Under the pieces are notes generated by a model. The model worked only from the letters and a program-made list of their open reading frames with translations. It searched no databases and had not been told where the DNA came from. Source: Oscillospiraceae bacterium (lineage in GTDB: Bacteria; Bacillota; Clostridia; Oscillospirales; Acutalibacteraceae). From it: DNA of 64,000 nucleotides. The stretch covers positions 124,001 to 188,000 of the forward strand of contig SVOH01000001.1 in assembly GCA_015066515.1 (NCBI GenBank), given 5' to 3'. Both the position numbers and the translations under genes were made by a program. Positions within the stretch are counted from its first letter, which is position 1, and every line of letters begins with the position of its first letter. Shown piece after piece: positions 1 to 64,000 of the stretch.

Positions 1-98
1 TTGTACATAAGTCCTTGCGGCAAGGTGGGACACACCTTGGTTATAAACTTGTCAAGACGAAGACTCGCATCGTTTTTGGTAATTGTAAAACGTTTCAT
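1..98 (-). CDS. RluA-family pseudouridine synthase, N-terminal fragment cut by the window edge
   Basis: An ATG at 98-96 reads leftward off the window and is preceded by AAGGA at 109-105. The 32 visible codons start MKRFTITKNDASLRLDKF and continue with a pattern (RLDKFI..V.P..P) typical of the S4 RNA-binding domain at the N-terminus of RluA/RluD-type 23S rRNA pseudouridine synthases. The catalytic domain is outside the window, so the exact subfamily cannot be named. It is divergent from radC, with only 30 bases between the two start codons, so the radC promoter must lie inside or very close to this gene. Confidence 0.65.
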   Translation of the reverse strand, partial: MKRFTITKNDASLRLDKFITKVCPTLPQGLMY

Positions 99-128
99 AA
101 CAAATCCTTTTTAAAGAGGTATAAAATA

Positions 129-827
129 ATGAGTAATATACACGACGGTCACCGTGACCGAATAAGACAGGAATTCTTGCAGCACGGGTTTGACAGAAAT
201 ACCCCGCCGCACAAGATTTTAGAAATACTATTGTTTTACTGCGTACAGCGTGCCGACACAAACCCCATCGCACACGAACTGATAAAAAAATATGGCTCGG
301 TTGCCGCAGTGCTTGACGCGCCGGTTGAGGAATTGGCTTTGTTTAAGGGGCTAAGTGAGCGAAGTGCAGTACTGCTTAAGCTGATTATGCCTATAGCTCA
401 AAGATACATATACGATAAATCCGAACAAAAGCCAACCTTTAAAAGCCTTGACGGTATAGGCAAATATGTGTTGGGTTGTTTTTTGGGCGAAACAAAGGAA
501 AAGCTCGGTGTTATGTGCCTTGATGCAAAGGGCAGTATGCTTGATTTTGCTTTTTTGAGCGAGGGCGCGTTAGATAGTGTGGGTATATCAAATCGCGACC
601 TTGTTAAAAAGGTGCTCGACTCAAATGCCACAGCGGTAGTGCTTTGTCACAATCACCCAAACGGAATTGCGCTCCCTAGTGATTGCGATATTGCTTTGAC
701 AAAGCAATCGGCACAAACGCTTTCGGGCGTGGGTGTTCAGCTCATAGATCACGTAATTGTGGCTGACACAGATTTCGTATCTATGGCTCAAAGTGAACAA
801 TACGGATACATCTTTGCACCAAATTAA
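129..827 (+). CDS. radC: RadC family JAB/MPN-domain protein
   Basis: A 232-residue cytoplasmic protein of the RadC family, historically linked to DNA repair but of unproven biochemical role. The N-terminal third has the helix-hairpin-helix-like region (LALFKGLSERSAVLLKLI). The C-terminal JAB/JAMM metalloprotease-like domain shows HNHPNG with H174 and H176 and the matching Ser/Asp (S..D187) of the zinc site. The start at 129 is chosen because AAAGAGG lies at 113-119; an in-frame upstream start at 15 would overlap the divergent pseudouridine synthase and has no ribosome site. The stop is followed by a short AT-rich spacer before azlC. Confidence 0.9.
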   Translation: MSNIHDGHRDRIRQEFLQHGFDRNTPPHKILEILLFYCVQRADTNPIAHELIKKYGSVAAVLDAPVEELALFKGLSERSAVLLKLIMPIAQRYIYDKSEQKPTFKSLDGIGKYVLGCFLGETKEKLGVMCLDAKGSMLDFAFLSEGALDSVGISNRDLVKKVLDSNATAVVLCHNHPNGIALPSDCDIALTKQSAQTLSGVGVQLIDHVIVADTDFVSMAQSEQYGYIFAPN

Positions 828-881
828 CAAAACCATTATACTATCTTATTTTTTTAAAGTCAATTAAAGGTCAGGAATAAT

Positions 882-1601
882 ATGAGCAACTTTACATTAT
901 TTAAAAAAGGATTTAAAAACGGCATACCGATATTTTTAGGCTATCTAGCTGTATCCTTTACTTTTGGTATAGCGGCCAAAAGCGGCGGACTATCTTCTTT
1001 AGAAGCAATTTTAATATCGGCAACAAACCTTACCTCTGCGGGTCAATTTGCGGCGCTCTCGGTAATCGCGGCAGGATCAGGATATATTGAGATGGCGCTT
1101 ACACAGCTTGTTGTTAATTTGCGTTATTGCCTTATGTCGTCGTCGCTTTCACAGCGATTTGATCCAAAAATGAAATCCTATCACCGTTATTTAATATCGT
1201 TTGGCGTTACCGATGAAATGTTTGGTGTATCAAGCGCCTACGAGCACGAAAACGTACCGCCTGCATACTGCTACGGTCTAATAGCGGCGTCGTGGCCGGG
1301 TTGGGTTGGTGGCACAGCGCTTGGTTGCCTTTCTGGCGATATTTTGCCTGCAAGCGTGTTAAGTGCCTTAGGTGTGGCGCTTTACGGTATGTTTATTGCA
1401 ATAATTGTACCGCCTACCAAAAGCAACAAGGTTTTGCTGGGTGTGGTTGTGATATCTATGCTTTTAAGCCTTGTGTTTGCCGTAACACCCATATTAAAAG
1501 AAATATCGTCAGGCTTTAGGGTGATAATACTTACTCTTGTTATTGCGGGCGCGGCGGCATACCTCTTCCCAATAAAAGATGAGGAGGAGCAGTATGAATA
1601 G
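882..1601 (+). CDS. azlC: AzlC family branched-chain amino acid exporter, large subunit
   Basis: A 239-residue membrane protein with seven or so hydrophobic segments and the AzlC hallmarks near the N-terminus (GIPIFLGYLAVSFTFGI, then SATNLTSAGQFA) and the NLRYCLMSSSLSQRF loop. AzlC works with AzlD to export branched-chain amino acids and analogues across the cytoplasmic membrane. The start has AGGTCAGGA upstream. Its end overlaps the azlD start by 8 bases, so the two are translated together. Substrate range cannot be read from the sequence. Confidence 0.9.
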   Translation: MSNFTLFKKGFKNGIPIFLGYLAVSFTFGIAAKSGGLSSLEAILISATNLTSAGQFAALSVIAAGSGYIEMALTQLVVNLRYCLMSSSLSQRFDPKMKSYHRYLISFGVTDEMFGVSSAYEHENVPPAYCYGLIAASWPGWVGGTALGCLSGDILPASVLSALGVALYGMFIAIIVPPTKSNKVLLGVVVISMLLSLVFAVTPILKEISSGFRVIILTLVIAGAAAYLFPIKDEEEQYE

Positions 1602-1896
1602 CATTTATATTTATATGTTTATAATGGCGGCAGTAACCTACCTTATACGTATGTTGCCGTTAGCTCTGATAAAGAAAAAGATTACAAACAAATTTTTCAA
1701 GTCATTTCTTTATTACGTGCCGTTTGTAACGCTTGCGGTGATGACCTTTCCGGCAATTCTTAGCGCTACCGAAAGTGTGTGGTCGGCGCTCGCGGCATTT
1801 GTGGCTTCTATGATTATAGCCTACGCCGGCGGCGGACTGCCGATAGTAGCGACAATAGCCTGTGTGGTTGTGTTTATAGTAGAAAGATTTATATAA
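1594..1896 (+). CDS. azlD: AzlD family amino acid exporter, small subunit
   Basis: A 100-residue protein with three to four membrane segments. The YLIRMLPLALI segment near the start and the FVTLAVMTFPAIL segment fit AzlD, the small partner of AzlC. The ATG at 1594 is preferred over the in-frame ATG at 1579 because the perfect GAGGAGG site at 1581-1587 sits just upstream of it. It overlaps the end of azlC and ends just before a strong hairpin. Confidence 0.88.
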   Translation: MNSIYIYMFIMAAVTYLIRMLPLALIKKKITNKFFKSFLYYVPFVTLAVMTFPAILSATESVWSALAAFVASMIIAYAGGGLPIVATIACVVVFIVERFI

Positions 1897-1899
1897 ACT

Positions 1900-1931
1900 A
1901 AAAAGCACCGATTTAATCGGTGCTTTTTAGT
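1900..1931. terminator. Bidirectional terminator between azlD and the HIT gene
   Basis: The inverted repeat AAAAGCACCGATT / TCGGTGCTTTT has a loop of a few bases and U-rich runs on both strands. It separates the convergent azlD (+) and HIT-family (-) genes and can serve both. Confidence 0.85.
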
Positions 1932-1932
1932 T

Positions 1933-2352
1933 TTATAGGTTTGCCTTAATCTTTTCAATCATTTCGGTGTATTGCTCGTCGGTAAGGTAGGTTTTGCCGG
2001 GGTTCATTTGGAATACGCCGCCCCATTCGTCACCACCGTTGTATTTTGGCACAATGTGCATGTGCAAATGACAACCTGTATCGCCATAAGCGCCATAGTT
2101 TACCTTATCAGGGTTAAATGCCTTGTGCACTGCATTTGCCGCGCGGCAAACATCTGCCATAAAAGCGTTTCTTTCTTCTTCACTGATGTTAACAATTTCG
2201 CTAACGTGGTCTTTGTAAGCCACAATAACACGACCGGGTTTTGACTGCTCTTTAAATAAAATAAGCTGGCTCACAGACAAGTTACAAATAAAAATGCCAA
2301 ACTTGTCAAGCAATTCTCCACCCATACAATATGCGCATTTTTGGTCTTTCAT
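1933..2352 (-). CDS. HIT family nucleotide hydrolase
   Basis: A 139-residue histidine-triad protein. The active-site motif HLHMHIV gives H95-x-H97-x-H99, the signature of HIT nucleoside phosphoramidate/dinucleotide hydrolases. An N-terminal CAYC (residues 6-9) may be half of a zinc site. The ATG at 2352 is used because GGAGG lies at 2365-2361; a start further upstream would read back into the ABC-F gene. It is co-directional with the ABC-F gene and only 20 bases downstream of it, so probably in one transcript. Substrate unknown. Confidence 0.9.
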   Translation of the reverse strand: MKDQKCAYCMGGELLDKFGIFICNLSVSQLILFKEQSKPGRVIVAYKDHVSEIVNISEEERNAFMADVCRAANAVHKAFNPDKVNYGAYGDTGCHLHMHIVPKYNGGDEWGGVFQMNPGKTYLTDEQYTEMIEKIKANL

Positions 2353-2372
2353 AATAAATACCTCCAAAAAAT

Positions 2373-4268
2373 TTATGCTAATTCTTCCCAAATTTCCATC
2401 TGTTCAAGTAGTTGTGCCTCGCAAGCGTCGATACACTCTTGCAGTTCTGATAATTTTTGATAATCGGAAAGATTTTCGGGATTTTGTTGTTCAAGCTTTA
2501 ACTCTTCTAATTTTTGTTCAAGCTCGGCAATTTTGTCTTCTGCTTTTTTTAGCGCCCGCTCTCGTTTTGCTTTTTCTTTTAGCGGCGTAGTGTAGGTCTT
2601 TTTTTCTTTCTTTTCGGACCTTTGAGGCGTGTCGGTAACAACCTCGGCTTTTGCTTGACGTAGCATATATTCATCGTAACCAAAGTCCCACACGTTTGCA
2701 CTACCGTTTTCAAAAGTAATAAGCCTGTCGGCCAGCTTTTTCACAAAGTAACGGTCGTGTGACACAAAAATCAGCGTGCCGTTGTATGACAGCAAAATAT
2801 CCTCAAGCGTTTCTTTTGAGATTATATCCATATGATTTGTAGGCTCGTCAAGTATTAAAAGATTGGGCGATTTTTTAAATAATTTACACAGTGCCAGCCG
2901 CACTCGTTCGCCACCCGAGAGCATATCTATTGTTTTAAATACGGCTTCACCGCTAAATAAAAACGCTCCCAGCGCACTGCGCGCTTCAAATTCGTTCAAA
3001 GCAGGGAAGGCCGACATCATATTGTCTAGTACAGTTTCATTGCCCTTTATCTGAGCCATCTGCTGATCAAAATATCCTGCATTTACCAATGCACCGGTGG
3101 TAAATGTACCCGAAAGCGCAGGGACCTTGCCAACAAGGGTTTTGACAAGCGTTGATTTGCCCATTCCGTTACCGCCTATAATTCCCACGCGGTCACCACG
3201 GTAAACATTAAAAGACAAGGTTGCTAGCGGCACATCGAAGCCGATGGTAAGGTTGTTTACCGACAGCACCTCTTTTGCGCTTTGAACAGATACTTCAAGG
3301 CCTGCTTTAAAGGTGCGGTTGTCATAACTGTCGGGAGCATCAATTTTTTCCATACGTTCAATGGCTTTTAGCTTGCTTTGTGCCATGGCCGCCTTAGTGG
3401 CTTTGTAGCGAAAACGGTCGGCCGTCGCTTGAATACGGGCAATCTCTGCCTGTTGAGCCTCAAAGTCTTTGGCTTGTTGTGCGCGTTGCACCTTTTTTTG
3501 TGCAACAAATTGTGAATAATTACCTACGTATCGCGTGGTTTTACCGTGCTCTATTTCGTAGATCTCGTTTACAGTATTATCGAGGAACATACGGTCGTGT
3601 GATACAATAAGCACGGCTTTTTTATAGTTTTTGATATAATCCTCAAGCCAGGAAACCGCCTCTATATCAAGGTGGTTGGTCGGCTCGTCTAAAAGCAGTA
3701 AATCAGGTTTTGAAAGCAGTAGCTTTAAAAAGGCAATTTTAGTACGCTGTCCGCCCGAAAACTCGCTTAAAGGTCTATTTTTTTGGGACTCGGTAAAGCC
3801 AAATTTTTTAATAGCCGCTTCATACTCTTTTTCAAAGTAAAATCCACCCTCGCGCGTAAAGGCTTCGAGTAAATCGGTATAACGCTTTATATTATCTTCG
3901 TCGGGAGCCGTGTTCATTTGCCTTTCGGCATTGTCAAGCTCTGATTTTAAATTTAAAATGTAGGTGTACGCACTACGAATTTCTTCTACAAGAGTAACGC
4001 TGTCGTCGCTAAATGTCATTTGGTTGAGCGCACTTATTTGCGGATTGCCGCTTATTGCCATAAATCCGCCGTCAGACTCCGTGTTGGCAAGAGATAATTC
4101 GCCGCAAAGAAGCCTTAGCAGCGTGGTTTTACCACAGCCGTTACGGCCTACAAGGCCAATGCGACTGTTTGTGATTATATTTAAATTTATGTCGTTTAAA
4201 ATTGGTTCACCCGAAAGGTCTACCTGACCCTTGTGAATTTCTATCTGCAAATCTATCACCAAACACAT
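2373..4268 (-). CDS. ABC-F family ATPase (translation-associated)
   Basis: A protein of about 631 residues with two ABC ATPase modules and no membrane segments, which is the ABC-F plan. Module 1 has Walker A GRNGCGKTT, signature FSGGQRTK and Walker B LLLDEPTNHLDIEA; module 2 has GGNGMGKST, LSGGERVRL and LILDEPTNHMDI. A long charged linker separates them and the last ~90 residues form a coiled coil (KKAEDKIAELEQKLEELKLE), as in YdiF/Uup-type members. ABC-F proteins act on the ribosome; whether this one is housekeeping or gives antibiotic protection cannot be told. The start is uncertain: no clear ribosome site precedes the ATG at 4268, and GTG or TTG codons follow within 20 bases. Confidence 0.9.
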   Translation of the reverse strand: MCLVIDLQIEIHKGQVDLSGEPILNDINLNIITNSRIGLVGRNGCGKTTLLRLLCGELSLANTESDGGFMAISGNPQISALNQMTFSDDSVTLVEEIRSAYTYILNLKSELDNAERQMNTAPDEDNIKRYTDLLEAFTREGGFYFEKEYEAAIKKFGFTESQKNRPLSEFSGGQRTKIAFLKLLLSKPDLLLLDEPTNHLDIEAVSWLEDYIKNYKKAVLIVSHDRMFLDNTVNEIYEIEHGKTTRYVGNYSQFVAQKKVQRAQQAKDFEAQQAEIARIQATADRFRYKATKAAMAQSKLKAIERMEKIDAPDSYDNRTFKAGLEVSVQSAKEVLSVNNLTIGFDVPLATLSFNVYRGDRVGIIGGNGMGKSTLVKTLVGKVPALSGTFTTGALVNAGYFDQQMAQIKGNETVLDNMMSAFPALNEFEARSALGAFLFSGEAVFKTIDMLSGGERVRLALCKLFKKSPNLLILDEPTNHMDIISKETLEDILLSYNGTLIFVSHDRYFVKKLADRLITFENGSANVWDFGYDEYMLRQAKAEVVTDTPQRSEKKEKKTYTTPLKEKAKRERALKKAEDKIAELEQKLEELKLEQQNPENLSDYQKLSELQECIDACEAQLLEQMEIWEELA

Positions 4269-4296
4269 TTTAACATAAAAATTAAGAATTGCAATA

Positions 4297-4325
4297 TTGC
4301 GTATGATAAAAAGATATGCTAAAAT
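4297..4325 (+). promoter_or_regulatory. Probable promoter of the amidase gene
   Basis: TTGCGT and TAAAAT separated by 17 bases, 35 bases before the start codon at 4360. A CGGGGAA ribosome site precedes the ATG. Confidence 0.55.
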
Positions 4326-4359
4326 AAAATATCTAAATTTATTTACACGGGGAACATAA

Positions 4360-6549
4360 ATGAAAAATTTTTATAAACTACACAAACCGCAAATTATAAT
4401 AGCTCTATCAGTGCTGCTTACTGCCGTGTTGGCAGTGGTATTGGCGATTGCCTTGGCCGATAGCACCAAAGATATTTTTATGGATAGCGGCTATATGTCC
4501 CACATAAACGGTAGTGCAAATACCGACATTACCTCGTCTGCGTTATCCTCTGTTCAAAGCGAGCCCGAAGAGGTAAAAAACACGCTTGTTATAACCTCGC
4601 CCTCGTCGACCGATGTCAGCGTTTCGGAGTCGCATTTTGCCATAACGGGTAGCAGTGACCCCGCAAAACCGCTTACCCTCAACGGTAACGAGGTGGCAAG
4701 GCTCGAAAGCGGCGATTTTTCAATAGATGTCGAGCTTGCACCGGGTAACAACTCGTTCGTGTTTGACTATGACGGCGAGAAAACGACCTATATCATTCGC
4801 TATACATTTACCATCATAAAGGCATACGCACCATACGAAAAGCAAAACTTTGAGGCAGGCTCATCGTTTGTGGCTATTGCTTTTGCGCGTATCGATTCAA
4901 GCTCGGTTACAGCTACTTTTAACGGAAAAACTATCAATCTAACACCACAGCCTTATAAAGAGGGCGAGGAATTCACCAATTTTACGGGCAGTTTCACTTT
5001 GCCTACAGGCAATAACGAGGACCTTAATCTTGGCGGCGTAAAATTTACGGGCACCTGTCAAGGCCTTACCCGCAGTTATACCTCGCCATCAATAATTTGT
5101 CTTCGTGATAAGGCGCTCGACAAGCCGCAAATAGTAGAGATTGTGGCAAGTCAGGCCGAAACCTTTAACGGTAACACTACCGACGACTGCTCTCGCCCTA
5201 CAAACAGCTATCTTCCTGCAGGCACATTGGATTATAAGGTTGGCGGAATTGTATACGACCCAAGCAGCGGCAACAATTATTATAATCTTCGTTGCGGCAA
5301 GCGAGTATATATAAGCAAGAAAAACTCCCCCGACCCCGAAAGAGTTACAGTTTCAAAGGTTTACGAGGGCACCTTGCCCGACCACAATACTATTGCCCTG
5401 TCCTCTAATGAAATAAGCGGCAAGCATACTAAACTAACCTTTGACACCGCGTGGCGAGCACCTTTTGCGGTAGAGATTGGCCCACAAAGCTATACCAATC
5501 CCGCAAAGCAGGATTACACCATATCGAGCGTTACGTATACCTATGTAGATATTAAGTTTTTCTACACCAAAACAATAGATGGCGACTTTACCTTTAGCGA
5601 CCATCCACTGTTTTCATCGGCGCAGATAATTCCGTCAGAAAACGGCTGTATACTGCGACTTCATCTCAAATCTAAGGGTGCATTTTACGGCTGGAATGCC
5701 GAGTACAATAAAAGCGGTCAGCTTGTATTCAGCCTTTTAAATCCACCAAGCATTACCGCAAAGAATGATTTAAGCGGCATAAAAATAGTTATAGATGCCG
5801 GTCACGGCGGCCGCGATATAGGAGCATCAGGCCTTAGACCCGATGTTTATCCCGAGGCCGAGCGTAATTTGTCACTAGCGTTTAAATTAAAGGCCGAGCT
5901 TGAGTCTTACGGTGCTACCGTAATAATGACCCGAACATCAGACGTTTCTATGTCGGCTGATGCGCGGTGTGAGTTCTTGCGCCGCACAGCGCCAGATTAT
6001 TGCATCTCTATACACCACGATTCAAGCACTCGTGCATCGGCATCGGGTGGTAGCTTTTTCTGCTTTAATGCATTTGCCGACAAAGCTACAAAATATGTTT
6101 ACGACCGTAATGTGCAGGGCGGATTTTACAGCAAAACCCAAAAGGGTTGGCACTATTTTTATCTTGCACGTGTGACCTCGTGTCCTGTTGTGCTTACCGA
6201 AAACGGATTTATCTCTAACCCACAAGATTTTGCGGGCATTTCAAGCGAAGGCATAAACACCCAAAAAGCAAGGGCTATAGCACAGGGTGTGCTTGATTAT
6301 TTTAATCAATACATAAAGCCTTACGAGCCGCCAAAGCCCGAGCCCGAACCCGAGCCAGACGATAATGCTTCGAGCGATACCTCAAGCGACAACACATCAA
6401 GTGACAACTCGTCGGGAGATAACACTTCAAGCGAGAATAGTTCGTCCGAGGGCGGCACACCGGACCAAGATATACCGGACACCATCTTGCCCGAGGAAAG
6501 CGCTTCTAACAAAGACGAAACAAATGATAATAAAGCAGCGGGGGATTAA
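4360..6549 (+). CDS. Membrane-anchored N-acetylmuramoyl-L-alanine amidase
   Basis: A 729-residue exported wall hydrolase. A single hydrophobic segment (residues 11-33) acts as signal or anchor. Residues ~60-460 are beta-rich and unassigned, probably wall or polymer binding. Residues ~474-650 are an Amidase_3 (zinc) domain: DAGHGG with H482, the glutamate of PEAERN (~501), SIHHDSS with H552, and the catalytic E614 of TENGF. The enzyme cleaves between muramic acid and the peptide stem. The C-terminal tail (~655-729) begins with a Pro/Glu run and then Ser/Asp/Asn repeats, likely a flexible extracellular spacer. It has its own promoter and terminator. Confidence 0.9.
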   Translation: MKNFYKLHKPQIIIALSVLLTAVLAVVLAIALADSTKDIFMDSGYMSHINGSANTDITSSALSSVQSEPEEVKNTLVITSPSSTDVSVSESHFAITGSSDPAKPLTLNGNEVARLESGDFSIDVELAPGNNSFVFDYDGEKTTYIIRYTFTIIKAYAPYEKQNFEAGSSFVAIAFARIDSSSVTATFNGKTINLTPQPYKEGEEFTNFTGSFTLPTGNNEDLNLGGVKFTGTCQGLTRSYTSPSIICLRDKALDKPQIVEIVASQAETFNGNTTDDCSRPTNSYLPAGTLDYKVGGIVYDPSSGNNYYNLRCGKRVYISKKNSPDPERVTVSKVYEGTLPDHNTIALSSNEISGKHTKLTFDTAWRAPFAVEIGPQSYTNPAKQDYTISSVTYTYVDIKFFYTKTIDGDFTFSDHPLFSSAQIIPSENGCILRLHLKSKGAFYGWNAEYNKSGQLVFSLLNPPSITAKNDLSGIKIVIDAGHGGRDIGASGLRPDVYPEAERNLSLAFKLKAELESYGATVIMTRTSDVSMSADARCEFLRRTAPDYCISIHHDSSTRASASGGSFFCFNAFADKATKYVYDRNVQGGFYSKTQKGWHYFYLARVTSCPVVLTENGFISNPQDFAGISSEGINTQKARAIAQGVLDYFNQYIKPYEPPKPEPEPEPDDNASSDTSSDNTSSDNSSGDNTSSENSSSEGGTPDQDIPDTILPEESASNKDETNDNKAAGD

Positions 6550-6564
6550 TCCCTCGCTGCTTTT
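6532..6564 (+). terminator. Terminator of the amidase gene
   Basis: The GC-rich hairpin AGCAGCGGGGGA / TCCCTCGCTGCT is followed by TTTT. Its left arm overlaps the last codons of the gene. Confidence 0.85.
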
Positions 6565-6634
6565 GTATGTAAACACTACAAAAAAGTGCACAAATTACAC
6601 AAGTAACTTTATGTATATTTATACTGGTTTTACA

Positions 6635-6663
6635 TTGCAAAAGAAAAAAGCTTATGGTAAAAT
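6635..6663 (+). promoter_or_regulatory. Probable promoter of the secreted endonuclease gene
   Basis: TTGCAA and TAAAAT with a 17-base spacer, about 40 bases upstream of the start codon at 6704, which also has an AAGGGGA ribosome site. Confidence 0.6.
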
Positions 6664-6703
6664 ATATTATGTATTATTATTTTTAAATTAAGGGGATGTC
6701 AAA

Positions 6704-9700
6704 ATGAAAATTACAATGAAAAAATCCTTAGCTGTAATTTTGTCACTTGTAATGTGCGTAAGCATGCTCTTTGGGCTCAGCTTTTCGGCACAGGCAGCGA
6801 CCTACATTTACAACTGGGGTACCAGAGGCACATTAGCAACCGAGCTTTCGGAAAACGCTATAGCGTTTTATACTGAAAACGATGTTGCTTTGTCAGAGCT
6901 GTTAGCTCTAAGCGGCAGCAGCACCGAAAGTGGTGTACCATCAAGCGCGCTTTATACTGCGCTACACAATTTGATGGAAAGCAACCATACAACCAAAACT
7001 ACTTATGACGGAACAAGAGAGTTGTACAAATATACTGACTGTCAAAACGGTGGTAGTCCGAGTACAATATCTTCATTCTATTCTGGTACTGCTATTGGTC
7101 CTGATTGGGACGGCGGCGACACTTGGAACCGCGAACACACCTGGCCTAACAGTAAGGGTGATCTTGCGGGTAACGGCGAAAATGATATTATGATGCTTCG
7201 TCCTGCAGCTACAAGCGAAAATGGTAGCCGCAGCAACAAAGCATACGGCGAAAGCACGGGATATTTTAATCCAAACATTGGTTCTTATGACCTTCGTGGC
7301 GACGTAGCACGTATTATTCTTTATCAATACGTTCGTTGGGAATGTACCAACACAGGCTCTGGCTATAACACAACCGGCATTTTCGGTACAGCCGGTGTTA
7401 TAGAAAGCCAAGACCTATTACTTGATTGGTTAGAGGAAGACCCTGTTGACACTTGGGAGCTTGGTCGTAACGACGCCGTAGAAGCAATCACAGGCACACG
7501 TAACGTGTTTGTTGACTACCCGGAGCTTGGCTTTGACCTCTTTAACGAGGCTGTTCCAACAAGCTACACAACCCCATCTGGCGGTGCTGACGTTGATGGT
7601 AGCACAGGCAGTGGCGACGATAACACAGGTGACACACCAAGTACAACAGGCAAAAATGTTGTGTTTGAGCTTGGCGCTAACGGCGAAGCAACACACTCTG
7701 ACGGTAGCAGTAAAACAAGCTACACCGAAACCGTTAGCGGCTACACCTTAAATATAACAGGCGGCACAAAATTCTATACAGGCGCACGCGATGAAAAAGG
7801 TAATTCTGCTATAAAAATGGGCACCAGTAGCGCAGTGGGTAGTTTCAGTATGACAGTACCCGCCGATGTAACCAAGGTTATTTTTAAAGTTGCGGGCTAC
7901 AAAGCAAAAACTGTGACTGTTAGTGTTAACGGCACGTCACAAGCAATAACAACAACATCCGATAACGGTGCTTACACCGATGTTGAGGTTGATACAACAT
8001 CAACTAAAACTATAACCTTTACAACAGGCACAAACTATCGTTGTATGATAGACTCTATCACATACGTTGTTCCCGGCTCTGCAAGCGAAGACGGTGACAA
8101 GGTATACGTTGATGCTGACGATATTGTAATCTCGGGCGCTTCAAGCGCTTTTGATGAAGATACAGTCGTTACAGCTACTGTAATAACATCAGGCGATTCG
8201 TTTGAGACTGCTAACACAGCGCTCGCCGATATGGCATTTAAAAAGATTTACGAAATCACTGCTACCAACGGCGGCACAGCAGTACAACCCGAATCTCCAC
8301 TTACAATAACACTTGACATCCCTACAGGATATAACGTAGATAACACCTACATCGTTTATATTGACGAAAGCGGTGTGGTAGAAACACTCGAAACCCTTGA
8401 AAAAACCGAAACAACAATTTCTGCTCAAATTTCTCACTTTAGCACATACGCTGTTGTAGACACCTCCGAAGTGAGCAGTGGTGGAGAAACTGTTGAAGTA
8501 GAAGCAACAATTAACTTTAATAGCGGAAGTTTCATCGAAACAGGAACAACGGCACAAATTTGGTCCGAAAATGGTGTTACCGTTACAACTAATAAGGGTA
8601 CATATTCAGGCACGTTCTACACAACAATTTCAGACCATACCCGTTGGTACAAAGGTCACGAAATAGTAACCGAATATGCTTACCCCATAAGCAAGATAGT
8701 ATTTACAACTACAGGCACAAGCTATACTACACTTTTGGCAAACTCACTTACAAGCAGTGGTCTTGGAACGGTTACCTCAAGCGGCACAACAATTACTCTT
8801 GAGCTGACAACCCCAAGTGAGACCGTTACCTTTAGCCACGTTAACAGCGCAACACGTGTCAAGTCTATGACACTTACTGCACAAAAGCCGGCAGACGGCG
8901 GTGATACAACAGAAGCTGTTATAACACCAACCGTAAACAATACAGCTTACGGTAGCGTTGAGTTAAGCGGCGACTACATTATCGCAACACCAAACGAGGG
9001 CTATGAGGTTGTAGGCTACGAGGTTATTAGCGGCACAGCTACCGTTACACAAAACGGCAACAAGTTTACGGTAGAAACTGACGCTGACGTAACAGTTCAA
9101 ATCAACTTTGCTCCTCGTACACGATATACCGCTACATTTAAAGAGATGGGTGCTACCACCTCCACACAAACTGCATATAGCGGCGACAGCATAACACTTC
9201 CAGCTCTTACAAGCGACGATTACACCGTTGTAGGTTGGGTAGCGGCTGAAATTGACGGCGAGACCACCGACAAGCCTACTGTTTATAATGCAGGTAGCAA
9301 TTATGCTGTTACAAGCAACGTTACTTTCTATGCGCTTTACTCTCGCACCCAAGCAGGCGGCAGTGGCGAAAGCAACACTTTCACAAAGTGGGAAGAGGCT
9401 ATTACCGAGGGTGATTATCTTATAGTTTATAGTGGTGGCGCAATGAAAGCTGCAGTTGTAAGCAGCAGACTTAGCTACACCGACGTAACAGTTTCCGGCA
9501 ACAGTATCACAAGTCCTGACGCATCACTTATCTGGACCGTAACCGCTGACGGCGACTATTATACACTTTATAACGAGTCGACCGGTAAATATGCCGCAGG
9601 TACAGGTGCAGACAACAAAGCGCAACTTTTGGCTACTGTAAGCAACTATGCTCGTTGGACTGTTTCGGGCAATTCGACCTACGAATTTGTAAACGCGGGC

Positions 9701-11605
9701 AATACAGGTAACAAAAACCTACGTCGGAACGGTACATACGGTTTTGCTTGTTATTCAACTGGCACAGGCGGTGCGCTAACCCTTTACAAACGTACAGCGG
9801 CTACTACCTATTACTTTACAAGCGCAGGTGTAACTCTTGACTACACAGTAACAGCCAATGCTAACGACGATACCTTTGGTACAGTGACCGTTAGCGGCAC
9901 AACCATTTCCGCAACACCAAACGAAGGTTATACTGTTGCAGGCTACAGCATTACAAGCGGTACTGCTACCGTTACACGAGAGGGTAACACCTTCTTTGTA
10001 ACACCAACAAGCAACGTTGTAATTACAATTAACTTTGAGGCTCTTCCAACATATACCGTAACCTTTGTTGAAAATGGTACCGAGGTTGGAACCGACTCTA
10101 CCTATAGCGGCGGATTTATCAAGCTCCCTGAATACAGCGGTGAGTTAGATGAATACACCACCTTTGATGGTTGGGCAGAACAAGAAAACGAAACCGACTC
10201 TGCAAAAATATATGCTGCAAAGGCAACCTACGCAGTTACTAAAAACGTAACACTATATGCACAGTTTACAGTTACAGAGCCACCTATAACGGAAAGCGCA
10301 AGCCATTATTTTGTTAAGGTAACAGAAGGCCTTGACGACCTTACGGGTGTGTATCTTATCGTTAACGAGGGTTCTTCAGTAGCGTTTAATGGTGGAATTA
10401 CCGACAACCTTGATGTTGCAAGCAATAATTTAGGCGTTACCATAAGCAGCAATAAAATTGCCGCAACATCAAACAATATGGCAGCAGTATTTATAATAAC
10501 CAAAAATACCGACGGTACATATAATATTCGTTCTCAGAGCGGATTTAATATTGGTTCTCTGAGCGATACAAACAGTTTGCTATATAAAGAAGAATATTAT
10601 AACAACATTTCTATTGATGCCGACGGCAATGCGGTGATACAGGGTCAAGGCGGCGCGTATTTACGCTATAACAAGGCTTCGGATCAAAATCGTTTCCGTT
10701 ACTATAAGAGTTCTTCTTATACAGGACAACAACCTATCGCTCTTTATAAATTAGAAAATGTTGGCGATTTTGCAAGTGCACAGGTAAGCATTGGCGCAGA
10801 TCTTGGTATAAGATACGCCGTTGACGTAACCAACATAGACAACATTGCCGAAAGTTCGCTTAAAATGCGTTTCACCATAGACGATTTATCTATAACCGTT
10901 GTTGGTGAAAAGGTTGGCAGTCAGTATGTATTTGATTTTGCGGGTCTTTCTCCACAGCGTATGAGTGATAACATTAAGGCCGAGCTTTTGTTCCACGATG
11001 TTTGTGTAGAAACAAAAGACAACTACAGCATAAAGGCAAACGCACAAAATCTTTTGAATGCAAACTCAGACAATGCAAAGCTTTGTCAGTTTATTACCGA
11101 TATGCTTTACTACGGCGCTGCGGCTCAAAAGTATACCAAGTACAATACCGATAATCTTGCAACCGACGGCATTACAGGTCTTGTTTCACCGTCAACCACA
11201 ACACCAACAGAAACAAACAGTGTGTTTAATTTAAGTGCGACCACTGGTGACGCAGGGTTCAAGTCGGCTACTGTTTGGTTTGACGTTACAAATAGGCTTG
11301 TTGTTAAGGTTAGCAAAAAGACCGAAGACACAGCCGTTAAGGTTTATGTAACTCCGTTTGGCGGCACAAAAACAGAGCTTAGTTACAACGATACTGTCGG
11401 CGGTTATATGACCGATGAAATTAAGGTTACCGATTTTGGTACAGAATATACTTTTGAACTATGTGACGGCGAGGGTAATGTAATACAAACGCTTACATAT
11501 AGCGTCAACTCATACGCATATTCAAAACAAAACAGTACTAATCCAAATATGGTAGAGTTAGCGTTAGCACTCTTTAGACTTGGTCAATCGGCCGAAAATC
11601 TTTAA
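6704..11605 (+). CDS. Large secreted endonuclease I-family protein with repeat domains
   Basis: A 1633-residue exported protein. A signal peptide (residues 1-31, ending SFSAQA) leads into an endonuclease I (EndA/NucM-like) His-Me-finger domain, residues ~40-285, with NREHTWPNS (142-150, predicted general base H145) and the following DIMMLRPA..NGSRSN segment. This family cuts DNA or RNA without sequence specificity. After an Asp/Gly/Thr linker come several beta-sandwich domains. Two copies of a 'TPNEGYxVxGYxxxSGTATV' unit (near residues 765 and 1075) each precede an InlB-B/Listeria-Bacteroides-type unit (YTATF.., YTVTF..). The C-terminal ~250 residues form another domain seen as a unit (LGIRYAVDV...YYGAAAQKY). 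No LPXTG, SLH or dockerin anchor is visible, so it may be released. Likely roles are scavenging nucleic acid or degrading extracellular DNA. Confidence 0.85.
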   Translation: MKITMKKSLAVILSLVMCVSMLFGLSFSAQAATYIYNWGTRGTLATELSENAIAFYTENDVALSELLALSGSSTESGVPSSALYTALHNLMESNHTTKTTYDGTRELYKYTDCQNGGSPSTISSFYSGTAIGPDWDGGDTWNREHTWPNSKGDLAGNGENDIMMLRPAATSENGSRSNKAYGESTGYFNPNIGSYDLRGDVARIILYQYVRWECTNTGSGYNTTGIFGTAGVIESQDLLLDWLEEDPVDTWELGRNDAVEAITGTRNVFVDYPELGFDLFNEAVPTSYTTPSGGADVDGSTGSGDDNTGDTPSTTGKNVVFELGANGEATHSDGSSKTSYTETVSGYTLNITGGTKFYTGARDEKGNSAIKMGTSSAVGSFSMTVPADVTKVIFKVAGYKAKTVTVSVNGTSQAITTTSDNGAYTDVEVDTTSTKTITFTTGTNYRCMIDSITYVVPGSASEDGDKVYVDADDIVISGASSAFDEDTVVTATVITSGDSFETANTALADMAFKKIYEITATNGGTAVQPESPLTITLDIPTGYNVDNTYIVYIDESGVVETLETLEKTETTISAQISHFSTYAVVDTSEVSSGGETVEVEATINFNSGSFIETGTTAQIWSENGVTVTTNKGTYSGTFYTTISDHTRWYKGHEIVTEYAYPISKIVFTTTGTSYTTLLANSLTSSGLGTVTSSGTTITLELTTPSETVTFSHVNSATRVKSMTLTAQKPADGGDTTEAVITPTVNNTAYGSVELSGDYIIATPNEGYEVVGYEVISGTATVTQNGNKFTVETDADVTVQINFAPRTRYTATFKEMGATTSTQTAYSGDSITLPALTSDDYTVVGWVAAEIDGETTDKPTVYNAGSNYAVTSNVTFYALYSRTQAGGSGESNTFTKWEEAITEGDYLIVYSGGAMKAAVVSSRLSYTDVTVSGNSITSPDASLIWTVTADGDYYTLYNESTGKYAAGTGADNKAQLLATVSNYARWTVSGNSTYEFVNAGNTGNKNLRRNGTYGFACYSTGTGGALTLYKRTAATTYYFTSAGVTLDYTVTANANDDTFGTVTVSGTTISATPNEGYTVAGYSITSGTATVTREGNTFFVTPTSNVVITINFEALPTYTVTFVENGTEVGTDSTYSGGFIKLPEYSGELDEYTTFDGWAEQENETDSAKIYAAKATYAVTKNVTLYAQFTVTEPPITESASHYFVKVTEGLDDLTGVYLIVNEGSSVAFNGGITDNLDVASNNLGVTISSNKIAATSNNMAAVFIITKNTDGTYNIRSQSGFNIGSLSDTNSLLYKEEYYNNISIDADGNAVIQGQGGAYLRYNKASDQNRFRYYKSSSYTGQQPIALYKLENVGDFASAQVSIGADLGIRYAVDVTNIDNIAESSLKMRFTIDDLSITVVGEKVGSQYVFDFAGLSPQRMSDNIKAELLFHDVCVETKDNYSIKANAQNLLNANSDNAKLCQFITDMLYYGAAAQKYTKYNTDNLATDGITGLVSPSTTTPTETNSVFNLSATTGDAGFKSATVWFDVTNRLVVKVSKKTEDTAVKVYVTPFGGTKTELSYNDTVGGYMTDEIKVTDFGTEYTFELCDGEGNVIQTLTYSVNSYAYSKQNSTNPNMVELALALFRLGQSAENL

Positions 11606-11622
11606 GAAAGGGGTAATTACAA

Positions 11623-11772
11623 ATGAATATTAAAAACAATCGCCCTTTCGAAGAGGCAAAAATTGAAATAGTTAACGTTTTGCTTTGCGACATTATTACT
11701 GCAAGCCCAACAGGACCTGACCCGTTCCCTGGTGAAGATGATGAATTTACCACTTATTACTGGGATAATTAA
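11623..11772 (+). CDS. Uncharacterised 49-residue protein
   Basis: A short ORF with a good ribosome site (GAAAGGGG at 11606-11613), placed 17 bases after the endonuclease gene and 11 before the lipoprotein gene. The product begins MNIKNNRPFEEAKIEIVNVL, then has CDIITAS, a Pro/Gly stretch (PTGPDPFPG) and an acidic/aromatic end (EDDEF..YYW). There is no signal peptide or membrane segment. Position and ribosome site favour a real gene. I do not recognise a function; a precursor-peptide-like layout (helix-forming leader, then a Pro/Gly/acidic tail) is only an inference. Confidence 0.6.
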   Translation: MNIKNNRPFEEAKIEIVNVLLCDIITASPTGPDPFPGEDDEFTTYYWDN

Positions 11773-11783
11773 AAGGTGAAAAA

Positions 11784-12167
11784 ATGGTAAAAAAATTAAC
11801 ATTGTTATTATGTATGGTTTTCTTGCTTGCACTTGTTGCGTGCAAGCAAGACACACAAACACATCAAAATGACAGTTCTACTGTAACGTCGTCGGAGCAC
11901 ACAATCTCGGGCATAGAGCTTGAGGAAGACGTTTTTGATGATAGTGCTACACAAGGCAACCAGTCATCAAACAACAACTCTACAGGTGCCACTCAATCTT
12001 CTACAACTTCTAGCGATACAAACGTTAGCAAAGACGAGTCAGCGGACAACTCCCCAAGCGACACTGCTTCGACAGGCGACCCCGACACCGAGGACAGCAA
12101 CAGCAGTAAAGATGGCGTCACAGTAGAAGACGGCGTAATTAAATTACCAATCGATAAATTTGATTAA
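11784..12167 (+). CDS. Small Ser/Thr/Asp-rich lipoprotein
   Basis: A 127-residue predicted lipoprotein. The signal peptide ends in the lipobox LVAC (Cys20), so it should be lipid-anchored on the outer face of the membrane. The rest is low complexity, rich in Ser, Thr, Asp and Asn, with no recognisable domain. GGTGA precedes the ATG. It is the last gene of the run that starts with the secreted nuclease and is followed by a strong terminator. Confidence 0.7.
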   Translation: MVKKLTLLLCMVFLLALVACKQDTQTHQNDSSTVTSSEHTISGIELEEDVFDDSATQGNQSSNNNSTGATQSSTTSSDTNVSKDESADNSPSDTASTGDPDTEDSNSSKDGVTVEDGVIKLPIDKFD

Positions 12168-12171
12168 GAAA

Positions 12172-12203
12172 AAACAACGGAGTGATTTTCACTCCGTTGT
12201 TTT
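12172..12203 (+). terminator. Terminator after the small lipoprotein gene
   Basis: The perfect hairpin ACAACGGAGTGA / TCACTCCGTTGT is flanked by A and T runs. Confidence 0.88.
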
Positions 12204-12228
12204 GCTGTAAAAATAAAAATATCAGCAA

Positions 12229-12260
12229 AAAAAGAATCAACCAAAAGGTTGATTCTTTTT
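12229..12260 (-). terminator. Terminator of the tRNA-Pro gene
   Basis: AAAAGAATCAACC / GGTTGATTCTTTT with an AAAA loop. It lies immediately downstream of the tRNA on the minus strand, where a U-rich run follows the stem. Confidence 0.85.
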
Positions 12261-12263
12261 ATT

Positions 12264-12340
12264 TGGTCGAGATGACAGGATTCGAACCTGCGGCCTCTGC
12301 GTCCCGAACGCAGCGCTCTACCAAACTGAGCCACATCTCG
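12264..12340 (-). tRNA. tRNA-Pro (anticodon CGG), CCA encoded
   Basis: On the minus strand a full cloverleaf reads from 12340: acceptor CGAGATG pairing with CATCTCG, D-arm with GTAGAGC, anticodon stem CTGCG/CGCAG around loop TTCGGGA (anticodon CGG, reading CCG), and T-arm GCAGGTTCGAATCCTGT. The discriminator A and a genomically encoded CCA follow (12267-12264). It stands alone with its own promoter and terminator. Confidence 0.95.
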
Positions 12341-12357
12341 TTAAAATTAACTCATTT

Positions 12358-12386
12358 ATTATATATAAATTGTAACTAAAAGTCAA
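12358..12386 (-). promoter_or_regulatory. Promoter of the tRNA-Pro gene
   Basis: Reading the minus strand, TTGACT (12386-12381) and TATAAT (12363-12358) are 17 bases apart. The expected start of transcription falls about 10 bases before the mature tRNA 5' end. Confidence 0.8.
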
Positions 12387-12436
12387 CATTAAATTTATAT
12401 TACTTTATACTGCAATAGGGCAAAATATTGTAAAAA

Positions 12437-12461
12437 AAGAAGCGAATATCATTCGCTTCTT
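12437..12461 (-). terminator. Terminator of spoVT
   Basis: AAGAAGCGAAT / ATTCGCTTCTT with a 3-base loop, followed on the minus strand by a run of T. The stop codon of spoVT lies in the loop and stem. Confidence 0.85.
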
Positions 12462-12979
12462 GAACTTAAAAATCTTGACGCAACCTCGGCTAGTTTTACA
12501 TCGTGCTCTGTGGCGGCGGTTGTGTTGTCGCTTTCTAGCAATACAACGCAGCCAATTATATCACCTGCGGCGATTACGGGTACTGCGACACAAATTTTTT
12601 TATTTACACCGTCAAGTGCAAATATCTCGGCACTATCCTTATTAACAAAAACACGTCGTTCTTCACAAATTTTTTCAAGCTCGCTACTTACCGCCTTTTC
12701 GAGCAAATCTTTTTTAGAGCCTCCGCCTACCGCAATGCAATGGTCGCGGTCGCAAATTGCGACAGTCAACTCACATCCAGCCGATAAAGCACCCGCCAAA
12801 TCAGCCGCCGCCGACACCATCTCGCCCATAGGCGAATATTTTTTAAAAATAACCTCACCGTTACTTGTAAAAATTTCTAACGGGTCTCCCTCTCTGATTC
12901 TCATAGTGCGGCGGATTTCTTTGGGAATAACAACCCTTCCCAAATCGTCGATTCTTCTCACAATACCTGTTGCTTTCAT
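12449..12979 (-). CDS. spoVT: Stage V sporulation protein T
   Basis: A 176-residue AbrB-family transcription factor, close to the usual SpoVT length of ~178. The N-terminal swapped-hairpin DNA-binding domain begins MKATGIVRRIDDLGRVVIP and continues EIRRTMRIREGDPLEIF; the remainder is a GAF-like domain. SpoVT tunes SigG-dependent gene expression in the forespore, which marks the host as a spore former. The ATG at 12979 is supported by AAGGAGA at 12995-12989. A near-identical copy of its leader and first codons lies at 16011-16094. Confidence 0.93.
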   Translation of the reverse strand: MKATGIVRRIDDLGRVVIPKEIRRTMRIREGDPLEIFTSNGEVIFKKYSPMGEMVSAAADLAGALSAGCELTVAICDRDHCIAVGGGSKKDLLEKAVSSELEKICEERRVFVNKDSAEIFALDGVNKKICVAVPVIAAGDIIGCVVLLESDNTTAATEHDVKLAEVASRFLSSRSE

Positions 12980-13027
12980 ATATACGTTTCTCCTTAAATT
13001 ACAAATTGTGTTGTTATTATCTGTAAT
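12966..13027. repeat. Direct repeat copy A: spoVT leader and first codons
   Basis: 62 bases covering the 5' leader, ribosome site, start codon and first four codons of spoVT. 60 of 62 positions match copy B at 16033-16094. The two copies bracket the AraC regulator and glutaminase-A-like gene. Confidence 0.9.
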
Positions 13028-13058
13028 TTGAGGAGATTTATACTGCGTGAATTTATTC

Positions 13059-13874
13059 TTAAAGAATATTATAATTCTTACTTGCTTTTCTGTAACTTGA
13101 AGGTCTGTACCCACACTTTTTTTGGAACAGATTTGAAAAATAGTGAATATCATTGTATCCCAGTTGTTCTGCTATTTCGGTTATAGACATATTTGTGTTT
13201 ACAAGCAGCAATTTAGCTGTTTGCATTTTTCGCTCAATTTGGTAAGCGTATGGAGTAATGTTAAATTCGCGAATGAACAGTTTTTGACAGTAATCAGGCG
13301 AACGAAATATTGTTTTTGAAAGTTCTTTGGCTGATATAATTCGATGAAAATTTGAATCAAGATAGTTTTTTAGTTTAAGTGCTTCTGCACTATATGTAGT
13401 CTTGGTTATAACAGTTGAGAGTTTGGATAATATTTCAACAAAAAGCCCCTGTAATACCGATTGCATTTCGCTATCCGTCATATCCGAACTAATAATACTG
13501 ACAATTCTTTCAAAAACAGGTTTTAAGTCATATGCGTCAAAGAAATGCTTTCCCGAAAGGCCGTACGCAAAAATAAGATGTTGGCAAAAATCTCCTGAAA
13601 CATTTAGAAAAATCTTTTGAAATGGATTTTTTCTGTCACTGTAGTAATTATGATTTTGCCCCGATGGGAGAAAATAAATCATATTCTTACGCACATGGTG
13701 TATTTTATCGTCGATCACTACATAGCCATCTCCGTCTGTTATATATTCAATTACCGATACATTAGAGCAAATTCTTGTGATATGATAAGTTGGATTGGGA
13801 TATGTAACACCAGCTAATGTAATATAAAAAGGCATTTTATCAAAACCAACAAACGACTTCAAATACTCACTCAA
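13059..13874 (-). CDS. AraC family transcriptional regulator
   Basis: A 271-residue regulator with an N-terminal cupin-type ligand-binding region (ITDGDGYVVID..., then MIYFLPSGQNHNYY) and a C-terminal double helix-turn-helix AraC domain (from about residue 165: LKNYLDSNFHRIISAKELS ... MSITEIAEQLGYNDIHYFSN). It probably binds a sugar or related ligand and activates the divergent gene at 13972. The start is TTG at 13874-13872, with GAGG placed 8 bases upstream. It lies inside the segment bracketed by the spoVT leader repeats. Confidence 0.88.
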   Translation of the reverse strand: MSEYLKSFVGFDKMPFYITLAGVTYPNPTYHITRICSNVSVIEYITDGDGYVVIDDKIHHVRKNMIYFLPSGQNHNYYSDRKNPFQKIFLNVSGDFCQHLIFAYGLSGKHFFDAYDLKPVFERIVSIISSDMTDSEMQSVLQGLFVEILSKLSTVITKTTYSAEALKLKNYLDSNFHRIISAKELSKTIFRSPDYCQKLFIREFNITPYAYQIERKMQTAKLLLVNTNMSITEIAEQLGYNDIHYFSNLFQKKCGYRPSSYRKASKNYNIL

Positions 13875-13911
13875 ATTGTTTTCCTCACTTTATTAATTAA
13901 AATATACATTG

Positions 13912-13933
13912 TAATAAGTCGTATGACTTATTA
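13912..13933. promoter_or_regulatory. Candidate AraC operator overlapping the -35 region of the 13972 gene
   Basis: A perfect inverted repeat TAATAAGTC-gtat-GACTTATTA sits in the divergent intergenic region, just upstream of TATAAT at 13937-13942. There is no good -35 box, which fits a promoter that needs an activator. Confidence 0.55.
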
Positions 13934-13971
13934 TACTATAATCGAAAACAAATATCAAGGAGGTTTTACCT

Positions 13972-15858
13972 ATGCAAATGCGCCCCCCCTCAACGCCTAT
14001 CATTAACATTGATCCGTATTTTTCCATTTGGGCAGAAGATTCTGTATTGAAAAACACAGTTCACTGGACCGGAAAGCCTAACACTATGTACGGCGGAGTT
14101 TTCGTTGATGAAGTGGAATATCATTTTTTCGGACAAAATAACAATTCCAATAAACCGTCGATGAAGGTTGAAAGCATCGAGATCGATGCTTATTCTACGA
14201 TTATTACATACAAAAATGATACGATTCGCCTTACCGTTCATTTTACATCCCCCACTTTGATAGAAGACCTTTACTATGTCTCTCGTCCGATTGCTTATGC
14301 GAAAACATACTTTGAAAGTCTTGACGGCAAAGAACACAGTGTGAGGGTTAAATTCATTGCAAGTGAAGAGTTGGTGCTGAATACCAAAGGTGAGGGAAGA
14401 GCAATCGCAAACCCCGTAACTGTTGACGGTGTTACCGCTATTTGTATGGGCAACGGAAATCAAAAAGTGCTATGGCGCAGCGGCGACGATATTCGTATTG
14501 ACTGGGGTTACTTATACCTCGGTGTCAAGGGCAAGGGCGTTGTCGATCACACCGTGTTTAATGATATGTATGCAGTTACAGTAGAAGCAGACCTTAAAAA
14601 CGATGCGCTTTTCTTATTTGCATACGATGACATAGAAAGTATTCAGTATTTCGGGGAAAACCTGAAAGCATACTGGAAAAAGGACGGCAAAACCATTGAG
14701 GCAGCTATTGCAGAGGCTGCGGTAGATTACGAAACCGTCCTTGCTCGTTGTAACGAGTTTTCAAACAAAATAAAGACGGAAGCGGAGTTAAAGGGAGGTA
14801 AAAAATATGCTGAACTGTTACTTCTCTCCGTACGCCAAATAATGGCGGCGCACAAGTTGGTTGTCGATAACGAAGGTAATAACCTCTTTATTTCTAAAGA
14901 GTGTTTTTCTAATGGATGTGCGGGAACTGTAGATGTCACCTATCCATCTGCACCGATATTCCTACTTTATAACACCGAATTGCTTAAGGGTATGCTTCGA
15001 CCAATTATGAAATATGCCGCTATGGACGAATGGTGCTGTGATTTTGCTCCTCACGATGTGGGTCAATACCCATTACTTAACGGCCAAGTTTATGGTGTGG
15101 ACCGCGCTGCTCTTGCAATAAAGAAAGAATATCAAATGCCTGTTGAAGAATGCGGAAATATGATAATATTATTTGCCGCAATTGCCGAGGCTGATAATGA
15201 TGTTTCTTTTGCAAAGGAACATCTGGAAACAATCGATAAGTGGAATGAGTATCTGATTAAATACGGTCTTGACCCCGAAAATCAACTTTGCACTGATGAT
15301 TTTGCAGGCCATCTTTCTCAAAATGTAAACCTTTCTATCAAGGCAATTATGGGTATCGCGGGATATGCTCGTATTCTTGAAAGACTTGGCGATACCGAAA
15401 AATACGCCCACATGATGGCGACGGCAAAAAAATATGCCGCATCGGTGGTAGAAAGAGCCCTGAACGCCGACGGAAGCTATCGCTTGGCGTTTGACCAACC
15501 CGATACTTTTTCTTTAAAATATAACGCTATATGGGATAAACTGTGGGGTACGGATCTTTTCCCGACAAAGTTTTATAAAGGAGAAATCGAACGCTACAAA
15601 AAAGAACTTTTACCTTATGGTGTCCCGCTTGATTCCAGAGAAAAATATACAAAATCCGATTGGCTTGTTTGGGCGGCCTCCCTTGCGGACAACAATGAGG
15701 ATTTTAACTGCCTTGTAGGTAGTCTTTGGGCTGCATATAACACCATGCGAACCCGCGTTCCTATGACAGATTGGTACTATGCAGACACTTCGCATATGCA
15801 AGGATTTCGTCACAGAACCGTTCAGGGCGGTTTGTTTATAAAATTGATGTTTAAATAA
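13972..15858 (+). CDS. Glutaminase A-like (DUF4964/DUF4965) protein
   Basis: A 628-residue protein without a signal peptide, so cytoplasmic. The N-terminus (RPPSTPIINIDPYFSIWAED) matches the DUF4964/DUF5127 start of the GtaA family. The second half (QYPLLNGQVYG, VEECGNMIILFAAIAEAD and later WDKLWGTDLFP, around residues 360-530) matches the central DUF4965 and six-helical-hairpin region, an alpha/alpha-toroid fold shared with glycosidases. Fungal members are called glutaminases, but the bacterial activity is largely unproven; divergence from an AraC regulator suggests a carbohydrate or glycoconjugate substrate (inference). GGAGG at 13960-13964 precedes the ATG. Confidence 0.75.
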   Translation: MQMRPPSTPIINIDPYFSIWAEDSVLKNTVHWTGKPNTMYGGVFVDEVEYHFFGQNNNSNKPSMKVESIEIDAYSTIITYKNDTIRLTVHFTSPTLIEDLYYVSRPIAYAKTYFESLDGKEHSVRVKFIASEELVLNTKGEGRAIANPVTVDGVTAICMGNGNQKVLWRSGDDIRIDWGYLYLGVKGKGVVDHTVFNDMYAVTVEADLKNDALFLFAYDDIESIQYFGENLKAYWKKDGKTIEAAIAEAAVDYETVLARCNEFSNKIKTEAELKGGKKYAELLLLSVRQIMAAHKLVVDNEGNNLFISKECFSNGCAGTVDVTYPSAPIFLLYNTELLKGMLRPIMKYAAMDEWCCDFAPHDVGQYPLLNGQVYGVDRAALAIKKEYQMPVEECGNMIILFAAIAEADNDVSFAKEHLETIDKWNEYLIKYGLDPENQLCTDDFAGHLSQNVNLSIKAIMGIAGYARILERLGDTEKYAHMMATAKKYAASVVERALNADGSYRLAFDQPDTFSLKYNAIWDKLWGTDLFPTKFYKGEIERYKKELLPYGVPLDSREKYTKSDWLVWAASLADNNEDFNCLVGSLWAAYNTMRTRVPMTDWYYADTSHMQGFRHRTVQGGLFIKLMFK

Positions 15859-15866
15859 CTAATAGC

Positions 15867-15895
15867 AAAAAGCGAGGTGAATTTCACCTCGCTTT
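15867..15895 (+). terminator. Terminator after the glutaminase A-like gene
   Basis: AAAAGCGAGGTGAA / TTCACCTCGCTTTT hairpin followed by T residues. It closely resembles hairpins at 17120 and 18370. Confidence 0.85.
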
Positions 15896-15909
15896 TGTTA
15901 TGTAAAAAA

Positions 15910-15998
15910 TCGCCAAAACCCGATTTCGACACCAATGCGTCGGGTGGGGCAAACCGGCGAAAACCATAGTGTTTATGCGGGTTTCGGGCGGTTTGCCC
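15910..15998. repeat. GC-rich palindromic element
   Basis: The segment is richer in GC than its surroundings and folds into two hairpins. ACCCGA (15918-15923) pairs with TCGGGT (15940-15945). GGGCAAACCG (15947-15956) pairs with CGGTTTGCCC (15989-15998), with AAACC/GGTTT continuing inside the loop. It abuts the truncated spoVT start. It may be a dispersed intergenic repeat; no coding function is seen. Confidence 0.5.
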
Positions 15999-16010
15999 TA
16001 TTATAACACA

Positions 16011-16046
16011 TTCCTCTATTCTACGAACTATTCCTGTTGCTTTCAT
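16011..16046 (-). pseudogene. Truncated spoVT/abrB-like gene start
   Basis: An ATG at 16046 with a complete ribosome site encodes MKATGIVRRIEE, the signature start of SpoVT/AbrB proteins, and then runs into unrelated sequence (the palindromic element). The first four codons are identical to spoVT. Codons 5-12 differ from spoVT at seven of eight codons, yet the changes are synonymous except for two Asp-to-Glu. It cannot make a working DNA-binding domain. Confidence 0.75.
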
Positions 16047-16094
16047 ATATTCATTTCTCCTTAAATTACAAATTGTGTTGTTATTATCTGTAAT
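16033..16094. repeat. Direct repeat copy B of the spoVT leader
   Basis: A 60/62 match to 12966-13027, covering the leader, ribosome site and first codons. Weak similarity continues a further 25-30 bases on the promoter side (TATACCGCTAGATTTA versus TATACTGCGTGAATTTA). Confidence 0.9.
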
Positions 16095-16117
16095 AGTGGG
16101 ACAAATATACCGCTAGA

Positions 16118-16146
16118 TTTACTTTTGAAATTAAATATGATATAAT
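16118..16146 (+). promoter_or_regulatory. Probable promoter of the 16167 gene
   Basis: TTTACT and TATAAT with a 17-base spacer, about 20 bases upstream of the GTG start. Confidence 0.5.
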
Positions 16147-16166
16147 AAAACAAAGGCGGTGATTTT

Positions 16167-17129
16167 GTGAAAAACAAAAAACAAGTAATAACAATTATTC
16201 TTTCCGTTTTTATCACCTTAGCAGTTGTTTTTGCTGTATTGTTTGGTATAAAGATATATCAAAACAAACTTGTTGAATCAGGTTATAGCGAAACACCAAA
16301 CTCTGCTAATCAATATGCAAAAGACGTAACTATGATTCAATTGATTGCTACTCCCGAAAAATATGACGGTCAGCTTGTTAGAGTAATCGGTGTAGGCAAT
16401 CTCGAATTTGAAGGCAATTGTATTTCACTCAGCAAAGAAGATTTAAAATACGGTGTTGGCAATTCCATTTGGATTGAGCTTGGTGAAAAAGCAATTTCAT
16501 ACGAAGAAGCACAAAAATTTAATGGCGATTATGTAGTCATAGAGGGTGTTTTTGATAAAGAAGATTGCGGTCATATGGATATGTTTTGTGGCTCAATCAA
16601 AAATATCAGTCGGTATGATTTGTGGGACTCTTATTTAATTACTCATTCAACGATTACACAGCAAGCAAATAAAACTTACTCATACGAAATCACCGATTAT
16701 AAAGGTAAAATTTTAGATTATGAGGATAATTTAACTCGAGAACCCAAACGGCAAAAAGTGAGTTCTGATGTTATCGGTATATCTGTTCAAACAGGAACAG
16801 GGCTATCCACTAACTATGCTACCTATTTTGATTTAGAAAACAGCAAAATTTCAGAAACATTTTATTATGTTTTAGCGGCTAAAGATGGTTATGTTGTACG
16901 TGCGGATTACAGAGATGGTGAACATTATATCGTTGCCCAAGATATATTCGATAAAGAGCAATATTATCAAGAATATAAATTAGAAAACGTTTCGCCTGTT
17001 GCGGCTGATTTTGTTGTTGACGGTTACTTCAATACTAAAGGAAACGTCAATATTACATATTTATCCGGCGATGACTACACAGAAACGAACTACACAATTG
17101 TAATATTACCAAAAGGCAAAGCGAGGTGA
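16167..17129 (+). CDS. Membrane-anchored protein of unknown function
   Basis: A 320-residue protein with one N-terminal membrane segment (residues 7-30) and an exported remainder. Residues ~50-150 (IQLIATPEKYDGQLVRVIGV, later DYVVIEGVFDKEDCGHMDMF) have the alternating pattern of an OB-like beta barrel and include a DCGHMDMFCG motif that could hold a metal. The rest is beta-rich and unassigned. The start is GTG at 16167 with GGCGGTGA upstream. It is a single gene ending in a shared terminator, next to a convergent alkaline phosphatase. I do not recognise its function. Confidence 0.65.
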   Translation: MKNKKQVITIILSVFITLAVVFAVLFGIKIYQNKLVESGYSETPNSANQYAKDVTMIQLIATPEKYDGQLVRVIGVGNLEFEGNCISLSKEDLKYGVGNSIWIELGEKAISYEEAQKFNGDYVVIEGVFDKEDCGHMDMFCGSIKNISRYDLWDSYLITHSTITQQANKTYSYEITDYKGKILDYEDNLTREPKRQKVSSDVIGISVQTGTGLSTNYATYFDLENSKISETFYYVLAAKDGYVVRADYRDGEHYIVAQDIFDKEQYYQEYKLENVSPVAADFVVDGYFNTKGNVNITYLSGDDYTETNYTIVILPKGKAR

Positions 17130-17150
17130 AATTCACCTCGCTGTTGTTTT
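17120..17150. terminator. Bidirectional terminator between the 16167 gene and the phosphatase
   Basis: AGCGAGGTGAA / TTCACCTCGCT hairpin. The stop codon of the upstream gene lies in its left arm, and the phosphatase stop (17151-17149) lies just past the right arm. Confidence 0.75.
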
Positions 17151-18297
17151 ATTCGCCCTTGATGGCTGATATTATAAATTTTGCAATATCGGTGTTGTCT
17201 ACTGTTTTGTCTTTAAAATATTCTGTTCCTTTGCCGACTGCAAAAACACGTACAGGTGTTGCGGTGTGCTCGGTAACGGTAAGCAAATCGCTTAATTTGT
17301 CGCTGTCACTTTCGGGTAATTTTACACCGCCTGTTTCGTGGTCGGATGTGATTATAAGTAATGTGTCAGGATTGTTCTTCATAAACTTGAGCGCTGCCGC
17401 AACCGTGCGGTCAAGGGTAACAACACTGTTTAATTTACCCGTCAAATTATTTTTGTGACCGTACTTATCGGTGCCCGAGCTTTCAATCATCAAGAAAAAT
17501 CCGTTGTCATTTTCAAGTCGCTTAAAGGCCACCTCGGCACACTGCGCAAGATTATATGAAGCCACGGTTGAGAAGCCGTCCAAAAAGCCAAAGAATGCCT
17601 TTTCACAATCGGGATCGGTGTCGAGCGTTTCCTTAAAGCGTCTGAAGTCTTTTGCTACAAGATACTCGTTGTCAAAAATTTGGCGCGCGTTACCTTCGAG
17701 AAGCGCCGAGGTGCTGGTATAGTTTTGGCACATTAGCACGTCGGGCTTGAATTCGACCATAGCGTTGGCAAGCTCTTTGGAGTTTTCGCGAGAAATATTG
17801 TGTACAACAAATGCGGTAGGTGTAGCGCCTGAGAGGTCTTCGTCGGTAATAATACCTACTCTTTTGCCCTCTTCGCGCGCAATTTCGGCTATATTTTTAA
17901 GGTCGTTACCATCTATATCTTTACCTACATAACCATTATTGGTTTTTACACCGGTAGCAAGTGCTGTGCCGGATGCTGCCGAGTCGGTAACCTCGGCGTT
18001 GGCAGATTTTGTAATTGCAAGACCGTGGTTTTCAATTTGGTTTAACACAAGACCAAAATCGTATACTCCGTTCACATTTTCTTCGGCAAGCGTTATATCA
18101 TTTGGCCCCATACCGTCACCGATTATAAAAATAACATTTTTCGGCGATGTAAATTCGCCGTTTATAATTTTTTGCGCCTGTCTTTTGCTAATGGTTATTT
18201 CACCCTCGGTGTACCATCCCTCAACCTGAGTATCACCGCATGCGGTGCAGCAAAAAACAAGTAATAATGAAAGAATTATCGCTAATATTTTTTTCAT
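17149..18297 (-). CDS. Exported alkaline phosphatase (PhoA family)
   Basis: A 382-residue exported metalloenzyme releasing phosphate from organic esters. The N-terminus is a signal peptide ending FCCTACG; Cys19 could be lipidated, although the -3 residue is unusual. Family motifs in order: IFIIGDGMGPND (metal-binding Asp), VTDSAASGTALATG with the nucleophilic serine, TDEDLSGATPTAF, SSGTDKYGHKN, and ITSDHETGG near the C-terminus. It is shorter than E. coli PhoA (471) but complete. The promoter is at 18327-18355 and transcription converges with the upstream neighbour. Confidence 0.9.
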   Translation of the reverse strand: MKKILAIILSLLLVFCCTACGDTQVEGWYTEGEITISKRQAQKIINGEFTSPKNVIFIIGDGMGPNDITLAEENVNGVYDFGLVLNQIENHGLAITKSANAEVTDSAASGTALATGVKTNNGYVGKDIDGNDLKNIAEIAREEGKRVGIITDEDLSGATPTAFVVHNISRENSKELANAMVEFKPDVLMCQNYTSTSALLEGNARQIFDNEYLVAKDFRRFKETLDTDPDCEKAFFGFLDGFSTVASYNLAQCAEVAFKRLENDNGFFLMIESSGTDKYGHKNNLTGKLNSVVTLDRTVAAALKFMKNNPDTLLIITSDHETGGVKLPESDSDKLSDLLTVTEHTATPVRVFAVGKGTEYFKDKTVDNTDIAKFIISAIKGE

Positions 18298-18326
18298 AAC
18301 AAAACCCCTTAAAATATTATATTTTA

Positions 18327-18355
18327 ATTTTATTACGAAAAGACAGCATTGTCAA
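18327..18355 (-). promoter_or_regulatory. Promoter of the alkaline phosphatase gene
   Basis: On the minus strand TTGACA (18355-18350) and TAAAAT (18332-18327) are separated by 17 bases, about 30 bases before the ATG. An AAGGGG ribosome site follows. Confidence 0.7.
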
Positions 18356-18369
18356 GAAAAGCAAAACAA

Positions 18370-18396
18370 AAAGCGAGGCCCAATTAACCTCGCTTT
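18370..18396. terminator. Orphan hairpin resembling the nearby terminators
   Basis: AAAGCGAGG / CCTCGCTTT with a 9-base loop. No gene on either strand clearly ends here. It shares its stem with the hairpins at 15867 and 17120. Confidence 0.4.
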
Positions 18397-18518
18397 AAAA
18401 ACAACCAACAAAAATATAATAACATATTTTTAGGGTTCAGTCAATATTTTTTAACCGCGCACAAAAAAATTCTATGTTTTAAATAATTTGCTATAAATTA
18501 TTTTATAAACTATGCGAA

Positions 18519-18547
18519 TTGAAAACACGGTTTAAATATGATATATT
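18519..18547 (+). promoter_or_regulatory. Promoter of the candidate RNA gene at 18.5 kb
   Basis: TTGAAA (18519-18524) and TATATT (18542-18547) with a 17-base spacer. No open reading frame with a ribosome site follows for 450 bases. Confidence 0.65.
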
Positions 18548-18552
18548 AAAGA

Positions 18553-18946
18553 CACAGAAAGGAAAGGGTGATACCCGATGTTCCGGTAAAATACTCTTAA
18601 AAATTAATCGTTTTTAAAGGCACAATAATTCAACAAAACAAATTTACTAACTTCAAAATTGAATATTTATAATAAAAAATTACAAACCAAACTGCCTTTA
18701 ATATGATTAAGTATTTAAGAGTTTTACATAGCAAATGTTCTTTTTATAATTCGTTCCTCAAGAGAGTCTCGCTTTACGAGAGAGCAAAAGTGCAAAACGA
18801 GGAAAACAAGAGTGACCGAAAGAACAAATCAAAGAAAGTAGAGGTACAACAAAAAGATGTTAGATATCAAGAGTGAACAAAAATAGCTCTTGACCGATAA
18901 AAACCGTGTAAAGAAACGGTCGGTCAAGAGCTATTTTGTTTTTTGT
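18553..18946 (+). ncRNA. Candidate structured non-coding RNA, ~390 nt
   Basis: This fills most of the 708-base gap between the phosphatase and nadE. It has its own promoter and a strong terminator (18880-18946). Helices visible in order: GGAA/TTCC (18561/18581) enclosing GGG/CCC; a long interrupted stem made of GTAAA/TTTAC (18586/18723), ACTCTTAA/TTAAGAGT (18593/18715), TTAATC/GATTAA (18604/18705) and AAAGGCA/TGCCTTT (18616/18693); then GTTCTTT/AAAGAAC (18737/18819) enclosing TTCCTC/GAGGAA (18754/18799) and TCTCG/CGAGA (18767/18777). No protein of meaningful length is encoded. I could not assign it to RNase P, tmRNA, SRP or 6S RNA. Confidence 0.65.
18880..18946 (+). terminator. Terminator of the candidate RNA at 18.5 kb
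   Basis: A perfect 18-bp stem (18880-18897 with 18920-18937, containing AGCTCTTGACCG) is capped by a smaller CCGT/ACGG helix and followed by GTTTTTTG. It is unusually long for a simple terminator. Confidence 0.85.
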
Positions 18947-19005
18947 TGGTGTTGCTTTTGTATTGATTTGTGATATAATATAATAAAAATGAAGGCGGTG
19001 GCAAA

Positions 19006-19746
19006 ATGTTTGATGCACAAAAAATAAAAAACGAATGTGTACAGTGGATTAAAGATTTTTTTGAAAAAAACGGTCAAGGCTGTAACGCAGTTGTTGGTAT
19101 ATCGGGTGGCAAGGACAGCTCGGTAGCGGCGGCACTTTGCGTAGAGGCTTTAGGTGCCAACCGAGTTATCGGCGTGCTTATGCCGCAGGGCGAGCAGCAC
19201 GATATTGATATGGCGTATTTGCTTGTGAACCACCTTGGTATCAAGCATTACGAAATAAACGTAAAGGATGCTGTTGAGGGCGTGCTTAAAAATATGCCAG
19301 AAAATCTTAACGTGTCGGTGCAATCGCGTGTTAATTTGCCGCCACGCATCAGAATGTCGGTGCTTTACGCCGTAAGCCAGTCGGTAAACGGACGCGTTGT
19401 TAACACCTGTAATTTATCGGAGGATTGGGTTGGTTACTCAACACGCTACGGCGATGCGGCGGGCGATTTTTCGCCAATGGCAAACCTAACCGTTACCGAG
19501 GTTAAGGAAATCGGCAGAGTGTTGGGGCTGCCCGATGTGTTGGTTGACAAGGTGCCGATTGACGGCCTTTGCGGCAAAACCGACGAGGAAAATTTGGGCT
19601 TTACCTATGCCGAGCTTGACCGATATATTCGCACAGGCGAAATTGATGATATGGCAAAAAAAGAGCTTATTGACAACAAACACAAATGGAACCTCTTTAA
19701 GTTACAGTTAATGCCTACCTTTAAACCGGAGATAAAATATGAATAA
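19006..19746 (+). CDS. nadE: NAD+ synthase (ammonia-dependent type)
   Basis: A 246-residue PP-loop ATP pyrophosphatase: SGGKDS at residues 33-38, then NTCNLSEDWVGYSTRYGD and the adenylation/NAD loop KVPIDGLCGKTDEENLGF. It makes NAD+ from deamido-NAD+ using ATP and ammonia. The glutaminase (nitrilase) domain of longer enzymes is absent, so it uses free ammonia or a separate donor. AAGGCGGTGG precedes the ATG. The end overlaps luxS by 8 bases, so the two are co-translated. Confidence 0.92.
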   Translation: MFDAQKIKNECVQWIKDFFEKNGQGCNAVVGISGGKDSSVAAALCVEALGANRVIGVLMPQGEQHDIDMAYLLVNHLGIKHYEINVKDAVEGVLKNMPENLNVSVQSRVNLPPRIRMSVLYAVSQSVNGRVVNTCNLSEDWVGYSTRYGDAAGDFSPMANLTVTEVKEIGRVLGLPDVLVDKVPIDGLCGKTDEENLGFTYAELDRYIRTGEIDDMAKKELIDNKHKWNLFKLQLMPTFKPEIKYE

Positions 19747-20203
19747 AATTGAAAGCTTTAAAATAAATCACTTGACACTCGAATCGGGGCTTTACGTTTC
19801 GCGACGCGATAAAAAGGGCGATTGTGTAGTAACCACCTTTGATCTACGCATAACCGCGCCTAATCGCGAGCCGGTAATAGACGTGCCCGCGCTTCATACA
19901 ATAGAGCATTTGTGCGCAACATTTTTACGCAACAGTGACCAAAAAGATGACGTTGTGTACTTTGGACCTATGGGCTGTCGTACAGGTTGCTACCTTGTAA
20001 TGTTTGGCGACCTTGTTTCGCAGGATGTTTATGATTTAGTAATTGATATGTGCAATTTTGTGATAAACTTTGAGGGCGATATACCGGGTGCCAGCCCCAT
20101 AGAATGCGGCAACTATTCAGAACAAAATCTAAATATGGCGAAATACTATATTGCAAAATATAAAAAAGCACTTATTGAAAACAAAAACTTTGAGTACAAA
20201 TAA
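19739..20203 (+). CDS. luxS: S-ribosylhomocysteine lyase
   Basis: A 154-residue cytoplasmic metalloenzyme splitting S-ribosylhomocysteine into homocysteine and the autoinducer-2 precursor. The metal-binding HTIEH (H53, H57), the MGCRTGCYL active-site cysteine region and ECGNYSEQNL with the third metal ligand Cys are all present. The length matches the family (~150-160). The usual NYLDHNL is NYSEQNL here, a minor variation. It overlaps nadE and ends at a terminator. Confidence 0.95.
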   Translation: MNKIESFKINHLTLESGLYVSRRDKKGDCVVTTFDLRITAPNREPVIDVPALHTIEHLCATFLRNSDQKDDVVYFGPMGCRTGCYLVMFGDLVSQDVYDLVIDMCNFVINFEGDIPGASPIECGNYSEQNLNMAKYYIAKYKKALIENKNFEYK

Positions 20204-20207
20204 ATTA

Positions 20208-20236
20208 GGGACGGGCATTGCCCGTCCGATTTTTTG
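20208..20236 (+). terminator. Terminator of nadE-luxS
   Basis: GGACGGGC / GCCCGTCC with a 3-base loop, followed by TTTTTTG. Confidence 0.9.
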
Positions 20237-20273
20237 TTTTTATGCCATAATTTAAGAAGTTTTGTCGAATGAC

Positions 20274-20302
20274 TTGACGATAATTTTAATTTGTGATATC
20301 AT
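20274..20302 (+). promoter_or_regulatory. Promoter of the candidate RNA at 20.3 kb
   Basis: TTGACG and TATCAT separated by 17 bases. Transcription would start at about 20309, exactly at the base of the long stem described next. Confidence 0.65.
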
Positions 20303-20308
20303 AACAAC

Positions 20309-20467
20309 AGCCACATAAGTTTAATAGAGCCATAATAGCACGAGGAGTGTTTTTACTTTGGTAAAAACGCTACTCCTTATTTGACTTCTCGTGCAGATGG
20401 CAAACTTGTGTGGCGCAAGCGGAGTTACGCGTTTTTCGGTGCGTAGCTCTCGCTACGCACTTTTTTA
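20309..20467 (+). ncRNA. Candidate structured non-coding RNA, ~160 nt
   Basis: This occupies most of the 324-base gap after luxS. The transcript would fold into one long interrupted hairpin: 13 bp GCCACATAAGTTT with AAACTTGTGTGGC (20310-20322/20402-20414, one G-U), then GCCAT/ATGGC (20329/20397), GCACGAG/CTCGTGC (20338/20388), and GGAGT..GTTTTTAC with GTAAAAAC..ACTCC (20344/20361) around a 4-base loop. A terminator hairpin GTGCGTAGC/GCTACGCAC plus TTTTTT closes it (20439-20466). The shape recalls 6S RNA but the sequence was not recognised. It could also be the leader of the small ORF at 20528. Confidence 0.6.
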
Positions 20468-20527
20468 TTTTGTAACAATGGCCGTTGTAGCAATATTTTT
20501 AAACATTATAATAAGGAGGATTTAGTT

Positions 20528-20644
20528 ATGCCCGATTACGAAAAAATGTATAAAACTTTGCTTGACGGTGTCGAAAAAGCCATTGAATTGTTGAAAAACG
20601 CCGAACTTGCTTGCGAAGAAATTTATATAAGCACAGCAGAATAA
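20528..20644 (+). CDS. Conserved-looking 38-residue protein
   Basis: A short ORF with an excellent ribosome site (AAGGAGG at 20514-20520). The product, starting MPDYEKMYKTLLDGVEKAIE, is predicted almost wholly helical and amphipathic and ends CEEIYISTAE. It has no signal peptide. It lies 60 bases after the terminator of the structured RNA and before a bidirectional terminator. Function unknown. Confidence 0.65.
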   Translation: MPDYEKMYKTLLDGVEKAIELLKNAELACEEIYISTAE

Positions 20645-20654
20645 CAATAATCAA

Positions 20655-20684
20655 AAAATCACCTGAACACTCAGGTGATTTTTA
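20655..20684. terminator. Bidirectional terminator between the 38-residue ORF and the LysR gene
   Basis: AAAAATCACCTGA / TCAGGTGATTTTT with an ACAC loop and T runs on both strands. The stop codon of the LysR gene is in the right arm. Confidence 0.88.
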
Positions 20685-21561
20685 TTTCTATTTCAGGGTA
20701 TTTTGAAACAATTTCTTTAAGGCAATCAAGAAAATGATTGACTGATATATTGTTTTCGTCCTTTGCTGAAGTAATAATCGACACTTCGCGGTAAGGCAGG
20801 CTGAAATCAACATTTACACAGTTGATGTTTTGGTCTTGCAGCAGGCCCTGCGCCACACTTATAGGCACAATTGCCCAGCACTCTTTATGAGAGATAAACT
20901 GCTTTATGTGTGACATAATCGCAACCGTAAGTTTTGGATGTGAGTTTCCTATGATATCATCGTGCCATTTGGTATAAGAGCTACTCCAATCAACAAATAC
21001 TTCTTGATGCTTTTGTAGCTCTTGGGCGTTTGCGGGTCGAGGCATATTAATATTTTTATTACAAACCACCATCATCGGTTCGCAAAATGCCAAGGTTTGC
21101 TTTAGGCCCTTGTCGCTGGTCTTGCCGGCGGTAAAGGCGATGTCGGTGTCACCCTTATGTATATTAAAGCTTGCAACAGCCAACTCGGTGTCTTGTATTT
21201 CAAGCTCAATGTCGGGGTGCTTTTGCAAAAACAAATCATAAACCTGCGGCAACAAAAAGGTATCAAGGCTGTTTAGGGATGACACGCGCAGCTTGGTAAC
21301 TTGTTTGCCGAAAATTTGGCCCATTTTTGTAATAAGCTCTTCGTATTGCAACGCAAGTTTATAAAAATCTTTGCCTGCATCGGTAAGCGACATTTCTCGG
21401 GCACCCTTTTTGCGTACAAAAAGCTCGCCGCCCAATTCTCGTTCTAAGGTTTTAAGCCGACTTGAAAGTGACGGCTGTGTAATAAATAGTGCCTCAGCCG
21501 CACGGCTTATGGTTTTATGCTCGCAAATACTCAAAAAACATTCTATTTCTAAAATGGTCAT
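20671..21561 (-). CDS. LysR family transcriptional regulator
   Basis: A 296-residue LTTR. The N-terminal winged helix-turn-helix (FLSICEHKTISRAAEALFIT, then PSLSSRLKTLERELGGELFV) is textbook. Residues ~90-290 form the substrate-binding effector domain. GGAGGTGA precedes the ATG. It is divergent from the YitT/dehydrogenase/PrpD-like operon and shares overlapping promoters with it, so it probably controls that operon and itself. The effector is unknown, likely the substrate or an intermediate of that operon. Confidence 0.92.
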   Translation of the reverse strand: MTILEIECFLSICEHKTISRAAEALFITQPSLSSRLKTLERELGGELFVRKKGAREMSLTDAGKDFYKLALQYEELITKMGQIFGKQVTKLRVSSLNSLDTFLLPQVYDLFLQKHPDIELEIQDTELAVASFNIHKGDTDIAFTAGKTSDKGLKQTLAFCEPMMVVCNKNINMPRPANAQELQKHQEVFVDWSSSYTKWHDDIIGNSHPKLTVAIMSHIKQFISHKECWAIVPISVAQGLLQDQNINCVNVDFSLPYREVSIITSAKDENNISVNHFLDCLKEIVSKYPEIEIKIT

Positions 21562-21594
21562 TTAATCACCTCCAAAATATAGAGCCTTTTCTAT

Positions 21595-21645
21595 ATTATA
21601 CCATTGTTTTTTCAATTTTACAAGAGTGAATGTATAACATATAAT
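21595..21645. promoter_or_regulatory. Overlapping divergent promoters of the LysR gene and the YitT operon
   Basis: Plus strand: TTTACA (21617-21622), 17 bases, TATAAT (21640-21645). Minus strand: TTGTAA (21623-21618), 17 bases, TATAAT (21600-21595). The two -35 boxes occupy the same bases, so the polymerases compete and one LysR site could control both. Confidence 0.7.
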
Positions 21646-21681
21646 GGGTGACGGTAAATTTTTACTTAGGGGGGCAAACAG

Positions 21682-22548
21682 ATGCGAGGTAAAGGTTTGA
21701 AAATTATAAAAGACTATGCTATAATCACAGTTGGTTGCTTATTGTATTCGTTTGCCTTTGTCTGCTTTTTTGACAGCAACAATCTTGCAATGGGCGGATT
21801 TACAGGCATAGCGCAGGTAATAAATCGTTTTATACCGTCGCTTCCTATTGGTACTATGGTGTTTGTAATGAACATACCGCTTATGATTATAGGCATTAAA
21901 AAACAGGGTTGGTCAATACTTTTTACCACCATTTACGCCATAACCGTAAGCTCTGCTATGATTGACACGCTAAACGCACTTATTGATTTTCCAAAAACCG
22001 AGCCGCTTCTTGCATGCCTTTACGGCGGAGTACTGCTTGGTATATCGCTTGGAATTATGATGCTTAAAAGCGCTACCACAGGCGGTACCGAGCTTGCGGC
22101 AAGATTGCTTAAATACGTTATTAAAAGCATATCTATCGGCAAAATTTGTCTTATTATAGACGTTACCGTAATTTGCATTTATGCGCTTACTTTTCGTAGT
22201 TTAGATAACGCCCTTTACGGAATAATGGCTATGTATATTTCAAGCATCGCTATGGATATGGTTGTGTATGGCTCGGTAAATGCCAAGCTTGCCTATATTA
22301 TTAGTGATAAAAGCGATGATATAAGCCAAAAGCTTATGGATATGGAGCTTGGCGCTACCATAATAAGCGGTAGGGGTGCGTTTACAGGCGACTCTAAAAA
22401 CGTGCTTATGTGTGCGGCGCGTCCAAATAAAATAGCACGCATTAAAGCGGCTGTTATGGAGCTTGACCCAAAAGGCTTTGTTATAGTAACCGATGCAAAA
22501 GAGGTTTTGGGCGAGGGCTTTGGCGAATATAGCGAAGATAGTTTATAA
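21682..22548 (+). CDS. YitT family membrane protein
   Basis: A 288-residue protein with five to six membrane segments in the first ~200 residues (YitT, formerly DUF161, including NNLAMGGFTGIAQVINRF) and a soluble DUF2179 domain at the C-terminus (ISGRGAFTGDSKNVLMCAA, then FVIVTDAKEVLGEGFGEY). The family is assumed to move small solutes, but substrates are unknown. It is the first gene of a three-gene operon with an alanine-dehydrogenase-like and a PrpD-like enzyme, so it may import their substrate. A paralogue lies at 33277. Confidence 0.88.
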   Translation: MRGKGLKIIKDYAIITVGCLLYSFAFVCFFDSNNLAMGGFTGIAQVINRFIPSLPIGTMVFVMNIPLMIIGIKKQGWSILFTTIYAITVSSAMIDTLNALIDFPKTEPLLACLYGGVLLGISLGIMMLKSATTGGTELAARLLKYVIKSISIGKICLIIDVTVICIYALTFRSLDNALYGIMAMYISSIAMDMVVYGSVNAKLAYIISDKSDDISQKLMDMELGATIISGRGAFTGDSKNVLMCAARPNKIARIKAAVMELDPKGFVIVTDAKEVLGEGFGEYSEDSL

Positions 22549-22580
22549 TTTTAATTTTTAATATATCGGAGGAAACGAAA

Positions 22581-23747
22581 ATGGTATTTGGTATTTTAAA
22601 GGACATTAAAGAGGGCGAAAACCGCGTAATTTGCACACCTGTTGAGGTTGCATCTATTGTAGCGGCAGGTCATACCGTTCTTGCACAGCGCGACTGCGGC
22701 GTGGGCTCGGGCTTTTCTAACGAAAAGTATGAGGCTGCAGGCGCCGAGATTGTAGACACTATGGAAGAAATGTACGCACGTTGCGATTTCCTTGCAAAGG
22801 TTAAGGAATTATTCCCCTGCGAATATGACCTACTTCGTGAGAATCAGTTGGTTTACTGCTGTATTCATCCGGCAGGTCACCCCGAAGAAGTAGACGCAAT
22901 TCTTAAATCAAAATGTATTGCTCTTACTGCAGAGGACTCTCACCGTTACGGCTCACCAAACTGTGAAGCGGCAGGCAAGCAGGGCGCGTTGTTTGGTCTT
23001 GAATCAATGCTTACAATAAACGGCGGTAAGGGTAAATTTGTTGGCGGCTTTGCAGGTGCCCCCGGTATGAACGTGCTAATCCTTGGCGGCGGTGTAGTAG
23101 GTCAGGGCGCATTATCTGTGCTTTATGCTTTGGGCGCTAAGGTTACCGTTATGGACATTAATGCAGGCGTGCTTCGTATGCTTTCTGACCGTTATAATCA
23201 AAAAATCGACACCATGTTCTGCACAAAAGAGGCAATTGCCGCAATTCTCCCTCAAACTGATATGGTTATTAACTGTGTTAAGTGGCCAAAAGAACGCAAG
23301 GACTTTCTCATTGATAAAGAAATGCTTAAAACTATGGAGCCGGGCAGTGTGCTTGTTGATATTTCTAACGATGATCCGGGCGCTATTGAATCAAGCCACG
23401 AAACCCACCACGACGACCCACGCTACGTAGTAAACGGTGTTGTTCACTACTGCGTAAGTAATATTCCGGGTGCGGTTGCACACTCGACATCTGTGGCTTT
23501 GGCGGCTGAAACATTACCACTTCTTCTTAACATTATGAATAACGGTCTTGTTGAAGCTTGCGTGCGTGACGGATTTATTCGCCGCTGCCTTACAGCATAC
23601 AAGGGTTATCTTACCCACGAAGAGACAAGCGCTATTCAAAACAAGCCTTGGATTAAACCCGAAGACATTTTGGGTATTGCCGACCGCAAGTTAGATTTTG
23701 CTCCACCCGCTACCACAACCAAGAGTGATAATTTTATAAAGCTTTAA
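22581..23747 (+). CDS. Alanine dehydrogenase/PNT family oxidoreductase
   Basis: A 388-residue protein of the AlaDH/PNT family. The N-terminal part keeps the substrate residues (ENRVICTP Arg, AKVKE Lys, CCIHPAG His). The NAD-binding Rossmann segment is VLILGGGVVGQGALSVLYAL. The C-terminal signature HYCVSNIPGAVAHSTSVAL corresponds to the classical HYCVANMPGAVPRTST. Differences such as EDSHRYGSPNCEAAGKQGA in place of the usual PMSEVAGR region, and ISNDDPG for VAIDQGG, leave room for a substrate other than L-alanine. GGAGG precedes the ATG, 32 bases after yitT. Confidence 0.82.
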   Translation: MVFGILKDIKEGENRVICTPVEVASIVAAGHTVLAQRDCGVGSGFSNEKYEAAGAEIVDTMEEMYARCDFLAKVKELFPCEYDLLRENQLVYCCIHPAGHPEEVDAILKSKCIALTAEDSHRYGSPNCEAAGKQGALFGLESMLTINGGKGKFVGGFAGAPGMNVLILGGGVVGQGALSVLYALGAKVTVMDINAGVLRMLSDRYNQKIDTMFCTKEAIAAILPQTDMVINCVKWPKERKDFLIDKEMLKTMEPGSVLVDISNDDPGAIESSHETHHDDPRYVVNGVVHYCVSNIPGAVAHSTSVALAAETLPLLLNIMNNGLVEACVRDGFIRRCLTAYKGYLTHEETSAIQNKPWIKPEDILGIADRKLDFAPPATTTKSDNFIKL

Positions 23748-23751
23748 TATT

Positions 23752-25083
23752 ATGAATTTTAAAACCGATTATAAATTAGAAAACTATATACTTGGCACCA
23801 AATGGCAAGACCTGCCTCATGAAGTACAAGACCGCCTTAAAGGATGTATGATCGACCTGTTTGGCGCGCTTATTGTGGGCAGCAAAAGCGAGCAGTTTGC
23901 CGCAGGTTTAAAGCTTGCAAAAAGCGTTTTTGGCAGTGGAGATATTGCTGTTATAGGCTCTGGTGAACGTTTTAGCTTTGCGGGTGCTTCAACCGCTATG
24001 GGACATTCGTCAAACGCGTATGATATAGACGATGGGCACAATATAACCCGTGCACACCCCGGCACCTCGTTTGTTGGCGCAATACTTGCCGCCGCGTATG
24101 AGAAAAACATATCGCGCAACGAGTTTTTGACGGCTTTACTTGTAGCGTACGAAACCACCGTTCGTATGGGTGCCGCACTTATGGATTATTATAACTATGC
24201 GCATTCAAGCGGCACCTTTGGCGCTGTGGGTGTTGCCGCAGGTGTTGGCAGAGTATTTGGATTTAGCAAAGAGCAGCTTAATAACGCACTATCTGTTGCC
24301 GAGTTTAATGCACCTTTAGTTCCGGGTATTCGTAGTGTTGAATACCCATCTATGAACAAAGACGGCGTTCCGTTTGGCATTATGATTGGTGTGTTGGCTG
24401 TGCTTAACACGTTATGCGGTTTCACCGGAAACAAACACATGCTTGAAGCCGACGAATACCGTCATTATCTTGATGATTTGGGTCAAAAATATCAGGTTAT
24501 GGATTTGTATTTTAAGCCGTATCCTTGTTGTCGTTGGGCGCATCCTGCGATTGACGCGTGCCTTGAGCTTATAAACAAGCACGGTATTTTGCCAAGTGAT
24601 ATTGAAAACGCAACTATTTATACCTTTAAGCGTGCGACAATGCTTTCAAAAATTGTCCCCAAAACCGCGGACGAAGCGCAATATAACATTGCGTACCCCG
24701 TGGCTTCGGCCATTGTTCACGGTGATTTTGGTTTTACACAAGTTTTAGAGGAGAACCTAAATGACCGCGTAGTTATTGATATGATGAACCGCCTCCACTT
24801 TAAAGTTGATGACAATTTAGACGCTCGTTTTCCTGCAGAACGTATTTGTCGTGCAGAAATTAAAACAAAACAGGGCGATACATATATATCAAGCGAATGT
24901 GAGCCTCGCGGAGAGGCAAAAGAAAACATAGGCATAGATTGGTTAAGTGATAAATTTTATCGCATAACAGGTCCCGTGCTTTCAAAACAAGCCCAAGACA
25001 AACTGCTAAAGCTTATCACCCAAGACAATGATTTGCCCATTAGAGAAATAGTAGATACCGTAAATAAAGAGCTCGGCCTTTAA
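23752..25083 (+). CDS. MmgE/PrpD family protein
   Basis: A 443-residue protein of the MmgE/PrpD superfamily (2-methylcitrate dehydratase, cis-aconitate decarboxylase and relatives). Typical are the helical domain with GHSSNAYDIDDGHNITRAHP, with His and Asp in the active-site region, GTFGAVGVAAGVGRVFGFS, and the second-domain YPCCRWAHPAIDACLEL. It should act on a tricarboxylic or related acid by dehydration or decarboxylation; the substrate cannot be told. It starts 4 bases after the dehydrogenase stop without a good ribosome site, suggesting translational coupling. Confidence 0.85.
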   Translation: MNFKTDYKLENYILGTKWQDLPHEVQDRLKGCMIDLFGALIVGSKSEQFAAGLKLAKSVFGSGDIAVIGSGERFSFAGASTAMGHSSNAYDIDDGHNITRAHPGTSFVGAILAAAYEKNISRNEFLTALLVAYETTVRMGAALMDYYNYAHSSGTFGAVGVAAGVGRVFGFSKEQLNNALSVAEFNAPLVPGIRSVEYPSMNKDGVPFGIMIGVLAVLNTLCGFTGNKHMLEADEYRHYLDDLGQKYQVMDLYFKPYPCCRWAHPAIDACLELINKHGILPSDIENATIYTFKRATMLSKIVPKTADEAQYNIAYPVASAIVHGDFGFTQVLEENLNDRVVIDMMNRLHFKVDDNLDARFPAERICRAEIKTKQGDTYISSECEPRGEAKENIGIDWLSDKFYRITGPVLSKQAQDKLLKLITQDNDLPIREIVDTVNKELGL

Positions 25084-25097
25084 AAGCCGAGCTCTCT
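25068..25097. terminator. Terminator between the PrpD-like and glucosaminidase genes
   Basis: AGAGCTCGGC / GCCGAGCTCT with an 8-base loop. It overlaps the stop of the PrpD-like gene and lies just beyond the stop of the convergent glucosaminidase gene. Confidence 0.75.
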
Positions 25098-25099
25098 GT

Positions 25100-26629
25100 T
25101 TATGGTGTTGTTTCCCAACCGTTGATGTATCGCATAAGTAAGACACAATCCTTGTTGTTGATTTTATTGTCACTGTTTACATCAGCAACGGTAAGGTTGG
25201 GCTCTACACCCCAACCGTTTATATACTGCATAAGCATACTAAAATCTCGGTTGTCGGTGTATCCGTCAGAATTTATATCATATATATTATCAATTGGTGG
25301 AGGCAAGGGCTCGGCGTCGGGGTGAGCACAGGGTAAGCTCGGCAAATCGCTGTAAATCGGGATAGAAAAAATGATCGACGCATCATCGTTTGACAAGAAG
25401 CCTTTTTTTAGATATGCGGCGTTTGTCCACGCATCGTAAAGTGCAGAGGCATATTGATGCCACCAAACCTTATTTACTACGTTGAAATCTTTATAATAAT
25501 ATGTATCCTGACCGACAGAAATATATCCATCGGCGTATTTCTGCGCACCGCCTACAATTGCGGCTGTACGGCTGTTCCAATTGTTTTGTTTAGCGTAGGT
25601 AAGCGCCGACTCGGTGATTTCTTCTACGGTATTTCCTGAAGCCGAGAAGTTGAAAAAGTTATAATACCCCTCAAAATCCGTGTATTTACCCGATATCATA
25701 TTGCTTTGCCCGTGTACGCCTTGCTCTATTATAATGGTGGCGGCAAGTACATATGGGCTGACACCGCTGCCTTGTGCGGCAAGAACAATATCATCAAGAT
25801 ATGCGTCGGTTTCTAATATGCCGTCGCCGTTTTTATCGTATCCTTTTTCTAAAAATGTATTCTTTACAACTGATTTAAGGTCGTTTTTGTTATACATTTC
25901 TTCGTTGTAGGCTTGAAGCATAAAAACAAATATTTTATCTTCATTTAGTGAATTGCGTGGGTCCATAAAATATTCTATGCCGGCGCGTGATGCATACGTC
26001 CAGCGGGCTTCTAACGTAACATAGTTACCGTTTTGTTCGTTATAACCGCGTGCGTCTTTCCAATTATCACTGCCATAATTAAGCTCAACCCATTTGCGAG
26101 AATTTTTAATATCATCAACACCGTACTGTGCTTCAACCGCCTCGTTAAAGGACATATTTATATCGTGGGCCATAAATTTCCAATTTGGATGCTTTTCATG
26201 AAGTGCTCGCAGAGCGGCGTGATAGCTTTGAGGAAAGTTTTGAAGATTTGTTTCAAAATCTTCATCAAAAGCATAATCATATACAATGCTTACACGTGTG
26301 TTATAGGCGTAACCAGTATTTTCAAAGCTGTCGCCGTATAAAATTTTATACCACATATCACCGTCGCCGTCTAATTCTTCGGCTAAAATTCTGATTTCGG
26401 TGCCGTTGGTAAGAGTGCACAGGGCTTGAGATTTTCCCTTATCGGCGGCATTTGCCTCGTGACCCGTAGTTCCCGCCAGAGAATAAATAGTAGTGCTACC
26501 GCTACTGCTGTTTATCTTGCCCTTTTTAAATTCGGTTGCCGCAAAAACCTCTATGTTAAAAAGCGTTATCAAAATAATGACGCAAAATAAAACACTTAAT
26601 ATCTTGTTTGTTTTGTTGATAGTAATCAC
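25100..26629 (-). CDS. Secreted glucosaminidase-like wall hydrolase with dockerin domain
   Basis: A protein of about 509 residues. After a signal peptide (to about residue 30, EVFAATEF) come an SH3-like region (~35-115), a helical stretch, a LytG-like beta-N-acetylglucosaminidase domain (~250-415, with GVSPYVLAATIIIEQGVHGQ providing the catalytic Glu region), and a C-terminal type I dockerin. The two dockerin calcium loops are DINSDGYTDNRD (from residue 451) and DVNSDNKINNKD (from 483), each followed by a helix ending YINGW. It should cut peptidoglycan glycan and dock to a cohesin partner encoded elsewhere. The start is doubtful: GTG at 26629 overlaps the GAGG site and lies only a few bases after the predicted transcription start. 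Confidence 0.85.
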   Translation of the reverse strand: MITINKTNKILSVLFCVIILITLFNIEVFAATEFKKGKINSSSGSTTIYSLAGTTGHEANAADKGKSQALCTLTNGTEIRILAEELDGDGDMWYKILYGDSFENTGYAYNTRVSIVYDYAFDEDFETNLQNFPQSYHAALRALHEKHPNWKFMAHDINMSFNEAVEAQYGVDDIKNSRKWVELNYGSDNWKDARGYNEQNGNYVTLEARWTYASRAGIEYFMDPRNSLNEDKIFVFMLQAYNEEMYNKNDLKSVVKNTFLEKGYDKNGDGILETDAYLDDIVLAAQGSGVSPYVLAATIIIEQGVHGQSNMISGKYTDFEGYYNFFNFSASGNTVEEITESALTYAKQNNWNSRTAAIVGGAQKYADGYISVGQDTYYYKDFNVVNKVWWHQYASALYDAWTNAAYLKKGFLSNDDASIIFSIPIYSDLPSLPCAHPDAEPLPPPIDNIYDINSDGYTDNRDFSMLMQYINGWGVEPNLTVADVNSDNKINNKDCVLLMRYINGWETTP

Positions 26630-26638
26630 CTCGCTTAA

Positions 26639-26667
26639 AATATAACATAAAATACGGCAAATGACAA
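26639..26667 (-). promoter_or_regulatory. Promoter of the dockerin glucosaminidase gene
   Basis: On the minus strand TTGTCA (26667-26662) and TATATT (26644-26639) are 17 bases apart. The predicted start of transcription (~26632) is almost at the start codon. Confidence 0.6.
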
Positions 26668-26713
26668 TTGAAGTAAATTGTTTTTAATAAAAAATTAAGA
26701 AATAAAAAAAGAA

Positions 26714-26741
26714 AAGGTTCAACATTTTGTTGAACCTTACT
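26714..26741 (-). terminator. Terminator of the ferredoxin gene
   Basis: AAGGTTCAACA / TGTTGAACCTT hairpin followed on the minus strand by a long T-rich run. Confidence 0.85.
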
Positions 26742-26759
26742 TTTGTTAAGTACTAAATA

Positions 26760-26930
26760 TTAGCCTTCAACGATAGCTTCTACGGGGCAACCTGCTGCAC
26801 ATGCGCCGCAATCCATGCAAGCATCTGCGTCGATTTCGTATTTGCCGTCGCCTTCAGCAATAGCCTCTACAGGACAACCGCCTGCGCAAGCACCACAGCT
26901 GATGCATTCATCAGTAATTTTGTAAGCCAT
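26760..26930 (-). CDS. 2[4Fe-4S] ferredoxin
   Basis: A 56-residue protein read from the ATG at 26930-26928, with GGAGG upstream. It carries two classical cluster motifs, CISCGACAGGCP and CMDCGACAAGCP, in two similar halves each ending VEAI. This is the small clostridial-type electron carrier serving pyruvate:ferredoxin oxidoreductase, hydrogenases and similar enzymes. It is monocistronic with its own terminator. Confidence 0.95.
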   Translation of the reverse strand: MAYKITDECISCGACAGGCPVEAIAEGDGKYEIDADACMDCGACAAGCPVEAIVEG

Positions 26931-27030
26931 TGGTTACACCTCCGTCAAAGTGGAATAAAACAGGTTTTAACATACAAAAAACTTGTTGCTTTAATTGTAA
27001 CAACATTCGACCAAAAATGCAAGGGAAATT

Positions 27031-27873
27031 TTATTGGTTATCGTCTTCGTTCTTTTTTGGTTTGTGAGAGGTTAAAATTTTTACGTGCTTGCGGTTGGTC
27101 TTGTAGGGTGCGCCTTCGCCCTCTTTTGGCTTTACGGTGAGATTTCCTGTAATGAGGTTCACATCGGTTACTATACCAATACCCTGCTCGGTTTTTACGG
27201 TTGAGCCAACCCAAGGAGTTATTGAGTTAAGGTGTTCGTAAGATTCCTGTTCGTAGTTAAGGCAACACATAAGGCGGCCACAGCTACCCGAAATTTTGGT
27301 AGGATTGAGTGAAAGATTTTGTTCCTTTGCCATTTTGATAGACACCGGTAAAAAGTCATCTAAAAATCTTTTACAGCAATAAGGTTGACCGCATATGCCA
27401 ATACCGCCCAACATTTTAGCCTCATCACGTACACCAATCTGACGTAATTCAATACGTGAATGAAATTGATTTGCAAGATCTTTTACAAGCTCACGAAAAT
27501 CTACTCTGCCATCAGCGGTGAAAAAGAATGTAATCTTTCCTCCGTCAAAGGAATATTCTACGCGTACAAGCTTCATATCAAGCTTGTGCTGTAGAATTTT
27601 TTCCTCGCATATGCGAAAAGCATCGGACTCTTTTGCCTTGTTTTCTTTTAGTCGCTGCAAATCCTTTTCGTTTGCCACGCGAAGCGCTTTTTTAAGCGGT
27701 GGAACAACTCGCTCGTCATCGACCTCGTGATTGCCTTCGGCAACAGTGCCAAAAGCCAGTCCGTTGGCAGTTTCGACTATAACACTTTCACCCGACTTGT
27801 AGGTTTTGCCGTCGGGGGAAAAGAAATAGTTTTTTCCGCTATCTTTAAATTTTACTGAAATAACCTGTGTCAT
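27031..27873 (-). CDS. ricT: RicT (YaaT/PSP1 domain) protein
   Basis: A 280-residue protein with the PSP1 C-terminal conserved region. The cysteine-rich block GGIGICGQPYCCKRFLDD and SGSCGRLMCCLNYE matches RicT, which with RicA and RicF forms an Fe-S complex acting on RNase Y-dependent RNA processing, sporulation and competence in Bacillus. It follows holB by 23 bases, the same neighbour as in Bacillus (holB-yaaT). AGAGG precedes the ATG. Confidence 0.9.
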   Translation of the reverse strand: MTQVISVKFKDSGKNYFFSPDGKTYKSGESVIVETANGLAFGTVAEGNHEVDDERVVPPLKKALRVANEKDLQRLKENKAKESDAFRICEEKILQHKLDMKLVRVEYSFDGGKITFFFTADGRVDFRELVKDLANQFHSRIELRQIGVRDEAKMLGGIGICGQPYCCKRFLDDFLPVSIKMAKEQNLSLNPTKISGSCGRLMCCLNYEQESYEHLNSITPWVGSTVKTEQGIGIVTDVNLITGNLTVKPKEGEGAPYKTNRKHVKILTSHKPKKNEDDNQ

Positions 27874-27896
27874 AATTTACCTCTTTTATGGGTTAC

Positions 27897-28697
27897 TTAA
27901 TTTATAAGAGCTTTAGAGCGGCTTACAATTAAACTAGTAAGCAGCGACATATTTATATTGGTCGACAACAGCTCTAAGTAATATTTAATATCGTCAAAAA
28001 GCTTATCAAGCACGCGGGCGTGAGCCGAACCGCTTTTGAGTCGGCTTGCTATACACAATGAAAGGTCTTTCAAAAATTCCTCTGCATCGGTGCGGCTTTT
28101 TTCGTATGGTGTAAGCAATTTGAGCATATCATATTCACTGCCACAAAGCAGTAAATCTATAAATTCGTTTGCAATATCAAAATGCTCAGAGCTTTCTTGC
28201 TCGGTGTCAAGCATTGACAGCAATACGCAACGCGAAATAATAGTATCAAGAAGAAGTGTTTTAGAAGGGGTTAAAAGTATAAAAATAACATTTTTTGGTG
28301 GCTCTTCAAGAACCTTGAGCAGCGCATTTTGGGCCTGCTCGTTCATACGGTGAGCGTCCTCTAATATAAAAACGCGATGAGGAGCCTGATGCGCTTTAAC
28401 AAAGGCGTCGGCACGTAGCTCGCGAATTTGAGCGACTGACAAAAACTTTTTGCCTTCGAGTGCGGAAATACGGCTTATGTCGGGGTGCGAGCCCACCTCT
28501 GCCAAATGACATCCCGAACAACTGCTACAGGGCTTTGAGTTGCCTTCGCATACAGCCGCAGTAGCTATATACATTGCAAGATCGTCTTTTAAAGTGGCGG
28601 CTTCGCCCTCGATCATAATTGCGTGGGGAATACGGCCTGAGGCAATAAAGCTTTGTACCGAAGCTTTAATTCTTGGATTTTCACTTGGAAAAATCAT
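27897..28697 (-). CDS. holB: DNA polymerase III subunit delta'
   Basis: A 266-residue clamp-loader subunit. The AAA+ region has a four-cysteine zinc finger (CEGNSKPCSSCSGC), the sensor-1 region and NALLKVLEEPPKNVIFILLT. The P-loop position reads EGEAATLKDD, so it is degenerate, as expected for delta' which does not hydrolyse ATP. It is shorter than the usual ~320-330 residues, the C-terminal collar being reduced. The start overlaps the trpS stop as ATGA. Confidence 0.9.
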   Translation of the reverse strand: MIFPSENPRIKASVQSFIASGRIPHAIMIEGEAATLKDDLAMYIATAAVCEGNSKPCSSCSGCHLAEVGSHPDISRISALEGKKFLSVAQIRELRADAFVKAHQAPHRVFILEDAHRMNEQAQNALLKVLEEPPKNVIFILLTPSKTLLLDTIISRCVLLSMLDTEQESSEHFDIANEFIDLLLCGSEYDMLKLLTPYEKSRTDAEEFLKDLSLCIASRLKSGSAHARVLDKLFDDIKYYLELLSTNINMSLLTSLIVSRSKALIN

Positions 28698-29701
28698 AGC
28701 ACAAAGCCAACCTTTTTCATAGCTTTGAAATAGGTCTTGCGTGCAACGCGCTCAGCACGAGCATCGCCCTCACGGAAAATGCGTTCAAGCTCTGCTTTGT
28801 CTGATATAAAACGGTCGTATTCGGCCTTGATAGGAGCAAGCTCGTCGGCAACGGCCTCGCCAACAGCAAGCTTAAAGTCGCCGTAACCCTTACCCTCAAA
28901 TTCTTTTTCAACCTCGGCTACGGTTTTACCGGTAACACAACTGTAAATGGTGATAAGGTTTGAAATGCCCGGCTGGGCATCATTCATACGAACGCACGCT
29001 TCACTGTCGGTTACGGCGCGCTTAAATTTGCGAATAATAGTATCCTTGTCGTCAAGTATTGCAACCCAAGCGTTTGGATTTTCGTCTGACTTGGACATTT
29101 TCTTTTCGGGGTCCTGAAGTGACATAACACGCGCGCCCGCCTTTGGAATATAAGGTTCGGGAATTTTAAATACGTCGCCGTATAGGTTGTTAAAACGAAT
29201 TGCAATATCGCGCGCAATTTCAAGATGCTGCTTTTGGTCGGCGCCTACAGGAACAAAGTCCGGCTGATAAAGCAAAATATCTGCCGCCATAAGCACAGGG
29301 TATGAGAAAAGACCAACGTTAACATTGTTTGCGTGCTTTGCTGATTTATCCTTAAACTGTGTCATACGTGACATTTCGCCAAATTGCGTATTGCAAGAAA
29401 GCAACCACGAAAGTGCGGTGTGCTCGGCCACATGTGACTGAATAAACAGCGTGCTCTTTTCGGGGTCAAGTCCTAACGCTAACATTATAGCGTATGTAGA
29501 ATAAATTTGAGCACGTAATTTTGCAGGCTCCTGACGCACGGTAATAGCGTGTAGGTCGGCCACAGCATAGGTACAGTCAAATTCCTCTTGCATATTTTTC
29601 CAGTTTTTAAGCGCACCCAAATAGTTGCCCAAGGTGAGCATACCGCTAGGCTGAATACAGCTTAAAACCTTTTTCTTTTCATTTGTAATAATTTCTGCCA
29701 T
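28694..29701 (-). CDS. trpS: Tryptophanyl-tRNA synthetase
   Basis: A 335-residue class I aminoacyl-tRNA synthetase. The HIGH-equivalent is LTLGNYLGAL and the KMSKS loop KKMSKSDEN; GADQKQHLEIARDIAIRFN is the family tRNA/Trp region. The length is standard. It is the first gene of trpS-holB-ricT. I searched its upstream region by eye for a T-box leader and saw none. The ribosome site is weak (AAGAAAGAAG). Confidence 0.95.
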   Translation of the reverse strand: MAEIITNEKKKVLSCIQPSGMLTLGNYLGALKNWKNMQEEFDCTYAVADLHAITVRQEPAKLRAQIYSTYAIMLALGLDPEKSTLFIQSHVAEHTALSWLLSCNTQFGEMSRMTQFKDKSAKHANNVNVGLFSYPVLMAADILLYQPDFVPVGADQKQHLEIARDIAIRFNNLYGDVFKIPEPYIPKAGARVMSLQDPEKKMSKSDENPNAWVAILDDKDTIIRKFKRAVTDSEACVRMNDAQPGISNLITIYSCVTGKTVAEVEKEFEGKGYGDFKLAVGEAVADELAPIKAEYDRFISDKAELERIFREGDARAERVARKTYFKAMKKVGFVL

Positions 29702-29737
29702 AGGTGAAACTTCTTTCTTGTGAATATAATTATATTT

Positions 29738-29766
29738 ATAATATCACAATTAATCAAAAATTGCAA
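29738..29766 (-). promoter_or_regulatory. Promoter of trpS-holB-ricT
   Basis: On the minus strand TTGCAA (29766-29761) and TATTAT (29743-29738) are separated by 17 bases, about 37 bases before the trpS ATG. Confidence 0.6.
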
Positions 29767-29811
29767 TATATAAAATGTGTAAACAAAATTTTTGCAAAAT
29801 TAAATTTTTGC

Positions 29812-29840
29812 TTGACAAAGGACAACTGTTGCAGTATAAT
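29812..29840 (+). promoter_or_regulatory. Strong promoter of the rplU operon
   Basis: Perfect TTGACA (29812-29817) and TATAAT (29835-29840) boxes with 17-base spacing, the best consensus promoter in the window. Confidence 0.9.
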
Positions 29841-29847
29841 GTTTGAG

Positions 29848-29938
29848 CCGCATATTGTGGGCTTTATAAGTTGCGCCCTAAAAAGAGGGTGCGCGCCTAT
29901 CTTTAGCGAGACTGTAAAATATCAGGCAGGTGTGAAAA
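29848..29938 (+). promoter_or_regulatory. Structured rplU leader (L21 leader type)
   Basis: About 90 untranslated bases before rplU with two hairpins: AGCC/GGCT around GCATATTGTG, and GCGCCCT/AGGGTGCGC around an A-rich loop. This position and pattern fit the L21 leader by which ribosomal protein genes are autoregulated in Firmicutes. The family assignment is by position and shape, not by model search. Confidence 0.6.
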
Positions 29939-30244
29939 ATGTACGCTATTATCGAAACAGGCGGTAAGCAGTATCGTGTAGAAAACGGTGACGTTATCTA
30001 CGTTGAAAAGCTTGACGCAGAGGTTGACGCAGAAGTAACCTTCGACAAGGTCGTTGCTGTAAGTGACAAGAGCCTTAAGGTTGGCAAGCCTTACGTTAAG
30101 GACGCTTTTGTAAAAGGCACAGTTCTTAAGAACGGCAAGGGCAAAAAGGTAACCGTATTTACCTACAAGCCAAAGAAGGGCAGCGCTCGTAAAATGGGCC
30201 ACAGACAGCCTTACACTAAGGTACAGATTACCGAAATCGGTTAA
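29939..30244 (+). CDS. rplU: 50S ribosomal protein L21
   Basis: 101 residues, starting [20 protein letters not shown] and ending in the basic [19 protein letters not shown] stretch typical of L21, which binds domain I of 23S rRNA. First gene of the conserved rplU-prp-rpmA operon. Confidence 0.97.
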
Positions 30245-30252
30245 TTTTTAGT

Positions 30253-30570
30253 ATGACAAGTGTAAAATTTCTGTCAAAAAATGAAAGCCTATACGGTTTT
30301 GAAATTAAGGGTCACAGCTCAAATGATTGTGATGATTTTGAGGGTAAGATTGTATGTTCGGCGGTATCAAGCGCAGCATATATGACAGCAAACACCATTA
30401 CCGAGATAATCGGAGAAAAGTGTGACATAACGGTAGATGACGCTTTAATGCGTATCAAGGTTATTGCTCCAAGTGATAAAACAATCGCAGTGCTCGAGGG
30501 ACTTAAGCTTCATTTAACCGAGCTTTCAAAACAGTACAGCAAACGAATTAAAATAACTACGGAGGTGTAG
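30253..30570 (+). CDS. prp: Ribosomal-processing cysteine protease Prp
   Basis: A 105-residue protease between L21 and L27, its invariant place in Firmicutes. The catalytic pair lies in GHSSNDC (His21) and KIVCSAVSSA (Cys34). Prp removes the N-terminal extension of L27, which is present in the neighbouring rpmA product. The start ATG is 8 bases after the rplU stop. Confidence 0.93.
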   Translation: MTSVKFLSKNESLYGFEIKGHSSNDCDDFEGKIVCSAVSSAAYMTANTITEIIGEKCDITVDDALMRIKVIAPSDKTIAVLEGLKLHLTELSKQYSKRIKITTEV

Positions 30571-30573
30571 ATA

Positions 30574-30858
30574 ATGTTAAAGCTAAACATTCAGTTGTTC
30601 GCTCATAAAAAAGGTATGGGTTCAACCAAGAACGGTCGTGACAGCGAGTCAAAGCGTCTTGGTGTTAAGCGTGCAGACGGTCAGTTCGTTCTTGCAGGCA
30701 ACATACTCGTTCGCCAAAGAGGAACACACATCCACCCAGGCAACAACGTTGGCCGTGGCTCTGATGATACTTTATTCGCACTTATCGACGGTAAGGTTAA
30801 GTTTGAGCGCGTAGGTAGAGACCGCAAGCAGGTTAGCATCTACGCTGTGGAGCAATAA
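30574..30858 (+). CDS. rpmA: 50S ribosomal protein L27 with cleavable N-terminal extension
   Basis: 94 residues. The start [14 protein letters not shown] carries the Firmicutes extension that Prp cuts after Ala10, exposing [14 protein letters not shown] for the peptidyl-transferase centre. The core ([16 protein letters not shown]) is standard L27. GGAGGTG lies upstream, at the end of prp. Confidence 0.97.
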
Positions 30859-30872
30859 TTATTTAAAATCTA

Positions 30873-30914
30873 AACCGAGCGGCGAACTTTTATGTGCGGT
30901 CGCTCGGTTTTTTT
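30873..30914 (+). terminator. Terminator of the rplU-prp-rpmA operon
   Basis: AACCGAGCG / CGCTCGGTT stem with a 19-base loop and a TTTTTTT tail. Confidence 0.88.
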
Positions 30915-30948
30915 AATCTTATGAACACAAATTGAAAAAGGTGATATT

Positions 30949-31377
30949 ATGAAAAATTGTCATGTATGCGGTTTTGCTTGTGAAAACGACGCTGAAATAT
31001 GCGTGCTTTGCGGTGCAGAACTAAAAACCTTTGAAGCTTATGAGCAGGAACTTCGTGAAGCTGAGGAATTAAAGGCAAAACAAGAGGCCGAGGAGGCGCT
31101 TATTGTCAAAAAGCCTGTTCTTGCGGCAAGTGTTGACAACATTGTAGCGGCAGAAATATACAAAGATGTTTTGCGTGATAACGGAATAGTGTTTACTTGT
31201 GACGAAAGTGAAGACGCAATGCAGATTGTATTTGGCGGCGGCTTTAATGTTCAGGAAATATACGTAAATGAAAGCGACCTTGAAATCGCACAGCAACTAT
31301 ACGAAAATGTTATAAGCGCTGAAATGGAGTTCAGCGACGAAGATTTTGAGGATTTTGAAGAATTTGAGGAAGAATAA
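30949..31377 (+). CDS. Zinc-ribbon and DUF2007-like protein
   Basis: A 142-residue protein. Two CxxC pairs at the start (CHVCGFACENDAEICVLCG) form a zinc ribbon. A Glu/Lys-rich helix (~30-55) leads to a DUF2007-like domain (~60-125: AEIYKDVLRDNGIVFTCDE ... EIYVNESDLEIAQQLYE) found in putative signal-transducing proteins. The C-terminus is very acidic. It ends 4 bases before obg, so is likely co-transcribed with it. Role unknown. Confidence 0.75.
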   Translation: MKNCHVCGFACENDAEICVLCGAELKTFEAYEQELREAEELKAKQEAEEALIVKKPVLAASVDNIVAAEIYKDVLRDNGIVFTCDESEDAMQIVFGGGFNVQEIYVNESDLEIAQQLYENVISAEMEFSDEDFEDFEEFEEE

Positions 31378-31381
31378 TTAA

Positions 31382-32656
31382 ATGTTTGTTGATATAGCAA
31401 AAATACATTTAAAGGCCGGTAACGGTGGAAATGGTGCAGTGTCCTTTCATCGAGAAAAATATATTGCGGCAGGTGGTCCTGACGGCGGTGACGGTGGCAA
31501 GGGCGGTAATATAGTTTTTCAGGTAGACGACAATTTGTCTACCCTTGCTGATTTTCGATATAAACGTAAATATACCGCAGAAAACGGCGAAGACGGAAAA
31601 ACCGATCGTTGCACAGGCAAATCAGCACCCCCTTTATTAATAAAGGTGCCACGCGGCACGGTTGTAAAGGAAACCGAAACAGGTCGTATAATCGCCGATT
31701 TGTCAGACAAAGAGCCTGTTGTAATAGCCAAAGGCGGTAACGGCGGTTGGGGCAATCAGCATTTTGCAAACTCTACCCGTCAGATTCCGCGTTTTGCAAA
31801 AAACGGAAATCCCGGTGAAGAAATTGACGTAACGCTTGAGCTTAAGCTTCTGGCCGATGTCGGACTTATCGGTTTTCCAAACGTTGGCAAATCTACCTTT
31901 TTATCGGTTGTAAGTGACGCAAAACCCAACATTGCTAATTATCATTTTACAACCCTTACTCCCGTGCTGGGTGTAATCCGTATGGGTGAAGGCAGCTCGT
32001 TTGTAATGGCCGATATACCCGGTCTTATTGAAGGCGCTAGCGAAGGTGTGGGGCTTGGTCACGAGTTTTTGCGCCATGTTGAGCGTTGTAGAATGCTTGT
32101 TCATGTTATAGATATTTCGGGTAGTGAGGGCCGCGACCCAATTGATGATTTTGATAAGATAAATACAGAACTATCAGCATTTAGCGAGGAATTAACTACA
32201 CGACCGCAGGTGGTTGTGGGTAATAAGTGCGACCTAATTGAAGAGGAAGAAACAGCAAAATATGCCGAGTATTTTGAATCTCGAGGTTATAAATTTTTTC
32301 CTGCTATGGCGGCTATTGCCGAGGGAACCGGAGAGGTTATAAATTACGTTGCGGCCGAGCTTGCTAAGCTTCCTGCAATAAAGGTTTACGAGCCTGAACC
32401 AAAGCCACAACTTGATTTAAGCGCGCCTAAAAAGCGTAGCTTTAACATTCGAGTTTGTGATGACGTATACTTTGTTGAGGATGCGCCTTGGATTATGGAC
32501 GTTATGAACGAGGTTAACCCCGAAGACTATGAATCACTACAATATTTTGAACGTGTTATGCGTCAGACGGGTATTATCGATGCGCTTCGCAAAGCAGGAA
32601 TTCAAGAGGGCGATACCGTAAGTGTATATGACGTGGAATTTGAGTTTATGGACTAG
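31382..32656 (+). CDS. obg: Obg family GTPase
   Basis: A 424-residue essential GTPase of ribosome maturation and stress control. Domains in order: the glycine-rich Obg fold (residues 1-158, GNGGNGAVSFHREKY... GGPDGGDGGKGGNIVF), the G domain with GFPNVGKST, DIPGLIEGASEG and NKCDL, and a C-terminal OCT domain (~345-424). The length and motifs are standard. Confidence 0.96.
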   Translation: MFVDIAKIHLKAGNGGNGAVSFHREKYIAAGGPDGGDGGKGGNIVFQVDDNLSTLADFRYKRKYTAENGEDGKTDRCTGKSAPPLLIKVPRGTVVKETETGRIIADLSDKEPVVIAKGGNGGWGNQHFANSTRQIPRFAKNGNPGEEIDVTLELKLLADVGLIGFPNVGKSTFLSVVSDAKPNIANYHFTTLTPVLGVIRMGEGSSFVMADIPGLIEGASEGVGLGHEFLRHVERCRMLVHVIDISGSEGRDPIDDFDKINTELSAFSEELTTRPQVVVGNKCDLIEEEETAKYAEYFESRGYKFFPAMAAIAEGTGEVINYVAAELAKLPAIKVYEPEPKPQLDLSAPKKRSFNIRVCDDVYFVEDAPWIMDVMNEVNPEDYESLQYFERVMRQTGIIDALRKAGIQEGDTVSVYDVEFEFMD

Positions 32657-32667
32657 GGTGTTAATTT

Positions 32668-32745
32668 ATGGATAACGTTAATTTATTAAGTCCGTCGGTT
32701 TTGGCGTTTGTAGGTGAGGTTGCGAGCGCGTCCTGTGGACGATGA
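32668..32745 (+). pseudogene. Truncated duplicate of the mrnC start
   Basis: An ATG encoding 25 residues. The first 16 (MDNVNLLSPSVLAFVG) are identical to the start of Mini-RNase III at 32861, followed by Glu for Asp, unrelated codons and a stop. Over the 48 shared bases there are 5 differences, all synonymous third positions. It could be a remnant or a translated upstream ORF. No ribosome site better than GGGTG is present. Confidence 0.75.
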
Positions 32746-32843
32746 AGCGAGCAAAACGAAGCGCCGCGGTCGTAAGGCGCGCCACGCTCCAAGTGAGCGA
32801 GGCTTACGGGAACCGCAAGAGGTCCCCGACAGTAAGTTTTTAT
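32719..32843. repeat. GC-rich inserted element between two copies of the mrnC start
   Basis: About 120 bases much richer in GC than the flanks, with three small hairpins in a row: CGTCC/GGACG (32729/32737), GCGCC/GGCGC (32761/32776) and CGCTC/GAGCG (32785/32795). It has no credible reading frame. It may be a dispersed intergenic repeat that inserted here. Confidence 0.55.
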
Positions 32844-32860
32844 AAAGGTATGAAATATTT

Positions 32861-33223
32861 ATGGATAATGTAAATTTATTAAGTCCATCGGTTTTGGCGT
32901 TTGTCGGGGACGCAGTATACGGACTGCTTGTAAGAACCAAGCTTGCCGAGATAAATCGTTCCTCAGGCGATCTTCACGCGTTTTCAGTAAAATATGTAAG
33001 TGCCGTGGCACAGGCAGAGGCATTTAAAAAAATAGAAGGCGTTCTAACAGAGAAAGAAATGATGATTTTTAGGCGTGGCCGTAATTTTCATACAGGAAAT
33101 ACGCCCAAAAGCGCAACAAACGGTGAGTATCACACTGCAACAGGGCTTGAATGTCTGTTTGGTTTTTTGCATTTGTCAGGGCAAAACGACAGAATCAATG
33201 AATTGTTTCAGTTGATTTGGTAA
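32861..33223 (+). CDS. mrnC: Mini-ribonuclease III
   Basis: A 120-residue RNase III catalytic domain without a double-stranded RNA-binding domain. It has AFVGDAVYGLLVR with the catalytic Asp, RGRNF, and EYHTATGLECLFGFLHL with the second metal-binding Glu. It matures 23S rRNA in Firmicutes. The ATG at 32861 has AAAGG upstream; an upstream truncated copy of its first codons lies at 32668. Confidence 0.92.
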   Translation: MDNVNLLSPSVLAFVGDAVYGLLVRTKLAEINRSSGDLHAFSVKYVSAVAQAEAFKKIEGVLTEKEMMIFRRGRNFHTGNTPKSATNGEYHTATGLECLFGFLHLSGQNDRINELFQLIW

Positions 33224-33234
33224 ATACGAATATT

Positions 33235-33276
33235 AATAATACCCCCGCACAAAATATTTTGTGCGGGGGTATTATT
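33235..33276. promoter_or_regulatory. Perfect 42-bp palindrome covering the ribosome site of the YitT gene
   Basis: The sequence is its own reverse complement across all 42 bases, with centre AAAATATTTT and arms containing ACCCCCGCAC / GTGCGGGGGT. The right arm contains GGGGG, correctly spaced from the GTG start at 33277. In RNA the ribosome site would be locked in a ~19-bp stem. No U run follows, so it is not a standard terminator. Confidence 0.7.
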
Positions 33277-34131
33277 GTGAAAAAAAGATTTTTTAAAATT
33301 ACAACAGATTTAATGCTTTTTATAGCAGGTGCAGCCGTGTATTCAGCGGCGGTAAATATGTTTTTGTCACCAAACGGAATATCTCCGGGCGGATTTACAG
33401 GTGTTGCGACGGTTGTAAATTACCTGACAGATATTCCTACGGGAATAATGCTTTTTATATTTAATATACCCGTTTTAATTTTAGGATACGTCAAATTAGG
33501 CGGCGTATTTATATTAAAAACATCGTTCGTAACAGCTCTTGTGTCTGTAAGCCTTGACATTTTGGCAAAAATATTACCGCCGCTTAAAACAGACGGAATA
33601 CTTGCGTCTATGTTTGGCGGCATCTTAATGGGTCTAGGACTATCACTTATACTGCTTCGGGGCGCTACAACAGGTGGTATAGATATTATAGCAAAGCTTA
33701 TAAACCGCAGGCACCGTCATTTAAGTGTCGGTAAAATAATTCTTATGGCAGACGGGTTTGTCATAGTGATCAATGCGCTTGTTTATAAAAACGCAGAAAG
33801 CGCACTTTACTCAATTGTAGCTATGTATGCCGCTACTCGAATGATGGATTTACTTCTTTACGGTGCCGACAGAGGAAAGATTATTTATATAGTTACAAAT
33901 AGTCCAGATACAATTTGTCGTCAAATAAATCATACTGTAGGGCGCGGTGTTACAAGGCTGTCGGTTATCGGCGGTTATACGGGTGAGAGTCGTATCATGC
34001 TTATGTGTACTGTGCGAATTCACGAGACGTCAGCGGTACACGATATTGTGCGTAAAAACGACCCTAAAGCCTTCATAGTAACAAGCGATGCGGGCGAGAT
34101 AATCGGTGAAGGATTTAAACCGCAATCATAA
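33277..34131 (+). CDS. YitT family membrane protein (second copy)
   Basis: A 284-residue paralogue of the protein at 21682, with the same plan: five to six membrane segments (NGISPGGFTGVATVVNYL matches the family motif) and a C-terminal DUF2179 domain (SVIGGYTGESRIMLMCTV, later AFIVTSDAGEIIGEGF). The GTG at 33277 is chosen because GGGGG lies 7 bases upstream and the N-terminus then aligns with the paralogue; a TTG at 33217 inside mrnC lacks a ribosome site. Translation may be limited by the palindrome over the ribosome site. Confidence 0.85.
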   Translation: MKKRFFKITTDLMLFIAGAAVYSAAVNMFLSPNGISPGGFTGVATVVNYLTDIPTGIMLFIFNIPVLILGYVKLGGVFILKTSFVTALVSVSLDILAKILPPLKTDGILASMFGGILMGLGLSLILLRGATTGGIDIIAKLINRRHRHLSVGKIILMADGFVIVINALVYKNAESALYSIVAMYAATRMMDLLLYGADRGKIIYIVTNSPDTICRQINHTVGRGVTRLSVIGGYTGESRIMLMCTVRIHETSAVHDIVRKNDPKAFIVTSDAGEIIGEGFKPQS

Positions 34132-34178
34132 ATTGCGGTAAAGTACATAATAAATTTTTAAAAATGTCAAAATATGTA

Positions 34179-34207
34179 TTGTTTTTCTTGAATTAATGTT
34201 GTATAAT
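34179..34207 (+). promoter_or_regulatory. Promoter of the oxaloacetate decarboxylase operon
   Basis: TTGTTT (34179-34184) and TATAAT (34202-34207), 17 bases apart. The leader of about 70 bases contains a small GAGAAT..ATTTTCTC hairpin before GGGAGGTG. Confidence 0.6.
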
Positions 34208-34283
34208 AAATATAATTGGGAGAGAATCGGATTTTCTCAATTTACGTAACAATTTTCATTGCATTTTGGGAGGTGCAAAATAA

Positions 34284-34598
34284 GTGGAAATGATTAAAAA
34301 TTTAGCATTAGCGACCGACACGGTGTCGACAACACCTGACTGGATGGTTGTTGTAATGGGCGTAGGCGTTGTTTTTGTGGGACTTGTTCTTATAATCCTT
34401 ATTTGTAAGGTTATGGGTCTTTTCTTTGCAAGAACAGCCAAGAGCAATAGCAAGCCTGAGGTGACAGTGGCTCCTGCGGCTACAAATGCTACAATCGAAA
34501 ACCGTCAAGAGATTATTGCTGCGGTAACCGCGGCTTGCGCCGAAGAAATGGGTACAGATATTTCAGCCCTTCGTGTAATCTCATTCAAAAAAATTTAA
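34284..34598 (+). CDS. oadG: Sodium-pumping decarboxylase gamma subunit (OadG family)
   Basis: A 104-residue protein with one membrane segment (residues ~20-45, WMVVVMGVGVVFVGLVLIIL) and a soluble tail, as in OadG, which assembles the alpha and beta subunits. The start is GTG at 34284 with GGGAGGTG at 34268-34275. First gene of the operon, ahead of the biotin carrier. Confidence 0.85.
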   Translation: MEMIKNLALATDTVSTTPDWMVVVMGVGVVFVGLVLIILICKVMGLFFARTAKSNSKPEVTVAPAATNATIENRQEIIAAVTAACAEEMGTDISALRVISFKKI

Positions 34599-34635
34599 TT
34601 ATAAACCAAAAATACTGAAAAAGAGGTAAATAAAA

Positions 34636-34986
34636 ATGAAAGCTTATAAAGTAACAGTAAATGGAACCGCTTATGAAATCACACTCGAAGCAATTGATGC
34701 AGCCGATGTAAAGGCAGCTCCTGCTGTAGCAGCAGCACCTGCACCTGCTTCGGCTCCTGCAGCAGCTCCCGCAGGCGGCGAAACCGTAAATGCACCAATG
34801 CCCGGTAATGTTCTTGATATTAAAGTAGCAAATGGGGCAAGTGTAAAAAAGGGTGATGTTCTTATCATTCTTGAAGCAATGAAGATGGAAAATGAAATTA
34901 TGGCTCCATGTGATGGTACTGTAAATGTAGTTGTAACTAAGGGTTCTGCAGTCGAGACAGGCGCCGTTCTTTGCACAATAGCATAA
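34636..34986 (+). CDS. Biotin carboxyl carrier protein of the decarboxylase
   Basis: 116 residues. A short N-terminal domain, an Ala/Pro-rich flexible linker (~28-53) and a C-terminal biotinyl domain with the lysine in EAMKMENEIMAP. The biotin swings between the carboxyltransferase (36451) and the membrane beta subunit (35015). It is encoded separately rather than fused to the alpha subunit. Confidence 0.92.
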   Translation: MKAYKVTVNGTAYEITLEAIDAADVKAAPAVAAAPAPASAPAAAPAGGETVNAPMPGNVLDIKVANGASVKKGDVLIILEAMKMENEIMAPCDGTVNVVVTKGSAVETGAVLCTIA

Positions 34987-35014
34987 GAACACTCTTTGTT
35001 AAGGAGTAAACGAA

Positions 35015-36277
35015 ATGGGATTTTTAGATAAATTGTGGGAGTTTTTTCAAACCACAGGCTTTTATATGCTTTTTGGCAACTTTGCTGACGGTGGTTGGAA
35101 AAACCTTGTTATGATTGCAGTATCTTTGTTGCTTTTGTATCTTGCGATAAAGAAACAGTTTGAACCGCTTTTACTTATTGGTATCGCATTTGGTATGTTG
35201 CTTACAAATCTACCCGGTGCAGGGCTTTATCACGGCGAATTATGGACCGAGTTTATGACTGAGGGCTCTCCTTATTATCACAGCTACGGTCATATTATGT
35301 CAAACGGTGGATTTTTAGATTATCTTTATATAGGCGTTAAAACCTGCATTTATCCATGTCTTATATTTGTAGGTATAGGCGCTATGACCGACTTTGGTCC
35401 GCTTATCTCTAATCCAAAGAGCTTGCTGTTGGGCGCGGCTGCGCAGGTTGGTATTTTTGCAACATTTATAGGCTGTATCTTATTGGGCTTTACTCAGCAA
35501 GAAGCCGGCTCGGTAGGTATTATTGGCGGTGCTGATGGTCCTACTGCAATATTTACAACATCTATTTTAGCCCCGCATCTTTTAGGTGCTATTGCGGTTG
35601 CGGCGTATTCATATATGGCATTGGTTCCGGTAATTCAACCGCCTATTATGAAGCTTCTTACAACCAAGAAAGAGCGCGAAATCGTTATGAAGCCGCTCCG
35701 TCAGCCTACCAAGACCGAAAAGATAGTATTTCCTATAGTTGTTACAATATTTGTAGCACTCTTAGTGCCTGATGCAACGGCTCTTGTTGGTTGCTTAATG
35801 CTTGGTAACTTATGGAAAGAATCAGGCGTTGCAGAGCGCCTTTGCAAAACCGCTCAAAACGAGCTTATGAATATTGTAACTATATTCCTTGGTATCTCGG
35901 TTGGTGCTACCGCTACTGCCGAAACCTTCCTTAATTCAAATCGCGACACCGTAATCAATATAGGTGGTAAGGCAATTACACTTTTGCGTATGCCTACAAT
36001 CGAAATCATTGCAATGGGCATTGTGGCATTTGGTGTTGCTACCGCTGTAGGTGTATTGTTTGCTAAGTTTATGAACCTATTTACCAAGAACAAGATTAAC
36101 CCACTCATTGGTTCGGCTGGTGTATCTGCAGTACCAATGGCCGCGCGTGTATCACAGTCGGTTGGTCAAAAGGCGAACCCATCTAACTTCCTTCTTATGC
36201 ACGCTATGGGACCAAACGTTGCGGGTGTTATAGGCTCAGCAATTGCAGCAGGTGTACTGATTTCTCTCTTAGGCTAA
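35015..36277 (+). CDS. oadB: Sodium ion-translocating decarboxylase beta subunit
   Basis: A 420-residue membrane protein with about nine to eleven membrane segments. The conserved sodium/carboxybiotin region [17 protein letters not shown] and the C-terminal [15 protein letters not shown] segment match OadB/MmdB/GcdB. It decarboxylates carboxybiotin and exports Na+. GGAG precedes the ATG. Confidence 0.93.
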
Positions 36278-36287
36278 GCTTAAGTGT

Positions 36288-36380
36288 GGATTAAATCGCC
36301 CACAGCACCGTTTTTTGTTCGGGGCGGTATAAGCAATACAGCACCGCTCACTTCGAAACGGCACTGTGAACGATTTCCTC
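36288..36380 (+). other. Structured spacer between oadB and oadA
   Basis: The 173-base gap before oadA has nested complementary stretches: AAATCG with CGATTT at the outside, CACAG with CTGTG inside, and CCG..CGG hairpins around TTTTTTGTT and TTCG. It may be an mRNA processing site or a stability element that sets subunit ratios. No ORF is present. Confidence 0.35.
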
Positions 36381-36450
36381 CAAACTATATAGACTGACTA
36401 TTTATAGATTGTTGTTTATATGTTTTTTAAACATAGAAAGGAATAAAATT

Positions 36451-37857
36451 ATGGCTAACAAACCATTATATATTACCGATACCATTTTGCGTGATGCTCA
36501 TCAGTCGCAGGCGGCTACCCGTATGCGTATTGAGGATATGATTCCGGCTCTCGAGCGACTTGACAAAATCGGTTACTGGTCGGTAGAGTGTTGGGGTGGC
36601 GCTACCTTTGACTCTTGTATGCGCTTCCTTAACGAAGACCCATGGGAAAGACTTCGCACCATCAAGAAGCATATGCCAAACACCAAGTTGCAGATGCTTT
36701 TCCGCGGTCAGAATATCCTCGGTTACAAGCACTATGCTGACGACGTTGTTGATATGTTTGTTAAAAAGTCAATCGAAAACGGCATTGACGTTATCCGTAT
36801 TTTTGATGCGCTTAACGACCCTCGTAACCTAGAGCAAGCTATTAAGTCTTGTAAAGAGTACGGCGGTATTTGTGAGCCTGCTATCAGCTATACAATCAGT
36901 CCTGTTCATAATGAAGAGTATTTTGTAAACCTCGCAAAGACTCTCGAAAATATGGGTGCTGACGTAATTTGTATTAAGGATATGGCAAATTTGCTTCTCC
37001 CTTACGATGCTTATTCACTTGTTAAAAAACTTAAAGAAAGCGTTAAGGTTCCGATTCATCTTCATACACACAATACCACAGGTACAGGCGATATGACCTA
37101 TCTTATGGCTACACAGGCCGGCGTAGATATTGTTGACTGCGCGCTTTCTCCTTTTGGTAACGGTACTGCAAACCCTGCTACCGAGGCGCTTGTTGCAACT
37201 TTACAGGGCACCGAGCGTGATACAGGTCTTGACCTTGAAAAGCTTTCTGACGTTGCTACACACTTCCGCGGTGTTGCTAACAAGATGAAGGCTGAGGGTA
37301 CACTTGACCCTAAGGTGCTTAATGTTGATGCAAAGACCCTTATTTATCAGGTACCCGGCGGTATGCTTTCTAACACAATTTCTCAATTGAAGCAGGCAGG
37401 TAAAGAAGATAAGCTTTACGAGGTTCTTGCAGAGGTTCCGAGAGTTAAAAAAGACTTTGGTTATCCACCACTCGTAACTCCTACAAGCCAGATTGTTGGT
37501 ACACAGGCTGTTATGAACGTTATCTCGGGCGAGCGCTATAAGATGGTTCCAAAGGAATCAAAGGCGCTCCTTCGTGGAGAATATGGTAAATTGCCCGCTC
37601 CCGTAAACGAAGAAGTTCGAAAGAAAGCTATCGGTGACGACGAGGTTATTACCTGCCGTCCTGCAGATTTATTAGAGCCTGAGCTCGAAAAATATGCGGC
37701 TGAAATGAAGGAAAAGGGTATTGGTAAGTCTTATGAAGACGTACTAAGCTACGCACTTTTCCCACAGGTTGCCGAAAAATTCTTTGCGGTACGTGATGCA
37801 GCCCCCGCAGAAGAGCCTGCAGTTCGCGAGCTTATTGTAGAGGACCTTTCAAACTAA
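36451..37857 (+). CDS. oadA: Oxaloacetate decarboxylase alpha subunit (carboxyltransferase)
   Basis: A 468-residue carboxyltransferase of the pyruvate carboxylase/OadA type. The HMGL-like TIM barrel begins TDTILRDAHQSQAATRMR; it has FRGQNILGYKHY, the carbamylated-lysine region ICIKDMANLL and the metal histidines in HLHTHNTTG. A PYC_OADA domain follows (~300-460). No biotinyl domain is attached; that is the separate protein at 34636. The ATG at 36451 has AAAGGA upstream. The pyruvate-carboxylase-type barrel points to oxaloacetate rather than methylmalonyl-CoA as substrate. Confidence 0.92.
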   Translation: MANKPLYITDTILRDAHQSQAATRMRIEDMIPALERLDKIGYWSVECWGGATFDSCMRFLNEDPWERLRTIKKHMPNTKLQMLFRGQNILGYKHYADDVVDMFVKKSIENGIDVIRIFDALNDPRNLEQAIKSCKEYGGICEPAISYTISPVHNEEYFVNLAKTLENMGADVICIKDMANLLLPYDAYSLVKKLKESVKVPIHLHTHNTTGTGDMTYLMATQAGVDIVDCALSPFGNGTANPATEALVATLQGTERDTGLDLEKLSDVATHFRGVANKMKAEGTLDPKVLNVDAKTLIYQVPGGMLSNTISQLKQAGKEDKLYEVLAEVPRVKKDFGYPPLVTPTSQIVGTQAVMNVISGERYKMVPKESKALLRGEYGKLPAPVNEEVRKKAIGDDEVITCRPADLLEPELEKYAAEMKEKGIGKSYEDVLSYALFPQVAEKFFAVRDAAPAEEPAVRELIVEDLSN

Positions 37858-37876
37858 TGCATAATGACAAAAATTT

Positions 37877-37912
37877 AAAGACACTGCTTTGTTTAAAGCA
37901 GTGTCTTTTTTT
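37877..37912 (+). terminator. Terminator of the oxaloacetate decarboxylase operon
   Basis: AAAGACACTGCTTT / AAAGCAGTGTCTTT with a 4-base loop and a T run. Its stem sequence recurs at 38801. Confidence 0.9.
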
Positions 37913-37987
37913 GCTTTAAAAGTAAAAAATTTGTAACTTGATAAAAGTTCACCCGTTTTGTATAATTTTACCCGAGGGGGAATTGAA

Positions 37988-38794
37988 ATGCAAAATAATC
38001 AAACACCAAGAAATCCTAAAGCAAGCGCTCAGCAGCAGTACAAGATAGCAAGGTCAAACCTACTGCTTATGCTTGTTTTGACCGTGGTAAATATTGTGTT
38101 GCTTGCGGCCAAAGCAGACACAATGCTACTGTTTTCTGCTACAGTTCCATATTATTTGTCGGCTATTTCAATGGGCTTACTTGCGGAATACAGTCAAGTA
38201 GCTTTTGTGGGTTTTGGAATAGTAGTAGCAACATTAGTTATATATCTGTTGTGTTGGGTATTTAGTAAAAAGCACTACGGCTGGATGATAGCGGCACTGG
38301 TGTTATTTATACTTGACAGCATTGCCATGATAGGACTATATGTTTTGGTAGAAGATTTTTCGGGAATATTAGATCTTGTTGTGCATATTTGGGTGCTATA
38401 TTACCTTATAATCGGTGTAAGGTACGGATATAAATTAAAAAATATTCCACCCGAAGAGCAGGTGGAATATGAGCTAGGGCAACCCGAACAACCACAAATA
38501 AATACTGCGGGAAATAGCATTGCATTGCGCGTGGTTGATAACGAAGTTAAGCATCGTGTATTGATAGACGGAAATTATTTGGGGCACTACATATGCTATC
38601 GCCGCGTTAAGCGTATAAATGAATTGGTTGTAGATGGCTATGTGTACGACGATATTGAAATGCTCGCAGAAACGGCGCATGCCTTAAATGCCACAATTGA
38701 CGGTCATCGTATACAGGTAGGCTTTGACGGAGTGTCACACAGCTATATACGTATAGACGGTGAACAGGTTGCAAAAAAATTGAGATTGATATAA
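37988..38794 (+). CDS. Membrane protein of unknown function
   Basis: A 268-residue protein. After a short polar N-terminus come four hydrophobic segments (~20-165) and a soluble C-terminal half (~170-268, containing HRVLIDGNYLGHYICYRRVK). It belongs to no family I recognise. The ATG at 37988 is chosen because GAGGGGG lies at 37974-37980. It is a single gene between two near-identical terminators. Confidence 0.7.
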   Translation: MQNNQTPRNPKASAQQQYKIARSNLLLMLVLTVVNIVLLAAKADTMLLFSATVPYYLSAISMGLLAEYSQVAFVGFGIVVATLVIYLLCWVFSKKHYGWMIAALVLFILDSIAMIGLYVLVEDFSGILDLVVHIWVLYYLIIGVRYGYKLKNIPPEEQVEYELGQPEQPQINTAGNSIALRVVDNEVKHRVLIDGNYLGHYICYRRVKRINELVVDGYVYDDIEMLAETAHALNATIDGHRIQVGFDGVSHSYIRIDGEQVAKKLRLI

Positions 38795-38800
38795 ATACCA

Positions 38801-38840
38801 AAAAGACACTGCTTTTAAACAAAGCAGTGTCTTTTGTTTT
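38801..38840 (+). terminator. Terminator after the 37988 gene
   Basis: AAAAGACACTGCTTT / AAAGCAGTGTCTTTT with a TAAAC loop and TTTT tail. The stem is the same as at 37877. Confidence 0.88.
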
Positions 38841-38867
38841 TTATAATTATGCATTATGCATTGTGAA

Positions 38868-39518
38868 TTATTTAAACGGTTTTCCGTTTGTGTCAAATAT
38901 TCCTGTGCGGTTTATTTTGTAGCAATAGTACTTTCCGCTTTCTTCAAAAAATTTGTTTAAGTATAGTTCGGGGTTAAGGTTTTCGGTACTGCCTGCAGGA
39001 AGCTTAATTTTTAAAACCGTGTTGCCATCAGCGTTTTCGAGTGAAAAGTGGTGGATTTTGTCACCGACCTCTATCTCTTTTTCTCCGCCCTTTTTTGTTT
39101 TCTTAAGCACTAAAATGCTTCCGCGGCATAAAAATGCGTTAAGGTTTTCCGCGATCTCGCCGTTATCATCAAAGGTGATGTTAAACTCAGCCGCCGCAAC
39201 ATCACCGGCTTTTTTCATAGGCTCAGCTACGTCAAAAAATCTTATGTAAGGCGGACAAACAGCGTTAAGCTTTTCGGGAATTGTAGAGATGTCATAGTCG
39301 TCGTCTAAAACACGAATATCCAAAACGCTGTAATCACTTTCAAAACCTAATGAAAGTGGAAGCGCAAAGGTCATATAAAGGTGTGGATTAAAGCCTTCGG
39401 TGTACCATACCGGAAGCTCTGCTCGACGTATGGCTCGCGCCATAAAACGAGTCATATCAAGGTGAGAAATAAACCTCATTCTATCATTTTGCTTGTAAAA
39501 AAGTCTAACGTTTTTCAA
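38868..39518 (-). CDS. DUF2344 (TIGR03936) radical-SAM-linked protein
   Basis: A 216-residue protein of the DUF2344 family, nearly always encoded next to, or fused to, the TIGR03960 radical SAM protein found just upstream here. Typical segments are MRFISHLDMTRFMARAIRRA and YTEGFNPHLYMTFALPLSLG. Probably an RNA or nucleotide modification partner; function unproven. The start is TTG at 39518 with GGAAGGGG 8 bases upstream, overlapping the end of the upstream gene by 14 bases. Confidence 0.82.
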   Translation of the reverse strand: MKNVRLFYKQNDRMRFISHLDMTRFMARAIRRAELPVWYTEGFNPHLYMTFALPLSLGFESDYSVLDIRVLDDDYDISTIPEKLNAVCPPYIRFFDVAEPMKKAGDVAAAEFNITFDDNGEIAENLNAFLCRGSILVLKKTKKGGEKEIEVGDKIHHFSLENADGNTVLKIKLPAGSTENLNPELYLNKFFEESGKYYCYKINRTGIFDTNGKPFK

Positions 39519-41349
39519 AGCAAACACCCCTTCCGTAAGAATTAGCACCACAGCCGGCGCATTGTTCTCGGCAATTGGGCGTAGTGCGTTCTGCGTGAGC
39601 TGCCATATTTTCGCGAATTAAAAATTCTTTGGTAATGCGATAATCAAGATGCTCCCAAGGGGTTATTTCGTCAAAACTGCGGGTGCGGTTAGCGTAAAAA
39701 GAGGGATTTATATTACATTCGTCAAATGCTTCGAGCCATTTTTCAAGCTCAAAACACTCATCCCAACCGTCAAATCCACAACCTTTTTTGTACGCTGCAT
39801 AGATTACGGCACCAAGACGTCGGTCACCTCGGGCAAAAACGCCCTCTAAAAAGCTAGTCTTGTTTTCGTGATAGTTAAAGGTGATTTTTTTGCTCTTTAT
39901 ACTGTCTTTAAGCAGCATTTGTTTTCTAATCATCTCTTCACGGGTGATTTGCGGCTCAAATTGGAATGGTGTGTGTGGCTTTGGCACAAAGTTTGCGACA
40001 CTTATCGATACGTTAACTGCTTTGCCCTTTGGTTTTTCGGGTAGCGAGTAATAAAGGTCGACTATTTTTTGAGCAAGCTCGGCAATGCCTACAATATCCT
40101 CATCGGTCTCGGTAGGAAGTCCCATCATAAAGTAAAGCTTTACCGCTGTATATCCGCCACGAAATGCCGTAGCGCAGGTAGTGAGTATATCGTCCTCGGT
40201 AATGTTTTTGTTTATAACATCACGAAGACGCTGAGTACCCGCCTCGGGCGCAAAGGTTAGACCACTTTTTTTAAGTCGGTTTATTTTTTGCATCAATTCT
40301 TCGCTGAAATTATCTATACGAAGCGATGGTAGAGAGAGGCTGATTTTATCACACTCGGTCCAGCTTAGCATTTCGTCGAGCATTTCTTCAAGATGAGTAT
40401 AATCGCTTGTTGACAAACTCGAAAGTGACATCTCATCAAAGCCTGTATTTTTACAAAGCGCACGAGCTTGTCGGTTTACAACCGAGGCGCTTTTTTCGCG
40501 TACGGGGCGATATATATAACCCGCTTGGCAAAAACGACACCCACGTATGCAACCGCGAAAAACCTCTTGTACTGCGCGGTCGTGTACTGCCTCAATAAAA
40601 GGTACTACAAATCGGTCTGGGTAATAGGTTTCATCAAGATTTTCTTCAATACGCTTTTCAATAACTGCGGGGGCGTCACCTTTGGGTGTTATAGCCGCAA
40701 TAGTGCCATCTTCATTATACGAAAAATCATAAAGTGAAGGTACATACACACCTTGTATTTTAGCGGCTTCACGTAAAAATTCGGCCTTGGTTTTGCCGTC
40801 GTTTTTCATCTTTTTGTAAAGGTCAATAACTTGGAGGTCAACCTTTTCGCCCTCGCCTAAAAAGAACATATCTATAAAATCAGCCAACGGCTCGGGATTA
40901 CACGTACAAGGACCGCCCGCTACAATTATGGGGTAAGATTCGTCACGATCGCTTGACCTTAGCGGAATACCACCGAGATCTAACATAGTTAAAATATTTG
41001 TGTACGATAATTCATACTGAAGCGTAAAGCCTACAAAATCAAAGTCACGTATCGAATCGCGGCTTTCAAGTGCGTAAAGTGGAATATCGTTTTCGCGCAT
41101 AACCTTTTGGGCATCTATCCAAGGTGCAAAAACACGCTCGCACCAGATATCCTCGCGCGAGTTAAAGAGTGAATATAATATTTTCATACCGAGATGACTC
41201 ATACCGATTTCATAGGTGTCGGGGAAACAAAAGGCAAATCTAACATCAATTTTTGATTTGTCTTTTATAACCTCGTTTACCTCGCCGCCTGAATATCGCC
41301 CCGGTTTTTGTACTGTAAGAAGCAGTTGTTCTAATCGTTTATTGTCCAT
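39505..41349 (-). CDS. TIGR03960-type radical SAM protein
   Basis: A 614-residue protein: an N-terminal B12-binding-like region (FCFPDTYEIGMSHLGMKILY, then GGPCTCNPEPLADF), then a radical SAM core with CIRGCRFCQAGYIYRP (CxxxCxxC 4Fe-4S motif) and TFAPEAGTQRLR, and a C-terminal cysteine cluster (NCREQCAGCGANSYGRGVC). It presumably modifies RNA or another macromolecule together with the DUF2344 protein. Substrate unknown. Confidence 0.85.
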   Translation of the reverse strand: MDNKRLEQLLLTVQKPGRYSGGEVNEVIKDKSKIDVRFAFCFPDTYEIGMSHLGMKILYSLFNSREDIWCERVFAPWIDAQKVMRENDIPLYALESRDSIRDFDFVGFTLQYELSYTNILTMLDLGGIPLRSSDRDESYPIIVAGGPCTCNPEPLADFIDMFFLGEGEKVDLQVIDLYKKMKNDGKTKAEFLREAAKIQGVYVPSLYDFSYNEDGTIAAITPKGDAPAVIEKRIEENLDETYYPDRFVVPFIEAVHDRAVQEVFRGCIRGCRFCQAGYIYRPVREKSASVVNRQARALCKNTGFDEMSLSSLSTSDYTHLEEMLDEMLSWTECDKISLSLPSLRIDNFSEELMQKINRLKKSGLTFAPEAGTQRLRDVINKNITEDDILTTCATAFRGGYTAVKLYFMMGLPTETDEDIVGIAELAQKIVDLYYSLPEKPKGKAVNVSISVANFVPKPHTPFQFEPQITREEMIRKQMLLKDSIKSKKITFNYHENKTSFLEGVFARGDRRLGAVIYAAYKKGCGFDGWDECFELEKWLEAFDECNINPSFYANRTRSFDEITPWEHLDYRITKEFLIRENMAAHAERTTPNCREQCAGCGANSYGRGVCFEKR

Positions 41350-41509
41350 AATTTCACCAAATTTCGTTTGTTAAGTAAATGATACAATAAAAAGTCTTTG
41401 CTTGCAATCATTTTATTTAAAATTTAATTAAAAATATCTTTTATTTTGATAAGTATTGTGATATAATGCATTATGTATAAATATCTAGTAAAAGGGGGCG
41501 TATGCCATA

Positions 41510-42820
41510 ATGGTAAAAAAGATGCTTGCAATAATTATTGCATTGTTTATATGCGTGTTATTTACGGGTTGCGATATTATTGATAATACCAAAGATATGG
41601 TATCTCCGCCCGAACTCACGGGTGATATGTCGCCTATTGCCGACGCCCTTTATAAAAGCGTTGGCACAAACTGTGACTTAAAATATCCGTCGGCAGGCGA
41701 CCGCCGTTCTGCCATAATTCAAGAAGATATTAATGGCGATGGTGTGTTTGAGGCATTTGTGTTTTATAGCACAAACGACGACGAAATGACAACAATGCAC
41801 ATAAACATAATTTGTCAGCGCGATGGTAAGTGGCGTTCGGTATCTGACCAGACTATAGTAGCAAACGGTGTTGAAATGGTTGATTTTTGTGACCTTGATA
41901 ACGATGGCGTTGAGGAAATACTTATAGGCTGGGAGGTAAACGGCAACAACGAAAAGCAATTGGGTGTGTTCACCTTTGATGAAGACACACTATCACAAAA
42001 ACTTTTACAGCCATACACTTCATTTATGTGCTGTGACCTTGACAGTAACGGAATAAGTGAGATATTTGTTCACTTGCTTAACACCGCCGAAAAGACCAAT
42101 AAGGCGATGATATATAACTACTTGAATGGTGAAATGGCGCAAACAGCAGGTTGCGTTATGGACGGTAGCGTAAAATCGGTAGAAAAACCAATTTTGTCCA
42201 CCCTATCAAACGGACAAAAGGCAATTTATATTGATGAAATAAAGGGAGTTGGTTCGGTAACAGAGGTGTTGTATGTTTTAAAGGGCGAGCTTATAAATCC
42301 ACTGCTTGACACAGATAACTCATTTGAAAACATACTCACTCTTCGTGCGGCATCACTCAAGATACAAGACATTAATTCTGACGGAATAATTGAAATTCCC
42401 GTAGCATCGGAATTGCCAAATGCCACCGACAGCGACGAAAAACTTTATTATACAAATTGGTGCTCATTTAACGGAGAAAAGCTGTCGGTAAAGCTTGTTA
42501 CACTTGTGAATACGGTTGACGGCTATTACCTTGCTGTTCCAAATTCAATGGTTGGTTATTTGGCCGTGCAAAAGGATATAGATAAGCACGAGCGAAAATT
42601 TTACCATTTTGATTCCAAGAATAATGTTTTGGGCAAATTGTTGTTCACGGTAACTGCAGTTGATGCAGATGATTGGGCAAGCAAAGAGTTTGATCATGGT
42701 AACAAGACCGAGGTTGCAAGAAATGACACAATGGTATTTGTAGTCGAGCTTGGCGAGGGCGCTTCGGCCTTTGCTATAACTATTGATTACATTAAAGACA
42801 CATTTAATTTTGTGAATTAA
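41510..42820 (+). CDS. Lipoprotein with FG-GAP/calcium-loop repeats
   Basis: A 436-residue predicted lipoprotein: signal peptide ending FTGC (Cys21). The exported part has at least four spaced loops of the Dx[DN]xDG type followed by a strand: DINGDGVFEAFV, DLDNDGVEEILIGW, DLDSNGISEIFVHL and DINSDGIIEIPVA. This pattern suggests an FG-GAP/VCBS-like beta-propeller binding calcium. It is directly upstream of a two-component system (14 bases), so it may sense an external signal for it. Confidence 0.75.
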   Translation: MVKKMLAIIIALFICVLFTGCDIIDNTKDMVSPPELTGDMSPIADALYKSVGTNCDLKYPSAGDRRSAIIQEDINGDGVFEAFVFYSTNDDEMTTMHINIICQRDGKWRSVSDQTIVANGVEMVDFCDLDNDGVEEILIGWEVNGNNEKQLGVFTFDEDTLSQKLLQPYTSFMCCDLDSNGISEIFVHLLNTAEKTNKAMIYNYLNGEMAQTAGCVMDGSVKSVEKPILSTLSNGQKAIYIDEIKGVGSVTEVLYVLKGELINPLLDTDNSFENILTLRAASLKIQDINSDGIIEIPVASELPNATDSDEKLYYTNWCSFNGEKLSVKLVTLVNTVDGYYLAVPNSMVGYLAVQKDIDKHERKFYHFDSKNNVLGKLLFTVTAVDADDWASKEFDHGNKTEVARNDTMVFVVELGEGASAFAITIDYIKDTFNFVN

Positions 42821-42834
42821 CGGAGGTGCCGCAG

Positions 42835-43545
42835 ATGAAAAGAATACTTATTGTAGAGGATGAAGTGGCTATCCGCGAGTTTGAGGCGATCAACCTTAAA
42901 CGCGTAGGCTACGAAACGGTAGAAGCAGGCAGCGGCGAAGAGGCGTTAGAAATTTATGACAATGACCCCGAGGGTTTTGATATAGCACTACTTGACGTTA
43001 TGATGCCGGGTATGGACGGATTTGCTCTTTGCAAAGAGCTTCGCAGCCGTTCGGATTCAATAGGCATAATAATGCTTACGGCAAAATCACAAGAGATGGA
43101 CAAAATAAGTGGACTAATGATTGGCGCTGACGACTACGTTACAAAGCCGTTTAGCCCTACCGAGCTACTCGCTCGTGTGGATTCACTTTATCGTCGAGTA
43201 AGCAAAAGTAAGCCCGGTGCCGTTACAAAGCCTTCTACACAGCTCGAATCAGGAAGATTTGTACTTGACTTGCGCTCGCGTACACTTTCAAAAGATGGCA
43301 AAAACATAGAGCTTACACAAATTGAATTTCAAATAATGGAGTATTTCTTTGCTAACCCTGATGAGCCGATTAGCAGATCGGTTATACTTCACAAAATTTG
43401 GGGCGATGCTTACTTTGGTGAAGAAAAAATTGTTGACGTTAATATTCGTCGTCTTCGTATGAAGATAGAGGAAGATGCATCTGACCCAAAATTTATAGTA
43501 ACCGTGTGGGGCATGGGCTATAAGTGGGATACAACAGCTAACTAA
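42835..43545 (+). CDS. OmpR/PhoB family response regulator
   Basis: 236 residues. The receiver domain shows ILIVEDE, the phosphorylated Asp54 in LLDVMMPGMDG, and TKPFSP. The C-terminal winged helix (SGRFVLDLRSRTLSKDGKNI ... VDVNIRRLRMKIE) binds DNA. The ATG at 42835 is preferred over the GTG at 42826 because the GGAGG site overlaps that GTG. It pairs with the histidine kinase at 43583. Confidence 0.94.
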   Translation: MKRILIVEDEVAIREFEAINLKRVGYETVEAGSGEEALEIYDNDPEGFDIALLDVMMPGMDGFALCKELRSRSDSIGIIMLTAKSQEMDKISGLMIGADDYVTKPFSPTELLARVDSLYRRVSKSKPGAVTKPSTQLESGRFVLDLRSRTLSKDGKNIELTQIEFQIMEYFFANPDEPISRSVILHKIWGDAYFGEEKIVDVNIRRLRMKIEEDASDPKFIVTVWGMGYKWDTTAN

Positions 43546-43582
43546 AGTAACACAAATTTATTAAGAAAGGTGGGATTGTACA

Positions 43583-45085
43583 GTGGATTTTAATTTACAT
43601 TTCAAAAGCATTGCTATGCGATGGCTTTTTAGGGTTTATTTGATTATTGCCTTGGCAGTAATTGCAATTGCTATAATTCTTTCAACCATTTTTACTACCC
43701 TTATATTCAATACTGTACAATCACAGGCCACCGACTATGCACAAGGGTTTGAAAACCTTTCATCAGCCGACAAAAACAGCTTTTACGACCTTGCAATTAG
43801 TCTTTCTGATGAATTTGAGCATAAGGATAAAATAGAGGTACAAATTATCGACAGCACAGGTAGAGTAATAGTTTCTACCACAGGCTTTCAGCCTTCCGAC
43901 GACGTATCGGTCGAGTATTCACGTGCGATTGCTGCTTCATCGGGAATGTCGATTTACCGCGGAAAAAACTCAGGCGGCGAGCAAATTATGGCAGGCACAC
44001 AAATCGTTTATGACTCTAAGGGCACGGCTTTGGGAGCGTATCGGTGGGTAACCTCTCTTAAATCGGCGTACAAAAGCATAGGTATTACTGTTATACTCAT
44101 AGTAGTTATTACATTGCTTGTTTTGGGGTTGTGTGCGTTATCCGGATTGTTTTTTATAAAGGCCATCGTTGTAAAACTGCGCGATATGGGCAATACTACC
44201 CGTAAAATTGCCGGCGGTGACTTTAAGGCGCGTATTGAGGTTTCAAGCAATGATGAATTAGGCGAACTTGGTCAAACCATTAACCATATGGCAAGCGAGC
44301 TCGAAACAGCCGAAACCATGAAAAACGATTTTATATCTTCGGTTTCTCACGAGCTTCGTACGCCGCTTACCGCTATACGCGGTTGGGGTGAGACGGCCAA
44401 AATGTCGCTCGGAACAGATGAGGATTTGGTTGCGCGTGGATTAGACGTAGTACTAAGTGAGGCCGACAGACTTTCGGGTCTTGTAGAAGATTTGCTCGAT
44501 TTTTCACGTATGCAGTCGGGTAGAATGATTGTAAACAATGTTCAGCCTATCGACGTATCTCATCTATTACTTACGGTATCAGATATGTACACCGAGCTTG
44601 CTGTAAAGCAGGGCATAGAACTTTCATATACGCCACCTGTACAAAGCTCAATCGTTATGGCAGACCCCGATCGATTAAAACAGGTATTTATTAACGTTAT
44701 TGACAACGCAGTTAAATATACCGAAAAAGGCGGTCTTGTGCTTGTGGCACAAACCAGAGAAGAGGGCTGTGTGCGTATAGTTGTTAAGGATACAGGCGTT
44801 GGTATTCCGGCAGAAGATATTGACCGAGTAAAAGAAAAATTCTTTAAATCAAATAAAACTGTTCGTGGTAGCGGTATTGGACTTGCCGTTGCTGATGAAA
44901 TAATTAAACAACATCAGGGACTTTTGTTTATTGAATCTACTGAGGGTGTAGGAACAACTGTTACCATAGTATTGCCTTTATATGAACCTGAAGAAGAGCA
45001 AGCACCGACAGAAGAAATAATTGAGCCACTTGAAAATGAACAACAGTCGCTTCCTATCGACGAATCAGAGGAAAATAACACGTAA
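43583..45085 (+). CDS. Membrane sensor histidine kinase
   Basis: 500 residues. Membrane segment 1 (~12-35), an external sensing region (~36-165), membrane segment 2 (~168-192), HAMP (~193-245), HisKA with the phosphorylated H256 in SSVSHELRTPL, and HATPase_c with NVIDNAVKYT, DTGVGIP and GSGIGLAV. The tail (~470-500) is acidic. The start is GTG at 43583 with GAAAGGTGGG upstream. It works with the adjacent regulator; the external lipoprotein at 41510 is a candidate input partner. Confidence 0.93.
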   Translation: MDFNLHFKSIAMRWLFRVYLIIALAVIAIAIILSTIFTTLIFNTVQSQATDYAQGFENLSSADKNSFYDLAISLSDEFEHKDKIEVQIIDSTGRVIVSTTGFQPSDDVSVEYSRAIAASSGMSIYRGKNSGGEQIMAGTQIVYDSKGTALGAYRWVTSLKSAYKSIGITVILIVVITLLVLGLCALSGLFFIKAIVVKLRDMGNTTRKIAGGDFKARIEVSSNDELGELGQTINHMASELETAETMKNDFISSVSHELRTPLTAIRGWGETAKMSLGTDEDLVARGLDVVLSEADRLSGLVEDLLDFSRMQSGRMIVNNVQPIDVSHLLLTVSDMYTELAVKQGIELSYTPPVQSSIVMADPDRLKQVFINVIDNAVKYTEKGGLVLVAQTREEGCVRIVVKDTGVGIPAEDIDRVKEKFFKSNKTVRGSGIGLAVADEIIKQHQGLLFIESTEGVGTTVTIVLPLYEPEEEQAPTEEIIEPLENEQQSLPIDESEENNT

Positions 45086-45098
45086 GGAGATATTTAAT

Positions 45099-46091
45099 TT
45101 GGCAAAGTACACATCCATCGGCGGTCAGGCACTTATTGAAGGAATAATGATGAAAAACCCTCAAAAAAAGACAGCGCTTGCCGTACGAAAACCAGATAAA
45201 ACCATCGATATTAGTTTTGTAAATGATAAAAGCATAAAGGACAAATTCCCTATACTTAAGTTACCCGTGCTTCGAGGAGTGGTAACCTATATCGAAACTA
45301 TGATACAGGGCTACAAGGCTATGATGAAATCGGCAGACATTTCGGGATTTACCGACTTAGAAGAAGGTAAACCCCAAGATCCCAAAAAAGAGTCGGCGAT
45401 TACGGCCATTGTTATGACAATAGGCTCAGTGCTTGGTATTGCACTAGCGGTAGTGCTTTTTATGGGTGTTCCGCGTTATGCCGTAGCTGGTATAGAATGG
45501 CTTATAGGCACACCTTTTTCAAAGATTGTGCGTTCTAGCATAGAGCAGCTCATTAAACTTGCGGTTTTAGTTGCATATATGTGGGGAATATCTTTTATGA
45601 AAGACATACACCGCGTATTCGCCTATCACGGTGCCGAGCACAAAACAATATTTTGTTATGAAGCAGGTTTACCCCTTACTGTAGAAAACGTAAAAAAACA
45701 GAGCCGTTTTCACCCGCGCTGCGGAACATCATTTCTTATTCTTATGATCTTGGTTAGTATGATAGTATCTACCGTAGTTCAGATGATTTTTCCAAGCGTG
45801 TATGACATACCTTGGCTTTGGATAATAGCAAAAATTTTAATGCTGCCAATAATATGCGGTATTGGCTATGAGGTGCTTAAAATATGTGGTAAATACGATA
45901 ACGTAATTACTAAGATTATATCGGCTCCGGGTATGTGGATGCAGCGCATTACTACAAAAGAACCCGAAGATGATATGATAGAGATTGCTATAGCGGCGCT
46001 TAAAGCATGTGACGAAATAGAAGACGAGCCTGCCGTAGAAGCAACAGAACAAGCAACAGAGGAAGAAACACAAAACGATGACAATATTTGA
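45099..46091 (+). CDS. DUF1385 family membrane protein (YqhQ-like)
   Basis: 330 residues. It begins with YTSIGGQALIEGIMMKNPQK, the DUF1385 signature, has about four membrane segments and the conserved HGAEHKTIFCYE histidine/cysteine motif. The function is unknown, but the gene usually sits beside prmC/prfA in Firmicutes, as here. The start is TTG at 45099 with AAGGAGA at 45084-45090. It overlaps prmC by 14 bases. Confidence 0.85.
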   Translation: MAKYTSIGGQALIEGIMMKNPQKKTALAVRKPDKTIDISFVNDKSIKDKFPILKLPVLRGVVTYIETMIQGYKAMMKSADISGFTDLEEGKPQDPKKESAITAIVMTIGSVLGIALAVVLFMGVPRYAVAGIEWLIGTPFSKIVRSSIEQLIKLAVLVAYMWGISFMKDIHRVFAYHGAEHKTIFCYEAGLPLTVENVKKQSRFHPRCGTSFLILMILVSMIVSTVVQMIFPSVYDIPWLWIIAKILMLPIICGIGYEVLKICGKYDNVITKIISAPGMWMQRITTKEPEDDMIEIAIAALKACDEIEDEPAVEATEQATEEETQNDDNI

Positions 46092-46923
46092 GGCATATAA
46101 CGACTGTAAAAAACAGTTGCAAGCGGCGGGAATTGAGGACTATGTGTTTGAATCAAAATGTATTATAAGGCACATAACCGGTTATACAAATGCACAAATC
46201 CTTACAAAATATACTCAACCGCTTAACGAATTTCAGCAAAACAATCTTACTGCAATAATAAAGCAACGTCTTATAAGATACCCATTACAATACATAATAG
46301 GCAAATGGAGCTTTTTTGGTCGCGAATATTATGTAGGACCCGGCGTACTTATACCACGTAGCGACACCGAAACGCTTATTGACGTTTGTCTTGAAAGTAT
46401 AAAGGACAAACCTTATGCACGTGTGCTCGACCTATGTGCAGGATCAGGCTGTATAGGAATAACCGTAAAGGGCGAATGCCCCGAAACTGATGTTACCTTG
46501 GTCGAGAAATTTGACGAGGCATTAAGCTTTACAAATAAAAACGCAAAATACAACAATATCGATGTTAAAATTGTAAAGGGTGACGTGCTTAAAACCGAGG
46601 GTGCTGACGGATTTTATGATTTAATTGTAAGCAATCCGCCATATATAACCGACACAGATATGAATACCCTACAGCCCGAGGTTAAGTTTGAGCCTGCTAC
46701 CGCACTTGAGGGTGGTAGTGACGGACTAACGTTTTATCGTCACATTGCAAAGGAATATAAAAAGCACCTTGCACCAAACGGAGTTTTGGCATTTGAAGTT
46801 GGCATAAATCAGGCAGGTATGGTTGCCGACATAATGAAAGAAAACGGATATGTAAATATTGATGTTCGCAAGGATTACGGTGAGATTGACAGGGTGGTTT
46901 TTGGGACAGCGATTCAGATATAA
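46078..46923 (+). CDS. prmC: Release factor glutamine methyltransferase
   Basis: 281 residues. It methylates the GGQ glutamine of release factors. The N-terminal helical domain is followed by the SAM-binding LDLCAGSGCIGI and the catalytic NPPYI. GVLIPRSDTE is the family linker motif. The start overlaps the DUF1385 gene, so it is coupled to it. The release factor gene prfA is not adjacent here. Confidence 0.94.
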   Translation: MTIFEAYNDCKKQLQAAGIEDYVFESKCIIRHITGYTNAQILTKYTQPLNEFQQNNLTAIIKQRLIRYPLQYIIGKWSFFGREYYVGPGVLIPRSDTETLIDVCLESIKDKPYARVLDLCAGSGCIGITVKGECPETDVTLVEKFDEALSFTNKNAKYNNIDVKIVKGDVLKTEGADGFYDLIVSNPPYITDTDMNTLQPEVKFEPATALEGGSDGLTFYRHIAKEYKKHLAPNGVLAFEVGINQAGMVADIMKENGYVNIDVRKDYGEIDRVVFGTAIQI

Positions 46924-46956
46924 TATAACCAAATAAATTATTTGGAGGAAATAAAA

Positions 46957-48108
46957 ATGGCAAAAGAAAAACAAACAAAATCAGTTGGAACCGACAAATC
47001 TGCAGAGGGCAGAGAAAAAGCGTTGCAAACCGCAATGGCTCAAATAGAAAAGCAGTACGGCAAGGGCGCAGTTATGCTCCTTGGCGAAAATGCCGCAATG
47101 AACGTAGAGCATATTAAAACGGGCTCAATGGCGCTTGATATGGCGCTTGGTATCGGCGGTATTCCAAGAGGCAGAATTATTGAAATTTACGGGCCTGAAT
47201 CTTCGGGTAAAACTACACTTGCGCTTCACTGTGTGGCCGAGGCTCAAAAGCAAGGTGGCACCGCCGCGTTTATCGACGTTGAGCATGCACTTGACCCAGT
47301 ATATGCCGCAGCACTTGGTGTAGATATTGACAGTCTTTTGGTTTCTCAGCCCGACAGCGGCGAGCAGGCACTAGAAATTGCTGAAGCTCTCGTTCGTTCA
47401 GGTGCTATTGATATTATCGTTGTTGACTCGGTTGCGGCACTTACCACACGCGCTGAAATCGAGGGCGAGATGGGTGATAACCACGTAGGCCAGTTGGCAC
47501 GACTTATGTCACAGGCAATGCGCAAGCTTACAGGCGCTCTTTCAAAATCAAATTGTAGCGCAATCTTTATTAACCAGTTGCGTGAAAAAATCGGCGTTAT
47601 GTACGGTAACCCCGAAACCACAACAGGCGGTCGCGCGCTCAAGTTTTATTCAAGCGTTCGTATAGATGTTCGCAAGATTGAAACACTTAAAAACGGTAGC
47701 GAAATTATTGGTTCACGTACACGTGCAAAGGTTGTTAAAAACAAGGTAGCACCACCTTTCCGTGAGGCTGAATTTGATGTAATCTACGGCAAAGGAATTT
47801 CAAAGGTTGGAGAAATTGTTGATATGGGTCTCGAGCTCGAAGTGCTCAAGCGTTCGGGCGCGTGGTTCTACTATGGAGAAACCCGTATTGGTCAGGGCCG
47901 TGACAACGTAAAACAGCTTTTGGAGGACAATCCCGAATTTGCGGCAGAAATTGAAGAAAAGGTTCGTGAGCGCTACGCTGAAATTATGAGTGCGAAGGGC
48001 AAAAAAGAAAAGCCTGCCGAAGAGCCTGTTATTATGCCTGTAGAGGCTGAACCCGTAACAGAAATTAAGCACAAAAAGGTAAATATTGATATAGCGGTTG
48101 ACGACTAA
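46957..48108 (+). CDS. recA: Recombinase RecA
   Basis: 383 residues. Walker [10 protein letters not shown], the catalytic-Glu region [11 protein letters not shown], the DNA loop [20 protein letters not shown] and [15 protein letters not shown] are standard. The protein forms filaments for recombination and SOS induction. A start at 46957 fits TTGGAGGAA upstream; an in-frame TTG at 46942 is part of that site. The stop overlaps the recX start as TAATG. Confidence 0.98.
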
Positions 48109-48734
48109 TGAAAATTGTCGAGATAAAAAAAGACAAAAAGCATACCGTAAAGGTAAGCTTTGATAATGCAAAGGCATTTAATTTTGACCTTGATTATTGG
48201 AACAGTATATGTCTTCACGAAAATGACTGTATAGATGACGAAATGTTACAGCAGCATTTAAAGGAGTCGGACTACATTCGTGCAAAGGCAAGAGGTCTTT
48301 GGTTTTTGGACCGAGCCGATTACAGCGAAAAAACACTTTATCAAAAAATTGTTGCAGGCGGTATCAGTGGTACCGCCGCAGCAAGAGCCGTAGCAAGACT
48401 TAAAGAACTGGGTCTTGTAGATGACGAAAAATTAGCGCGGCGCTTAGCCGAGCAAATGTCATATTCCAATATATCAAAGCGTGAATCCTACGCAAAGTTA
48501 TATAACAAGGGAATACCTGCCTCTGTTATAAAGCTTGTGTTGGAAGATACCGAATTTGACGAGCTTTCACAAATACTTGCGATAATAGATAAAAAATATC
48601 GCACAAAAATGGATACAAAAGAAAATATACAAAAAGTGTATGCCGCGCTTATTCGCAAAGGTTTTTCGTACTCTGCGGTGCGCGACGCAATAAAAAAATA
48701 CACACAAGAGATTGAGTTTTACGAGGAAGACTGA
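48108..48734 (+). CDS. recX: RecA regulator RecX
   Basis: 208 residues, the three-helix-repeat regulator that modulates RecA filaments. Motifs such as LDRADYSEKTLYQKIV, LKELGLVDDEKLARRLAEQM and KGFSYSAVRDAI are typical. One-base overlap with recA (TAATG) and with rimO (TGATG) show tight translational coupling. Confidence 0.93.
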   Translation: MKIVEIKKDKKHTVKVSFDNAKAFNFDLDYWNSICLHENDCIDDEMLQQHLKESDYIRAKARGLWFLDRADYSEKTLYQKIVAGGISGTAAARAVARLKELGLVDDEKLARRLAEQMSYSNISKRESYAKLYNKGIPASVIKLVLEDTEFDELSQILAIIDKKYRTKMDTKENIQKVYAALIRKGFSYSAVRDAIKKYTQEIEFYEED

Positions 48735-50056
48735 TGTATAAAATTAGTATGGTGTCGCTTGGTTGTCCTAAAAATCAGGTTGACGCTGAACAGATGCTTT
48801 ATTCACTAAAGCAAGCAGGTTTCGAAATCGGCGTGCCCGAGGCAGAGGCCGATGCAATAATTATTAACACCTGTGGTTTTATCGAGGATGCAAAAAGCGA
48901 AGCGATAGAAAATATTCTCGAAGCGGCACAATATAAACGGGACGGTAACTGTAAAGCGGTTATCGTTACAGGCTGTCTTGCCGAGCGTTATCGTGACGAC
49001 GTTACTACCGAAATTCCCGAGGCCGACGTTTGCGTGGGGCTAGGCTCTAACGGCAATATTGCCGAGATTGTAAAAAATGCCATTGAGGGCAAGGCACAAA
49101 ACAGCTATGGCGAAAAAGAGGCTTTGGACCTAAACGGTAAGCGCATTTTAGGCGGATGGCCGTTTACTGCTTATCTTAAAATAGGTGATGGCTGTGATAA
49201 CTGTTGTACCTATTGCGCTATTCCAAAAATACGTGGTAGAATGCGTAGCCGCACCATAGAGGACTGCGTAGCCGAAGCAAAGGAATTAGCGCAAGGCGGA
49301 GTTCGTGAGCTTATTGTTGTAGCACAAGACACTACAGCCTACGGCACTGATATTTACGGTGAAAGCCGTCTTTGTGAATTGCTTGCAGAGCTTTGTAAAA
49401 TCGAGGGTATCGAGTGGATTAGAACGCTTTATACCTACCCCGAGCGTATTACTGATGAGCTTTTAGAGTTGCTTGCTCGCGAAGAAAAGCTTGTTAAATA
49501 TTTAGATATTCCTATTCAGCACGCTTGTGGTGAAATATTAAAACGAATGAACCGCCGTGGCGACAGTCAGTCGCTTTTGGCGCTTGTAAATAAAATTAGG
49601 GCTACGGTGCCAAACATTACTTTGCGCACGACCCTTATAACCGGTTTTCCGGGTGAAACCGAGCAACAATATGAAGAGCTTCACGACTTTGTGCGCAAGG
49701 CACAGTTTGACCGACTTGGCTGCTTTACCTACTCGGCAGAAGAGGGGACAATCGCGGCCGAAATGCCCGACCAAGTTGACCAGCAAGTAAAGCAAGACCG
49801 TGCCGAGCATATAATGGAAACTCAGCTTGATATAGCTTCGGTTAAGAACGAGGCAAAAATCGGCACAATACAGCGAGTGCTAATCGAGGGTTGGGACGAT
49901 TATATTAAATGTTATTACGGCCGCAGCGCCGCTGATGCCCCCGAAATAGATGGCAAGGTTTTCTTTATGGCAAAAGAATCGCTGGTAATTGGCGATTTTG
50001 TCGACGTTCAGATAAACGATATTATAGAATATGATTTGTTAGGAGAACAAATATGA
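48734..50056 (+). CDS. rimO: Ribosomal protein S12 methylthiotransferase RimO
   Basis: 440 residues. N-terminal MTTase domain with cysteines in VSLGCPKNQVD, NTCGFIEDAK and TGCLAERY; radical SAM core with GDGCDNCCTYCAIP (CxxxCxxC); C-terminal TRAM domain. It adds a methylthio group to an S12 aspartate. Ends overlapping pgsA (ATGA). Confidence 0.96.
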   Translation: MYKISMVSLGCPKNQVDAEQMLYSLKQAGFEIGVPEAEADAIIINTCGFIEDAKSEAIENILEAAQYKRDGNCKAVIVTGCLAERYRDDVTTEIPEADVCVGLGSNGNIAEIVKNAIEGKAQNSYGEKEALDLNGKRILGGWPFTAYLKIGDGCDNCCTYCAIPKIRGRMRSRTIEDCVAEAKELAQGGVRELIVVAQDTTAYGTDIYGESRLCELLAELCKIEGIEWIRTLYTYPERITDELLELLAREEKLVKYLDIPIQHACGEILKRMNRRGDSQSLLALVNKIRATVPNITLRTTLITGFPGETEQQYEELHDFVRKAQFDRLGCFTYSAEEGTIAAEMPDQVDQQVKQDRAEHIMETQLDIASVKNEAKIGTIQRVLIEGWDDYIKCYYGRSAADAPEIDGKVFFMAKESLVIGDFVDVQINDIIEYDLLGEQI

Positions 50057-50643
50057 ATACACCAAACAAATTAACACTTGGCAGAATGATTGCGACACCA
50101 ATTTTTATGGCAACAATGCTTATTGATTTTCCTTATCATTATGCTGTGTCACTTGTGCTTTTTGCACTGGCATCTCTTACCGATATGATTGACGGAAAAA
50201 TGGCAAGAAAGTATAATCTTGTTACCGATTTTGGCAAGTTTTTAGATCCTCTTGCCGACAAGATGCTTACCACTTCGGCTTACTTAGGTTTTATGTTCTT
50301 ATATAGCGCAAAGACAGGAAGCTACGGTTGGCAGATGACAACTATAGTATTTATTGTTTTATTCCGCGAGTTTATGGTGTCATCGCTTCGTCTTGTTACC
50401 GCAAAGGCAGGACTTGTTGTAGCGGCAAACATATGGGGCAAGCTTAAAACTGTCAGTCAAATGGTAGGACTTGTAGTGGCATTATTTGCCTACACGCTTA
50501 TCAGCGATTTTGGTTTATCACAAATCGAGGGCGTATGCGATATAATAATAATGGTATTGTTCTGGATTTCGGCAGTTCTTTGCGTAATTTCAGGACTTAT
50601 ATACCTAAACGAATGCAAGGGCTACATTAACACATCAAAATAA
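50053..50643 (+). CDS. pgsA: CDP-diacylglycerol-glycerol-3-phosphate 3-phosphatidyltransferase
   Basis: 196 residues, membrane-embedded CDP-alcohol phosphatidyltransferase making phosphatidylglycerol phosphate. The catalytic motif DxxDGxxAR...GxxxDxxxD is visible as DMIDGKMARKY..DFGKFLDPLADK. Phosphatidylglycerol is also the glycerol-phosphate donor for LtaS-type enzymes such as the one at 60020. Confidence 0.95.
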   Translation: MNTPNKLTLGRMIATPIFMATMLIDFPYHYAVSLVLFALASLTDMIDGKMARKYNLVTDFGKFLDPLADKMLTTSAYLGFMFLYSAKTGSYGWQMTTIVFIVLFREFMVSSLRLVTAKAGLVVAANIWGKLKTVSQMVGLVVALFAYTLISDFGLSQIEGVCDIIIMVLFWISAVLCVISGLIYLNECKGYINTSK

Positions 50644-50663
50644 TTTCCACGGAGTTGGTACAA

Positions 50664-51293
50664 TTGTTTGAACTACTTAGAGAAGATATTAAGGCTATAA
50701 AAGACCGAGACCCTGCGGCAAAATCAAGTTTAGAGATTTTTCTGCTGTATCCCGGTCTTAAAGCCATTAGAATGTACCGTCGCGCACACAAGCATTATTT
50801 AAAAGGACATTCCTTTAGAGCGCGTTATATTTCGCAAAAAGCCGCACGCAAAACCGGCATAGAAATTCACCCCGGCGCTACAATTGGTCGACGTTTAGTT
50901 ATAGACCACGGTACAGGTATTGTAATAGGTGAGACAACCGAAATCGGCGACGACGTACTTATTTATCAAGGTGTAACCTTGGGTGGTACAGGTAAAGACG
51001 TGGGCAAGCGTCACCCAACCATTGGTAACCGCGTTATGATAAGCGCAGGCTCAAAGGTTTTGGGTCCCATCAATATTGGTGACGATTCGCGCGTAGCGGC
51101 AGGCGCCGTTGTGCTTAAAGATGTTCCGCCAAATTCTACCGTTGTGGGTGTTCCCGCGCGAGTTGTGCGTCAAAACGGTAAAAAGGTTGAGGCTCAACCG
51201 CTTGACCAAATTCACATTCCAGACCCAGTTCAGCTTGAACTTGATGCTCTTAACAAAAAACTTAAAGAACTTGAAGCAAAAATAAAGGAGTAA
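50664..51293 (+). CDS. cysE: Serine O-acetyltransferase
   Basis: 209 residues. The N-terminal helical region is followed by a left-handed beta-helix of hexapeptide repeats (GIEIHPGATIGRRLVIDHG, then GVTLGGTGKDVGKRHPTIG) with the catalytic His and Asp. It makes O-acetylserine for cysteine. The start is TTG at 50664 with GGAG 9 bases upstream; this matches the family N-terminus better than a TTG at 50655. It is next to cysS, so cysteine supply and charging are co-expressed. Confidence 0.93.
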   Translation: MFELLREDIKAIKDRDPAAKSSLEIFLLYPGLKAIRMYRRAHKHYLKGHSFRARYISQKAARKTGIEIHPGATIGRRLVIDHGTGIVIGETTEIGDDVLIYQGVTLGGTGKDVGKRHPTIGNRVMISAGSKVLGPINIGDDSRVAAGAVVLKDVPPNSTVVGVPARVVRQNGKKVEAQPLDQIHIPDPVQLELDALNKKLKELEAKIKE

Positions 51294-51299
51294 TCCAAA

Positions 51300-52679
51300 A
51301 TGAAAATTTTTAATACACTTACACGACAAAAGGACGAACTCGTACCCATTACACCGGGCGAGGTAAAAATTTACGCTTGCGGTCCTACAGTTTATAACTA
51401 TATCCATATTGGTAATGCGCGTCCGCTTTGTGTGTTTGACGTATTGCGTCGATATTTAGAATGGCGCGGCTATAAGGTGAATTTTGTTCAAAACTTTACC
51501 GACATAGATGATAAGCTAATTAAAAAAGCGAACGAAGAGGGTATCACGGTACCCGAGGTTGCCGAGCGCTTTATAAAGGAATTTTGGGTAGATGCAAAGG
51601 GACTTAACGTTCGCGAGGCTACCACACATCCGCGCGCTACCGAAAATATTGACGAAATTAGGCGAATTATAAGCGAGCTTGTAGAAAAAGGTTATGCATA
51701 TACTGCAGGCGGCGACGTATATTTCCGTTCTAAAAAGTTTGACGAGTACGGTAAGCTTTCGCATCAGCCACTCGAGGACCTCGAGGCAGGCGCGCGTATT
51801 GCAACCGATGATATAAAGGAAGACCCAATGGACTTTTGTCTTTGGAAGGGCGCAAAACCGGGCGAGCCATATTGGGAGTCGCCTTGGGGACAGGGCAGAC
51901 CCGGCTGGCATATCGAGTGCTCTGCTATGGCAGAAAAATATCTTGGTAAAACAATCGATATTCACTGCGGCGGTCTTGACCTTATATTCCCACACCACGA
52001 AAATGAAATTGCGCAAAGTGAGTGTGCAAACGGCTGTGATTTTGCTCACTATTGGATGCACAACGGCTTTATAAATGTTGATAATCACAAAATGTCAAAA
52101 TCACTCGGTAATTTCTTTACCGTTCGTGACGTTGCCGAAAAATATGGCTATGAGCCGATTCGTTATCTTATGATTTCATCACAGTATCGCGGACCGATTA
52201 ACTATTCCGTTGACATTATAGAGCAGGGTAAAAACGCACTCGAACGTCTTTATACCTGCCGCAATAACATCGATTTCGCATTGCAAAGTGCGGCTGACGG
52301 CGGCGAAATTCCTGCATTTATCGAGGAAAGAAAGCAAGAATTTATAACAGCTATGGACGATGACCTTAATACAGCCGACGCACTCGCTGCAGTATTTACA
52401 CTTGTTCGTGACATTAACACTGCTATTGCAAACGGTGCAGGCAAAGCAACACTTGTTGCTTGTGCTGATGTATTCGACGAGCTTACAGGCGTGTTGGGTC
52501 TTGTGTATAATCGTAAAACCGAAGCGCTTGACAGCGAAATCGAAGAGCTTATTGCTGAGCGTACTGAAGCACGTAAAAATCGCGATTTCAAAACAGCCGA
52601 CGAAATTCGTGACAAGCTAAAAGAAATGGGCATCATTCTTGAAGATACCCCACAGGGCGTAAAATGGACCAGAGCATAA
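51300..52679 (+). CDS. cysS: Cysteinyl-tRNA synthetase
   Basis: 459 residues, class I synthetase. CGPTVYNYIHIGNARP holds the HIGH-type motif and first zinc Cys; HIECSAMAEKYLG, HCGGLDLIFPHHENE and KMSKSLGN follow. The length is standard. Ends overlapping the next methyltransferase gene by 16 bases. Confidence 0.96.
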   Translation: MKIFNTLTRQKDELVPITPGEVKIYACGPTVYNYIHIGNARPLCVFDVLRRYLEWRGYKVNFVQNFTDIDDKLIKKANEEGITVPEVAERFIKEFWVDAKGLNVREATTHPRATENIDEIRRIISELVEKGYAYTAGGDVYFRSKKFDEYGKLSHQPLEDLEAGARIATDDIKEDPMDFCLWKGAKPGEPYWESPWGQGRPGWHIECSAMAEKYLGKTIDIHCGGLDLIFPHHENEIAQSECANGCDFAHYWMHNGFINVDNHKMSKSLGNFFTVRDVAEKYGYEPIRYLMISSQYRGPINYSVDIIEQGKNALERLYTCRNNIDFALQSAADGGEIPAFIEERKQEFITAMDDDLNTADALAAVFTLVRDINTAIANGAGKATLVACADVFDELTGVLGLVYNRKTEALDSEIEELIAERTEARKNRDFKTADEIRDKLKEMGIILEDTPQGVKWTRA

Positions 52680-53398
52680 AGCGTGAGCCTATTGGCGAAG
52701 GTAAGTTTTTATACGTGTCGCCGCACCATACATTTGGTACCGACGCCGTATTGCTTAAGCATTTTGCTAAAGCTAGAAAAAACGACAAAGCAGTCGACCT
52801 TGGTACAGGCTGTGGCATAATTGCATTTTTAATGCTTCGTGACGGAAATTGCCAAGAGGTATACGGCGTTGATATTTCAAACGAGGCGATAGAGCTTGCA
52901 AAAATGACCAAGCAAGACTTTGGTTTTGAAAAGTTTATTCCCGTACTGTCTGATCTAAAGAATTTAAAGGGTAAGGTGCCATTTGGATGCAACACGCTTG
53001 TTACCTGTAATCCGCCATATAAGGCACCCGGTGCAGGAATAAAAAATCCCGACGGTGTAAAAAGTGTGGCTCGTCACGAGGTAGAATGCACACTCGAGGA
53101 TATAATTTCTGTATCGGCACGTCTTTTGCAAACGGGCGGCAGGCTTTGTATGTGTCAGCGTCCCGAACGACTAGCTGAAATGATGGATCTTATGCGTAAA
53201 TACAAGGTAGAGCCCAAAAGACTTCGCCTTGTGTGTAAGTGTGTGGGGCAGGCACCGTGGTTGGTTTTGCTTGAAGGTAAGCGTTGTGCAAATACAGCTC
53301 TTACAATAGAACCGACCCTTTACGTCGAGGACGGAAACGGAAATTTTTCTGAAGAAATGATAGATATTTACGGAAGCTATAAGGAAGCGTATTTATAA
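52664..53398 (+). CDS. tRNA1(Val) adenine N6-methyltransferase-like protein
   Basis: 244 residues, TrmN6/YfiC-YabB-type methyltransferase. SAM-binding AVDLGTGCGIIAFLML and the adenine-methylation motif TCNPPYKAPG are present, with the family N-terminus PHHTFGTDAVLLKHF. It is followed by rsmI with a 1-base overlap, the same pair as yabB-yabC in Bacillus. The exact target nucleotide is inferred from the family. Confidence 0.87.
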   Translation: MDQSIKREPIGEGKFLYVSPHHTFGTDAVLLKHFAKARKNDKAVDLGTGCGIIAFLMLRDGNCQEVYGVDISNEAIELAKMTKQDFGFEKFIPVLSDLKNLKGKVPFGCNTLVTCNPPYKAPGAGIKNPDGVKSVARHEVECTLEDIISVSARLLQTGGRLCMCQRPERLAEMMDLMRKYKVEPKRLRLVCKCVGQAPWLVLLEGKRCANTALTIEPTLYVEDGNGNFSEEMIDIYGSYKEAYL

Positions 53399-54219
53399 TG
53401 GCTGGAAAACTTTATATAGTGGGTACTCCTATAGGCAATCTTGAGGATTTTTCTCCCCGTGCTAAGCGAATACTTAGTGAGGTAGATTTTATTGCGGCAG
53501 AGGACACTCGTGTTACAGTAAAACTACTCAATCATCTTGGAATATCAAAACCTATGGTTGCATATTTTGAGCATAATAAAAAAGAGCGTGGCAATACCGT
53601 TATTGAAAGAATGCTTTCGGGCGAGGTTTGCGCAATAGTTACCGATGCAGGAATGCCTGCTATATCTGACCCGGGTGAAGATTTAATCCGTGAATGTCAC
53701 GAGCGTGGCATTGCGGTAGAATCGGTGCCGGGTCCTACTGCGTTTGCAACGGCGCTTGCACTTTCGGGAATGCCTAGCGGTAGATTTTGCTTTGAAGGCT
53801 TTTTGTCGGTGAATAAGCCGTCAAGAAAAAAGCATCTCGAAGAGGTGAAAACCGAACGCCGCACTTTGATTTTTTACGAAGCACCTCACAAATTGATACG
53901 CACCCTTGTTGATATGTACGAGGTGTTTGGCGACCGCAATGTTGCGATTGTCCGTGAAATCACAAAAATTCACGAAACAGTGATGAGGACAAGCTTTTCC
54001 GAGGCAATAGAGTTCTACAAAGAAAACGAGCCTCGCGGAGAATATGTTTTGATTATTGAAGGGGCCAAAGAGGAAACTGTTGTTTATTGTCTTGACGATG
54101 CTGTAAAGCTTGCAAAGAGGCTAATAAATGACGGACTGTCAGCATCTGCTGCTGCCAAAGAGGCAGCAAATGTAACCGGTATTAAGAAAAGCGAAATATA
54201 TAAAACGATGTTGGGGTAG
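53398..54219 (+). CDS. rsmI: 16S rRNA 2'-O-methyltransferase RsmI
   Basis: 273 residues, tetrapyrrole-methylase fold. LYIVGTPIGNLEDFSPRAKR, AAEDTRVTVKLLNHL, SDPGEDLIREC and SVPGPTAFATALALSG are diagnostic. It methylates the ribose of C1402 of 16S rRNA. The start overlaps the preceding stop (TAATG). Confidence 0.95.
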   Translation: MAGKLYIVGTPIGNLEDFSPRAKRILSEVDFIAAEDTRVTVKLLNHLGISKPMVAYFEHNKKERGNTVIERMLSGEVCAIVTDAGMPAISDPGEDLIRECHERGIAVESVPGPTAFATALALSGMPSGRFCFEGFLSVNKPSRKKHLEEVKTERRTLIFYEAPHKLIRTLVDMYEVFGDRNVAIVREITKIHETVMRTSFSEAIEFYKENEPRGEYVLIIEGAKEETVVYCLDDAVKLAKRLINDGLSASAAAKEAANVTGIKKSEIYKTMLG

Positions 54220-54224
54220 CTAAA

Positions 54225-55235
54225 ATGAAACTTTCCGAAACAACGGTTAAAAGAAGCAACAATCTTCAGCTTATGAGATTTGTTGCGGCAGTAATGGTTA
54301 TTTTTGCCCATTCATATGCCATATCCGGTAGCAATTTGGGGTCCGATTATATTGATAGACATACAAATGGTTTAATATCGATAGGCGGAATAAGTGTAAC
54401 GTTATTTTTCCTTTGTAGCGGTTATCTTATTTCAAAAAGTATCTTTCGTACCGATAAATTCATTGACTATATAAAAGCCAGACTTATACGCTTAATGCCC
54501 CCACTTTGGTTTGTGGTTGTGCTTTCAATAGTTTTGGGAGCTGGTATAACAACGGTATCTCTAACAGACTATTTTACAAATATAAATACATATAAATATC
54601 TGCTAAACGGGTTGCTGCTTCCTATTCATGATCTACCCGGTGTTTTTACGGCCAATAAATACGGAACAACCGTTAACGGAGCGTTGTGGACCTTACCGGT
54701 AGAATTTGCATGTTACATAGCTTGTTACATTTTTTACAAATTAAAGCTACTTGATAAAAAAAGATTTTGTTATACAATTCCGATAGTAATATTAGTTCTG
54801 ATTTTTGAAAAACAATTGCCGGGTCTATTGGGTGCTATGGTAAGACCTTGTGTGTTTTTTTACATAGGTATGCTTTACTATGTATATCGCGAACATATTG
54901 AACTTAATATAAAGATAGTGCCTGTGGCGGCTTGCTTACTTATAGCGGCATATTTTGTTCCGTTTTTAATAAAACCGGCTATGCTTTTGTTGTGGCCATA
55001 TATTTTGTTTACTGTTTGGTTTGCCATTCCGCAATGCTCAGACCGCATGGGAAAAACAGGCGATATTTCGTATGGTCTGTATTTATGGGGGTTTGTGGTG
55101 CAACAATTTTTGTCACATATATTTGGGGGGCAAATGCCACAATTATTAAATTTTGTGCTGTCGTTGCTTATAGCGTGTGTGCTGGCAACAGCAACATTCT
55201 TGTTGACAGAAAAGCCCTTTTTAAAAAAGAAATGA
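54225..55235 (+). CDS. Acyltransferase 3 family membrane protein
   Basis: 336 residues with about ten membrane segments. The N-terminal motif NNLQLMRFVAAVMVIFAHSY contains the conserved R..A...V...H of acyltransferase 3 (OafA-type) proteins that acetylate or succinylate extracellular polysaccharides and wall polymers. It sits 5 bases after rsmI and 15 before the LCP gene, at the head of the envelope cluster. Its target is unknown. Confidence 0.85.
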   Translation: MKLSETTVKRSNNLQLMRFVAAVMVIFAHSYAISGSNLGSDYIDRHTNGLISIGGISVTLFFLCSGYLISKSIFRTDKFIDYIKARLIRLMPPLWFVVVLSIVLGAGITTVSLTDYFTNINTYKYLLNGLLLPIHDLPGVFTANKYGTTVNGALWTLPVEFACYIACYIFYKLKLLDKKRFCYTIPIVILVLIFEKQLPGLLGAMVRPCVFFYIGMLYYVYREHIELNIKIVPVAACLLIAAYFVPFLIKPAMLLLWPYILFTVWFAIPQCSDRMGKTGDISYGLYLWGFVVQQFLSHIFGGQMPQLLNFVLSLLIACVLATATFLLTEKPFLKKK

Positions 55236-55250
55236 TTATGGTGGTGCAGT

Positions 55251-56861
55251 ATGAACGAAAAGGATAATTTTGACTATAATTTTGATGAAAAATATGAGGA
55301 AATTATTGCCGCAATGCAGAAAAAGCAACAAGACGAATACGAGGATATTGTATCTGACTCCAGTCTTAAGGCGGGCAAACATACCTTTGAAGATATAAGC
55401 TCAAATTCGCATAAAAAAGGCTTTAAAGCGTGGTGGAAACATCTTACACGTGGAAAAAAAGCGGCGCTTATAAGCCTTACAAGCGTAATTTTGGTTGTTG
55501 CAATATTGCTTGGCTGGTTTTTCAGCTATTTTAACTATAATTATAATTCTATAACAACCGACCCAAATCAATTAGGCTTTACCGACGTTAAAGAAAAGGG
55601 CGTTATAAATATAGCACTTTTTGGTGTTGACTCACGTGATGAAACTGTATTTAAAGGTAATACTGACAGTATTATGATATTAAGTCTTAATACCAATACC
55701 AAAAAGGTTAAGATTTTTTCTATTATGCGTGATACTCTGGTTCCTATGGAGTATCAGGGAAAAAGTTATTTTGGAAAGATAAATTCAGCATATTCAAAGG
55801 GCCCTGAGCACGCGATAAAAACCATAAATCAGGCCTTTGATTTAGACATATCGGAATACGCAACGGTTAACTTTTACGGTATGACCGATATAATAGATGC
55901 AGTAGGCGGAATTAATGCTACCATAACCAAGGACGAGCTTACCTGGAAGGGTCACGGTAATCCAAATCTTAATAACTGTATGGATGAGATTTGCAGGGAA
56001 ATGGGCCTTAACGCCAAGGATTATTATATTCATACCGCAGGCGAACAGGTGCTAAACGGCGTTCAGGCTACGGCATACGCACGTATCAGACACTGTACAA
56101 GTGTATGGGGAACACGCGATGACTTTGGTCGTACCGACCGCCAACGCCATGTTATGCAGGAATTATTCAACAAAGCGATTACTATGAAAAAAACACAGTA
56201 TGTATCGCTTGCAAAGGCGCTTATTCCCTGTAGCGAAACATCACTTTCTTATACTGATATTGTTGGTCTTGCTACCAACATATTGCTCAGTTCCCCAACC
56301 TTTGAGCAGTACCGCTTACCACCATCAGATCATCAAAGCGAATTTTTAATGAAGAGTCCTACCGGATACGGTTCTATAATATACTATGATATCGGCTACG
56401 TTGCAAAAATGTTGAACTCAATGATATATGACGATTTAACTATGGAGCAGTATATTGAACAACATCCAATCGAAACAAATAACTGGTATTATGAAATGAC
56501 TGGAACCACGGGCAAAAGACCTTCAGCGGGCACAAACTCAGCACCTCAAGTTACAACCCCGAGTGAGCCTGTCGATGACAATGAATCTAATATAACCAGT
56601 AGCGAAGAGGATACCCCAAGTGACGACGATACCAGTAGTGAAGAGGATACCTCAAGTGATGAAAACACAAGCAGTGAGGATGGTACTTCTAGTGACGAAA
56701 ATACGTCAAGCGATATATCAAGCGATGAGCAAACCAGTAGCGAAGAAACTCCGTCTAAAACGCCTGAATCGTCCGATACTCCCGGTGAGGAGGGACCTGC
56801 TACGCCACCAACCGATACTCCGACGGCACCGACTAATCCAGAAGACAATACTACTCCATAA
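55251..56861 (+). CDS. LytR-CpsA-Psr (LCP) family wall-polymer ligase
   Basis: 536 residues. A cytoplasmic N-terminus (~1-70), one membrane segment (~73-95) and an external LCP domain (~115-340) with FGVDSRDE, NTDSIMILSLNTNTKKVKIF, SIMRDTLVPM and GRTDRQRHVM, carrying the conserved Asp and Arg residues. LCP enzymes move undecaprenyl-linked polymers onto peptidoglycan. The last ~110 residues are an unusual Ser/Asp/Glu/Thr tail made of repeats like TSSDENTSSE, ending in Pro/Thr. Neighbours suggest it attaches a glycerol-phosphate or acylated polymer. Confidence 0.9.
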   Translation: MNEKDNFDYNFDEKYEEIIAAMQKKQQDEYEDIVSDSSLKAGKHTFEDISSNSHKKGFKAWWKHLTRGKKAALISLTSVILVVAILLGWFFSYFNYNYNSITTDPNQLGFTDVKEKGVINIALFGVDSRDETVFKGNTDSIMILSLNTNTKKVKIFSIMRDTLVPMEYQGKSYFGKINSAYSKGPEHAIKTINQAFDLDISEYATVNFYGMTDIIDAVGGINATITKDELTWKGHGNPNLNNCMDEICREMGLNAKDYYIHTAGEQVLNGVQATAYARIRHCTSVWGTRDDFGRTDRQRHVMQELFNKAITMKKTQYVSLAKALIPCSETSLSYTDIVGLATNILLSSPTFEQYRLPPSDHQSEFLMKSPTGYGSIIYYDIGYVAKMLNSMIYDDLTMEQYIEQHPIETNNWYYEMTGTTGKRPSAGTNSAPQVTTPSEPVDDNESNITSSEEDTPSDDDTSSEEDTSSDENTSSEDGTSSDENTSSDISSDEQTSSEETPSKTPESSDTPGEEGPATPPTDTPTAPTNPEDNTTP

Positions 56862-56877
56862 CCAAGGAGGCAATTAA

Positions 56878-57063
56878 GTGAAAAACAAAGCCACAAACTG
56901 TGAAAGCTGCGCAAATTATATTTATGATGCCGAATATGACGAGTATTATTGTGATTGTCGATTAGACGAGGACGAAATGTCACGTTTTTTAACCTCGCAA
57001 ACCTTTAACTGTCCGTATTACAATTTTTATGATGAATATAAAATTGTACAAAAACAAAACTGA
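56878..57063 (+). CDS. Small cysteine-containing protein (DUF6472-like)
   Basis: 61 residues from GTG at 56878 with AAGGAGG upstream. CESCANYIYDAEYDEYYCDC and a later NCPYYNFYDEYKIV make a four-cysteine putative zinc site. I recognise it as the small DUF6472-type family found in Clostridia; function unknown. It is 16 bases after the LCP gene and 13 before plsC. Confidence 0.7.
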   Translation: MKNKATNCESCANYIYDAEYDEYYCDCRLDEDEMSRFLTSQTFNCPYYNFYDEYKIVQKQN

Positions 57064-57076
57064 AAGGCGAAAAATT

Positions 57077-57895
57077 ATGCTAAAAATATATGCAGTTATA
57101 GCGGCAGTGATAACGCTGTTGCTAGATATTCCACTAGAGCTTTTTAAGCAAGAATATTCGTGGTGGCTAGTTCCGGTCGTGCTTATAGCAAGCTTTGTTG
57201 CGTTAATAATTTTACATATAGCAGTGCTAGCTATAAGCATATTGACCGTTAATTTAAACAAACCTCCGCGCGACACCAATTTCTTTCGCTTTTTGGTAAA
57301 AGTGTTTTTGCAGATAGCGCTACCAATACTTAGGGTAAAGGTACATGTGACCGGTATCGACAAAATTCCAGAAGACGAACCGTTTTTGCTGGTGTGCAAC
57401 CATATACACGATCTTGATCCGGCGATTATTTATTACGCAGTACCAAATTCACGTCTTGCTTTTATTGCTAAGCGAGAGGTTCGTGATTTGTATCCGTTTA
57501 TTTATAAAGCGTTACACAAGTTAAACGGCTTGCCAATCGACCGTGAAAACAATCGAGAAGCGGCAAAAACTATAATCAATGCAACAAAACTTATTAAGGA
57601 AAAAACCAACTCGGTAGCTATTTTTCCGGAAGGATACGTAAGTCTTAGTGGCGAATTATTGCCAATTCGTAACGGTGCACTTAAAATTGCCACAAAATCT
57701 CAGAGCAAGATAGTAGTTTGCACACTTTGGGGAACTAAAGAAATACCAAAAAATCTATTGCGCAGAAAAACCGACATCTATTTTGACGTGTTAGAAATTA
57801 TTGAAACAAGCGATAACAAACACACAGTAGAACTTGGTGATCATATTCACGAAATAATGGATGTGAATCTTCGAAAGGTTAAAGAGAAAGAATGA
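57077..57895 (+). CDS. plsC: 1-acyl-sn-glycerol-3-phosphate acyltransferase
   Basis: 272 residues. Two N-terminal membrane segments, then the PlsC domain with the catalytic HX4D in CNHIHDLDP, the substrate motif PIDRENNREAA and FPEGYVSLSGE. It makes phosphatidic acid. The ATG at 57077 has GAAAGG upstream; an upstream in-frame start lies inside the preceding gene. The end overlaps the DUF2142 gene (ATGA). Confidence 0.9.
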   Translation: MLKIYAVIAAVITLLLDIPLELFKQEYSWWLVPVVLIASFVALIILHIAVLAISILTVNLNKPPRDTNFFRFLVKVFLQIALPILRVKVHVTGIDKIPEDEPFLLVCNHIHDLDPAIIYYAVPNSRLAFIAKREVRDLYPFIYKALHKLNGLPIDRENNREAAKTIINATKLIKEKTNSVAIFPEGYVSLSGELLPIRNGALKIATKSQSKIVVCTLWGTKEIPKNLLRRKTDIYFDVLEIIETSDNKHTVELGDHIHEIMDVNLRKVKEKE

Positions 57896-59970
57896 AAAAA
57901 AGAATAATCTTTTCCTCGCTTGTCGGCGCAGTGGTGTTTTTGATTGCTTTTGCGGTGTTGTGTCCATCTGTTACATTACAATATTTAAAACCTGAAGGCT
58001 CGTCCTTTTTTCAATACGACAATGTTTTTGAAAGTGATACCGTACAACAAACCGACTCCGGCAAGGTAGCACAATACAAAGTGCCAACAGAATCGGTTGC
58101 CAGGGGGGTAGAAGCAGAGTTAACTTGCGCGGTAGATACATATACAAAAATCAAAGTTGAGTTTGCCACTGACGAAACGTTTTCTGATTTACAAACCACT
58201 GAAATATGTTTTTATAAAGACGATATCGAGGCTTGTGCCGAAATAGGTGCAAAATATGTAAGGATATATTTTGATGAGAATACACCTATACAAAAGGTGC
58301 TTTTTTATGAAAATGCTCCGCTTACTGCCACTCGCCCATTAAAAATAGGTGTTGGACGATATTTTGCCGTTGCAGTCTTTTCGGCGATAGCGTTTGCGGT
58401 GATGTTTTTTGCAGACGTGAAATTCAATTTATTAGAAAAATCTATTGCATGTTTTAAAAATAAAAGAACAAGAATTATCACCCTTATAATAATGCTTGTT
58501 TCGGCCTTGATGGTTTCTGCTTTGGCAGAAATAGTTTTGCGTATGTTTATTGGTCCGGACTCTATCGGACGAAACTTTAATTTAGCAAGTTTTGGTACTT
58601 TTGCAATTGTTTTTGTTACGATAGTCATCTTTGTTTTTGAAAGAAAAAATTTTGCGACAAAGCCCGAGCGGGCTGTTGCAATGATTGTGTTGGCGGTAGG
58701 TTGTTTGATAATTTTTACAGAGCCCTTTAGCCACAACAGTTCAGACGAGGATTCTCACTATTATTGGGCTGTTCAAAATTCGTTTTATGACGAGGCATAT
58801 CTTTCGGAATCGGACTACAACGTGCGTTATACTATCGGTTTTTCTTTAGCAGATTCTCATGCACTTGAGCCTAGCTTGCAAAAGGTTGTCACAATGAATG
58901 AAAACGATGCAGCGGTAACATACGCAAGGCAAAGTTCTTCAAGCCTTCCACACAAAGCGGCTGGAATTCTTATTGCTGTTGCCCGACTTTTTGGCGCATC
59001 TTTTTGGGAAAAATTTGTAATTGGTCAGTTTGGTATGCTTCTTGTTTATGCTACGACCGTATATTTTGCAATAAAAAAGCTAAAAAGCGGCAAGATGATA
59101 TTGTCGGTGATAGCACTTTTGCCTACCAATATTGTATTGGCGTCAAATTATTCTTACGACCCGTGGGTTACAGGTTTTTCGATGCTGGGAGTGGCGTATT
59201 TTGTTAGTGAAATACAACAGCCCGAAAAGGAAATAACTGTTTGGGAAACGGTTGTTATGTGCGGTGCATTTGTTTTGGCGGCAATTCCCAAACAAATATT
59301 TGTGCTATTGATGCTTTTGCCGATATTTATGTTTAAGAGGTGGAGTAGCAAAAACGAAAAAAGACGTTATTATTTAATTTTTGCGGCCTTTTTTGCGTTG
59401 ATGTTTGTATTGTTCTTATTACGTGCTTACAGCTCAGCGACAGGCTCGGGAGATGTGCGCGGGGGCGCTGTTAACCCGTCGGAACAAATCGCTTATATTT
59501 TTAGTAATCCACTCGAATACACCAAAACACTGTTAAGGTTTTTGGCGGAGTATGTATCTCCTGCTAATGCAAACAAATGCATAAACTTTTTCTCATATCT
59601 TGGTGACGGCAAAAGTCCTGTAATATTTGCATTGGCATTAATTTTCTGTGCGTTAACAGACAAAAACGAAACTAATAGATTTAAAGGCCACACAATAATT
59701 ACGATAATAGTTATAGCAATCGAATTTGCGTTGGTGTGTCTGATTGCGACTGCTCTTTATATTTCGTTTACACCGGTTGGTCACGGAACAATAAATGGTT
59801 GTCATCAGCGGTACCTAGTGCCGTTGCTTGCTCCGTTTGCATTGTTGATTGCTAACCCCGGATTTGTTATAACCAAAAACCAAGCGGTATATAACGGAGT
59901 GGTTTTAGCGATGGTAGCGACAACCTTGATTTACAAAACATTGATGGTTGTTACTTGGCCAATGCTTTAG
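57892..59970 (+). CDS. DUF2142 family membrane protein
   Basis: 692 residues with about thirteen membrane segments and an external loop after the first. The DUF2142 motif HNSSDEDSHYYWAVQNSFYD near residue 285 is the acidic loop of GT-C-like glycosyltransferases. The likely role is adding a sugar from a lipid carrier to a wall polymer, but this is inference; the family is uncharacterised. Overlaps plsC. Confidence 0.8.
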   Translation: MKKRIIFSSLVGAVVFLIAFAVLCPSVTLQYLKPEGSSFFQYDNVFESDTVQQTDSGKVAQYKVPTESVARGVEAELTCAVDTYTKIKVEFATDETFSDLQTTEICFYKDDIEACAEIGAKYVRIYFDENTPIQKVLFYENAPLTATRPLKIGVGRYFAVAVFSAIAFAVMFFADVKFNLLEKSIACFKNKRTRIITLIIMLVSALMVSALAEIVLRMFIGPDSIGRNFNLASFGTFAIVFVTIVIFVFERKNFATKPERAVAMIVLAVGCLIIFTEPFSHNSSDEDSHYYWAVQNSFYDEAYLSESDYNVRYTIGFSLADSHALEPSLQKVVTMNENDAAVTYARQSSSSLPHKAAGILIAVARLFGASFWEKFVIGQFGMLLVYATTVYFAIKKLKSGKMILSVIALLPTNIVLASNYSYDPWVTGFSMLGVAYFVSEIQQPEKEITVWETVVMCGAFVLAAIPKQIFVLLMLLPIFMFKRWSSKNEKRRYYLIFAAFFALMFVLFLLRAYSSATGSGDVRGGAVNPSEQIAYIFSNPLEYTKTLLRFLAEYVSPANANKCINFFSYLGDGKSPVIFALALIFCALTDKNETNRFKGHTIITIIVIAIEFALVCLIATALYISFTPVGHGTINGCHQRYLVPLLAPFALLIANPGFVITKNQAVYNGVVLAMVATTLIYKTLMVVTWPML

Positions 59971-59980
59971 CGAATATATA

Positions 59981-60012
59981 AAACCCTGCTTACTATTGTA
60001 AGCAGGGTTTAG
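59981..60012. terminator. Bidirectional terminator between the DUF2142 and sulfatase genes
   Basis: AAACCCTGCTTA / TAAGCAGGGTTT with a 6-base loop; it serves the convergent genes. Confidence 0.88.
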
Positions 60013-60019
60013 TTTATTG

Positions 60020-61774
60020 TTATTCTTTGTCCTGATTGAGTCTGTGTTTTGAAACGGCTCTTTCGGAATAATTTACATCCCAGTATTTACCGGTTAGATG
60101 ATAGTTTTCAAGGTCACGTGCATCGCCGGTTATTGAATATTCTCTTAAAGCAACCTCTCCGTCAAGGTCGTTAAACAAAGTAGTATGGTAGTATTTGCGT
60201 TCGCGTTCTTCGTTTTCCCCAATCTCCCAGATTGTTCGTCCGTATTTAGAGTGGTCGCCGCCAAGCGATTCAATAATTGTTGCAAACAAATCTTCGTGAC
60301 AGACGGGCGCCAGAGAGGTTTTCATTGTTTCGCCATCGTTTGTACCTGCGGGCTTTACCATCATTATACACGAGGTTGCGTTGTGCAAGTTAAGATCTTG
60401 GCTGGCAGACGAAAAACCGTGATCGGCGGTTATGATAATGGTAGAATTATCAAATGTGCCGGACTTTTTCATTTGTGTTATATATTGCTCTATTAAGAAC
60501 AAACAACCGCGAGTAGCCTCTATCTGAGAAACACCAGGTTTGCTTTGACCGTCTGCACTAATAGACGCTCCCGGATGCGTACCAAACATATGGTACATGC
60601 GAAAGGTTTTATTGAATGTTTTGTTTACCTTTATGCCTTTTTGTTTTATATCGGAGCAAAACCCAACGTCGTCAAATAAAACAGCCTTATTAGGAAGCGC
60701 TTTCATAGAAGCATCATTTACTGACGCAGAGGTGTATTCGAAGTTCTTTTTGAACAAATAAGGCATTCCGCGATATGCAGAAACATTTGCTGCCTGCTTT
60801 ACAAAACTTAAGAAATTCATTGAAGAAAGCGACGAGCTATCGTATGAAAGATGGTTATCTATGTTGTCTAAAACACTTTCACCTATGTATTGCGCTTCGG
60901 TATAAACGCGAATATCGGTACCGAGCTTGTCCATATCTTCGATAAAAGAACTTTTTTCAAATGCTTCATTCACATACTGTGTGTACGGCTTATCAAAATA
61001 ACAAATTTCTCCCGAAAGCAAATATGGTATACTAGGATATGTGCGGCTGTGTGTGGTAGTCATATTTGGGAAATAGGTAAATCCATTAAAGCCGTCGAAC
61101 ATATCGGGATAATCCTCAAGCGCTTGTTCTACCAGTGCTCCGTCGCAAGTGTCAATTATAAAGCAAATAGTGTTTTCGTTTTCGGAAACCTCAAGCTTGC
61201 CTGCATCGGTGAAATAGTTGTTTTTCATATCGTTAACATTTTTGTCGATGTTTAGATACAAGGACAAAAATCCTACAAGCTGCATTGCAACGAGTGCGAT
61301 AGAAATAAAACGCATACCGGTAAAAAGAAGCTTTGATTTTTTGGCTTTTTGCAACATTATCCATAGCGTGAAAATTAAAGCAAAAACAAATATCCAAACA
61401 GCAATATTTGATAAGATAAGTTTTGACGAATATATGTGTTCATCACCGGTGAGAGAGCCCATAGAACCATTGAGCAGAATTGATTGCAAATAGGTACAAA
61501 CTCCCAAAGCAAACACAAAAAGATTTATTGGGCGTAACACTTTTGCCGGCAAAAGACTTACTACGCAGGAAAGTGCGACAGCAACACCAAAAGAAAAAAC
61601 GGAAAGTATAATCGTAGCCGTGGTAGCGGAAAATTTAAATTCGATTATATTTCCTAAAAAAATTTCTAAAGGACTAAAGAAGAAAATTGTAAAAACAGTA
61701 AAGACGAATACCGCCAAAGCAGAAAAAAGCTTTTTTCCGTAAGAAACCTTTTTTGGTTTTATTATCGACAACAC
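60020..61774 (-). CDS. LtaS/MdoB-like sulfatase-fold membrane protein
   Basis: About 584 residues: four to five N-terminal membrane segments (to ~190) and an external alkaline-phosphatase-superfamily domain. Metal ligands can be placed in CFIIDTCDGA, TITADHGFSS-like (IITADHGFSS) and MFGTHPGAS; the nucleophile is the Thr or Ser in THSRTYPSIPYLLSG. Relatives transfer glycerol phosphate from phosphatidylglycerol (LtaS, MdoB) or hydrolyse sulfate/phosphate esters. The start is GTG 61774 or TTG 61771, both well spaced from AGGAG at 61784-61780; a GTG at 61780 overlaps that site. Faces the YidC-fusion gene divergently. Confidence 0.8.
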   Translation of the reverse strand: MLSIIKPKKVSYGKKLFSALAVFVFTVFTIFFFSPLEIFLGNIIEFKFSATTATIILSVFSFGVAVALSCVVSLLPAKVLRPINLFVFALGVCTYLQSILLNGSMGSLTGDEHIYSSKLILSNIAVWIFVFALIFTLWIMLQKAKKSKLLFTGMRFISIALVAMQLVGFLSLYLNIDKNVNDMKNNYFTDAGKLEVSENENTICFIIDTCDGALVEQALEDYPDMFDGFNGFTYFPNMTTTHSRTYPSIPYLLSGEICYFDKPYTQYVNEAFEKSSFIEDMDKLGTDIRVYTEAQYIGESVLDNIDNHLSYDSSSLSSMNFLSFVKQAANVSAYRGMPYLFKKNFEYTSASVNDASMKALPNKAVLFDDVGFCSDIKQKGIKVNKTFNKTFRMYHMFGTHPGASISADGQSKPGVSQIEATRGCLFLIEQYITQMKKSGTFDNSTIIITADHGFSSASQDLNLHNATSCIMMVKPAGTNDGETMKTSLAPVCHEDLFATIIESLGGDHSKYGRTIWEIGENEERERKYYHTTLFNDLDGEVALREYSITGDARDLENYHLTGKYWDVNYSERAVSKHRLNQDKE

Positions 61775-61843
61775 AAACACTCCTTTTATGACAATTATAT
61801 CATTTATTCTATCATATGCCGTCTATTTCGTCAAGAAAGCATA

Positions 61844-61872
61844 TAGACAAAATGCGAGTGTTATGATATAAT
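61844..61872 (+). promoter_or_regulatory. Promoter of the YidC-fusion gene
   Basis: TAGACA and TATAAT with 17 bases between; AAGGAGGG follows 15 bases later, before the ATG at 61901. Confidence 0.7.
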
Positions 61873-61900
61873 CATATGAGAATTTTAAGGAGGGCGCAAA

Positions 61901-63997
61901 ATGGACACGTTAACCGGTTGGATTGCCTTGCCGTTAGGCTTTGTTATGCAGTGGTGTTACAACTTTATACATAACTATGGACTCTCAATTATTGTGTTTA
62001 CGCTGATTACAAAAATAATTATTTTGCCGCTTTCGGTGTGGGTGCAAAAAAACTCTATAAAAATGGTTAAAATGCAGCCCGAACTTAACCGCATAAAAGC
62101 AAAATTTTTTGGTGATGCCGACACAATTGCTGACGAGGAATCAAAGTTATATAAAAAGAACAAGTATAATCCGCTAGCAAGTCTTGTTCCGCTCATAATT
62201 CAGATTGTGCTACTTATGGGCGTGGTAGGTGTAATCTATAATCCGTTTAATTATTTATTTCGTTTACCAGAGGAGCTTATCCTAGCGATAAATGATGTGG
62301 CTTCTAAAATAACGGGTGTTGCTACATATGAATCCTCCATACAATTAGCGGCCGTTGAAAGTATTAAAAATCCCGAATACTATAATCAGTTTGCAGCGCT
62401 TTCATCACAGTTTACAAATGTTGATATGCAGTCTGTGTTGTTGGAAATACAAAATTTTGACCTGATGTTTTTAGGCATAAATTTGTCGCACAACCCGAGT
62501 GTTGTCTGGGGAATTACTGTCGCGGTGCCAGTTGTTGCAGGACTTTCATCCTACCTGCTGAGTATAGCACAAAACAAATCGAACGTGCTTCAGGCGGAGC
62601 AAAGCAAGGTGAGTCAGTGGGGAATGTTAGCGCTGTCGGTAGGCCTTTCGCTTTATTTGGGCTTTTTTGTTCCTGCAGGCATTGCACTTTACTGGGTTGC
62701 AAGCAATCTTTTGGCAATAGTTCAGCTTTATGCTCTTAATGCGGTAATTCCGCCTAAAAAATATGTCGATTACGAGGCTCTTGAGGCTAGCCGTAAAGAA
62801 CTTGCTGCGTTGCAGAGTTTAGGTGGCGATAAAAAGCCTTTTCAAAAGGACGAAAACCACAAACGCGAAAAGGAAGATTACAAGCGCTTTTTCAGTATAA
62901 GAAACAAGCACTTAGTCTTTTATTCCGAGCGTAGCGGTTTTTACAGATATTATGCTGAAATTATAGAGTATTTGCTCAAAAAGACTACGGTTTCAATACA
63001 CTATATCACTAACGATCCAAACGATATTGTGTTTGAAAAGGCAAAAGAGCAGCCCAAGCTTAAGCCTTATTATATAGGTGTTAAAAAAATGATAACCCTT
63101 ATGATGAAGCTTGAAGCTGATATTGTTGTGATGACAACGCCCGATCTTGATAATTACTACATCAAGCGTTCGCTTATGCGAAAGGATATCGAATATATCT
63201 TTGTTCCACACGACCCATCCAGCATGCATATGGGCTTCCGAGAGCATTCGCTCGACAACTTTGATACCGTTTTCTGTACAGGTCCACATATCGCCCAAGA
63301 GGTAAGGGCAAGCGAAAAGGTATACGGCACGAAAGAAAAAACTCTTGTAGAATTTGGTTATCCACTTATTGAACAACTTATAAATTCATACAGCGAAATG
63401 CCCAAGCGTGAGGGCGGTCGAAGACAGATACTTATTGCGCCCTCATGGCAAGAGGACAACCTTCTTGATAGCTGTATCGAAACGTTAATCGACTCGGTTT
63501 ATGGTAGTGAAAATAAAATCATTGTTCGTCCGCACCCCGAATATATGAAGCGATACCGCGAAAAAATGATGATGCTGGTTGAGAAATACAACGATAAAAT
63601 CGGCGATGGACTTCAGTTTGAACTTGATTTTAGTTCAAGCACGTCGGTTTACAGCTCGGATATTCTTGTAACCGATTGGTCGGGTATAGGTATCGAGTTT
63701 GGCTTTGCAACATTAAAGCCTGTTGTGTTTGTTAATACAAAAATCAAGATGGAAAACGAGAATTATGAAAATATAAACATAGTTCCGCAGGAAATACGGC
63801 TTCGCAATGTTTTGGGTGTAGCACTCGAAAAGGACGAGCTTTCGCAAAAGTTTTCCGATACTGTAAACGCGCTGCTTGATGACACTTCTTTTAGAGATAA
63901 GATTGAAAAAGAGAGAGAAAGTTATTTTTATAATCTTGGCACAGGCGGCACCGTTGGCGCAAAATACATTATAAGTAAACTTATTAAAAACAAATAA
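61901..63997 (+). CDS. YidC/Oxa1 insertase fused to a CDP-glycerol glycerophosphotransferase-like domain
   Basis: 698 residues in two parts. Residues ~1-285 are a YidC/Oxa1 core: SIIVFTLITKIIILPLSVWV with Lys38 where most YidCs have Arg, then the coiled cytoplasmic hairpin (KMQPELNRIKAKFF...), and further membrane segments including the last ones near GFFVPAGIALYWVASNLLAI. A charged linker (~300-325) leads into a cytoplasmic TagB/TagF-like domain (~325-695): HLVFYSERSGFYRYYAEII, FVPHDPSSMHMGF (~434), IVRPHPEYMKRY (~541) and VTDWSGIGIEFGFATLKPVV (~590), corresponding to the His and nucleotide-binding motifs of glycerophosphotransferases. It has its own promoter; the coding sequence is complete. 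Confidence 0.85.
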   Translation: MDTLTGWIALPLGFVMQWCYNFIHNYGLSIIVFTLITKIIILPLSVWVQKNSIKMVKMQPELNRIKAKFFGDADTIADEESKLYKKNKYNPLASLVPLIIQIVLLMGVVGVIYNPFNYLFRLPEELILAINDVASKITGVATYESSIQLAAVESIKNPEYYNQFAALSSQFTNVDMQSVLLEIQNFDLMFLGINLSHNPSVVWGITVAVPVVAGLSSYLLSIAQNKSNVLQAEQSKVSQWGMLALSVGLSLYLGFFVPAGIALYWVASNLLAIVQLYALNAVIPPKKYVDYEALEASRKELAALQSLGGDKKPFQKDENHKREKEDYKRFFSIRNKHLVFYSERSGFYRYYAEIIEYLLKKTTVSIHYITNDPNDIVFEKAKEQPKLKPYYIGVKKMITLMMKLEADIVVMTTPDLDNYYIKRSLMRKDIEYIFVPHDPSSMHMGFREHSLDNFDTVFCTGPHIAQEVRASEKVYGTKEKTLVEFGYPLIEQLINSYSEMPKREGGRRQILIAPSWQEDNLLDSCIETLIDSVYGSENKIIVRPHPEYMKRYREKMMMLVEKYNDKIGDGLQFELDFSSSTSVYSSDILVTDWSGIGIEFGFATLKPVVFVNTKIKMENENYENINIVPQEIRLRNVLGVALEKDELSQKFSDTVNALLDDTSFRDKIEKERESYFYNLGTGGTVGAKYIISKLIKNK

Positions 63998-64000
63998 AAA

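What the first reader, a model, noticed from the sequence alone, without database searches (positions are those of the whole stretch)
61901..63997. A membrane insertase and a teichoic-acid-type polymerase domain in one protein
Seen: one uninterrupted 698-codon frame joins a YidC/Oxa1 core to a domain with TagB/TagF-like motifs (VPHDPS, RPHPEY, TDWSG). Established: YidC inserts membrane proteins; Glyphos_transf enzymes use CDP-glycerol on the inner membrane face and usually bind by amphipathic helices. Inference: here YidC may serve as the membrane anchor or as a dedicated lipid/polymer scaffold for polyglycerol-phosphate synthesis, or the insertase may act on envelope-synthesis proteins. The substitution of Lys38 for the conserved groove arginine supports a specialised copy. 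The LtaS-like gene next door and the LCP, acyltransferase and DUF2142 genes upstream fit a wall-polymer role.
Basis: partly seen in the sequence, partly recalled or inferred. Interest (0 to 1): 0.78.

Follow-up and report, generated by a model that had tools for sequence, protein, structure and literature searches.

The report
YidC fused to a surface-decorating transferase
Some bacteria carry an extra copy of a membrane-protein-inserting machine (YidC) welded to an enzyme that moves small phosphate-like groups, and others weld it to the outward-facing enzyme of the same gene set, which suggests that YidC has been reused as the membrane-crossing part of a cell-surface decorating system.

Summary
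Confirmed: 61901-63997 is one 698-aa frame with a YidC core (PF02096, E 3e-32) and a CDP-alcohol transferase domain (PF04464, E 8e-13), both over cut-off. It recurs uninterrupted in 17 of 394 genomes of the order, six families, so it is no assembly error; a stand-alone YidC sits between rnpA and jag. The fusion belongs to a four-module set: YidC, transferase, an LtaS-like membrane enzyme (SULF) and a small "Y-I/L-D-P" membrane protein (YIDP). In 19 genomes, three of which also have the first form, YidC is fused to SULF instead, beside a YIDP-headed transferase; one genome fuses YIDP to SULF. Neighbours supply cytidylyl-activated groups: phosphonate genes near 12 of 41 loci, choline-kinase-like genes near 10, TagD-like near 2. 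I read it as a surface-decoration system in which YidC links the inner transferase and the outer enzyme, perhaps as a scramblase. Poly-glycerol-phosphate is weakly supported; Lys38 marks nothing, being the commonest residue there in stand-alone YidCs (25 of 45). Function is inferred; both structure models were too poor to use.

The parts
61901..63997 (+). YidC::CDP-alcohol-transferase fusion gene, 698 aa
61901..62800 (+). YidC/Oxa1 core (residues 1-300): five predicted membrane helices, N-out, basic first cytosolic loop, Lys38 at the groove position
   Evidence: PF02096 at 26-280; hydropathy; alignment
62876..63994 (+). Cytosolic PF04464-type transferase domain (residues 326-698); conserved H437, RPHP 543-546, D587, D592, S594
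60020..61780 (-). SULF: LtaS-like alkaline-phosphatase-superfamily membrane enzyme, 586 aa, five predicted helices then a 410-residue domain placed outside; D210, T247, H402, D453, H454 invariant in the 15-row alignment
61781..61900 (.). 120-base divergent intergenic region between SULF and the fusion (regulatory content not tested)

Best explanation
A dedicated, non-housekeeping YidC core is a working part of a transmembrane surface-decoration machine. In the cytosol, a LicC-like nucleotidyltransferase activates a small phospho- or phosphono-alcohol (2-aminoethylphosphonate or phosphocholine where the genes can be assigned). The PF04464 domain, held at the inner face by YidC (or by the YIDP helix in the other architecture), moves that group from the CMP/CDP carrier to a lipid-linked acceptor. 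The YidC groove lets the polar product cross or flip in the membrane. The extracytosolic LtaS-like enzyme then passes the group on to a wall or surface glycan. SHOWN: the module set, its alternative fusions, its gene neighbours; topology by hydropathy only. INFERRED: donor identity, lipid-linked acceptor, flipping by YidC, final acceptor. In the window genome the donor is probably made from an imported group: no PEP mutase was found, and the HTH-LicC homologue is followed by a GlpT/PgtP-like permease and by LicD, TagD and LicD genes.
For: Alternative fusions around one gene set: YidC::GT with separate SULF (20 of 21 loci) and YIDP (20 of 21); YidC::SULF beside a YIDP-headed GT in 20 of 20 loci, within 90 bases in 19; YIDP::SULF in L124. 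Control: 17 other stretches of carrier genomes (292 kb) gave no hit at 1e-5 to these seeds apart from generic ABC ATPases in 6. An extra copy each time: 25 of 25 carrier genomes checked (of 37 known) have exactly one more YidC than they have system loci. Nucleotidyltransferase near 30 of 41 loci, phosphonate genes near 12, choline-kinase-like genes near 10; PEP mutase and phosphonopyruvate decarboxylase over NCBIfam cut-offs in L005, L084, L086, L121, L122, with the AEP transaminase in L005, L121, L122. Topology: five helices, N-out, C-in for the window fusion, so the transferase lies in the cytosol, and SULF's domain outside. E. coli YidC scrambles phospholipids in liposomes (PMC10491306, preprint, passages read).
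Against: No activity is known. L120 (G800) has an A-type transferase in a phosphonate operon with two SULF genes but no YidC in its 15 kb, so YidC is not needed for the chemistry there. Architecture B has Asn/Gln at the groove position in 20 of 20. 11 of 41 loci show no nucleotidyltransferase nearby, L004 and L040 among them. The importer genes score below NCBIfam cut-offs; one choline-kinase-like protein (L098) has a pre-guanitoxin kinase as its best NCBIfam match, below cut-off. Scrambling is general to insertases, so it would not by itself explain a dedicated copy. Wzx-type flippase genes near the window locus and L122 could do the flipping.
Confidence: 0.45

Rival explanations
1. YidC is only a scaffold: a retired insertase fold that docks the transferase, SULF and YIDP together and holds the transferase at the membrane.
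For: B lost the charged groove residue (N 18, Q 2 of 20); the YIDP helix alone anchors the transferase in B; L120 has the enzymes without YidC in the stretch seen.
Against: A keeps Lys/Arg in 21 of 21 and a basic first loop in the window protein, more than an anchor needs; a single helix such as YIDP would do as an anchor.
Confidence: 0.3
2. YidC is a dedicated insertase for the system's own membrane proteins (the polytopic SULF enzyme and the short N-out YIDP protein).
For: Short N-out single-helix proteins are typical YidC clients (recalled); YIDP is close to the fusion in most A loci.
Against: All 25 carriers checked keep a separate YidC that should serve these clients; a fusion to a soluble transferase does not help insertion; in B the insertase would be fused to its client.
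Confidence: 0.15
3. One reading: a TagF-like poly(glycerol phosphate) polymerase that uses YidC as anchor, with an LtaS-type partner, making a teichoic-acid-like polymer.
For: TagD over the NCBIfam cut-off (212 vs 165 bits) 3.7 kb downstream in the window genome; PF04464 family; PDB profile hits Cps3D and TarL.
Against: A TagD-like gene is near only 2 of 41 loci, and the one in L085 does not match the TagD model at E 1e-40; in the window genome TagD lies between two LicD genes that could use CDP-glycerol; the system domains are weak PF04464 members (E 1e-16 to 8e-6; G177's fusion missed at 1e-5), and 11 of 14 other PF04464 domains in the same genomes score better than every one of them.
Confidence: 0.1

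Closest known systems
YidC/Oxa1 insertase family (PF02096)
   Same: Five-helix core, N-out/C-in by hydropathy, basic first loop, Lys/Arg groove residue in architecture A
   Different: Fused to a CDP-alcohol transferase or to an LtaS-like enzyme; an extra copy in all 25 carriers checked; architecture B has Asn/Gln in the groove
TagB/TagF/TarL CDP-polyol transferases (PF04464)
   Same: Sequence family; conserved His, RPHP and D-x-S residues
   Different: Divergent members; sit with phosphonate or choline-kinase-like genes more often than with TagD; membrane held by YidC or by the YIDP helix
LtaS / EptA-type membrane phosphotransferases (alkaline phosphatase superfamily)
   Same: Five helices plus an outer domain; Asp, Thr, His, Asp-His positions; LtaS is the best PDB profile hit, narrowly
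   Different: Relatives are only 14-28% identical to the window's protein; fused to YidC in architecture B; substrate unknown
Pnt phosphonyl tailoring (CMP-AEP, PntC; Rice et al. 2019, PMC6697681)
   Same: Several loci carry PEP mutase, phosphonopyruvate decarboxylase, AEP transaminase and a nucleotidyltransferase
   Different: A find in the main text of that paper gave no YidC, insertase, sulfatase, glycerophosphotransferase or CDP-glycerol, and one LicD; no PEP mutase found in the window genome
lic1 phosphocholine decoration (LicABCD; names recalled)
   Same: Choline-kinase-like, EamA-permease and nucleotidyltransferase genes beside several architecture-B loci
   Different: LicD near only 4 of 41 loci, with a PF04464 transferase in its place

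Membership tests
YidC/Oxa1 (PF02096) | Profile score over curated cut-off | tested here: met
   112 bits vs 35
YidC/Oxa1 (PF02096) | Five-helix core, N-out, C-in, basic first cytosolic loop | tested here: met
   Hydropathy of the window protein: five helices; first cytosolic loop 45 aa with 10 Lys/Arg. The same crude cut-off finds only four in the L005 fusion and in the genome's own stand-alone YidC
YidC/Oxa1 (PF02096) | Positive residue in the groove | tested here: met
   Lys38; K/R in 21 of 21 fusions, but N/Q in 20 of 20 YidC::SULF proteins and N in 11 of 45 stand-alone YidCs
YidC/Oxa1 (PF02096) | Insertase or scramblase activity | not testable with these tools
   Needs purified protein
CDP-glycerol glycerophosphotransferases (PF04464) | Profile score over curated cut-off | tested here: met
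   48.5 bits vs 22.1
CDP-glycerol glycerophosphotransferases (PF04464) | Conserved His, RPHP, D-x-S residues | tested here: met
   Invariant in 15 of 15; that they are catalytic in TagF is recalled
CDP-glycerol glycerophosphotransferases (PF04464) | Uses CDP-glycerol | not testable with these tools
   Neighbourhood points elsewhere: TagD-like gene near 2 of 41 loci
LtaS-type lipoteichoic acid synthase (neighbour SULF) | PF00884 over cut-off for the window protein | tested here: not met
   18.7 vs 25 bits; L004 also fails (22.4); L005, L039, L040, L124 pass
LtaS-type lipoteichoic acid synthase (neighbour SULF) | Five helices plus metal/nucleophile residues | tested here: met
   D210, T247, H402, D453, H454 invariant in the 15-row alignment; best PDB profile hit LtaS; the match to LtaS residue roles is recalled
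Pnt aminoethylphosphonate pathway (window genome) | PEP mutase in the genome | tested here: not met
   No TIGR02320 match at E 0.01 in a 98% complete genome

The most novel reading that the evidence does not exclude
A YidC-family insertase fold has been turned into a dedicated lipid or head-group scramblase, the membrane-crossing middle step of a three-enzyme relay that puts aminoethylphosphonate or phosphocholine on the surface of Bacillota, and it has been fused to the inner enzyme in one architecture and to the outer enzyme in another.
Probability: 0.35. Interest if true: 0.9.

Novelty: new variant of a known kind. Interest (0 to 1): 0.73.

Why it matters
YidC is known as a protein insertase that also scrambles lipids in vitro; I know of no pathway that uses the scrambling (recalled, not searched in full). 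Here a spare YidC is tied physically to the inner enzyme of one surface-group pathway in some genomes and to its outer enzyme in others, which makes the question whether YidC scrambling has a biological use directly testable. The step by which activated aminoethylphosphonate or phosphocholine gets across the membrane of these bacteria also gains a candidate, together with a small uncharacterised protein (YIDP).

Tried and rejected
Assembly or frameshift artefact: rejected, fusions recur in independent genomes. Lys38 as special: rejected. Independent recruitment of YidC in the two architectures: the free tree separates them, but an AU test on 71 of the 86 rows (15 A, 11 B, 45 stand-alone) does not reject one clade (p 0.711), so left open. 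AlphaFold models of the fusion (mean pLDDT 53) and of SULF (44), four sequences each, were too poor; no fold search was run. ABC-transporter ATPases as evidence for AEP import: rejected as generic, 6 of 17 control stretches have one; I counted only the phnS2-like binding protein and the PhnU2-like permease, both below NCBIfam cut-offs (the permease was tested in L078 only). Upstream LCP, acyltransferase and DUF2142 genes as part of the system: no sign of conservation in the stretches fetched. Limits of the neighbourhood counts: phmmer at 1e-3 with seeds taken partly from the same loci, so those loci match themselves; the control is shown at 1e-5; stretches differ in length and some end at contig ends; three further fusion genomes (G860, G867, G904) were not included. 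Papers (PMC open licences only): searches (4 of 4 listed; 1 of 1; 12 of 27 listed; 12 of 37 listed) showed no paper on a YidC fused to or encoded with a CDP-alcohol transferase; subscription papers were not covered. One search led nowhere.

Full report
WHAT IS THERE. The frame 61901-63997 (+) encodes 698 residues without a stop after a good ribosome-binding site. Residues 26-280 match the YidC core PF02096 (112 bits, cut-off 35) and residues 332-612 match PF04464 (48.5 bits, cut-off 22.1). Hydropathy gives five helices, an N-terminal tail with no Lys/Arg and a 45-residue basic first loop, so N-out and C-in: the transferase faces the cytosol (the same crude cut-off finds only four helices in the L005 fusion and in the genome's own stand-alone YidC). 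The genome holds a second, stand-alone YidC between genes that match Ribonuclease_P and Jag_N, the usual housekeeping place (recalled), and no other PF04464 domain at E 0.01.

NOT AN ARTEFACT. The fusion was found in three named metagenome-assembled genomes (Ruminococcaceae UBA2719, 65% identical; two Lachnospiraceae, 45-46%). Among 36 same-genus relatives none has a full-length match, but another same-genus species in the order draw does (G215). The distribution is wide and patchy.

A FOUR-MODULE SYSTEM. I compared gene neighbourhoods of 41 loci. Architecture A (21 loci, the window's included): YidC::transferase fusion; an SULF gene within 5 kb in 20 of 21 (not found in L070; weak in L082); a small protein with a Y-I/L-D-P motif, one helix and a basic tail (YIDP) in 20 of 21 (not found in L075; L080's copy; 4.3 kb away in L084; fused to SULF in L124). 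In the window genome YIDP starts 17 bases after the fusion's stop, at what would be window 64015-64224, just beyond the window end. Three YIDP proteins matched no Pfam family at cut-off. Architecture B (20 loci in 19 genomes): a YidC::SULF protein (877-984 residues; L090 is cut by its contig end) next to a transferase that begins with YIDPGTGSM and one helix, 20 of 20, within 90 bases in 19 and 5.6 kb away in L121. In 394 genomes of the order B is in 16; three of these also have A (G177, G214, G375). The remaining three B genomes are G014, G674 and G744. So the modules are linked by fusion in four pairings: YidC::GT, YidC::SULF, YIDP::GT, YIDP::SULF. As a control, 17 unrelated stretches (292 kb) of carrier genomes gave no hit at 1e-5 to any seed except generic ABC ATPases in six.

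A SPARE YidC. In 25 of 25 carrier genomes checked (of 37 known) the number of YidC genes equals the number of system loci plus one. In 16 of the 25 there is no PF04464 domain outside the system at E 1e-5. In the other nine there are 14 such domains, 11 of which score better (E 3e-24 to 1e-102) than every system domain (E 1e-16 to 8e-6; the fusion of G177 was not picked up), so the fused domain is a divergent branch. The sequence profile of 15 system transferases hits TagF-like Cps3D (E 6e-7) and TarL (E 3e-5) among solved structures.

WHAT IT PROBABLY MOVES. A LicC-like or related nucleotidyltransferase is near 13 of 21 A and 17 of 20 B loci (L092; in L097 only a 55-residue piece at the edge of the stretch). 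Twelve of 41 loci carry phosphonate genes: synthesis with the AEP transaminase in L005, L006, L121 and L122; PEP mutase and phosphonopyruvate decarboxylase, without that transaminase found, in L084 and L086; an AEP-type importer in L072, L074, L078, L080 and L099; a binding-protein fragment in L088. The synthesis genes pass NCBIfam cut-offs in the loci tested, L005, L084, L086, L121 and L122; the importer genes are best hits below the cut-offs. Ten loci, all B, have a choline-kinase-like gene, often with EamA (LicB-like) and LicC-like genes; the Pfam choline/ethanolamine kinase cut-off is passed in the three tested, L085, L087 and L093, while the NCBIfam best hit of L098's is a pre-guanitoxin kinase below its cut-off, so choline is likely but not certain. 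A TagD-like gene is near 2 loci: the window genome's passes the cut-off, L085's does not match that model at E 1e-40. LicD is near 4. The nucleotidyltransferase most like the window's occurs in 12 loci, 11 with an N-terminal extension (helix-turn-helix by Pfam in the three tested: window genome, L073, L076), L123 without; 8 of the 12 have phosphonate supply genes, one as a fragment. No PEP mutase was found in the window genome, but its HTH-LicC gene is followed by an MFS permease whose best NCBIfam matches, below cut-off, are PgtP and GlpT; a permease related to GlpT, AepP, imports AEP in Pseudomonas putida (PMC8316502, passages read). TagD and two LicD genes follow, so the window locus may handle two donors. 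Which transferase uses which donor is not settled.

THE OUTER ENZYME. The window's SULF has five predicted helices and a 410-residue domain placed outside. D210, T247, H402, D453 and H454 are invariant in the 15-row alignment that includes both architectures. Its profile hits S. aureus LtaS best (E 1.4e-10), narrowly ahead of a sulfatase (E 7.8e-10), then further sulfatases, phosphonate monoester hydrolases and MCR-1. That LtaS and MCR-1 use lipid head groups as donors outside the membrane is established knowledge, recalled.

MECHANISM. The parts form a line through the membrane: cytosolic activation, cytosolic transfer, YidC in the bilayer, extracytosolic phosphotransfer. YidC is fused to the step before it in A and to the step after it in B, which is what one expects of the element between them. 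E. coli YidC scrambles phospholipids in liposomes and all tested Oxa1 insertases do so in silico (PMC10491306, preprint, passages read), so a path for a polar lipid head is plausible. This is inference. A counter-example, L120, has transferase, phosphonate genes and two SULF genes without YidC in the 15 kb seen. Groove residue: A has K 20, R 1; B has N 18, Q 2; stand-alone YidCs have K 25, N 11, R 9. The rnpA/jag-linked YidC of the window genome has Asn, so Lys38 says nothing about specialisation.

EVOLUTION. In the tree each architecture's YidC is one group (support 100), and A does not join B in the free tree (86 rows, 289 columns). In a reduced set of 71 rows, holding A and B together is not rejected (AU p 0.711), so one or two recruitments cannot be told apart.

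VERDICT. Observation confirmed; envelope role supported by neighbourhood; glycerol-phosphate specificity weak; Lys38 argument wrong. The wider finding, a spare YidC alternately fused to the inner and outer enzymes of one small-group decoration pathway, showed no precedent in the listings of searches.

Noticed in passing
L037:2015-2224 (window genome, just after the window's end): Small Y-I/L-D-P membrane protein with no Pfam family at cut-off, a recurrent partner in 20 of 21 YidC::transferase loci and the N-terminal segment of the stand-alone transferases.
   Followed up: partly
L039:5876-7696: 606-aa fusion of a LicC-like nucleotidyltransferase and a class I aminotransferase next to an ornithine-cyclodeaminase-like gene, upstream of a YidC::SULF locus; substrate unknown.
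   Followed up: no
L086:13083-15092: 669-aa protein joining a nucleotidyltransferase, a cytidylyltransferase-like domain and a PEP mutase in one chain.
   Followed up: no
L120:4693-13723: Phosphonate operon with a stand-alone A-type transferase and two sulfatase-fold genes, without YidC in the stretch seen.
   Followed up: partly
L085:4542-6371: 609-aa protein joining a helix-turn-helix, a nucleotidyltransferase and a choline-kinase-like domain, beside a YidC::SULF gene.
   Followed up: no
L038:2-1378 (contig C23 of the window genome): Collagen-like G-x-y repeat protein beside the rnpA-YidC-jag region (seen by eye).
   Followed up: no
L076, L078, L080, L081, L124: A signal-peptidase-I-like (S26) gene lies within 3 kb of the fusion in 5 of 21 architecture-A loci; it may process YIDP.
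   Followed up: no
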